From Acidimicrobiia bacterium (GTDB lineage Bacteria; Actinomycetota; Acidimicrobiia; Acidimicrobiales; SZUA-35): a DNA stretch of 33,229 nt. Shown piece by piece: positions 1 through 33,229 of the stretch. The stretch covers positions 1 through 33,229 of the forward strand of contig QIKW01000164.1 of NCBI GenBank assembly GCA_003231975.1, in the 5' to 3' direction. Position 1 is the first letter of the stretch. Every line of letters starts with the position of its first letter. The position numbers were made by a program, and so were the translations under genes. The notes beneath the pieces were generated by a model. That model was not told the origin of the DNA. It saw only the letters and a list, made by a program, of their open reading frames with translations, and did not search any database.

Positions 1-1201
1 GACCCGAGAGCGCAACCACCTCGCCAACTGCGGCAAGGCTCAGAACTACTCGGGCTGGTGAGACGTAGGACTGCCAGGTGCGCCCGCCGTCGGCGCTGCG
101 GCTTACAGGCTGCCAGCGCCCGGATCGGAACGCATCTTCGGCAGCAAGAAAGGGGTTGAGGAAGCCGCCCGCCGTAACGCCGATCAGGTTGGCTCCAACT
201 GGTTCCCAGGTCAGGCCGTCAGACGACGAAAGCGCCGACGCGCCGAGATGGAGCCCAAGCACGAAGCGGCCGTCCGACGCTTCTAGTACCTGGCCCCTGA
301 ACGGGATCGGGTCGGCGGGTGATTGGCCCTCGATCGGGACTTCTGCTTCGCTCAATTCGCCCCGCACAGGGCCACCGAATACTTGATCCTCCGGTCTCAG
401 GGCCAGCCGCAGCGCGTCCAACTCGGCGTCGTTCAAACCAAGGGTTGCAATGTCGAGGCGAACGATTTCTCCGTCCGTCTGTTCAATAGCCACGGTTTGC
501 GGATTGATTCCCAACATGCGAACTGGTTGTTGAAGCGACTGGCCAAGGGTCTGGGCCAGGCCCTGAAGGTCGACATCAGCGCCAAGCGTGCGCACCACAA
601 CGAGAGTGCCGCGGGTGTAGGCAACCTGGTAGCTAACAATGCGCTGGATCAACGGGTGATCGATGTTTGCGGGCAGGGGAGGGATCTGTGCTTCGAACCA
701 TTCGAAGGTGTCTGGATCAGCGATCAGGAGGGGCAGTTCAGAGCCATCAAGAGGCGGCGTGGCAATGAGGATGCCGGCGGCCAGCTGAACTTCGTAACCC
801 TCTGGCGGCGGATCCAGTTCGTTTTCAACAACCTCGGTTCCTCCCGCGGGAGACGAAATCACATAGCGGCTGGTGTTGTCGATGGCGGTGAAGCCCTGGA
901 TGATCCACTTGAACTGTGAGCTGGCAATGTCGGCGTCCACCCGAACCCAGTTCAGTTGAGGCCCATCACCAAATAGTGGCCCTCCGGGCGCCCTGGTGGC
1001 AGGCGGGGCCGGTTCTGGCTCTGGGTCGGCGCCATTACCCGTCTGGCTGAGCGCAATGCCACCAACAACGGCAAGCAGAGCAACTGCCAGGCCCGCCCCT
1101 GCCCTGCGTCTGCGGTTCGGTGGGCGTTCCTCATTGTTCTGGCGGGGCGCGTCGGCCGGGGTGAGGTCGATTATCTCGGGCTCGCCGCTCAGCGGAATCA
1201 A
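1..1201 (-). CDS. Membrane-anchored Asp-box (BNR-like) protein, 3' end outside window
   Basis: An uninterrupted minus-strand reading frame of about 400 codons runs from just after the MurA stop to the left edge. It has a short acidic cytoplasmic N-terminus, an RRRR cluster, one hydrophobic segment (LAVALLAVVGGIALS, about residues 36-50) and a Pro/Glu-rich linker, which predicts a type II anchored extracytoplasmic protein. Near the left edge are two Asp-box-like motifs, SSDGLTW and SADGGRTW, as found in sialidase/BNR beta-propellers. Catalytic sialidase residues are not seen, so no enzyme function is claimed. The start is uncertain: TTG at 1201 is used here, but a CTG at 1216 overlapping the MurA TGA (CTGA) is equally possible and no clear Shine-Dalgarno is visible. 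Tight linkage to murA suggests one transcript. Confidence 0.8.
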   Translation of the reverse strand, partial: MIPLSGEPEIIDLTPADAPRQNNEERPPNRRRRAGAGLAVALLAVVGGIALSQTGNGADPEPEPAPPATRAPGGPLFGDGPQLNWVRVDADIASSQFKWIIQGFTAIDNTSRYVISSPAGGTEVVENELDPPPEGYEVQLAAGILIATPPLDGSELPLLIADPDTFEWFEAQIPPLPANIDHPLIQRIVSYQVAYTRGTLVVVRTLGADVDLQGLAQTLGQSLQQPVRMLGINPQTVAIEQTDGEIVRLDIATLGLNDAELDALRLALRPEDQVFGGPVRGELSEAEVPIEGQSPADPIPFRGQVLEASDGRFVLGLHLGASALSSSDGLTWEPVGANLIGVTAGGFLNPFLAAEDAFRSGRWQPVSRSADGGRTWQSYVSPARVVLSLAAVGEVVALSG

Positions 1202-1212
1202 CGGCTGGCCGC

Positions 1213-2577
1213 TCAGGTGTCGGGCGGAGTGGGAACTTCCACGCGCTTCACATCGAGGCCGATCTCATTGAAGTTCTCGATTGGGTGGTTGTAGCCACGG
1301 TCGAGGTGGTGGGTTCCCAGAATGGTTGAGGTGCCCTCGGCGGCGGCCGCTGCGAGCACGTACGCAAAACCGCCGCGAATGTCTGGCACCTCAACTTGGG
1401 TGCCCTTAAGTGTTTCGCCGCCACGAACCACCACCGAACAGGGTGTGGCCGCACCAACAAAGCGAGACTGGATGCTGCCAAGGGGAGTGTTGTACATCTC
1501 GATCTGGGCCCCCATGCGCTTTAGCGCTGGCACGTATGTGAACCGATCTTCGTAGACGGTTTCATACATTACAGAGAGGCCCTCGCACTGGGTGAAGAGG
1601 GCAACCATTGGCGACTGCCAGTCGGTCATGAATCCTGGGTGGGTGTCGGTTTCAACTGCGGTTGGTTGAAGCGCGTCGGCCCAAGCCGAAACCGAGGAAT
1701 CTGTGATCTCGAACTTGGCGCCCATCCCATAGAGCGTGCTTATGGCAGTAACCAGGCGCTCTTGCCTGCAACCGTGCACCCGAATTTCGCCCCCGGTGAT
1801 CAAGCCGGCAACCAGGTAGCTGAATGCTTCGAGGCGGTCGCCTTGGAGGCGATGGCTGGCGCCGGTTAACTGCTCAACCCCGTCGATGATGAAACGACGG
1901 TTGGGCCTCATCTCGATCCTGGCGCCCATTCGCTGCAGGAACAGCGCCAACTCGATTACTTCTGGTTCGGTTGCTGCCCCGTCAAGGACGGTGCGGCCCT
2001 CGGCTAGGCATGCTGTCATCAGAACGGTTTCGGTGGCGCCGACCGAAGGGTAGGGCAGCTCTATGTGAGCACCCCTGAGGCTTCTGGCCTTGGCTTCCAA
2101 GCCGTCTTCGGTCATGGTTACCTCGGCGCCCATTTTCTGAAGGGCGTCAACGTGAAAGTCGATGGGGCGGGCGCCGATGGCGTCTCCGCCAACCATTGGC
2201 ACAAAGGCCTCACCAACTCTGTGCAGAAGCGGCCCAACCATCAGGATGGGGATGCGGTTCAGCCCAGTAAAGCGCATCGGAACCCGGCTAGATGACAGCG
2301 GGCCGGGGTTGATCGTAACGTTGTCTTCGTCTTTAAGCGCCTCGCAACCAAGGGCTTCAAGCATCGAGATAGTGATGTCTACATCGCCAACTTCGGGGCT
2401 GTTGCTGATGGTGGACGGCGAATTTCCAAGCATTGACGCAACGAGGTGTTTTGTGACCGCGTTCTTGGATCCCCGAACCACAACGTCGCCCCGCAGCGGG
2501 CCGGAAGGATTAACGACCCATGCCTGTGTGGTGTTGTCTTTGGCCATCGGATCAGGGTAGTTCGAGTTGGGCCCCAT
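1213..2577 (-). CDS. murA: UDP-N-acetylglucosamine 1-carboxyvinyltransferase (MurA family)
   Basis: Transfers enolpyruvate from PEP to UDP-GlcNAc, the first committed step of peptidoglycan synthesis, in the cytoplasm. The 454-residue length fits the EPSP-synthase-like two-domain family. Visible landmarks are GSKNA (Lys38/Asn39), GGDAIGARPID (residues 130-140, with Arg137), FMTDWQSP (Asp319), the YEDRF segment and DIRGG (Arg401). The loop residue that is Cys115 in E. coli MurA is Asp132 here. The same Cys-to-Asp change in mycobacterial MurA gives intrinsic fosfomycin resistance, so resistance is inferred. The start could also be the internal ATG at 2547 (MAKDN); neither has a strong ribosome site. 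A MurA-like paralogue cannot be excluded because the sequence is divergent in places (VGDVDITISM, DWQSP). Confidence 0.88.
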   Translation of the reverse strand: MGPNSNYPDPMAKDNTTQAWVVNPSGPLRGDVVVRGSKNAVTKHLVASMLGNSPSTISNSPEVGDVDITISMLEALGCEALKDEDNVTINPGPLSSSRVPMRFTGLNRIPILMVGPLLHRVGEAFVPMVGGDAIGARPIDFHVDALQKMGAEVTMTEDGLEAKARSLRGAHIELPYPSVGATETVLMTACLAEGRTVLDGAATEPEVIELALFLQRMGARIEMRPNRRFIIDGVEQLTGASHRLQGDRLEAFSYLVAGLITGGEIRVHGCRQERLVTAISTLYGMGAKFEITDSSVSAWADALQPTAVETDTHPGFMTDWQSPMVALFTQCEGLSVMYETVYEDRFTYVPALKRMGAQIEMYNTPLGSIQSRFVGAATPCSVVVRGGETLKGTQVEVPDIRGGFAYVLAAAAAEGTSTILGTHHLDRGYNHPIENFNEIGLDVKRVEVPTPPDT

Positions 2578-2625
2578 CTCGTGCCGCTGGCTGAAGCCCG
2601 CCTCGGTCAGAGCACCCGCGCTGGT

Positions 2626-3633
2626 TCAGGCCGCCAAACCAACTCTGCTGAAAGCGGTTTTGAGGTAGCCGTCGTTGCTAAGCAGATCGGCAATTCGCCT
2701 GAGGGGATGCAGCGGGTCAAGCTCTCGGAGAGGCCGTTCGGGCAACTCACCGGCCAGCTCGCTAACGTCGAATGCCAGGGCGTAAATGCGGAGTCGGTCG
2801 GCCAGCCGCGGCACCGAGAACAGCTGGGGCAGGTCTTCTGCCAGCCAGCCGGGAACGTCGGCGTAGTCCTGGGTTTCGGCCCGATCGGCGTATTCGGCAG
2901 GCACATGGGCAAACGGAAGGGCGCAGTATCGGAAGATCAAGTCGAGGTCGAGGTCGGCAGGGGCTCCCCTGCTCCATTCGAAGTCGAGGAGCGCCGTCAT
3001 TTCGTTGCCGTCCCACAGGATGTTCTCAAAAGTCAGATCTCCGTGGATCATGGTTTCCTCGGAGTACTCCGCTATGGAATCAGCCGTTTCCAGGATCAAT
3101 TGGTCAACGTCGTTCAGAAGCATGGCGTCGATGCCACCAGCAGACCGCAAACGATCCACAGCCATAGTCAACGGCATCACCGGAACCAGGCAAGTTGCAT
3201 CCAGCAGGTGAGTGGTTGCGCTTAGTTTCGGTGTGGCGCTGGGCACTGGGGTTCGATGGAGTTCTGCCATTGCCGCCGCCAGCTGGCTGATGGCCAGCCT
3301 CCGCTTCTGGCTTGACATGTCGGGCCAGGCCCTTGAAAGAGGCATCCCAGGTCGCTTGGCAACGATAAGAAAGTCGGCTCCCAGTTCGCCGCCGTGGGCA
3401 ACAACTCTTGGGGTCCATGAGCGAATTGGAAGCGCCTTGCAAACCTGGGCCTCCCGTCGCAGCCGCTGATTGTGCTGGTGGTTGATGCGAACCACGTATT
3501 CGCCGCACAAAATCACTTCGTTGCGGGTGCCGCTGATTGACAACAGCTCGCCTTCGCTGGGCAGCCCGTTCTGGCGCAGGGCCTGGCGGGCTCTGGCCAT
3601 TGCAAAGATCGGGGGGTTGCTTGGGGTGGTCAT
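2626..3633 (-). CDS. Aminoglycoside phosphotransferase (APH)-family kinase
   Basis: A protein-kinase-like small-molecule kinase of 335 residues. The catalytic loop is HGDLTFENI (His197, Asp199, Asn204) and the Mg-binding motif is DFEWS (Asp217), both standard for the APH/choline kinase superfamily. The N-lobe contains NEVILCGEYVVRI, where the ATP-side strands should be. The substrate cannot be told from sequence; many genomic members are not drug-resistance enzymes. It lies 48 nt upstream of murA and 56 nt downstream of the serine hydrolase on the same strand, so the genes may be co-transcribed. A small perfect inverted repeat (GTAGG/CCTAC, 3637-3650) sits just before the ATG. Confidence 0.82.
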   Translation of the reverse strand: MTTPSNPPIFAMARARQALRQNGLPSEGELLSISGTRNEVILCGEYVVRINHQHNQRLRREAQVCKALPIRSWTPRVVAHGGELGADFLIVAKRPGMPLSRAWPDMSSQKRRLAISQLAAAMAELHRTPVPSATPKLSATTHLLDATCLVPVMPLTMAVDRLRSAGGIDAMLLNDVDQLILETADSIAEYSEETMIHGDLTFENILWDGNEMTALLDFEWSRGAPADLDLDLIFRYCALPFAHVPAEYADRAETQDYADVPGWLAEDLPQLFSVPRLADRLRIYALAFDVSELAGELPERPLRELDPLHPLRRIADLLSNDGYLKTAFSRVGLAA

Positions 3634-3689
3634 CTTGTAGGGGCACCTACGGTCACGACAAGGGGAGGTTGGTTGAAATGTCGGCCCAA

Positions 3690-4535
3690 TCAGTCCAAAG
3701 TTGAATCGGACGTCTTGCCTAGTACCGCTTCACTGAGGGCGGGCCACGCCTTAACCGCCCATGGCCCGAACTCTCGATCTGTCAGTGCCACACAGGCCAA
3801 ACCGGCTTCCGGATCTATCCAAAACATGGTGCCAGCACGACCAAAATGGCCGTATGTGAATTTGCTGTTCAAGGGAGAGGTCCAATGCGGTTCCTTGTTG
3901 CCCCGAAGCTCGAACCCGAGCCCCCAAAGGTTGGGGTCCTGGCGGCCGAAGCCGGGAAGCACGCCGGCAAGTTCGGGGAACTGCCCCGTTGTCATCTCCT
4001 GAATTGTCTCCGACGCAAGCAGGGTTGGGGCAAACAACTCTGAGCAGACAGCAAGCAGATCGTTGGCCGATGCCACCGCACCGTAGGCGGGCGAGCCATC
4101 AAGCCTGGTGGACTCGAGGTTTAGCGGCAGAACTACGGCCTCGTGAAAGTATTGCGCAGCAGACATTCCGGTCGCCTCTTCCAAGACATGGCCTAGCGTC
4201 TCGTATCCGGCGTTGGAGTAGATGCGTTTGGTGCCGGGGCTGGCTATAGCTTCGGGTTTGTCCGGCCCCAGCCCCGAGGCATGACTCAAGAGATGGCGCA
4301 CGGTTGATCCTGGTGGACCCGCTGGTGCGTCTAGTTGAAGCGAACCCTCTTCGCAGGCAACCATCACTGCCAACCCAAACAGCGGTTTGGTAAGTGAGGC
4401 CAGGGCGAATGGTTTGTCGGTTGGCCCATGCCGCTCGGACCGGCCGTTCAGGTGGATCAGGCCGGCGGCGGCCGAATTGACCGGCCAGGCGTCAATTCGG
4501 CTCAGAACAACGGCGGATCTGGGCTCTGGTTGCAC
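3690..4535 (-). CDS. Serine hydrolase, beta-lactamase (class C/PBP4*) fold
   Basis: A protein of about 281 residues with the SxxK nucleophile motif SLTK in LASLTKPLFG, a YSNAGY motif (the Y-x-N of class C/EstB-type enzymes), and the family phrases AGPPGSTVRHLLSHASGLG and TYGHFGRAGTMFWIDPE, where the H-x-G resembles the KTG-equivalent. No signal peptide is visible, so it is probably cytoplasmic and more likely an esterase or peptidase than a secreted beta-lactamase. The frame is open back to 4742, but that would cover the divergent helicase start. GTG at 4535, close to the conserved IDAWPVNSAAAG segment, is preferred; ATG at 4598 is the alternative. Confidence 0.75.
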   Translation of the reverse strand: MQPEPRSAVVLSRIDAWPVNSAAAGLIHLNGRSERHGPTDKPFALASLTKPLFGLAVMVACEEGSLQLDAPAGPPGSTVRHLLSHASGLGPDKPEAIASPGTKRIYSNAGYETLGHVLEEATGMSAAQYFHEAVVLPLNLESTRLDGSPAYGAVASANDLLAVCSELFAPTLLASETIQEMTTGQFPELAGVLPGFGRQDPNLWGLGFELRGNKEPHWTSPLNSKFTYGHFGRAGTMFWIDPEAGLACVALTDREFGPWAVKAWPALSEAVLGKTSDSTLD

Positions 4536-4583
4536 CCGAATGACGATAGTGGCCCGGTAGACCTCGCCAGAGGTACCGTTCGG

Positions 4584-4589
4584 TAGCCT
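4584..4589 (+). promoter_or_regulatory. Candidate -10 box (TAGCCT) for near-leaderless helicase mRNA
   Basis: TAGCCT ends 9 nt before the helicase ATG and no Shine-Dalgarno precedes the ATG. This matches the TAnnnT-then-start pattern seen elsewhere in the window. No convincing -35 is seen. Confidence 0.35.
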
Positions 4590-4598
4590 GCCACCCAT

Positions 4599-5759
4599 AT
4601 GACCCGACCTTTCGCAGAACTGGGCGTGGCTCCTCCACTTGTAGAGGTGCTCGCCGCCCGGGGCTTTGCCACGGCATTCGCCATTCAAGATCTTGTAATA
4701 GAAGACGCTTTGGCCGGGAAGGACATCTGCGGTAAGGCTCAAACCGGGAGCGGGAAAACTCTGGCCTTTGGCCTTCCAACCATTCAGCGGCTCAGCGAAG
4801 GCAAGCCCGGCGTGTTGCGGGGCCTAGTGCTGGTGCCAACCCGGGAACTAGCGAACCAGGTGATGGAAGAGCTTTCCCCGTTGTGCCAGGCCGTTGGCCT
4901 CAGCGCACTTGCTGTCTACGGCGGGGCCGACATGGATCGCCAGATTGCCGCGATCAAGAGAGGGACCGACCTGATCGTTGCCACCCCGGGCCGCATGATC
5001 GACCTGTTGGACCGGGGCGCAGTATCGGTCAAAGACGTCGAGATAACCGTGTTGGACGAGGCAGACCGAATGGCCGACATGGGGTTCTTGCCCCAAGTTG
5101 AATGGATCCTCCGCCGCATTGAGGGAACCCACCAGACGCTTCTGTTCTCAGCAACCCTGGACGGGGCAATAGACACCCTCGTTGCTCGCTACCAAACCGA
5201 CCCTGTGCGCCACGAGGTCGAGGGCAAAGAGGTAACGGTGGAACAGATGAGCCACCGCTTTGTTGGGGTTCATCAGATGGATCAGGGCAAGGCGGCGGCC
5301 GCGGTAATCAATGCCAACAACCGCACCATGGTTTTCTGCAACACAAAGCGAATGTGTGACCGTCTCGCAGACGATTTGGAAAAGCTTGGTGTGTCGGCCG
5401 AACCAATTCACGGAGATTTGCGTCAGCGTCAGCGCGAGAAGGCGCTCTCTTCCTTCTCAACAGGAAAGGTGCAGGCTCTGGTTGCCACCGACGTGGCCGC
5501 ACGGGGCATCCACGTAGACGACGTAGACGTTGTGCTCCACTTCGACCCGCCAGACGATCACAAAACCTACCTCCACCGATCCGGTCGAACAGCCAGAGCG
5601 GGCGGCACCGGCGTGGCAGTCACCTTTGTGCTCTGGAATCAAGAGCTCGAGGTGAAACGGATGCAGAAGCGGCTCTCGCTCGACATTCCCATCATCGAGA
5701 TGTTCAGCAACGACAAACGACTGCTGGACCTTGCGGGCTGGGACCCAACAGCAGACTGA
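4599..5759 (+). CDS. DEAD-box ATP-dependent RNA helicase
   Basis: ATP-dependent RNA unwinding or remodelling enzyme, cytoplasmic. All core motifs are present in order: Q motif around FAIQ (residue 30), Walker A AQTGSGKT (47-54), PTREL (80-84), TPGR (129-132), DEAD (153-156), SAT (184-186), then in the second RecA domain VFCNT, HGDLRQRQRE, VATDVAARGI and HRSGRTARAG. At 386 residues it is essentially the two-domain core without a C-terminal basic tail, most like the RhlE group. The start is fixed by the typical opening FAELGV. It is followed after 3 nt by metX, so the two are probably co-transcribed. Confidence 0.93.
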   Translation: MTRPFAELGVAPPLVEVLAARGFATAFAIQDLVIEDALAGKDICGKAQTGSGKTLAFGLPTIQRLSEGKPGVLRGLVLVPTRELANQVMEELSPLCQAVGLSALAVYGGADMDRQIAAIKRGTDLIVATPGRMIDLLDRGAVSVKDVEITVLDEADRMADMGFLPQVEWILRRIEGTHQTLLFSATLDGAIDTLVARYQTDPVRHEVEGKEVTVEQMSHRFVGVHQMDQGKAAAAVINANNRTMVFCNTKRMCDRLADDLEKLGVSAEPIHGDLRQRQREKALSSFSTGKVQALVATDVAARGIHVDDVDVVLHFDPPDDHKTYLHRSGRTARAGGTGVAVTFVLWNQELEVKRMQKRLSLDIPIIEMFSNDKRLLDLAGWDPTAD

Positions 5760-5762
5760 AAC

Positions 5763-6977
5763 ATGCCAGATCCCAGCTACCCGTTGCGCAAGCCGGATTC
5801 GGTTGGTGACCCGCTGCCCGCAACCGGCGGCTGGAAGAGAGGGATAACCCCGCCTGCCTGGCGCCGGTTCCTGAAAGTGTGCCAGAACCGCGGCTTTGCC
5901 CTAGAGGGCGGAGGCCGGCTTGACGAGGTGATGCTGGCCTATGAGACGTGGGGCACGCTCGATGCATCGGCCGGGAACGCCGTGCTGGTTTGTCACGCTC
6001 TCACTGGCGATGCTCATGCCGCCGGCCCCAGTGGCCCCGGTCAGCCAAGCGAGGGCTGGTGGGATGATCTGATCGGCCCGGGCAAGCCGCTGGACACCGA
6101 TCGGTACTTCGTTGTGTGCGTCAACGTCATCGGCGGCTGCGGCGGCAGCACCGGCCCCATGTCTAGTCATCCCGAAGACGGCCGCCCATACGGTTCCCGA
6201 TTTCCGGTTGTCACCACCAGGGACGCAGTGAGAACCCAAGCCATGCTGGCTGACCAGCTGGGAATTGGCCGGTGGCTGTCGGTTGTTGGTGGGTCGATGG
6301 GCGGAATGGCGGCACTTGAGTGGGCTGTGATGTTTCCCGAAAGGGTCGCTTCGCTGTCACTTGTTGCCACAACGGCGGCGGCTAGCGCCATGCAGATTGG
6401 CTGGAGCCGAACCGGCAGGCTGGCCGTTGTGAACGACCCCAAGTGGAACGGGGGCGATTACTACGACGCCGCCCCGGGCGAGGGACCCCACGAAGGGTTG
6501 GCGCTGGCCCGCCAAATCGCCCAGATTCACTACCGAGCAGATGTGTCGATGGAGGCTCGGTTCGGTCGAGCCGAGGCCGACAACTTCGCCAAGATCGATC
6601 TGTGGACGGGCTACCAGGTTGAGAGCTACCTGGATCATCACGGTAAGAAGTTGGTGCGCCGATTCGACGCAAACTCCTACCTCGTGTTGAACAAGATGAT
6701 GGACCTGCACGACGTTGGGCGGGGGAGAGGTGGTGTTGCGGCGGCGCTGGCCAGGGTTCGTTGCCCAACGCTTGTGGTGTCGATAGACAGCGACATTCTC
6801 TACACGCCAAGGCAACAGCATCAGCTGAGAGATTTGATAGCAGCGGGCGGCTCTCCGGTTGTGTTCGACGAGATTCACTCAGACCATGGGCACGACGGCT
6901 TCCTCATTGAGTTCCGCCAGCTTGGGCCAATGATCGATCACTTTGTGCTTGACCAGTACAAGTCCGGCCTGGCCTGA
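5763..6977 (+). CDS. metX: Homoserine O-acyltransferase (MetX)
   Basis: Acylates the hydroxyl of L-homoserine (acetyl-CoA is the usual donor) in methionine biosynthesis. The 404-residue alpha/beta-hydrolase shows the nucleophile elbow GGSMGG (Ser178), the acid IDSDILY (Asp344) and the base in SDHGHDGF (His377), plus the family blocks CHALTGDAH and GGCGGSTGP. Some MetX-family enzymes use succinyl-CoA; donor choice cannot be read with confidence here. The N-terminus carries about 25 residues before the conserved core. No metY or metB is nearby. It starts 3 nt after the helicase stop and is followed 7 nt later by the DNA glycosylase, without an obvious Shine-Dalgarno. Confidence 0.92.
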   Translation: MPDPSYPLRKPDSVGDPLPATGGWKRGITPPAWRRFLKVCQNRGFALEGGGRLDEVMLAYETWGTLDASAGNAVLVCHALTGDAHAAGPSGPGQPSEGWWDDLIGPGKPLDTDRYFVVCVNVIGGCGGSTGPMSSHPEDGRPYGSRFPVVTTRDAVRTQAMLADQLGIGRWLSVVGGSMGGMAALEWAVMFPERVASLSLVATTAAASAMQIGWSRTGRLAVVNDPKWNGGDYYDAAPGEGPHEGLALARQIAQIHYRADVSMEARFGRAEADNFAKIDLWTGYQVESYLDHHGKKLVRRFDANSYLVLNKMMDLHDVGRGRGGVAAALARVRCPTLVVSIDSDILYTPRQQHQLRDLIAAGGSPVVFDEIHSDHGHDGFLIEFRQLGPMIDHFVLDQYKSGLA

Positions 6978-6984
6978 ATCTGTC

Positions 6985-7767
6985 GTGCCTGAAGGAGTGG
7001 AGATAGAGATCTACCGCCAGGCAGCCGAGGCGGCGCTGTTCCGCCACATCAGCGCGGTTGAGGCCCCGGACAGCTGGTTCTTAAAGGGCCAGACAACTGG
7101 TGAGGCTGTGGCCGCAGCGATTGTGGGCCAGCAGTTTGTGGCTGCTCGCCGCCTCGGGAAGCTTCTGATCCTGGATTCCAGTGACGGTGATCGACTTGGG
7201 TTGCGGTTTGGCATGACTGGCAGGCTGATTGTTGACGAACAGGCAGCCATTGGCTACTTGGAGTACAGCAGTGCCAGGAACGACCCGAAGTGGGACCGAT
7301 TCGCTGTGAGGTTCGCCGACGGCGGAGATCTTCGAATCCGCGACCCAAGGCGTTTAGGCGGGGTGATCTTGGAGCCCGACGAGGCCGCCCTTGGCGCCGA
7401 TGTGTTCTCCGTAACCCTTGGGCAGTTGGTCGATAGGGTTTTTGTTGGCGAAGTTGCTGTGAAAGCCCGGTTGCTCGACCAGGCCAGAGTTGCCGGTATT
7501 GGGAACCTGATTGCTGATGAGGTCCTGTGGCGAGCGGGAATGGATCCTGCCCGCTCGGCGGGCTCGTTCGAGCCAAAGGATCAGCGCCGGTTCTTGAAAC
7601 ATCTGCGGGCTGTGTTGGCCGACTTTCTTCGAGATGGCGGATCCCACACGGGGCGCCTTCAACCAGCCAGAATTCGGGGCGCGAGGTGTCCAAAGGACGG
7701 CGCTCCGCTGCTTCGCAGGCAGGTTGGCGGTCGCACCACGTTCAGTTGCAGCCAACACCAGCGGTAA
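6985..7767 (+). CDS. Formamidopyrimidine-DNA glycosylase / endonuclease VIII family (Fpg/Nei)
   Basis: Base-excision DNA repair glycosylase/AP lyase. The start is GTG at 6985, because it puts Pro-Glu directly after the initiator (PEGVEIEIYRQ), and the family needs an N-terminal Pro nucleophile followed by Glu. The conserved Lys lies in RRLGKLLIL, and the H2TH region contains AGIGNLIADEVLWRAG. The C-terminal finger is unusual: CPKD ... CSQH rather than four cysteines, so two positions are Asp and His. That may still bind zinc. Substrate (8-oxoG, FaPy or oxidised pyrimidine) is not decided by sequence. It is the third gene of the helicase-metX run, 7 nt after the metX stop. Confidence 0.88.
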   Translation: MPEGVEIEIYRQAAEAALFRHISAVEAPDSWFLKGQTTGEAVAAAIVGQQFVAARRLGKLLILDSSDGDRLGLRFGMTGRLIVDEQAAIGYLEYSSARNDPKWDRFAVRFADGGDLRIRDPRRLGGVILEPDEAALGADVFSVTLGQLVDRVFVGEVAVKARLLDQARVAGIGNLIADEVLWRAGMDPARSAGSFEPKDQRRFLKHLRAVLADFLRDGGSHTGRLQPARIRGARCPKDGAPLLRRQVGGRTTFSCSQHQR

Positions 7768-7774
7768 CAGCAGC

Positions 7775-7780
7775 TACGGT
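7775..7780 (+). promoter_or_regulatory. Candidate -10 box (TACGGT) upstream of GTG 7789
   Basis: TACGGT lies 8 nt before the GTG start of the next small gene, just after the fpg stop. The same hexamer occurs 6 nt before the ATG at 21145. Confidence 0.3.
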
Positions 7781-7788
7781 CGTTCCCA

Positions 7789-8094
7789 GTGCTTGAATTT
7801 CCCGCTCCGATCCTGGCTCAGCTCAGTACGTCGGTAACAGACGAACAAATCAGGCTGATCATTGTCGCCCTGCTTGTGGTTGCCGGTTTGTTGGCGGCGG
7901 CCACGGTGTGGTACTTCATGCACACCAGCCCCCGGAGACGGGCGAAGGCGGCAGCCGAGCGCAGGCGGCATAGCCAAGCCGAGCTCAGCACCGAAGAGCT
8001 CAGCACCGAAGAGTCCAGCACCGAAGACAGCGCAGACGAGTGGACCCGCCTTACCAGCCCAAGCGGGCAAGAACCGAGGAGTTCCCATGGCTGA
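7789..8094 (+). CDS. Small single-pass membrane protein with STEE tail repeat
   Basis: I do not recognise a family. The 101-residue product has one strong hydrophobic segment (about residues 23-44: LIIVALLVVAGLLAAATVWY), followed by a basic patch (RRRAKAAAERRR) and an acidic Ser/Thr/Glu-rich tail containing ELSTE repeated three times. By the positive-inside rule the tail should be cytoplasmic. The GTG start is supported by the preceding TACGGT box. Its 3' end overlaps the next gene by 8 nt, suggesting translational coupling. Confidence 0.6.
   Translation: MLEFPAPILAQLSTSVTDEQIRLIIVALLVVAGLLAAATVWYFMHTSPRRRAKAAAERRRHSQAELSTEELSTEESSTEDSADEWTRLTSPSGQEPRSSHG
7981..8025 (+). repeat. Three tandem 15-bp units (ELSTE-encoding)
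   Basis: GAGCTCAGCACCGAA occurs twice in perfect tandem (7981-7995, 7996-8010), followed by a third copy with two substitutions (8011-8025). The unit is a multiple of three, so the repeat number can vary without a frameshift. Confidence 0.85.
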
Positions 8095-8317
8095 TGCCAT
8101 TGATGTTGATGCCATGCTTGTGCGATTCCAAGAGCGCGCGGCCGCGGTTAGGAAACGCAACCTGCCACCGGTTGGCGGCGACGAGCGTGCCGCGTTCATC
8201 AAACAAGCCGAAACCGACTTCATGGATTTCGCCATTATCGGAGACGCCAAAGCCAGCCTGGAGGATGGTGTGCTGGTGTTCCGGGTGGATCTCCGACAAG
8301 ATCAGCCCGATCAATAG
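8087..8317 (+). CDS. Small conserved-looking protein of unknown function
   Basis: A 76-residue soluble, charged protein beginning MADAIDVDAM and containing LPPVGGDERAAFIKQAE, DFMDFAIIGDAKASLEDG and a C-terminal VDLR. I cannot assign a function. The ATG at 8087 is chosen because GGAG lies 5 nt upstream, one of the clearer Shine-Dalgarno sites in the window. It overlaps the upstream membrane-protein gene by 8 nt, so the two products are probably made together. The frame is open further upstream (to 7862), but that part is a shadow of the previous gene. Confidence 0.65.
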   Translation: MADAIDVDAMLVRFQERAAAVRKRNLPPVGGDERAAFIKQAETDFMDFAIIGDAKASLEDGVLVFRVDLRQDQPDQ

Positions 8318-8349
8318 CCAACCCGGTGTGACTTCAGCGGCGGGCTGGC

Positions 8350-8355
8350 TATCAT
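8350..8355 (+). promoter_or_regulatory. Candidate -10 box (TATCAT) for tRNA-Gly
   Basis: TATCAT lies 11 nt before the mature tRNA 5' end. A weak -35 (TGTGAC) sits 17 nt further upstream. Confidence 0.4.
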
Positions 8356-8366
8356 TTCGGGACCTC

Positions 8367-8442
8367 GCGGACGTAGCTCAGTTGGTAGAGCACAACCTTG
8401 CCAAGGTTGGGGTCGCCAGTTCGAATCTGGTCGTCCGCTCCA
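8367..8442 (+). tRNA. tRNA-Gly(GCC)
   Basis: A 76-nt cloverleaf. Acceptor GCGGACG pairs perfectly with CGTCCGC, the D arm is AGCTCAGTTGGTAGAGC, the anticodon stem is CAACC/GGTTG with anticodon GCC, and the T loop is TTCGAAT. The 3' CCA is encoded (8440-8442). Confidence 0.97.
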
Positions 8443-8468
8443 TAGATCTGCTGTCACGCCCAGAGCCG

Positions 8469-9275
8469 CTAGTACAACGAAGGCCTGCGGTCTTTGAGGT
8501 AGGGGAGTGACTTGCGGGCTCGTACCAACTCGGCCCGGTCGAGGGTGGCAACCATGAATGCCGGGCCCTCGTCGCCAATCAGGATGAGGTTGCAAAGCGG
8601 CCCCGCAACCACCGATGAGCCAAGGGAAGGCTGGCCGTCCACATCACCGGCGTGGTTCACGTAGGCCACAAAGACGTTGTTTTCGGTGGCCCTTGCCCCA
8701 ACGATCTGGCGGCTGAACTCTGGCCCATAGTCACCGTCTGGTGCCGAAGCAGCTGTTGGCGCAATGATTAGGTCGGCTCCAGCCAATGCCGCACCCCGAA
8801 CTAGCTCGGGGAATTCGATCTCATAGCAAACCAAGATCGCAATCTTGAACCCGCGGTACTCAGCGATCGTAGGCGGCTCGTCGCCAGCGGTGAACACGTC
8901 AGCCTCTTTGCTCCACAGATGCGTTTTGCGGTGGTTGGCCACCACATCTCCGTCTGGACCAATGAGAACGGCGCTGTTGTAGATCTTTCCCGTCTCGTCG
9001 TCTCGTTCTGGGTAGCCCAGACAAATGGCAACGCCGGCCTCGCTGGCGGCGCCCTCAACCGCGCTGATGGTTGGACCGTCGATTGGCTGGGCCAATTGCT
9101 CGATCTCGGGAGCCAAGAAGTAGCCGCTGGTTGCCAGTTCCGGAAGCACCAGAAGGTCTGCCTTGGCTTGGCTGGCCTTGCCAGCGAACCGGCGGATTGA
9201 GGCCAGGTTGGGCACCACTTCGCCCGGCAGGAACTGAGCCTGCGCGATTGCGATTGTGAGAACAGGCTCGGCCAT
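8469..9275 (-). CDS. Carbon-nitrogen hydrolase (nitrilase superfamily amidase)
   Basis: Hydrolyses a non-peptide C-N bond; cytoplasmic. The Glu-Lys-Cys triad is visible: LPELATSGY (Glu46), HRKTHLW (Lys117) and LVCYEIEFPE (Cys150). The length of 268 residues is normal. The pattern with CYEIEFPE and NNVFVAYVNH resembles aliphatic amidase-like or N-carbamoylputrescine-amidase-like branches, but the substrate is not determinable. It is divergent from the aminotransferase, with only 38 bp between the two starts, so the promoters must overlap or lie in each other's leader. CATCAT about 8 nt before the ATG could be its -10. Confidence 0.88.
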   Translation of the reverse strand: MAEPVLTIAIAQAQFLPGEVVPNLASIRRFAGKASQAKADLLVLPELATSGYFLAPEIEQLAQPIDGPTISAVEGAASEAGVAICLGYPERDDETGKIYNSAVLIGPDGDVVANHRKTHLWSKEADVFTAGDEPPTIAEYRGFKIAILVCYEIEFPELVRGAALAGADLIIAPTAASAPDGDYGPEFSRQIVGARATENNVFVAYVNHAGDVDGQPSLGSSVVAGPLCNLILIGDEGPAFMVATLDRAELVRARKSLPYLKDRRPSLY

Positions 9276-9313
9276 ATGTCACATGATGCCGTGGCTGGTG
9301 GCAACATGGCCTG

Positions 9314-11035
9314 ATGGAGCATGGGTCTAACTCTCTGATCGAAACTATCCGAAGCTCGGTGATTGGGCGCGATGAGGCGGTGGACGGACCGTTTGGTCCG
9401 CGCCCGGTGATCTACGCCGACTACACCGCTTCCGGTCGTTCCTTGTCGTTCATCGAGGACTACATCCGCGACGCCGTGTTGCCGCTGTATGCCAACACTC
9501 ATACCGAGTCCTCCGGCACCGGCCTGCAAACAACCCGGTTTCGCGAAGACGCCAGGCAGATAATCAGGGAGTGCCTGGGAGCAACCGAAGACCACGCTGT
9601 GCTGTTCACCGGCAGTGGTTGCACTGGCGCAATTGCCAAGCTCATCGGAGTGCTTGGCATCCGGGTTCCGTCCAACCTCGACGATGCCCACAAGATCACA
9701 GCCTCAATTCCCAAAGACCAGCGGCCGGTGGTGTTCATTGGCCCGTACGAGCACCACTCGAACGAGCTGCCGTGGCGGGAAACAATCGCAGACGTTGTCA
9801 CAATCGACGAGGATGTAAACGGCCACATTGACCTGGCCCAACTGGAGGCCGAGCTGAAGCGGTACGAGAAGCGCGGCCTCAAGATCGGGTCGTTCTCGGC
9901 TGCTTCGAATGTCACCGGCATCGTTACCGACACCGTCTTGGTCTCTGCGCTGTTGCACCGCCATGGGGCGCTGGCGTTCTGGGATTTCGCCGCCGCCGCC
10001 CCCTACGTCGCCATGTCCATGGTTGCTCCCGCCGACGAGCCCGGCGGCTACCTCGATGCGGTGTTCATCTCCCCCCACAAGCTGATTGGCGGCCCTGGCA
10101 CACCGGGTCTCCTGGTGGCCCGGCGGGAACTGTTCAACAACCGGGTGCCCGTTGTTCCCGGCGGCGGCACGGTCACCTTCGTCAATCCCGACGAGCACGC
10201 ATACATCGAAGACGTCGAACATCGGGAAGAGGGAGGCACGCCAGCCATCGTTGAGTCCATTCGCGCTGGCCTGGTGTTCCAGCTGAAAATGGCTGTTGGG
10301 ATCGAAACGATTCGCAAACACGAAGAAAGGTTCGTGACCAACGCCATTACTTCCTGGCAGTCCAACAACCGAGTTGAGGTTCTAGGAAGCCACGACGCAG
10401 ACCGCCTCTCGATCGTCTCGTTCGTTCTGCGCCACGATCAGGGAGGGCCTGATGCCGCCATTTCTGACAGGAGCTACCTTCATCACAACTTCGTCGTTGC
10501 CGTCCTGAACGATCTGTTCGGAATCCAGGCTAGGGGCGGGTGTTCGTGCGCCGGGCCATACGGACACAGGCTTCTGGGAATCGACCTCGACCGATCGCAC
10601 GAATTTGAGCGGGAGATTTTGAACGGCTGCGAGGGAATCAAGCCGGGATGGGTGCGGGTCAACTTCAACTACTTCATCGCAGACGCCGTTGCCCAATACG
10701 TGATCGACGCCGTGCACCTGGTGGCGAACAAGGGAGTCTCGTTGCTTCCCTGTTATCGCTTTGAGCCGACAACGGGCCTTTGGAAGCACCGTTCGGCCTC
10801 AGCCACCTCGCCTATGTCGCTGTTCGATGTCAGCTACGAATCTGGTCAAATGAGGTATGAGCCCCGCCGTATCCAGCTGTCGACCGATTCTCTTTCTGAC
10901 TACCTGGCCGAGGCCGAACGAGTTATGGACGACCTCGCGTGCAACCCGCCAGAGCCCATTGGCCTGCCGGGCACATCCCAAGATTTCGAGCAGCTTCGAT
11001 GGTTTCCCTACCCCGATGAGGCCCTCGTTCCGTGA
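9314..11035 (+). CDS. Class V aminotransferase / cysteine desulfurase-like PLP enzyme
   Basis: A 573-residue PLP-dependent fold-type I enzyme. The PLP lysine is Lys256 in SPHKLIGGPGTPG, the PLP-contacting Asp is Asp224 in FWDFAA, and a His pair at 147-148 (YEHHSNELPW) is where SufS-like enzymes stack His on PLP. RGGCSCAGPYGH (Cys410/Cys412) matches the mobile cysteine loop of desulfurases. It is about 150 residues longer than SufS/IscS, with an extra C-terminal region (about 440-573) that I cannot assign. No sufBCD or iscU genes are nearby, so a housekeeping Fe-S role is not supported; sulfur transfer or amino-acid lyase activity is open. The stop overlaps the next start (GTGA). Confidence 0.85.
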   Translation: MEHGSNSLIETIRSSVIGRDEAVDGPFGPRPVIYADYTASGRSLSFIEDYIRDAVLPLYANTHTESSGTGLQTTRFREDARQIIRECLGATEDHAVLFTGSGCTGAIAKLIGVLGIRVPSNLDDAHKITASIPKDQRPVVFIGPYEHHSNELPWRETIADVVTIDEDVNGHIDLAQLEAELKRYEKRGLKIGSFSAASNVTGIVTDTVLVSALLHRHGALAFWDFAAAAPYVAMSMVAPADEPGGYLDAVFISPHKLIGGPGTPGLLVARRELFNNRVPVVPGGGTVTFVNPDEHAYIEDVEHREEGGTPAIVESIRAGLVFQLKMAVGIETIRKHEERFVTNAITSWQSNNRVEVLGSHDADRLSIVSFVLRHDQGGPDAAISDRSYLHHNFVVAVLNDLFGIQARGGCSCAGPYGHRLLGIDLDRSHEFEREILNGCEGIKPGWVRVNFNYFIADAVAQYVIDAVHLVANKGVSLLPCYRFEPTTGLWKHRSASATSPMSLFDVSYESGQMRYEPRRIQLSTDSLSDYLAEAERVMDDLACNPPEPIGLPGTSQDFEQLRWFPYPDEALVP

Positions 11036-11472
11036 GCCGTCCAATCGTGTTCGTTGCTGGCATTTGGGCTCTGATGATCGGCCTAACATTGCTCCTTGCC
11101 GCGCTCGCCAGAGACGTGCGGGGCCAGGCGGCCGATGTTCTGGACCCAGCAATTGTGAGCTCTGCGGTTGTTCTGGGCGAGGGCGACACTGTTCAAGAAG
11201 GAGTGGCCTGTTCAGCAGGCGCTCAGGCCGACGTAGAGCGGGTTGTAGCCCAGTTCGTGGCGGCAGTTCAAGATGGGCAAGGTTCCAGCGGCGAGGCTCC
11301 TGTCTCGGGAGAATCCACGATTACCGACACCACTCTGAGTTCGTTCCTGCTTCGGTCGGCTGTGGCCAGGAGAGCGACGGGTCAAGAGTTGCTGGCAATT
11401 CATGCCACCAAGCAAGATGGAAGTTGGTGCATTTCCGGCGCGGCCTACACCCGAGACGTGCCCGAGTCCTGA
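11032..11472 (+). CDS. Small exported or membrane-anchored protein of unknown function
   Basis: A 146-residue protein with an N-terminal hydrophobic segment (about residues 5-24, IVFVAGIWALMIGLTLLLAA), consistent with a signal anchor. The remaining domain has two cysteines (GVACSAG and SWCISG) that could pair outside the cell. No known domain is recognised. The GTG start overlaps the aminotransferase TGA by 4 nt, implying translational coupling. Its 3' end overlaps the convergent patatin gene by 28 bp. Confidence 0.7.
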   Translation: MSRPIVFVAGIWALMIGLTLLLAALARDVRGQAADVLDPAIVSSAVVLGEGDTVQEGVACSAGAQADVERVVAQFVAAVQDGQGSSGEAPVSGESTITDTTLSSFLLRSAVARRATGQELLAIHATKQDGSWCISGAAYTRDVPES

Positions 11473-12251
11473 TCAGTCCAGGCTGCCATCACCAGAGCCA
11501 GGGCGTCTGCTTTGTGACCGGAATGGTTTTGGCGAGACGCGTATTGCGAACCAGACGGCGCCAACACAAGCACTGGCTTGTTGGCTTGGCGCCATGGCTC
11601 CAACTCGGTTGCCAGTTGCGCCCGGCCAAGGCGGGCGACAGCGGTGCCGCCGTCGGTGGCCACCAGTGGGGCAATCACAATTAGGAGTTCCAGGTTCTGA
11701 GGCGAAGCAACGTCGGCGTTGGTTACAGACCACACGGCCCCGTCGACGTGGCGCGCTCCGCCCACCCACACCGATCTTGACCCGAACGGAATGGCGGCCG
11801 AGGCAGCTATTTCCAGAGCAGGAGCAGAGGGCGCGGCCAGGTCGGCAACGCGACGCCGCGGTGGGAGGCGACGCATTGAGCACACCAGCGCCCGAGTCTC
11901 GGGATGGATCGCTTCAACCCATGCCAGCGGATTAGGGCCAGCCGACCGACTAACGACGGCAAGAAAGCATCCGCCTGCGAGCCGGAGCTTGGTTGCCAAC
12001 CTGTCGATCCGCTCCACCCGTGGTGGCACGGATGCCAGCTCGCCAAGCCTGGCAGCTACATCCGCCGGTGCCGGAACGTGAGGCCCGAACCCCGCAGCCT
12101 TAATTGCCCCGACTGACGTTCCAACCAGCAGCGATGCGTGCTCGGGCCTGAACCCACAGATCTGATTGAGGCCAGCCAGGCAGCCACGAATCCAGTGGGC
12201 CCCGGCGGTCCCTCCTGCGCCAAGCACCAATCCGATTCTGACTTCGCTCAC
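11445..12251 (-). CDS. Patatin-like phospholipase / acyl hydrolase
   Basis: A serine-aspartate dyad lipid acyl hydrolase of 268 residues. The oxyanion-hole glycine motif is LGAGGTAGA (residues 10-18), the nucleophile elbow is GTSVG (Ser46), and the catalytic Asp is in VDGAVWS (Asp170). No transmembrane segment or signal peptide is seen, so it is likely cytoplasmic. The GTG start overlaps the ArsR stop (GTGA), so it is the last gene of a translationally coupled three-gene operon. The natural substrate is unknown. Confidence 0.85.
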   Translation of the reverse strand: MSEVRIGLVLGAGGTAGAHWIRGCLAGLNQICGFRPEHASLLVGTSVGAIKAAGFGPHVPAPADVAARLGELASVPPRVERIDRLATKLRLAGGCFLAVVSRSAGPNPLAWVEAIHPETRALVCSMRRLPPRRRVADLAAPSAPALEIAASAAIPFGSRSVWVGGARHVDGAVWSVTNADVASPQNLELLIVIAPLVATDGGTAVARLGRAQLATELEPWRQANKPVLVLAPSGSQYASRQNHSGHKADALALVMAAWTDQDSGTSRV

Positions 12252-12589
12252 CTTTGGTTTGGCGCAGTTTCGTTCAGCGCGGTCTCAATTCTGTCCAACC
12301 GGCGCTCCCACGCGGCTGTGGTGGCCCCAACCCAATCGCCAAGTGGCTGGAGCCCCGCTGGCATCACGTCGAACACGACCTCTCGCCCACTGCGCTGGCC
12401 CTGCACCAGAGCCACAGCTTCCAGCGCTGTGAGATGCTTAGCGATCGCCTGGCGACTTATGTCGACGTTGTTGGCCAGGGCTGATGCAGAACGCGGTCTC
12501 TGGTTGAGAAGAGACAGAAGCTGCCGCCGGGTTGGGTCGGCAAGGGCAGCCAGCAACTGGCCGTGATCGACAGGCTGCGCAGACATCAC
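12248..12589 (-). CDS. ArsR-family winged-helix transcriptional regulator
   Basis: A 113-residue DNA-binding repressor. It shows LADPTRRQLLSLL, the recognition region ISRQAIAKHLTALEAVALV, and a wing GQRSGREVVFDV. No cysteine metal site is present, so it belongs to the non-metal ArsR group often paired with SRPBCC proteins. The start is either GTG at 12589 (overlapping the previous TGA) or ATG at 12586 (TGATG). It lies between the SRPBCC and patatin genes and probably controls this operon. Confidence 0.88.
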   Translation of the reverse strand: MMSAQPVDHGQLLAALADPTRRQLLSLLNQRPRSASALANNVDISRQAIAKHLTALEAVALVQGQRSGREVVFDVMPAGLQPLGDWVGATTAAWERRLDRIETALNETAPNQR

Positions 12590-12885
12590 GAGGCTCCAAC
12601 CAGCTGAGCGGTTGCGCGCCCCACCAAGCCAAAGGCACGGTCCCTTGTTTCGTGGATCGTTACGTCTGTGCCTCCGGTTTCGGAAGGTTCAAGGGTTATC
12701 ACCACTTCGGTTGACTCACCAGGTTCGGGCCAGAACCTGGCCGCAAAACGGCTGCCCTCTTCGGTGTTGTCCTCGTTGACGCGCCAACGAATGCCGGGCT
12801 CAAGCCAATGCTCTGGATCGGTGACCACAGGCCAAACCTCCGAAGGCGATTGCGGAAACGACCGGGTGATCTGGACATGTTCCAT
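12586..12885 (-). CDS. SRPBCC / AHSA1-like ligand-binding domain protein
   Basis: A 99-residue START-like protein. The opening VQITRSFPQSPSEVWPVVTD and the later GTDVTIHETRD match the first helix-grip strand/helix and the late strand of SRPBCC proteins. It is shorter than the usual 140-150 residues and ends soon after the E-T-R-D strand, so the long C-terminal helix may be reduced. It is first in the operon with ArsR and patatin, and each junction overlaps. The ligand is unknown. Identification rests on fold pattern and on the common ArsR-SRPBCC pairing. Confidence 0.75.
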   Translation of the reverse strand: MEHVQITRSFPQSPSEVWPVVTDPEHWLEPGIRWRVNEDNTEEGSRFAARFWPEPGESTEVVITLEPSETGGTDVTIHETRDRAFGLVGRATAQLVGAS

Positions 12886-12973
12886 GCCTCAACCATAGGC
12901 CACTTGCAACTGGCCGCTTGCATCACCTGGAACTCCGTTGCCGAATTGCCGAGGCAGGCCCACCCTGTCGGGC

Positions 12974-12979
12974 TAACCT
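12974..12979 (+). promoter_or_regulatory. Candidate -10 box (TAACCT) for tRNA-Cys
   Basis: TAACCT lies 10 nt before the mature tRNA-Cys 5' end. The same core CTAACCTC recurs upstream of tRNA-Val. Confidence 0.4.
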
Positions 12980-12989
12980 CGGCGCCTCT

Positions 12990-13063
12990 GCGCAGATGCC
13001 CGAGTGGTCTAAGGGAGCGGCCTGCAAAGCCGTGATTCGCGGGTTCAAATCCCGCTCTGCGCT
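12990..13063 (+). tRNA. tRNA-Cys(GCA)
   Basis: A 74-nt cloverleaf. Acceptor GCGCAGA pairs with TCTGCGC, discriminator T. The anticodon loop is CTGCAAA with anticodon GCA, and the T arm is GCGGG-TTCAAAT-CCCGC. CCA is not encoded (the flank reads CAA). Confidence 0.96.
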
Positions 13064-13067
13064 CAAA

Positions 13068-13108
13068 CCGGTGAGGCAATGCGGGAACACCTCCGCTAAC
13101 CTCACCGG
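13068..13108 (+). terminator. Hairpin between tRNA-Cys and tRNA-Val
   Basis: CCGGTGAGG (13068-13076) pairs perfectly with CCTCACCGG (13100-13108). The loop contains a second small stem (GCGG/CCGC). It starts 5 nt after tRNA-Cys and has no U tract, so it may be a weak terminator or a processing hairpin. Confidence 0.4.
13097..13102 (+). promoter_or_regulatory. Candidate -10 box (TAACCT) for tRNA-Val
   Basis: A second copy of the CTAACCTC core, 30 nt before the tRNA-Val 5' end. It is embedded in the right arm of the preceding hairpin. Confidence 0.3.
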
Positions 13109-13132
13109 GTCCGGGGCTTGCTCCGACAGATG

Positions 13133-13206
13133 GGGCCGTTAGCTCAGTTGGCTAGAGCACTACCTCGACACGGTAGGGGTCACAGGTTCAAGTCCTGTAC
13201 GGCCCA
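13133..13206 (+). tRNA. tRNA-Val(GAC)
   Basis: A 74-nt cloverleaf. Acceptor GGGCCGT pairs with ACGGCCC, discriminator A. The D arm is AGCTCAGTTGGCTAGAGC, the anticodon stem is CTACC/GGTAG with loop TCGACAC (anticodon GAC), and the T loop is TTCAAGT. CCA is not encoded. Confidence 0.96.
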
Positions 13207-13392
13207 CGTTTTCGCCTTCGGCGAAACTGGAGTTTCTCGCTTCGCTCCAAACGTCCCAGGGCCCAAGGGGGCCCACGTTTTCGCCTTCGGCGCGAAACTG
13301 GAGTTTCTCGCTTCGCTCCAAACGTCCCTGGCCTCAAGCCGATAGGCGATGTGAAAGTTGTCTGATAGGGCCACGTTTTCGCCTTCGGCGAA
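13201..13392 (+). repeat. Hairpin-rich repeat, two full copies and one partial, starting at the tRNA-Val 3' end
   Basis: Copy 1 is 13201-13257, copy 2 is 13270-13328 (identical except for a 2-nt CG insertion), and copy 3 is the truncated 13369-13392. Each begins GGCCCACGTTTTCGCC, or a close variant. Copy 1 contains the perfect 7-bp hairpin TTTCGCC-TTC-GGCGAAA. Both full copies contain GGAG...CTCC and are bounded by CGTTT...AAACG. The first eight bases of copy 1 include the tRNA 3' end. No coding frame is supported across the stretch. Confidence 0.85.
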
Positions 13393-13414
13393 GCCCGGAA
13401 ACCCGTCGGCCTGG

Positions 13415-13470
13415 CGAACTGGCATGGATCAGGTGCGTTTTCGCCACTAATCCATGCCAGTTCGGTTTTT
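13415..13470 (+). terminator. Strong intrinsic terminator after the tRNA-Val/repeat block
   Basis: A perfect 15-bp stem, CGAACTGGCATGGAT (13415-13429) with ATCCATGCCAGTTCG (13450-13464), is followed by GTTTTT. The 20-nt loop carries a further GCG-TTTT-CGC core resembling the upstream repeat. Confidence 0.85.
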
Positions 13471-13496
13471 GCTCACGGAATCGGGGCACCTACGCT
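13469..13496 (+). promoter_or_regulatory. Leaderless promoter of the GNAT/acyl-CoA synthetase gene
   Basis: TTGCTC (13469-13474), a 16-nt spacer, TACGCT (13491-13496), then 6 nt to the GTG at 13503. The spacing puts the transcription start on the start codon, and no Shine-Dalgarno is present. Confidence 0.6.
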
Positions 13497-13502
13497 TGGT
13501 GC

Positions 13503-16133
13503 GTGCCCACCTATCCATTCGTTTGGGAAACCCAGGCAGTGCTCAGTGACGGCGCCCCGGTCAGCCTCCGTCCCATCCGGCCTGGCGACTCCGAAGCTCT
13601 CACCGCATTCCACAACCGGCAGAGCCCCGAGAGCATTTACTTCCGCTATTTCCGCTTCCGGCCAGAGCTCAGCCACAAAGAGATCGAGTACTTCACCAAC
13701 GTCGATTACGAAAAGCGGATGGCCTTTGTGGCCACCATCGGTGAAGAGTTGGTGGCCGTCGCCCGATACGAGAGCGGCAGAGACGAAGGCCCCTACTCCG
13801 CCCGCCCCGAGGTTGCCTTCTTTGTTGACGATGCCCACCACGGCCGAGGCCTGGCAACCCTGTTGCTGGAGTACCTTGCGGCGGTGGCCCGCCAGAAGGG
13901 CCTTGAAGGCTTCTCGGCAACCGTGCTGCCAGACAACTACGGCATGCTCCGGGTCTTTCGGAAAGCAGGCTTTGAGGTCACGACGCGGTTTGCCGACGGG
14001 GCAATTGAGGTAAGCCTTGGCATCGAGGTCACACCGGAAGCTGCGGCGCTGATTGATCAAAGGGGCAGGCGGGCGCAGGCCCGGTCGATTGCCAGGATTC
14101 TCGAACCGAAGTCAGTTGCCGTTGTCGGTGCTGGCCGACGGGCCAACTCTGTTGGCTACCAGCTGGCGCTGTCTGTTGCTTCGGCTCCGTTTGCAGGCTC
14201 CGCATACGCAGTTAACCCAGCCGCGGCGAAAGAGGAGGGCCGAACCGAGATCGCAGGCCTTCCGCTGGTAGGAGCGTTGGAGGAAATTGACGGTCCGGTT
14301 GACCTGGCGGTGGTTGCTGTGCCTGCCAGCGCAGTTGAGGAGGTCGTTGAGGCCTGTGCAGCAAAAGGGGTAACGGGTTTGGTGGTTGTTTCTGCCGGGT
14401 TCAGCGACGAGGGTCACCGTGGGCAGGCAAGGGAGAAGCGGCTTGCCGTTCTGGCCAGAAAGCACGGAATGAGGCTGATCGGGCCGGCTTCATTCGGGGT
14501 GGTCAATACCAATCCCACAGTGGGCTTGCGTGCCCTGTTCGCCCCTGCCGCGGTGTCGACTGGTTCGGTTGCAGTTCTTTCCCAGTCCGGCCCGCTGGGA
14601 GCGGCGCTACTTGATCAGATGAGCCGCAACGATGTTGGAGTCTCGTCGTTCGTTGCGGTTGGCAACCGGGCCGACGTCTCAACCAACGACCTTCTCCAGT
14701 ACTGGGCAGTGGATCAGCGAACCAAAGCGATATGTCTCTACCAGCCAAACATTGGCAACCCCAGAAACTTCGCCAGAATCGCCCGCCATGTGGTGGCAAC
14801 CAAGCCCATAATCGCAGTTGAGCCCGAGAGCGAAGAGATCGCCAGCCTGCTCCGCGAGAGCGGAGTAATCGTGGTTGACCGGGTAAGTGAACTGGTTGAG
14901 CAGGCCAAGGTGGCTGTTTCCCAGCCACTTCCCCTTGGCGATCGCGTGGCCGTGGTAAGCAACGCCTCATCGGTTGCGTCGCTGGCCGCGGCCGCGTGCC
15001 GCAGGGAGGGCCTCAAGGTGGTGGTCCCCTCCGGAATTGCCGACAGCGGCCTGGCCGACGCAGTGTTGGTTGGCGACGCAGACACGCTGAGAGTTCCCAG
15101 GCGGGCCGCGCCGTCTGTATATGAACAAGCGGTGGTGGCGGCTGCTCTCAGCGAGGATGTACACGCCGTCCTTGTTGCCCTAGTGCCAACGCTCACCCTC
15201 TCGTTCAAGGATCTTGGCGAGCTGTTGGCCAGGGTCGATCGGGCAGTTGACAAGCCAATGGTTGCCACCGGGCTCCTAGATCCAAGCCTGCTGACCGTGC
15301 CCGGTCTTCCCTGTTTCACCTTCCCGGAGCAAGCGGCACGGGCACTTGGCCGAATGGCGACATACGCGGGGTGGCGGTCGCGGCATCGAGGGCCCGCCAT
15401 TGAGGCCGACGACGGCCTTCGAGAAGCCGTAGAGGGGGCGGTTGCTGAGGCCCTAAGCCAGGCCGAGGCCCGCACCGTCACCATGGCCGACCCGGCTATG
15501 CCAAAACTGTTGAAGGCGTTTGACCTGCCGATGGCGCCATTCCGAACGGTTCAGACCGAGGCTGAGGCCGTAGCGGCCGCCGACGCTCTTGGCTACCCGG
15601 TAGTTCTGAAGGCAGCCAACGTGGCTTATCGGCAATCTGGCGAGAAGGGCGGCACTGCCCTTGACCTGATGTCGGCCGCCGAGGTCGCCCTCAGCTTCAG
15701 AAGAATGATGGACAACTTCGCCGACGACTTCCTCCCCGCGGTTGTGCAGGCAACGGCACCTGCAGGGGCTCAACTTGCAGTCCGGCTAAGTCAAGACAGC
15801 CTCATCGGTGCCAGGCTCAGCGTTGGGGTTGGGGGCGAGTCTGCCCGCTCGGTCGCCTCGATGTCATCGGTACTTCTGCCTGCCGGTGAAGCCGACCTTG
15901 ATCGACTTGTCTCCCAGCCCTGGCTGGCAGATCTTCTTGCAGCCGAGTCGACCAAGTTCGTGTTGCGAGACGTGCTGTCCAGGCTGGCAGCAGTGGCTGA
16001 TGCCTCGCCAGACGTCGCAGGCGTCACGTTTAATCCGCTGCTGGCAAGCGAGACAGATTCTGTGCCGGTGGAGGCCGAGATCTCGCTGCGGCGCTGGCCC
16101 CGTGACCCGCTGGCCGGAGTGCGTCACCTCTGA
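13503..16133 (+). CDS. GNAT acetyltransferase fused to NDP-forming acyl-CoA synthetase (Pat-like)
   Basis: An 876-residue multidomain protein. An N-terminal GNAT domain (about 1-175) has the acetyl-CoA pyrophosphate loop in HHGRGLAT (112-119). A CoA-binding Rossmann domain (about 197-300, SVAVVGAGR...) follows, then a succinyl-CoA-synthetase-like ligase region (about 345-480, VAVLSQSGPLGAALL) and a C-terminal ATP-grasp domain (about 660-876, GYPVVLKAA). This is the layout of protein lysine acetyltransferases of the Pat family, which in actinobacteria can carry the GNAT domain at the N-terminus and regulate acyl-CoA synthetases. In the ligase region the usual GPNC sequence is GPASFG, which suggests loss of ligase activity. 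The GTG start is supported by a leaderless promoter. A plain acyl-CoA synthetase is the alternative. Confidence 0.88.
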   Translation: MPTYPFVWETQAVLSDGAPVSLRPIRPGDSEALTAFHNRQSPESIYFRYFRFRPELSHKEIEYFTNVDYEKRMAFVATIGEELVAVARYESGRDEGPYSARPEVAFFVDDAHHGRGLATLLLEYLAAVARQKGLEGFSATVLPDNYGMLRVFRKAGFEVTTRFADGAIEVSLGIEVTPEAAALIDQRGRRAQARSIARILEPKSVAVVGAGRRANSVGYQLALSVASAPFAGSAYAVNPAAAKEEGRTEIAGLPLVGALEEIDGPVDLAVVAVPASAVEEVVEACAAKGVTGLVVVSAGFSDEGHRGQAREKRLAVLARKHGMRLIGPASFGVVNTNPTVGLRALFAPAAVSTGSVAVLSQSGPLGAALLDQMSRNDVGVSSFVAVGNRADVSTNDLLQYWAVDQRTKAICLYQPNIGNPRNFARIARHVVATKPIIAVEPESEEIASLLRESGVIVVDRVSELVEQAKVAVSQPLPLGDRVAVVSNASSVASLAAAACRREGLKVVVPSGIADSGLADAVLVGDADTLRVPRRAAPSVYEQAVVAAALSEDVHAVLVALVPTLTLSFKDLGELLARVDRAVDKPMVATGLLDPSLLTVPGLPCFTFPEQAARALGRMATYAGWRSRHRGPAIEADDGLREAVEGAVAEALSQAEARTVTMADPAMPKLLKAFDLPMAPFRTVQTEAEAVAAADALGYPVVLKAANVAYRQSGEKGGTALDLMSAAEVALSFRRMMDNFADDFLPAVVQATAPAGAQLAVRLSQDSLIGARLSVGVGGESARSVASMSSVLLPAGEADLDRLVSQPWLADLLAAESTKFVLRDVLSRLAAVADASPDVAGVTFNPLLASETDSVPVEAEISLRRWPRDPLAGVRHL

Positions 16134-16155
16134 GCAACTGACCTTGCCGCAGCTG

Positions 16156-16183
16156 CTGACCCGGGAGGCGTGTCGGCTAGGGT
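16156..16183 (+). promoter_or_regulatory. Candidate promoter for quinone oxidoreductase
   Basis: CTGACC (16156-16161), a 16-nt spacer and TAGGGT (16178-16183), ending 7 nt before the ATG at 16191. Confidence 0.45.
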
Positions 16184-16190
16184 CGCCCCA

Positions 16191-17165
16191 ATGAAAGCTG
16201 TTGTTCTGAGAGATCACGGCGGGCCCGAAGTGCTCACCATCGAAGAGGTTGCCGACCCCTCGCCAGGGCCCGAAGAGGTTCTAGTCAAGCTGCTGGCAAC
16301 CGCATTGAACCGGGCAGACATCCTGCAACGAATGGGCCACTATCCTGGCCCGCCAGCCGAGCTTGAGATCCCCGGGCTGGAATACGCAGGAGCGGTTGAA
16401 GCCGTTGGTGAACGGGTTGAGGCTTGGCGAGTGGGCGATGAGGTCATGGGCATCGTTTCCGGCGGCGCCTACGCCGAGAAGTTGGTTGCCAACGAACGGA
16501 CCGTCTTACGGTCGCCCGGCAGCGTTTCCCTTCAGGATGCCGCAGCTATCCCAGAAGTGTTCCTCACCGCTTTTGACGCCCTCGTTGTGCAAGGCGGGCT
16601 GACCTCTGGCCGATGGGCCCTGGTACACGCTGGAGCCTCCGGGGTTGGCACGGCGTCGATCCAGATAGCCAAAGCCCTTGGCGCCCGAATCGCGGTTACC
16701 TGCTCAACCGGCAAGGTCGAGGCCTGCCGGGCTCTGGGGGCCGACGTTGTTGTTGACTACAAGAACCAAGACTTCGAAGAGGCGGTTGCAGAAGCCACCG
16801 CCGGGCGCGGGGTAGACGTGGTGCTTGATGTGATCGGCGGGGAGTACACCGTCAAGAACATCAAATCGCTAACAGTTGGCGGCAAGGTGATCCAAGTTGG
16901 GGTCATGGGAAAGGGCACCGTCGAGTTACCGCTTGGGCTGCTGCTGCCAAAGCGGGCCTCTCTGATAGGAACCGTGTTGAGGGCCCGCCCTCTTGAGGAG
17001 AAAGCCACCCTGATTCAACGTTTCGCCAAAGAGCTGTTGCCTCGTTTCGAAGACGAAACGCTGCGGCCCGTGATCGACAGCCGGTTTGCCTTCGCCGACA
17101 TAGCAGACGCCCATGAACACATGGGCGTCAACGCCAATGTCGGGAAAATCCTGATTGATTTCTAG
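16191..17165 (+). CDS. NAD(P)H:quinone oxidoreductase, PIG3/Qor type (zinc-free MDR)
   Basis: A medium-chain dehydrogenase/reductase of 324 residues that reduces quinones or related electrophiles with NAD(P)H. It opens MKAVVLRDHGGPEVL. It has the nucleotide-binding motif HAGASGVGTASIQIA and the PIG3-like phrases NRADILQRMGHYPGPP and AAAIPEVFLTAFDAL. The cysteine/histidine pattern for structural or catalytic zinc is absent. ATG 16191 is preferred over a GTG at 16170: it gives the family N-terminus and sits 7 nt after a TAGGGT box, whereas GGGAGG before the GTG is only 1 nt away. Its stop overlaps the convergent citrate synthase stop by 4 bp. Confidence 0.9.
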   Translation: MKAVVLRDHGGPEVLTIEEVADPSPGPEEVLVKLLATALNRADILQRMGHYPGPPAELEIPGLEYAGAVEAVGERVEAWRVGDEVMGIVSGGAYAEKLVANERTVLRSPGSVSLQDAAAIPEVFLTAFDALVVQGGLTSGRWALVHAGASGVGTASIQIAKALGARIAVTCSTGKVEACRALGADVVVDYKNQDFEEAVAEATAGRGVDVVLDVIGGEYTVKNIKSLTVGGKVIQVGVMGKGTVELPLGLLLPKRASLIGTVLRARPLEEKATLIQRFAKELLPRFEDETLRPVIDSRFAFADIADAHEHMGVNANVGKILIDF

Positions 17166-18430
17166 CGGTCTGCCAGGGGCACGTAGTCTCGCACGCCAAC
17201 ACCGGTGTAGATCTGGCGGGGGCGGCTGATCCGCTGCTCCTGCTCCAGCAGTTCTTGCCAGTGGGCCAGCCAACCCGGCATGCGGCCAATGGTGAACAGC
17301 ACGGTGAACATGTCCATCGGGAAGCCCATTGCCTGATAGATCAGCCCGGTGTAGAAGTCTACGTTCGGGTAGAGGTTGCGGCTCTTGAAGTACTCGTCGT
17401 TTAGGGCGATTTCTTCCAGCTTCAGGGCGATGTCAAGAAGCGGGCTCTTTCCGGTGACTTCGAAAACCTTGTCGGCCTGTTCTTTCACGATGCGGGCCCG
17501 CGGGTCATACGCCTTGTAGACCCTGTGGCCAAAGCCCATCAGCCTGCCCTCGCCGTTCTTCACCGACTCTACGAACGGCTCGATGTTTTCATAGGAGCCA
17601 ATATCTTCCAGCATGTGAATCACTGCTTCGTTGGCTCCCCCGTGGCGGGGCCCGTAAAGAGCAGCAGTGGCCGCCGCCGCTGAGGAGAATGGGTCGGCGT
17701 GGCTGGAACCAACCACGCGCATTGTGGTGGTTGAACAGTTCTGCTCGTGGTCGGCATGCAGAATCAGAAGAACGTCTAGCGCCTTCGCCAGCACAGGATC
17801 TGGCCTGTAGGTTGGCTCGGCAATCTTCCACATCATTGCCAGGAAGTTCTCGGTGTACGTGAGCTTGTTGTCTGGGTAGACAAACGGCATTCCAATGCTG
17901 GCCCGGTAGGCCATGGCGGCCAGGGTTGGTCCCTTCGAGATCAGCCGGTTGATCTGCTTGTAGCGATTGTGCGGATCAAAAACGTCTTTCGCTTCGGGAT
18001 AGAACGTTGACAGCGCGGCGATGGCCGACATCAGCATGCCCATGGGGTGGGCATCGTGATGGAAGCCCTCCATGAATCGCTTCCGCATATTTTCGTGAAT
18101 GAAAGTGTGGAAGGTTACGTCGTGGACCCAGACGTCGGTTTGCTCCTGGTTTGGTAACTCCCCGAACAAGAGGAGGTAGCAGACCTCAAGAAAGGTCGAG
18201 TGCTCGGCCAGTTGCTCTATTGGGTAGCCCCTGTAGCGGAGGATTCCGTTGAGGCCGTCGAGGTCGGTGATGGCTGACTCGGTTGAGGCGGTGCCGCCAA
18301 ATGACGGATCAACCACCCACGTACCCCGGATCACCTTCTGGATCTCGTTCATTGAGATCCCACCGTTCTCGATTGGGATCTCGGCGCTCTCACCAGTGCG
18401 GTTGTCGGTAATCGTTACTGTCTCAGGCAC
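17162..18430 (-). CDS. gltA: Citrate synthase
   Basis: Condenses oxaloacetate and acetyl-CoA to citrate, the entry step of the TCA cycle. Catalytic residues are recognisable: His in LHADHEQN, His in GFGHRVYKAYDPRA, and the Asp in NVDFYTGLIYQAMG. GTG at 18430 is chosen because the product then opens PETVTITDNRTGES, the usual hexameric-type N-terminus, and GAGGAG lies 10 nt upstream. The frame stays open to 18496 but those extra 22 residues look non-coding. The resulting 422 residues is normal for the type II bacterial enzyme. Aconitase, the next TCA enzyme, lies about 4 kb away in the same orientation. Confidence 0.95.
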   Translation of the reverse strand: MPETVTITDNRTGESAEIPIENGGISMNEIQKVIRGTWVVDPSFGGTASTESAITDLDGLNGILRYRGYPIEQLAEHSTFLEVCYLLLFGELPNQEQTDVWVHDVTFHTFIHENMRKRFMEGFHHDAHPMGMLMSAIAALSTFYPEAKDVFDPHNRYKQINRLISKGPTLAAMAYRASIGMPFVYPDNKLTYTENFLAMMWKIAEPTYRPDPVLAKALDVLLILHADHEQNCSTTTMRVVGSSHADPFSSAAAATAALYGPRHGGANEAVIHMLEDIGSYENIEPFVESVKNGEGRLMGFGHRVYKAYDPRARIVKEQADKVFEVTGKSPLLDIALKLEEIALNDEYFKSRNLYPNVDFYTGLIYQAMGFPMDMFTVLFTIGRMPGWLAHWQELLEQEQRISRPRQIYTGVGVRDYVPLADR

Positions 18431-18523
18431 GGTGGTGCAGCTCCTCGGATGGCGGTGCGGATCTTCGGGCACCCCGTTGTGCCAAGAGCGGCCCAATCCC
18501 TCAGAGGTTCAGGCCCGATGGGA

Positions 18524-18529
18524 AATGTA
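18524..18529 (-). promoter_or_regulatory. Possible -10 (TACATT) for citrate synthase
   Basis: On the minus strand TACATT lies about 94 nt upstream of the GTG. No good -35 is seen, so this is tentative. Confidence 0.2.
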
Positions 18530-18569
18530 GCGCCCCTGAAGCGCTTGGGTGACATGTTCGCCAAGAAGC

Positions 18570-19910
18570 TCAAAGGGGCATGTTGTCGTGTTTGCGGGGC
18601 CTCAGCCGTTCCCGCTTGGTTGCCAACAAATCGAAACAGGCCCCAAGCACCCGCCTGGTCTCGACGGGATCTATCACCGCAGAGATAGAGCCTCGCTCTG
18701 CGGTGGGGTAGGGCGTGAGGTAGCGAGCCTCGTACTCGCTTTCCAGCTGCTCTCGTTCCTCTGGCCCGGCCTCTCGATGGAGAATCTCAACCGCCCCTTT
18801 TGCGCCCATCACTGCCACCTCGGCCGATGGCCAGGCCAGCATCAGGTCGTTGCCCATGAAACGCGAATCCATAACGATGTAGGCGCCGCCGTAGGACTTG
18901 CGGAGGGTAAGGCCAACGCGTGGCACGGTGGCCCGGGCGTAGGTGAATGCCAACTGTGCGCCGTGGCGGATCATTCCCCGCCACTCGAGGTCTTTACCCG
19001 GCAGGAAGCCGGAGGTGTCAACCAGCGTGAGGAGGGGCACGTTGAACGCATCACACAGCGAAACAAAGCGGGCCCCTTTGTGGCTGGCGGGAATGTCGAT
19101 GCTTCCCGCCAGGGCCTGGCTTTGGTTGGCGACCACCCCAATTGAGCGGCCACCGATGCAACAGAAACCGGTGACGAGGTTCGGTGCCCAAGTGGCACGA
19201 AGCTCGAGGAACTCGCCATCATCGGCGAAGTCCGCCACGATCGAGCGCACGTCGTATGCGCCGGTCTGGTGATCTGGAATGGTGGTGGCCGCCACGTTGG
19301 TTTCGCGGTCGACCGGGTCGTCGGTTGGAATCTGAGGAGGGAGTTCGTCAACGTGATCGGGTAGGTGGGCCAGCACGTCGGAAAGCGCATCAACTGCCGC
19401 GTCGCGGCTTGGCGCCACCATGGCTGCCAGCCCGCTGGACCTGGAATGCGAGCCAGCCCCGCCCAGAGCCTCCTTGGTGATCGGAACCCCGGTGTATGAC
19501 TCAACCATTGCCGGCCCAGACACGTACGCGTGGGCTCCCTCAACAAAAACAACAACGTCGGCCAAGCCAAGCAACAAAGATGGGCCAGCAACAACCGGGC
19601 CGTCAACGGCGAACAAGATTGGCACAACGCCGGACGCAGCCGACAGTGCCCTGGCGGCTTGGCCCCAGGCCACAACAGCTTCGAAGCCGTCGTCGAGGGC
19701 AACCCCGTTCATGGTGAGAACCCCAACTATTGGCAAACGCTTTTTGGTTGCTGTGCTGAACCCCGCTGTCATGGTTTCGGCGTCGGTGGTTGACAGGCCA
19801 GCGGTTGACAGATCCAGCCGAAGCAGCATCACCTTGCGGCCGTGGAGCTCTTCAACGCGGGCCGAAGAGCCCGAGCCCGAACCTGACCGAATCGAAACCG
19901 AGGCAACCAT
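18570..19910 (-). CDS. Acyl-CoA carboxylase carboxyltransferase (beta) subunit, PccB-like, short
   Basis: Transfers carboxyl from biotin to an acyl-CoA. The C-terminal crotonase-fold half is classical: GGRSIGVVANQSQALAGSID, FLPGKDLEWRGMIRHGAQL, RKSYGGAYIVMDSRFMG and WPSAEVAVMGAKGAVEIL. The N-terminal half retains MVESYTGVPITKEALGGAGSH. At 446 residues it is about 60-80 shorter than typical 510-530-residue subunits, with the deficit at the N-terminus. ATG 19910 is chosen because the longer frame would run into the upstream lysR gene. No biotin-carrier/biotin carboxylase gene is in the window, so the partner and acyl substrate are unknown. It starts 10 nt after the LysR stop. Confidence 0.85.
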   Translation of the reverse strand: MVASVSIRSGSGSGSSARVEELHGRKVMLLRLDLSTAGLSTTDAETMTAGFSTATKKRLPIVGVLTMNGVALDDGFEAVVAWGQAARALSAASGVVPILFAVDGPVVAGPSLLLGLADVVVFVEGAHAYVSGPAMVESYTGVPITKEALGGAGSHSRSSGLAAMVAPSRDAAVDALSDVLAHLPDHVDELPPQIPTDDPVDRETNVAATTIPDHQTGAYDVRSIVADFADDGEFLELRATWAPNLVTGFCCIGGRSIGVVANQSQALAGSIDIPASHKGARFVSLCDAFNVPLLTLVDTSGFLPGKDLEWRGMIRHGAQLAFTYARATVPRVGLTLRKSYGGAYIVMDSRFMGNDLMLAWPSAEVAVMGAKGAVEILHREAGPEEREQLESEYEARYLTPYPTAERGSISAVIDPVETRRVLGACFDLLATKRERLRPRKHDNMPL

Positions 19911-19920
19911 CCCGTGATGT

Positions 19921-20850
19921 TTACCGTGACGGCTGACGGTTCGGACCCAAGTGAACCCCGGGAAGGCCCGGTGCGTGCTGAACAATTACTTTGCGGGTGG
20001 TGCCAATAGTTGCCTCGGCAGCAGCCGACAACATCCCCCGGCGTCGAACAGCAAGTGCAACTCGCCGCTGCCCAAGGCCGGGAACAGCGATGCGAACCCA
20101 GTCTCCGCCAACCCAGTCGGGAGCCGCCGTGGCAGGCAGGATTGCTATCCCGAAACCCTGGAAAGCGAGGGAGGTGAGCAGCCGCAGCCCGTCGACCTCG
20201 ATCTTTGGCATTGCGGTTAGGCCTTCGGCCTGAAACGAACGGTCAACTTCTTGGCGGAAGGGGGTGCCGGGGGAGGCCAGCATGATCTCATGGCGCGCCA
20301 AGTCGGCCAACGTTGGGTCGCTGTGTTTGGCGAACGGGTGCGAACCGGGGGCGATCACCTCGTTATCCTCAACGAAGAGGTTGGTCAGGCGCAACTCGGG
20401 TTCATCCACCGGCAGCGACACAATGGCAAGGTCAAGCTGGCCTTCTACCAGCCTCTGAACCAAGGACGTGGTTGTGCCGTCGGCAACGAACAACCTGATG
20501 TCGGGGGTCTCAACCGCGAGGCGGTCAACCAGCAAGGGGGTAAGCCAGCGAGCTGTGGTGCCGATCACCCCAACCCTCACTATCCCCCGTGGCTTTCCCC
20601 GAAGAGCGCTGACGTCGGCTTCAAGCGCGGTCAACTCGTTCTCGATTCGCCGAACCCTGGCAACAACGGCCTTGCCTTCCTCGGTCGGTTTGCCGGTTGC
20701 CCTGTCTATGAGGGTGGCATCCAGTTCTTTTTCCAGGCTGGCAACGTGGGCGCTGATGTTGGACTGCACCGTATGGGTGGCGCGCGCCGCCGCGGTGAAG
20801 CCGCCGTGGTCGATCACGGCCAAGAGCGCCTGAAGGTGCCGTAGGTCCAT
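19921..20850 (-). CDS. LysR-family transcriptional regulator
   Basis: A 309-residue regulator with an N-terminal winged HTH (MDLRHLQALLAVIDHGGFTAAARATHTVQSNISAHVASLEKEL, split here by position: helix-turn-helix about residues 17-37) and a periplasmic-binding-protein-like effector domain (about 90-295). It is followed 10 nt later by the carboxyltransferase gene on the same strand, so that gene is the likely target or co-expressed partner. The effector is unknown. The divergent intergenic region upstream holds repeated operator-like sequences and probably includes its autoregulatory site. Confidence 0.92.
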   Translation of the reverse strand: MDLRHLQALLAVIDHGGFTAAARATHTVQSNISAHVASLEKELDATLIDRATGKPTEEGKAVVARVRRIENELTALEADVSALRGKPRGIVRVGVIGTTARWLTPLLVDRLAVETPDIRLFVADGTTTSLVQRLVEGQLDLAIVSLPVDEPELRLTNLFVEDNEVIAPGSHPFAKHSDPTLADLARHEIMLASPGTPFRQEVDRSFQAEGLTAMPKIEVDGLRLLTSLAFQGFGIAILPATAAPDWVGGDWVRIAVPGLGQRRVALAVRRRGMLSAAAEATIGTTRKVIVQHAPGLPGVHLGPNRQPSR

Positions 20851-20920
20851 CGCTCAAGATGATCGCACATCCGCCCTGCATCGTCACCCCCGGCCATCCC
20901 GGACCGAGTCAGCCTCCTGC

Positions 20921-20990
20921 CTCCTAGACGCCATATCTCTCAAACCGATAGCAACTATCCCTGTAAACTCCTAGACAGATTATCTAAATG
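20921..20990. promoter_or_regulatory. Operator-like repeats between lysR and the HAD-PlsC gene
   Basis: An AT-richer patch carries CTCCTAGAC-N4-TATCT twice as a direct repeat (starting at 20921 and 20969, 48 bp apart). Between them lies the perfect palindrome GATAG-CAA-CTATC (20947-20959), and AGAT-T-ATCT (20977-20985) lies inside the second copy. The second copy overlaps the -35/spacer of a plus-strand promoter. A LysR binding region is the simplest reading. Confidence 0.55.
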
Positions 20991-21000
20991 TCAGTACAAT
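20972..21000 (+). promoter_or_regulatory. Near-consensus sigma70-type promoter
   Basis: TAGACA (5 of 6 matches to TTGACA), a 17-nt spacer and TACAAT (5 of 6 matches to TATAAT). The predicted start is near 21007, about 138 nt upstream of the next ATG. Confidence 0.6.
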
Positions 21001-21006
21001 GATCGA

Positions 21007-21131
21007 TACAACGACGGCGGTCCATCGGTCCCCATTTGTGGATCGCCTTCAAGGCAGTTCGGCTCGGTCCCCCATTGTGCCGGACGCCCGCAGAGACCCA
21101 GCTTCCTTCTGGACGCTGGGTCTCAATCGTT
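21007..21131 (+). ncRNA. Candidate small RNA or structured leader
   Basis: This is the transcript expected between the near-consensus promoter and the 10-bp hairpin. It contains a possible 8-bp stem (GGCGGTCC with GGATCGCC), the palindrome GCCTT-C-AAGGC and the terminal hairpin. An in-frame ORF starting at 20999 overlaps the -10 and looks non-coding. The downstream gene has its own start-adjacent TACGGT box, so this may be an independent RNA of about 120 nt. No known family is recognised. Confidence 0.25.
21093..21131 (+). terminator. Hairpin upstream of HAD-PlsC gene
   Basis: GAGACCCAGC (21093-21102) and GCTGGGTCTC (21115-21124) form a perfect 10-bp stem with a 12-nt loop, followed by a weak T run (AATCGTTTT). 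It could be a terminator for the upstream transcript or an attenuator. Confidence 0.5.
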
Positions 21132-21132
21132 T

Positions 21133-21138
21133 TACGGT
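21133..21138 (+). promoter_or_regulatory. Leaderless -10 box (TACGGT) of HAD-PlsC gene
   Basis: TACGGT is exactly 6 nt before the ATG at 21145, the spacing expected if transcription begins at the start codon. No Shine-Dalgarno is present. Confidence 0.5.
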
Positions 21139-21144
21139 TCCGTC

Positions 21145-22515
21145 ATGGCGTCTGCTGCATTCTTCGACCTTGACCGCACATTGCTGCGAGGAGCAAGCGG
21201 CCCAGCTCTATCGGCCGCCCTTCGAGAAGAGGGACTGATCCGGGCTCGCCCGCTTCCTGGTGAGAATCTCATGTTCGGGATCTTCAACCTGATCGGCGAA
21301 ACCCTGCCGTCAATGGCCCTTGCCCGTCAAGGCGCAACGGCGGCAAAGGGATGGCCTGCGGCGTCAGCTCAGCGCGCCGGCCAGTTGGCGGCCAAAGCGC
21401 TGGTGGCCAAGATCGAACCGTTTGCCACCCAGGTAGTTGCAGATCATCGGGCCGCAGGTCACAAGATTGTGCTTGCCACAACAACCCCGTACGACCTGAT
21501 TAAGCCATTTGCCGACCTTCTCGGGCTCGACGGTTTTCTCAGCACTCGTTACAGGGTTGACGACCAGGGCCGTTATGACGGAACGATCGACGGAGAGTTC
21601 GTATGGGCCCGAGGCAAGGCTCGGTCGGTAAAGGTCTGGGCTCGGGCCAACTCGGTCGAGCTTGACAGCTCTTACGCCTATTCAGACAGCATCTTCGACC
21701 TCCCGCTTTTCCACTCGGTCGGCCACCCGGTTGCGGTCAATCCCGATCCCCGGCTCTGGGCATACGCCATGGCGCGAAAGTGGGAAACGGTCTGGTTCAA
21801 CGCCCCGCCCGGAGTGCCAAAACCCCTCGGCATCGAGCCCCAACAGGTTGCCACCCTCTTGACCAGAGACGAGCTCATGCCCTGGGTCAACATTGAGCTT
21901 GCCGGTGCTTCCAACGTTCCCGAGGTTGGCGGCACCATCCTGGCTGTGAATCATCGCAGCTACCTGGACCCTCTGATCGTTGGGTACGCAGCAGGCAAGA
22001 TAGGGCGATCGGCCCGCTTCCTTTCAAAGAAGGAAGTGACAGACGCACCGATAGTTGGCCCGATATCCAAAGCTCTTGGGGCCATCCGGGTTGACAGGGA
22101 AGACAAGAGCGAAGCGCCGATGGAGGAAGCCGCCCGAGCGTTGCGGGCTGGTGAACTGGTGGCGCTGTTCCCGCAGGGAACCATCCCAAGAGGCAAGTTG
22201 TTCTTCAGCCCAAAACTGAAAGGGAAGTACGGGGCGGTGCGTCTGGCCATAGACACCGGGGTACCAATTGTTCCCGTCGGGCTGTGGGGCACCGAGAAGG
22301 TTTGGCCTCGCAACCGCAAACTTCCATACCTGCTCAACGTGGCGAATCCGCCAACCGTCCAGGTCCAGATCGGCAAGCCCTACTTTCCAAGCAGCGACGA
22401 TCCGGCCGTTGCAATCGTTGAGCTGATGGCCAAGATCGGCGAACTGCTTCCGCCCGAAGCACATGTTGAGTACACACCAAGCGAGGCCGAGCTGGCAAAA
22501 GCTATGCCCGCCTGA
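21145..22515 (+). CDS. HAD-IB phosphatase / 1-acylglycerol-3-phosphate acyltransferase fusion
   Basis: A 456-residue bifunctional membrane-lipid enzyme. The N-terminal HAD-IB domain (about 1-215) has the nucleophile motif FFDLDRTLL (Asp8, Asp10) and motif IV in YSDSIFDLP. The C-terminal PlsC domain (about 245-440) has NHRSYLD (HX4D: His270-Asp275) and FPQGTIPRG (342-350), the EGT-like motif with Gln for Glu. Known actinobacterial fusions of this type are annotated as acyltransferases in phosphatidic-acid synthesis. The HAD substrate is uncertain (phosphoserine phosphatase-like by fold only). It is convergent with aconitase, with 15 bp between the stops. Confidence 0.9.
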   Translation: MASAAFFDLDRTLLRGASGPALSAALREEGLIRARPLPGENLMFGIFNLIGETLPSMALARQGATAAKGWPAASAQRAGQLAAKALVAKIEPFATQVVADHRAAGHKIVLATTTPYDLIKPFADLLGLDGFLSTRYRVDDQGRYDGTIDGEFVWARGKARSVKVWARANSVELDSSYAYSDSIFDLPLFHSVGHPVAVNPDPRLWAYAMARKWETVWFNAPPGVPKPLGIEPQQVATLLTRDELMPWVNIELAGASNVPEVGGTILAVNHRSYLDPLIVGYAAGKIGRSARFLSKKEVTDAPIVGPISKALGAIRVDREDKSEAPMEEAARALRAGELVALFPQGTIPRGKLFFSPKLKGKYGAVRLAIDTGVPIVPVGLWGTEKVWPRNRKLPYLLNVANPPTVQVQIGKPYFPSSDDPAVAIVELMAKIGELLPPEAHVEYTPSEAELAKAMPA

Positions 22516-22530
22516 CCCCGCGAGTTTGGG

Positions 22531-24810
22531 TTACCCGGCCAGATTTTGGCGGATCACGTTTAGCGCCGACCCGGCACGGAACCACTTGATCTGGTCTTCT
22601 GAGAAGGTGTGGTTGGCGCTGAATGCCCACGATTCGCCTGATGGCGGTGTGACCTCAACGGTTACCTGCCTGCCGGGGGCGAGGTCGGCCAGCCCTCGCA
22701 CCGCGATGCGGTCGTCTTCGCCGATCCGGTCATAGTCGGCCGGGTCATCGAATGTGAGGGGCACCATGCCCTGCTTCTTCAGGTTGGTTTCATGGATCCT
22801 GGCGAAACTTCTGGCAATGGCAACCAGTCCGAGCCGGAACCTGGGCTCCATCGCGGCGTGCTCCCTGCTTGAACCTTCGCCCATGTTCTCGTCGCCTATT
22901 ACCACCCAGGGCTGACCAGCTTGGTGGTACGCCTTTGCCATGTCGGGAAAGCTCTGGCGCTCGCCGGTCAGTTGGTTCTTGCCCATCCCAACGATGTTTT
23001 CGTTGTAGGAGCTAACCGCCCCCAGGTAGAGGTTGCCCGAGATGTTCTCGAGGTGGCCTCGGTACTTCAGCCACGGGCCTGCCATTGAGATGTGGTCGGT
23101 TGTGAACTTGCCATGGGCTTTCACCAGAATTGGGAGGTTCTCATAGTCGTTGCCGTCCCATGCGGGGAACGGAGTAAGAAGCTGCAACCGGTCCGAGCTA
23201 GGCGAGACGACAACCTCAATGCTTGAGCCGTCTTCGGGCGGCGCGATGAAGCCGATTTCGCCCTCGTCGAAACCTTGGGGCGGCAGCTCAATCCCGAGCG
23301 GAACCGACAGCTTCACCTCGTCGCCCGCGTCGTTTGTGAGGGTTTGGCTGATCGGGTCGAAATCGATTCTGCCCGAAAGGGCCAGGGCCATGACCGTTTC
23401 GGGGGAGGTGACAAAGGCCAGCGTGGCTGCGTCTCCGTCGTTGCGTTTCGGGAAGTTGCGGTTGTAGGAGGTGACGATCACGTTGGTGGTTCCCGGCTCT
23501 CGCTCGTCCGAGCGGTCCCACTGGCCGATGCAGGGCCCGCAGGCGTTGGCCAGAACCGTTGCTCCAAGCACCTCGAAGTCATTAAGCAGGCCGTCTCTTT
23601 CGATCGTTGCCCGAACCTGCTCAGATCCCGGTGTGATCATCAACTTGGTCTTCACCGTCAGCCCCTTTGCCGCGGCTTCCCTGGCGATCGAGGCTGCCCG
23701 GGTGATGTCTTCATATGACGAGTTGGTGCAACTGCCGATCAAGGCGGCACTAATTTCAAGTGGCCAGCCCTCTCGCTCGGCCTCGGCCCCCAGGTCTTTC
23801 ACTTCTCTTGCCAGGTCTGGGGTGTGAGGGCCGTTGATGTGTGGGGTAAGCGCTGACAGGTCGATCTCGATCACCTGGTCGTAGTACCGCGCAGGGTTGG
23901 CAAGAACCTCGTCGTCGGGACGCAGGTGATGGGCCACCGTGTTTGCGGCGTCGGCTGTGGCTTCTCGCCCGGTGCTCTTCAGGTAGCGGGCGATGGCGTC
24001 GTCGTATGCAAACAACGAAGTGGTTGCCCCGATCTCGGCGCCCATGTTGCAGATGGTTGCCTTGCCCGTTGCGCTGATGGTGTTTGCGCCCTCGCCGATG
24101 TATTCAACAATGGCGCCGGTGCCTCCCTTGACGGTGAGGATCTGGGCCACCTTAAGAATCACGTCTTTGGCCGAGGCCCAGCCGCTTAGTTCACCGGTGA
24201 GCTTCACGCCGATCAGCTTTGGCCACCGCACGTTCCAGGGGAATCCGGTCATTACATCCACGGCGTCGGCCCCGCCAACGCCGATGGCAACCATTGCCAG
24301 CCCACCCGCATTTGGGGTGTGGCTGTCTGTGCCAATCATCATCCCGCCCGGGAATGCGTAGTTCTCAAGCACAACCTGGTGGATGATTCCGCTGCCTGGT
24401 TTCCAGAACCCGCCGCCGTACTTGGCGCTGATGCTCTGAAGAAAGTTGAAGACTTCCTCGTTGGCGTCAATCGCCCTCAGCAGATCTGATTTCCCGTCGA
24501 CCTTGGCTTGGATCAGGTGATCGCAGTGAGTGGTGGTTGGCACCTGCACCTGGTCGAGGCCCGCCGAATCGAACTGAAGCCAGGCCATCTGCGCCGTTGC
24601 ATCCTGCATTGCCACTCGATCGGGCCGGAAGTCGACATAACTCTCGCCCCGCTTCACCTCGGCGGCCGGATCTGCGAGGTGATTGGCCAGGATCTTCTCG
24701 GCCAGCGTTAGCGGCCGGGCCATTCGGGTTCGGAAGGCGCCAACTCTCTCGTCGAGCGTGGCGTAGACGCCGTTGATCAATTCGATTGGCGTTTCGGGTG
24801 CGACTGCCAT
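22531..24810 (-). CDS. Aconitate hydratase, mitochondrial type
   Basis: Isomerises citrate to isocitrate via cis-aconitate using a [4Fe-4S] cluster. Cluster cysteines are Cys361 (IGSCTNS), Cys424 and Cys427 (ACGPCIGQW). The 759-residue length and the motifs [24 protein letters not shown] and [20 protein letters not shown] match mitochondrial-type aconitase rather than the longer AcnA/IRP or AcnB types. The C-terminal swivel domain carries [24 protein letters not shown] lies 6 nt before the ATG, one of the best ribosome sites here. It is divergent from a GntR regulator with a 129-bp shared control region. Confidence 0.95.
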
Positions 24811-24876
24811 GGTTGGCTCCTGAAGGTGGTGAAGGGCGGACTCGGCCAGTTGTGCTGGCGGGTGAGGCGAGAAGGA

Positions 24877-24908
24877 GTGAAAGAGTGGAAGCGTGAAAGA
24901 GTGGAAGC
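24877..24908. repeat. Perfect 16-bp tandem duplication in the aconitase leader
   Basis: GTGAAAGAGTGGAAGC occurs twice head to tail (24877-24892 and 24893-24908), between the aconitase start and the gntR start. It lies in the likely 5' leader or promoter of aconitase. Confidence 0.85.
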
Positions 24909-24922
24909 CTCACCGTGATGTG

Positions 24923-24941
24923 ATACAACTTTAATACAAGT
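24923..24941. promoter_or_regulatory. Possible GntR operator / -10 overlapping the gntR start
   Basis: ATACAA occurs twice 11 bp apart (24923-24928, 24934-24939), and ACTT-taatac-AAGT is a small inverted repeat (24928-24941). The AT-rich stretch directly abuts the GTG start of gntR, so binding here could repress both gntR and aconitase. Confidence 0.4.
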
Positions 24942-25668
24942 GAGAACGATTCGCTACCACCAAATTGCAGATGTTCTGCGTGGCCGGCTTGGCGCAGGGG
25001 AATTCCCGGCTGGGAAGATCCTGCCAAGCGAGGCCGAGCTTGGCGCGTCCTACTCCGCCAGCCGGGTCACCATCCGCAAGGCGTTGGAAGTACTTCGGGG
25101 TGAAGGGCTGGTTGCAGCCAGGCAGGGATTTGGCTGGTTTGCGGCGGCATCGCCACTGCCGCAAACCCTCACAGGCCTGGCAACCATCGAGCGCCAGCTG
25201 GCCGACTCGGGCCGCCGGTCAGAGCGGCGGATTGTTGACTTTCAGTTCGTTGCTGCGCCTGACCATGTTCGGCCCCTTCTTGGCAAGCGGGTGTTGGAAA
25301 CCAGGCGTGTCCACCTGGCGGACGGAATGCCCTTCGCCAGGGTCACTGTGTGGTGCAGGGAAGACTTGGGCGCCGAACTGTCGAAAGCTCAGGTGGAGCG
25401 GGCCAGCTTCTATGAGCTGTTGCCAATAACGGTTGGAAGCGCCGCTCAAACAATTGGGGCGGGGCTCATAGACCCCGCTGATTCAGAACTTTTGGAGGTT
25501 CCGACCGCAAGCGCGGCGTTGGTGGTGAAGCGAACCACTCACGACACCGAAGGGGCCGCATTCTTAGTGTCCGAGCATGTTTTCCCCGGCCACATCACCG
25601 AGTTTGTTGCCGAATTTCAATCGCTCGAAGCCTTCGTTTCACCAAGAGGGCTTCGACTGGCAGACTGA
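24940..25668 (+). CDS. GntR-family regulator, HutC subfamily (UTRA domain)
   Basis: A 242-residue repressor. The N-terminal winged HTH (about 1-68) shows YHQIADVLRGRLGAGEFPAG, LPSEAELGASYSASRVTIRKALEVL and a Gly-rich wing. The C-terminal UTRA effector domain (about 90-238) includes VLETRRVHLADGMPFARVTVWC and FLVSEHVFPGHITEFVAEF. The GTG start has no Shine-Dalgarno and an AT-rich promoter runs right up to it, so the mRNA is probably leaderless. Its position opposite aconitase suggests control of that gene by a metabolite, which is inference. Confidence 0.9.
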   Translation: MRTIRYHQIADVLRGRLGAGEFPAGKILPSEAELGASYSASRVTIRKALEVLRGEGLVAARQGFGWFAAASPLPQTLTGLATIERQLADSGRRSERRIVDFQFVAAPDHVRPLLGKRVLETRRVHLADGMPFARVTVWCREDLGAELSKAQVERASFYELLPITVGSAAQTIGAGLIDPADSELLEVPTASAALVVKRTTHDTEGAAFLVSEHVFPGHITEFVAEFQSLEAFVSPRGLRLAD

Positions 25669-25675
25669 CATTTCG

Positions 25676-25741
25676 TCTGATCCCGTGGCAAGTGGTCTCG
25701 GTTCCTGGTAGCAAGGTGTAGGAAATGGTCCGGGGATCAGA
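25676..25741 (+). promoter_or_regulatory. Long-range inverted repeat in leader of 5'-nucleotidase gene
   Basis: TCTGATCCC (25676-25684) and GGGATCAGA (25733-25741) are perfectly complementary and separated by 48 nt. The right arm touches the Shine-Dalgarno AGGAG (25741-25745). Confidence 0.4.
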
Positions 25742-25752
25742 GGAGTTGTCCA

Positions 25753-28050
25753 ATGAGGAATTCGAGTCTTGCGCGCCGTGCAATCGGCGCCCTTCTAGCA
25801 ATGAGCCTTGCGGCGGTTGCTGTGTCTGGCATTCCTGCCGACGCTCAGCCCGACTCTGCTCAAGCTGAAGCAGTCAGTCGAGACGGCCAAACAGCAAACG
25901 CCGTCAACGAAGACGTTGGTCGTATCGAGCGGGCCTACATCACCTTGCTCGGGCGTCAGCCCGATGCCGGAGGTTTGCGCTACTGGCTTGCCCAGCAGGC
26001 AAACGGCCTGTCTTATGAAGCCATCGTGCAGATTTTCCTGGGTTCGGTTGAGCGCATGGCCAAGTACCCAGCCTCACAAACCAATGAAGAGTTCCTGGTG
26101 CAGCTCTACACCGATGCCTTTGGGCGTCCACCCGATTCTGGAGGGCAGGCCTACTGGGTCGGGATCCTCGATGGTGGAACGTCTCGAACCGATGTCGCCC
26201 TGTTCTTTGCCGATTCGGCCGAGCAGCGAAACAACACAGCTCCAAACGCGGTTTTCGACCTGAACATCTTCCACATCAATGACCCCCACTCCAACCTCAA
26301 TCCGAATTCGATCGAATTCACCCTTGGCGGAGTCACAACCGAAACCGAATTGGGTGGCTACCCCAGAGTGGTGGCCAAGATGGATGAGTTGGACGCCAAG
26401 TACAGCGACGGGAACAACCTCAAGCTGCTTGGAGGAGACGCTCTCACGGGAACCCTCTTCTACACGCTGTTCCAGGGTGAGGCCGATGCTGCCCTCATGA
26501 ACCAGGTCTGCTTTGACGCAATGGCAGTTGGCAACCACGAGTTCGATGCAGGCGACGCCGGGTTGGTCAAGTTCCTCGACTTCTTGTCAACCCCAGAATG
26601 CGACACCGCAATCATTTCGGCCAACGTCGAGCCTGCCCTCGGCACACCGCTGAACCCATCCGACGGCGAGCCATACATCCTGCCGTTTGTGATCAAGGAC
26701 TTCGGCGCCACCAACGGCACCGCCTCGGCCACCGATGGCAGCTCGCCAGCAGTTGACCAACGAGTGGGAATTATTGGGCTCAGCATCGCCCAAAAAACCC
26801 GGGTGTCTTCAAGCCCGCTGGATACAACGATCTTCCTCGACGAGGTTGAGTCAACCCAGCGTTATGTCGACGAGCTTGAAGCAATGGGCGTTACCAAGAT
26901 CGTGCTGGTCACCCACAACGGTTATGAGCGAGATCTAGCCCTGGCCAAGATGGTTACCGGCGTAGACCTGATCGTTAGCGGAGACACCCACACCTTGCTT
27001 GGCGAGTTTGGAGATATCGGGCTCGGCTCGGCCGGTCCGTATCCAACCAAAACAACCGACAAGTCCGGACTGCCGGTTTGTGTGGTTCAGGCCTGGCAGT
27101 ACACAGCTGTCGTTGGCGAGTTCAACGCCTCATTCGACGAGTTCGGTCACGTCGTTGAGTGCGGGGGTCAGTCCAACCTTCTTCTCGGAAACGGCTTCAC
27201 CAAGGAGGTCAACGACGAGACAGTTGATCTCACTGCTGAAGAGCTGGCAATCGTGATGGCCGAACTTGACAAGATCCCGTCTGCGGGAACAGTCACACCA
27301 GATGCCGATGCACTTGCCGTGCTTCAGACGTTCAGCGACCAGGTTGCTGTTCTGGAACTAGAAGTAATCGGCTCAGCAACCGCTGACCTTTGCAGCGGTC
27401 GCATTCCGGGAGATGTCGGCAGGACGGTGATTCCTGGTTGTGTGGCCGGAGGCTTGCCGAACGGAGGAGACATCCAACAGTTGGTTGCCTATGCGTTTGC
27501 CGACAGGGCATTCGATGCCGACTTCGCCCTTCAGAATTCGGGCGGGGTGCGAATTGACATCCCATTCGGTGAGATAACAATTGCCGATGCCTACGAACTG
27601 CTTCCCTTTGCCAACACCATGGTTAACCTTGAAATGACCGGGGCCGAAGTGGTGCAGTCTCTGGAAGACGGTGTGTCAAACATCGTTGACGAGGGAGGCT
27701 CAAGCGGTGCCTACCCCTATGGCGCCTACCTCCGGTGGGACGCCGATCTCAGCCAGCCGAAGGGTCAGCGGTTCAGCAACGTTGAGATCCGAGCCAAGGC
27801 CGACGGATCAGCCTGGGGGCCAATAGATCTGGCAGCCACCTACACCGTTGTTGTGAACAGCTTCATGGCTGGCGGAGGAGACGGCTTTGTAACCCTTGAA
27901 GCCGTTGCCGACAGTGGGCGAGCGGTTGACACTCTGATCGACTACGCCCAGGGCTTCATCGATTACGTAAGAGAAGACCTGGCAGGAAGTGTTGGCCGAG
28001 TGCCCATTGAGGACTACTCAACCCAGAACTTCACACCAGCGCCAGACTAA
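25753..28050 (+). CDS. Secreted DUF4214-linked 5'-nucleotidase / metallophosphoesterase
   Basis: A 765-residue exported protein. Residues 1-31 are a signal peptide (RRAIGALLAMSLAAVAVSG, ADA site). Residues about 55-160 hold DUF4214-type repeats (AYITLLGRQPDAGGLRYW and LYTDAFGRPPDSGGQAYW). The metallophosphatase domain follows: NDPH (Asp177, His179), GGDALTG (Asp229), GNHEFD (Asn261, His262), His388 in THNGYE, and SGDTH (410-413 region). The C-terminal 5'-nucleotidase domain has NSGGVRIDIPFGEITIAD (about 595-612) and MAGGGDGF. Probably hydrolyses extracellular nucleotides for phosphate or nucleoside uptake. The usual GHxH/GHxQ motif is GDTH here, so one metal ligand is Asp. AGGAG lies 7 nt before the ATG. 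Confidence 0.9.
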   Translation: MRNSSLARRAIGALLAMSLAAVAVSGIPADAQPDSAQAEAVSRDGQTANAVNEDVGRIERAYITLLGRQPDAGGLRYWLAQQANGLSYEAIVQIFLGSVERMAKYPASQTNEEFLVQLYTDAFGRPPDSGGQAYWVGILDGGTSRTDVALFFADSAEQRNNTAPNAVFDLNIFHINDPHSNLNPNSIEFTLGGVTTETELGGYPRVVAKMDELDAKYSDGNNLKLLGGDALTGTLFYTLFQGEADAALMNQVCFDAMAVGNHEFDAGDAGLVKFLDFLSTPECDTAIISANVEPALGTPLNPSDGEPYILPFVIKDFGATNGTASATDGSSPAVDQRVGIIGLSIAQKTRVSSSPLDTTIFLDEVESTQRYVDELEAMGVTKIVLVTHNGYERDLALAKMVTGVDLIVSGDTHTLLGEFGDIGLGSAGPYPTKTTDKSGLPVCVVQAWQYTAVVGEFNASFDEFGHVVECGGQSNLLLGNGFTKEVNDETVDLTAEELAIVMAELDKIPSAGTVTPDADALAVLQTFSDQVAVLELEVIGSATADLCSGRIPGDVGRTVIPGCVAGGLPNGGDIQQLVAYAFADRAFDADFALQNSGGVRIDIPFGEITIADAYELLPFANTMVNLEMTGAEVVQSLEDGVSNIVDEGGSSGAYPYGAYLRWDADLSQPKGQRFSNVEIRAKADGSAWGPIDLAATYTVVVNSFMAGGGDGFVTLEAVADSGRAVDTLIDYAQGFIDYVREDLAGSVGRVPIEDYSTQNFTPAPD

Positions 28051-28136
28051 GGCTGGGGCAATCTGGTAGTTGGCAGTGTTAGGCGGCACACCGCCAGCAA
28101 ACAGCCTGCCTTACCATGTAATGTTAATACGTAAGG

Positions 28137-28163
28137 GCCCCCGGGACTCCCTCCCCCGGGGGC
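28137..28163 (+). terminator. GC-rich hairpin downstream of the 5'-nucleotidase gene
   Basis: GCCCCCGGG (28137-28145) pairs perfectly with CCCGGGGGC (28155-28163), with a 9-nt loop. No T tract follows. It lies 86 nt after the stop. Confidence 0.55.
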
Positions 28164-28169
28164 ACTTGC

Positions 28170-28379
28170 ATGTATTGGGCGCCGGTGTCAGTAGGGTCAG
28201 CTAGTGGCAGCGAGGAGCGACGACAATCAGGGCAACAGTGGCGATCGTTGGACGATGAGGCCAAGACCCGACGCCAAGTCATACGAGCGCTCCAGAAGCG
28301 AGAACTGCCAACGCGTGACATCGGCGCGCTGATTGGGCTATCCCACCAGCGGGTTGCTCAAATCCTGGCCGAAAGCTGA
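28170..28379 (+). CDS. Small HTH protein (possible antitoxin-like or remnant)
   Basis: A 69-residue frame whose second half, TRRQVIRALQKRELPTRDIGALIGLSHQRVAQIL (split: helix 1 RQVIRALQKREL, turn PTRDIGALIG, recognition helix LSHQRVAQIL), is a helix-turn-helix like those ending HicB-type or sigma-region-4-like small regulators. The N-terminal half has no recognisable domain, so it could be a whole small protein or the C-terminal remnant of a longer one. The start is uncertain: ATG 28170 and GTG 28185 are possible, and no Shine-Dalgarno is visible. No toxin gene is adjacent. Confidence 0.5.
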   Translation: MYWAPVSVGSASGSEERRQSGQQWRSLDDEAKTRRQVIRALQKRELPTRDIGALIGLSHQRVAQILAES

Positions 28380-28483
28380 CCGGCTCACAGCGTTTGTCGC
28401 TGACGGCGGCTCGCGTCTCAGCGTCTGGGACTCAACGAACCTTTGCGAGCTACTGCAATGACCTAGCCATGCGAAGCTTGAAC

Positions 28484-29128
28484 TTACCAGGTATCCCAGT
28501 GGGTCAGTTCAGCTGCCGGCAGTCGCTTGGCCAGCTTGAAGTCTGTGCCCTTTGTGTAGGCAACGGGGAACAGCCCGGCCTGGGTGTAGCGGTCGAACGG
28601 GATGCCAAGCAGTTCTGCCACTTCCTTTTCGTTTGGCAGGTGCAGGGTTGTCCACGCCGATCCAAGGCCGCGCTCCCTGAGGGCCAGCATGAAGCTCCAC
28701 ACCGCCGGAAGGATGGAGCCCCAAACCGCAGCCTGGGCCGGGGCCGGAGTGCCCTCGTCAAGCCGGGCCTCGATCAACGGGATCACCATGTAGGGAGCGC
28801 GGTGGAAGTTGTCTGCCAGATATTGGGCCGAAGAACGAACCAGCGGCATCCGCTCGGTTCTGGTGTCGTCTGGCGCGAACTCCGTTCCCGGTTGGCTGGC
28901 GTAGACGGCGAAGTTGTTCGCGTAGTAGTCGGCAATGGCCTTCTTCTTCTCGGCGTCTTCAATCACCATCCACTGCCAGCCCTGGCTGTTCGAGCCGGTT
29001 GGGGCCTGGAGCGCGATGTCGAGGCACTCTTCAACTTCTGATCGGCTTACCGGCTTGTCGAAATCCAGCCGTTTGCGAACCGATCTGGTTGTGGTTAGCA
29101 CTTCGTCTGCGGTGAGATTCAGTTTCAT
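28484..29128 (-). CDS. Nitroreductase-family FMN oxidoreductase
   Basis: An FMN-dependent NAD(P)H oxidoreductase of about 214 residues. It has the FMN phosphate motif TRSVRKRLDF, APTGSNSQGWQWMVIED and the C-terminal ERGLGSAWTTLHL. The start is taken at the third of three clustered ATGs (MKLNLTADEV, 29128) because it gives the family-like opening; 29140 is possible. The substrate is unknown. It stands alone between the small HTH gene (convergent) and the acyltransferase gene, 73 nt away on the same strand. Confidence 0.88.
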   Translation of the reverse strand: MKLNLTADEVLTTTRSVRKRLDFDKPVSRSEVEECLDIALQAPTGSNSQGWQWMVIEDAEKKKAIADYYANNFAVYASQPGTEFAPDDTRTERMPLVRSSAQYLADNFHRAPYMVIPLIEARLDEGTPAPAQAAVWGSILPAVWSFMLALRERGLGSAWTTLHLPNEKEVAELLGIPFDRYTQAGLFPVAYTKGTDFKLAKRLPAAELTHWDTW

Positions 29129-29201
29129 GCCAGCCATCATTGGCCAACCGGGCAGCCCCCGTCCAACTGCTGGGACTTAGCTGGTACTCCGACTGTTTGC
29201 C

Positions 29202-30098
29202 TCAGAGCTTGGGCCAGCGCTGCGCCGATTTGCTGCGGCGCTGAGACTTGCCTGGCTTTGGGCCAAGTGACCAGCGCCGTCGCCAGGCTCCGGCTTCTGG
29301 CCCGTCTAGTTCGGGAGTGGTTTTGGCGTGGGCCTTCTTCCTGGCCTCCCACCAGCCAGACGAGAACTCGTCTGCCAGCTCGTTGATAGTTGCCTGGATT
29401 CGTTTGGCGTACTGCCTGGCGTCTTCGCCGTCCAGCGCGGTAAGCGGCTTGCCGAACACCACGGCGCAGCGGGCTCTGGTTGGCCAGTTCTTGCCCTTTG
29501 GCAGAATCGTGCCGGTGCCATCGAGGTAGACCGGCACAACGGGAACACCCATTCGTTTCGCAACGAACGCTGCGCCGGGCCGATGCTCTCGGCTCCAGCC
29601 GTCTGGGCTGCGCCTGCCTTCGGGGAAGATCAGGAGGCTGCGGCCCTTCTCGATTGACCGGGTTGCGTTCCTGATCGAGAGCTTTGAAAGCTTTGTCCGC
29701 TCGATTGGGATGGCGCCGATGAACAGCGCTGAAAGAGCGCCGGAGAGGCGGTTCGGGAAGAAATAGTCTGCCCCGGCAGCAACAACCAGTCGCCTTCGCA
29801 GGTGACCGGGAAGGGTTGCCAACATCAGCGAAGTGTCGGCATGACTGTGATGGTTGGCGGCAAACACCACCGGGCCTTCCACCTCTTGCAGCCGGTCAAC
29901 CCCGATAACCCGGGGCGAAGCGAAGATCTTCACCGCCGGTTTCATGAAGCCCCAAACTCCTGCCTCGCGAATAACGCGGGCCGGGAACTTCCTGGCCCAC
30001 TCGGTGTCGTAATACACCCCGGTTGTTGGCTCGGTCTTTTTCTTCTCAACACCCCGGGGGGTGGGAGGGGGATCCGTTATGAAGCGCATCCATCCCAT
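29202..30098 (-). CDS. Lysophospholipid / 1-acylglycerol-3-phosphate acyltransferase (PlsC family)
   Basis: A 298-residue membrane-associated acyltransferase that transfers a fatty acyl group to a lysophospholipid-type acceptor. The HX4D motif is in NHHSHAD (His83-Asp88), the FPEGRRS motif lies at 158-164, and VPVVPVYLDGTG follows. The C-terminal tail (about 255-298) is strongly basic. AAGGAGG lies 8 nt before the ATG and overlaps the stop of the LarA-like gene, so expression is coupled to that operon. The gap to the upstream gene is 13 nt. The exact acyl acceptor is undetermined. Confidence 0.9.
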   Translation of the reverse strand: MGWMRFITDPPPTPRGVEKKKTEPTTGVYYDTEWARKFPARVIREAGVWGFMKPAVKIFASPRVIGVDRLQEVEGPVVFAANHHSHADTSLMLATLPGHLRRRLVVAAGADYFFPNRLSGALSALFIGAIPIERTKLSKLSIRNATRSIEKGRSLLIFPEGRRSPDGWSREHRPGAAFVAKRMGVPVVPVYLDGTGTILPKGKNWPTRARCAVVFGKPLTALDGEDARQYAKRIQATINELADEFSSGWWEARKKAHAKTTPELDGPEAGAWRRRWSLGPKPGKSQRRSKSAQRWPKL

Positions 30099-30111
30099 TG
30101 TTCAGGCCTCC

Positions 30112-31719
30112 TTAGGTGACGTCCGCCATCAGAATTGGCGGATTGTGAATATGGGTGATTGTTGGGCTGGAACCTACGGTGTCGCTTGCCATTTCCAGCG
30201 CATCCTGAAGTGTTGAAGCCGGCTTGAACCCCAGTCGGCGGACCGCCTTTGGCTCTCCTCCAACCACGATCACGCTTCCCAAGTAGTCCATAGCATGGGC
30301 GCACCAATACCACATGTAGTGGGCGTGCACCCCGTGGTAGGCGTAACTGGTTCGGTAGAGGTGGCGATACCACTCGTCTTCGGCGTATTGCTTTTCGTAT
30401 TTCTGAACCTCGACGGGGTCGGTGGTTTCGGCCAGAACTTGTTCGAAGAAGTCGATGTAGCTTGGATGGTGAACCGGGTGGAATTCCCACGGGGTTGGGT
30501 GGCTCATGATGAGCACCCCGCCCTCTTTAACCACCGGTTTGCCCCGGTAAAGGTTAAAGAAGTAACCAAGCCCCTGAACCGCAACCAGGATCGGGTTCAT
30601 GATTGAGTTCACGTTGTATGGGCAGATGTATGGCAACCCCATTGTGACCACATCGGTTTGGCCGGTGACGGGAACGATGTGCTGCTTGTAGACCATCTCG
30701 GTTGTCTTTTTGTGAACGGCTTCAACCTCGCCTGCCTGAACCGAGGTGAGCTCGTACGGGGCCCGCCAGGACTGAAACGCCTTGCGACGCTGAGCCCCGG
30801 TCATCCGCTTCAGCCCTGCGTTCATCACAACAAACGAGCCGCGGTCTTTCAGGCTCCACTCCCACTCTCGCTTCTGAAGCATCGAGAGCGGGCCGTCATA
30901 ACCAAAGGTGTTTGTGTTAAGGGTTGACTCGATCTGAAAGATTCGGGGCCCGGAGGCCTTGATTACCTCGCCCTGGCGCCAGTTGGAGCGATGCAGCTCG
31001 CTCTTGTCCTGGTCCATGAACGACGTGCTCTTCTTCATCGTTTCTGGGTTGTGGTGAACTTTCACCCCTTGATAGCCCGAAAGGCCGGTTGCGGTGCTCT
31101 TCCAGCCGCCATCCATGCTGACCAGGTTGATGTTTACGTAGATGACCAGGTCAGACTCGGCCGCCCGTTTAGACATCTGAACGTCTTCGTCATGGCGGGT
31201 TTTGCCAAGGATCACCATTCCGTCTGGGTCTTCGGCGTCGTGGTTGTACAGCAGGCCGTGGGGGTGGAACGCCTCAAAAACGCGGTCGCCAACGGCATGG
31301 CGAAGCTCGGCGTCAGTCATTCGCCGGTGCAGGGCAAGAGCGGCAATCAGGTGGACGTCGTCAACTCCCGCCGCGGCCACCAGATCAAGCACTGCTTCCA
31401 GGATCCTCTGGCGAACATCTGGTTTAGCCATTGGCGGAAGCGGCAGGCTTATGTCGTCGAACGCAATGGTCAACTTCATTCCCGGCTTCAGCAGCGAAGG
31501 CAGCGGGTCGTCGTTGATGGGGTTCAGCAGTGCCTCAACAATTGCTGAGTCGGGATCCTTCATTCCGTGCAGCGGCTCGCCGGGGTAGATAACTCGGCTG
31601 CGTCCAACCGGCAGCTTTTCCAGCCGAAAGCCTTCGCCGTGGTGGAACACGATTGGCGGAGTTTGACGGTCTACTTCAAGGACGAAGCCGGGGCGAGGGT
31701 TCGGGCGGGGCTTTGACAT
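30112..31719 (-). CDS. LarA-like (DUF2088) protein, divergent
   Basis: A 535-residue protein related to lactate racemase LarA and its homologues, which use a nickel-pincer cofactor on alpha-hydroxy acids. The DUF2088-like N-terminus shows MKLTIAFDDISLPLPPM (about 81-97), then DLVAAAGVDDVHLIAALALHRRMTDAEL with His131 where LarA has HR, and later GGWKSTATGLSG (Lys207). The D-x-T-R-P segment of LarA reads DDISLP, so the Arg that contacts the cofactor is missing. No larB, larC or larE cofactor genes are in the window, so racemase activity is not supported. ATG follows the TAG of the upstream gene without a gap, and the PlsC gene follows 13 nt later. Confidence 0.72.
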   Translation of the reverse strand: MSKPRPNPRPGFVLEVDRQTPPIVFHHGEGFRLEKLPVGRSRVIYPGEPLHGMKDPDSAIVEALLNPINDDPLPSLLKPGMKLTIAFDDISLPLPPMAKPDVRQRILEAVLDLVAAAGVDDVHLIAALALHRRMTDAELRHAVGDRVFEAFHPHGLLYNHDAEDPDGMVILGKTRHDEDVQMSKRAAESDLVIYVNINLVSMDGGWKSTATGLSGYQGVKVHHNPETMKKSTSFMDQDKSELHRSNWRQGEVIKASGPRIFQIESTLNTNTFGYDGPLSMLQKREWEWSLKDRGSFVVMNAGLKRMTGAQRRKAFQSWRAPYELTSVQAGEVEAVHKKTTEMVYKQHIVPVTGQTDVVTMGLPYICPYNVNSIMNPILVAVQGLGYFFNLYRGKPVVKEGGVLIMSHPTPWEFHPVHHPSYIDFFEQVLAETTDPVEVQKYEKQYAEDEWYRHLYRTSYAYHGVHAHYMWYWCAHAMDYLGSVIVVGGEPKAVRRLGFKPASTLQDALEMASDTVGSSPTITHIHNPPILMADVT

Positions 31720-33229
31720 CTAGCGTCGACTCTTTCGCAGGGACGGAAGCGGCCCGAGGGGCAGGACGCGGTCTGTGCCGCCCTTTGATTTCGACCAGTT
31801 CTCGATTAACCAGCCCCGCTTGATCGCTAGCGAGGCCAGCCTGGTTTCGGGGTTGACGGCCACCGGAAAGCCGACGGCTTCCAGCAGCGGCAAGTCTGAA
31901 GAAGAGTCGGCGTAGGCCACCGACTCGGCTAGATCGAAGCCCTTTTGGTCGGCGTAGTCTCGCAACGCCTGAGCCCTTACTTCGCCGGTTGGCGGCACCG
32001 CCAGCAGCTCGCCGGTGTAGCGGCCGTTGCGCACCGACATTTCGGCACAGATCACGTCGTCGAACAAGGGCCCTAGGGGGTCTACCACGATGTTGAGAGC
32101 ACCGGTTATGAGAACGGTGCGGTGGCCAAGGCTGCGGTGCTGCCTGACCCGTCTGAGCGCCGCCGGGAAGGCCTTTGTGAGGATGTGATCGGCCAGAAGC
32201 TCCTGGCCGAGGCGCTCCATCTGGGCCACTGAAGCACCGTCGTAGCGACGGTAGAAGTGGCGCAGAAAGTCGGTGCGGTCACGGGCATCGAGGGCCAGGA
32301 GGGCCGGGGCCTCCTGCAAGGTTTTCAACGTGAACTTGACCCGGTCGGCGGGGCCAAGGTTGCGGGTGGCAAGCCAGGCGTAGCTGAACACAACGTTGCT
32401 GGCGATGATCGTGTTTTCGAGGTCGAACGCAGCCACATGGCGGTCTGGGGAAAGCACCCTCTTGCGCAATCGCTTGGTTCTGGCATCGGGGTCGGTGCGA
32501 CCCTGCTTGGTTTTCACTCTGGCGTGCTGTACCACCGACGGGAGATGCACCTGGGTTACGTACCGGTCCCAGTCAATAATCCCGGGGTCGCAGCCAAAGT
32601 TGACCTGGTCGGCTGGTGCCAAATCGTTGTGCAACGCCAGCAGCTGATCTACTCCGTAGAGCGCCTCGCATTCGGCGTAGGCGCCGTAGATCTTTACGTA
32701 CGCCTTCGCTCGCTCAACCTGTTCCATTTTGTCTTCGATGTCGGCGTTGAGCATTGCCTGCTTGCCTCGGAGGGGCAGCAGCTTCAGCGCTTTGTCTGCC
32801 AGTTCGAGGTTGCGGTGGGCTCGGCCCAGCTGGCGCTCAACCGCACCCCGGCCTGGGAAGCTGAATGGGGCAACCGCAATGGGTTGGCCAAGGTTGTCAT
32901 ACAAAGGGCGCTCGCCGAACCAACCACTTACCAACTCAACCAGGCGCCTGTAGTGGAGCGGATTCCGGGTGCCGGAGGCTACCTGGGTGATGTCGGTGGT
33001 TTCCGAGCCGTCGTGGCCCCTGGCAGCAACATTGATAATGGCGGCCACCACCAGGTCAACCGGGATTACGTCGACAACTCCTTCGGGCACTCCTGGGAAC
33101 TCCCTCAGCAGGCCTTGGGCGTAGCTGATCAGGATGGGTTCGGCCATCCTGAACCCCTTTATCCACCCGGGTCGGGGCTCAGACCAGGCCGACTCGATGA
33201 TGGATGGCCGCACCATGCTGACGGGGACG
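31720..33229 (-). CDS. Fatty-acyl-CoA reductase-like / HAD-IB fusion, 5' end outside window
   Basis: The reading frame is open through the right edge. The apparent ATG at 33216 is internal: VPVSMVRPSIIESA matches the end of the extended-SDR domain of fatty acyl-CoA reductases. The visible part holds the SDR end with RPGWIKG and IPVDLVVAAIINVAA, a FAR C-terminal-like stretch (DPGIIDWDRYV), then a HAD-IB domain (about the last 240 residues). HAD motif I is FDLENTI (32408-32424) with Glu in place of the second Asp. Motif II lies in LITGA and motif IV in YADSSSDLP. The protein could make a fatty alcohol from acyl-CoA; the HAD substrate is unknown. It is directly joined to the LarA-like gene (TAGATG). 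Confidence 0.85.
   Translation of the reverse strand, partial: VPVSMVRPSIIESAWSEPRPGWIKGFRMAEPILISYAQGLLREFPGVPEGVVDVIPVDLVVAAIINVAARGHDGSETTDITQVASGTRNPLHYRRLVELVSGWFGERPLYDNLGQPIAVAPFSFPGRGAVERQLGRAHRNLELADKALKLLPLRGKQAMLNADIEDKMEQVERAKAYVKIYGAYAECEALYGVDQLLALHNDLAPADQVNFGCDPGIIDWDRYVTQVHLPSVVQHARVKTKQGRTDPDARTKRLRKRVLSPDRHVAAFDLENTIIASNVVFSYAWLATRNLGPADRVKFTLKTLQEAPALLALDARDRTDFLRHFYRRYDGASVAQMERLGQELLADHILTKAFPAALRRVRQHRSLGHRTVLITGALNIVVDPLGPLFDDVICAEMSVRNGRYTGELLAVPPTGEVRAQALRDYADQKGFDLAESVAYADSSSDLPLLEAVGFPVAVNPETRLASLAIKRGWLIENWSKSKGGTDRVLPLGPLPSLRKSRR

Follow-up and report, generated by a model that had tools for sequence, protein, structure and literature searches.

Which lipid, if any, is made by an operon that joins an acyl-CoA reductase-like (FAR) domain, a HAD phosphatase domain, a LarA-like enzyme and a PlsC acyltransferase? 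The question is raised by three genes at the end of the window, by which we mean the whole 33,229-nucleotide stretch of DNA analyzed here, contig QIKW01000164.1 (C51) of a 3.71-Mb draft genome (G000; 95% complete) of an Acidimicrobiia bacterium. A preliminary description, made from the sequence of the window, had proposed that the genes form an operon with a role in a lipid pathway.

Gene layout and conservation

The three genes lie on the minus strand, and direct reading of the sequence agreed to the base with their previously assigned coordinates and with both junctions. The first gene (31720-33228, 502 codons, open at the contig end) encodes the C-terminal 502 residues of a FAR-HAD fusion and is followed by the genes for the LarA-like protein (30112..31719, 535 aa) and for a PlsC/AGPAT-type acyltransferase (29202..30098, 298 aa). 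At the first junction, GCTAGATG, the TAG stop of FAR-HAD is followed directly by ATG, with no gap; at the second, CACCTAAGGAGGCCTGAACAATG, a TAA stop is followed by a 13-nt spacer (30099..30111, minus strand) containing a GGAGG Shine-Dalgarno sequence, which reads AAGGAGG when the end of the stop codon is counted, and then by ATG. FAR-HAD homologues are about 778 residues long. The window holds the part corresponding to residues 277-778, and residues 1-253, which the preliminary description had proposed to recover, were located on another contig of the same genome (C226:1-744). The N-terminus is thus absent from the window because the contig ends there, and for no other reason.

Profile matches in Pfam and NCBIfam bore out the domain families assigned previously. 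The FAR part (32524..33228, minus strand) comprises the end of the NAD_binding_4 domain and the "Sterile" FAR_C region, the latter below the Pfam cut-off. In an alignment of the window's portion with the FAR structure 7eoz, residues 1-236 match with E=3.9e-25, and a full-length homologue (L005:5665-7998) matches PF07993 with E=1e-58. Alcohol-forming FARs are recognized by a Rossmann TGxxGxxG motif, YxxxK and a FAR_C/Sterile region; the full-length homologues keep TGxTGFLG and YxxxK together with the sub-threshold Sterile region, and we predict that they form alcohols. The HAD-IB phosphatase domain (31879..32433, minus strand) matches PF12710 (E=2.5e-29) and TIGR01490 (120.6 bits; cut-off 98.3). 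Among 84 homologues, the nucleophile Asp of motif I (D-L-E-x-T) and the Asp pair of motif IV (ADSSSD) are invariant, with motif I reading D-x-E in 76 and D-x-D in 8. The acyltransferase matches PF01553 (E=4.3e-21) and the AGPAT structure 5kym (E=7e-12), and its NHxSHxD and FPEGxRS.DG motifs are kept in 121 homologues. The catalytic motifs of all three activities are conserved across 81-121 homologues. The LarA-like protein has a Lar_N domain and matches NF052592, the LarAH14/15/16 family, over positions 1-519 of the 520-position profile (853.3 bits; cut-off 740), and is referred to below as LarAH14.

We scanned genome contigs and found 508 LarA-like relatives, of which 80 loci, nearly all titled Acidimicrobiia or Actinomycetota, were kept. 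Wherever the flank was long enough, FAR-HAD preceded and PlsC followed the LarA-like gene in these loci. LarAH14 is the most conserved of the trio, with about 75% identity where FAR-HAD shows about 58% and PlsC about 48%. Most of the Acidimicrobiales genomes listed encode a LarAH14 that scores over the cut-off, as do many further families within the phylum; none was found on plasmids. Among the Acidimicrobiales genomes tested, FAR-HAD was present in all 40 with LarAH14 and in none of the 12 without it (Fisher p=5e-12, which overstates the evidence because related genomes are not independent). The preliminary description had proposed that loss of the trio from related neighborhoods would refute the operon. 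The trio is conserved, and we conclude that it is a true operon rather than an incidental arrangement, maintained across deep-branching Actinomycetota.

The gene set proposed previously was correct for the trio and missed a fourth gene. A gene for a zinc alcohol dehydrogenase (ADH) separates FAR-HAD from LarAH14 in most relatives that fall outside the clade of the window; among solved structures, this ADH is closest to ketose reductase and sorbitol dehydrogenase. The orthologue in the window's genome (58% identity) has moved to another contig (C79), and the gene is likewise displaced in three family-mates (G263, G271, G312). The new neighbors of the relocated gene (QueG, a glycosyltransferase, kinases and PFK) gave no clue to a pathway. 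The ancestral operon is FAR-HAD/zinc ADH/LarAH14/PlsC. It is often accompanied by a TetR regulator, whose gene is upstream and divergently oriented in 47 loci.

Other genes near the operon were judged to be neighbors and not members, because their presence differs between clades. They include genes for a nitroreductase, an LLM F420 oxidoreductase (10 loci), ddl, a mur ligase and an aconitase, together with protoglobin and MOSC insertions in Rubrobacter, where genes for a protoglobin and for a YiiM-like MOSC protein separate ADH from LarAH14 (L126:12167-12820, L145:8355-9044). In the window, a nitroreductase-family gene (28484-29140, minus strand) begins 61 nt downstream of plsC and could be co-transcribed there; no nitroreductase was prominent among the conserved neighbor families of related loci. 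Farther along the window, an aconitase-like gene (22531-24810, minus strand) is divergent from a GntR/UTRA regulator gene (24940-25668, plus strand), and a gene of about 765 codons that frequently follows the operon in relatives (in 48 loci) may be the aconitase gene. The window also encodes a UshA-like 5'-nucleotidase/metallophosphatase (25753-28050, plus strand) with an unusual combination of two N-terminal DUF4214 repeats and a signal-peptide-like N-terminus. A distant branch of LarAH14-like proteins (L130, L131 and L132 of family f75, and L134-L138; about 500 bits or less, 32-41% identity) lacks nearby FAR-HAD or PlsC genes; LarC was present in those of its genomes that were tested.

Evidence for a probable fatty-alcohol lipid

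The operon probably builds a lipid that contains a fatty alcohol. The more specific reading, that it encodes an alkyl (ether) glycerolipid pathway with an extra step dependent on the rare nickel-pincer nucleotide (NPN) cofactor, we consider evenly balanced; it draws on the conservation of the trio, the ADH, the co-occurrence of LarB, LarC and LarE, the proximity of alkyl-DHAP synthase (AGPS), the presence of the operon in Rubrobacter and the likeness to a known ether-lipid cluster.

A Streptomyces plasmid encodes a homologue of FAR-HAD (36% identity at 98% coverage) within 5 kb of an SDR and an AGPS, the latter matching 2uuu with E=1.6e-114. The distance between AGPS and FAR-HAD is 2.5-4.5 kb in three Acidimicrobiales genomes (G149, G114, G079), with ddl and mur genes between, an arrangement that may reflect one ancestral event. 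A cluster beside a mur ligase was also considered as AGPS; it had no BLAST match, and on inspection its sequence reads as an amidase. Two results on AGPS count against the alkyl-ether reading: AGPS occurs in two genomes without LarAH14 (G256, G067), and the window's genome contains no clear match to it (best E=4e-27, GlcD-like). Throughout the window's family the matches to AGPS are GlcD-like, and true AGPS is found in some relatives only.

Loci with FAR-HAD, ADH and LarAH14 are also carried by family f71, which we identified as Rubrobacter because genus-specific 16S primers (PMC6834744) match 8 of 13 f71 genomes and none of 9 others. Rubrobacterales are reported, in a title cited in PMC11150832, to have dominant mixed ether/ester lipids. 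In the Rubrobacter genomes tested, AGPS searches returned GlcD-like matches only (E about 1e-16 to 1e-22). The operon loci of this genus showed no PlsC, which again counts against the alkyl-ether reading. The paper on Rubrobacterales lipids is also said to name a putative 1-O-alkylglycerol-phosphate operon in Rubrobacter.

Two known systems can be compared with this one. The animal-type aerobic ether-lipid pathway consists of FAR1, GNPAT, AGPS, alkyl-DHAP reductase and AGPAT. Its FAR and AGPAT steps are shared here, and AGPS adjoins or lies near FAR-HAD on the Streptomyces plasmid and in some Acidimicrobiales, but neither the window's genome nor the Rubrobacter genomes tested yielded AGPS, and the zinc ADH and the NPN enzyme are additional. 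The elb ether-lipid cluster (elbA-E) of Myxococcus xanthus, an aerobe, likewise unites FAR, AGPAT-like acyltransferase and HAD-type hydrolase functions in one operon (PMC9131029). In elb, however, a single FAR-ACS-ACP-AGPAT protein (ElbD) is accompanied by NAD-epimerase genes, whereas here FAR is fused to HAD and PlsC is separate; we found no acyl-CoA synthetase or ACP in this operon, and hence no ElbD-type megaprotein. No LarA is reported in elb, and ElbC is described only as being of unknown function (PMC9131029).

A less probable reading, though the strongest competitor, is that the fatty alcohol enters another lipid, such as a long-chain 1,2-diol, a 2-hydroxyacyl or hydroxyacid-linked lipid or a wax-type ester. 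In that case PlsC would acylate the alcohol, and the substrate of LarAH14 would be a 2-hydroxyacid, either long-chain or part of a head group. Such a lipid would accommodate all of the domains and the absence of AGPS from Acidimicrobiia of the window's family, and the LarA enzymes characterized so far use 2-hydroxyacid substrates (PMC7583248, PMC11770544). It accounts less well for the FAR-HAD homologues near AGPS in four genomes, for the operon in a genus known for ether lipids, and for the AGPAT motifs of PlsC, which suit a glycerol-phosphate acceptor.

The LarA-family enzyme and its probable cofactor

We aligned LarAH14 to 9q2u and assigned its residues in LarA_Lp numbering (PMC12611868). 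The equivalents of D72 (D89), H108 (H131), K184 (K207) and H200 (H223) are invariant in 133 homologues, so that the NPN lysine (K207) and the Ni-ligand histidine (H223) expected of an NPN-dependent LarA are present in every one. The equivalent of R75 is Leu (L92), and that of H174 is Asn (N198, or N196) in 133/133 homologues. As the second catalytic histidine is replaced by Asn, LarAH14 was not filed as a racemase, and hydroxyacid racemase chemistry cannot be assumed for it. The preliminary description was thus right about the family but overlooked both the missing histidine and the link to the cofactor described below.

An AlphaFold (AF2) model of LarAH14 (pLDDT 94.7) found its best PDB match in the single-His LarA 9q3k (TM 0.78/0.86). 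LarA_Sp and LarA_Bw (9q2u, 9q3k, 9q3j; PMC12611868) share this fold and the Asn in place of the second histidine, but they are only about 20-22% identical to LarAH14, and their genes sit among glycolysis genes and are tied to carbohydrate metabolism (PMC12611868), whereas LarAH14 is encoded among lipid genes. With the NF052592 family, LarAH14 shares the whole-length match, the NPN lysine, the Ni-ligand histidine and the single catalytic histidine. That family has no known substrate: a Frankia LarAH14 was inactive in seven standard reaction assays, and it was proposed that LarAs without one of the histidines might catalyze another hydride-mediated reaction (PMC7583248). In the papers accessible to us, we did not find a description of the partnership with FAR-HAD, ADH and PlsC, of the lipid-gene setting or of the linkage to larB and larC; the gene set itself was not found in any paper, in a search with most subscription papers outside its reach.

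The cofactor biosynthesis proteins LarB, LarC and LarE scored over the cut-off in 37, 37 and 36 of the 40 Acidimicrobiales genomes with LarAH14, respectively, and in none of the 12 without it (p about 1e-8 to 2e-9). Outside Acidimicrobiales, LarC was present in 36 of 37 genomes with LarAH14. In one genome (G658), plsC is immediately followed by larB and larC in the same orientation; two others (G442, G601) have larC near the operon. Most of these genomes contain a single LarA homologue, and the cofactor is presumably made for LarAH14. Given this co-occurrence and the adjacency of larB and larC to the operon in some genomes, LarAH14 is very probably NPN-dependent.

It is improbable, by comparison, that LarAH14 works without NPN or has little to do with the lipid genes, and that the operon amounts to FAR-HAD and PlsC with an unrelated co-transcribed protein. 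Group 16 was left out by Desguin et al. (2020) as probably not NPN-dependent (PMC7583248), the Leu and Asn replacements depart from the LarA_Lp active site, and three assemblies with LarAH14 (the window's draft genome G000, and G075 and G087) contain no LarB, LarC or LarE, which may represent either assembly gaps or a real loss of NPN synthesis. In a family-mate of the window's genome (G271), the three genes are contiguous (C28:120-2280), and as they are contiguous in family-mates, one assembly gap could account for their absence from G000. The invariance of Lys207, His223, His131 and Asp89, the co-occurrence and linkage of the cofactor genes, the stronger conservation of LarAH14 than of FAR-HAD or PlsC, and the presence of FAR-HAD in every one of the 40 Acidimicrobiales genomes with LarAH14 that were tested argue against an unrelated protein.

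Proposed pathway and its implications

On the alkyl-ether reading, the FAR half would make a fatty alcohol by reduction of a fatty acyl thioester, and the alcohol would become the O-alkyl (ether) chain of a glycerolipid through AGPS where that enzyme is present and through another step elsewhere. The sorbitol-dehydrogenase/ketose-reductase-like ADH would bring an alkyl-DHAP-type intermediate with a C2 ketone to the glycerol level by reduction, acylation at sn-2 would be the task of PlsC, and a phosphate would be removed by the HAD half. LarAH14, with one catalytic histidine and NPN as hydride carrier, would perform a hydride-transfer isomerization of a hydroxy-carbonyl intermediate rather than a two-base racemization. 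We infer the lipid product, the order of the steps and the reactions of the ADH and of LarAH14. This reading agrees with the lipid pathway of the preliminary description, which listed an ether lipid among its options.

A degradative role, in which the operon would let cells use fatty alcohols, waxes or a hydroxyacid for growth, working in the oxidative direction under TetR control, is very improbable: although ADH, TetR and LarA-type genes are common in catabolic operons, the operon is widespread and mostly single-copy in an ecologically diverse order, including 2-Mb genomes, as suits a structural lipid; PlsC and a FAR with an alcohol-forming C-terminal region are predicted to be biosynthetic; and the neighborhood in related loci lacks any conserved transporter or beta-oxidation gene.

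Where AGPS is missing, as in Rubrobacter and the window's family, we suggest only tentatively that hydride transfer by LarAH14 and the zinc ADH forms or completes the alkyl ether. If this is true, it would provide an AGPS-independent aerobic route to ether lipids, the first non-racemase NPN reaction and a nickel-pincer enzyme in membrane-lipid synthesis.

How LarAs with a single catalytic histidine work is an open mechanistic question, and the strict co-occurrence of LarAH14 with three lipid enzymes allows substrates to be named for testing. A role in lipid synthesis would place these orphan nickel enzymes in a lipid context for the first time. The operon is also relevant to the synthesis of ether lipids by aerobic bacteria that lack the known synthase. 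Acidimicrobiales are abundant in the sea and in soil, and the cassette is present in most of the families sampled, so a lipid made by it would be widespread and might serve as a biomarker.
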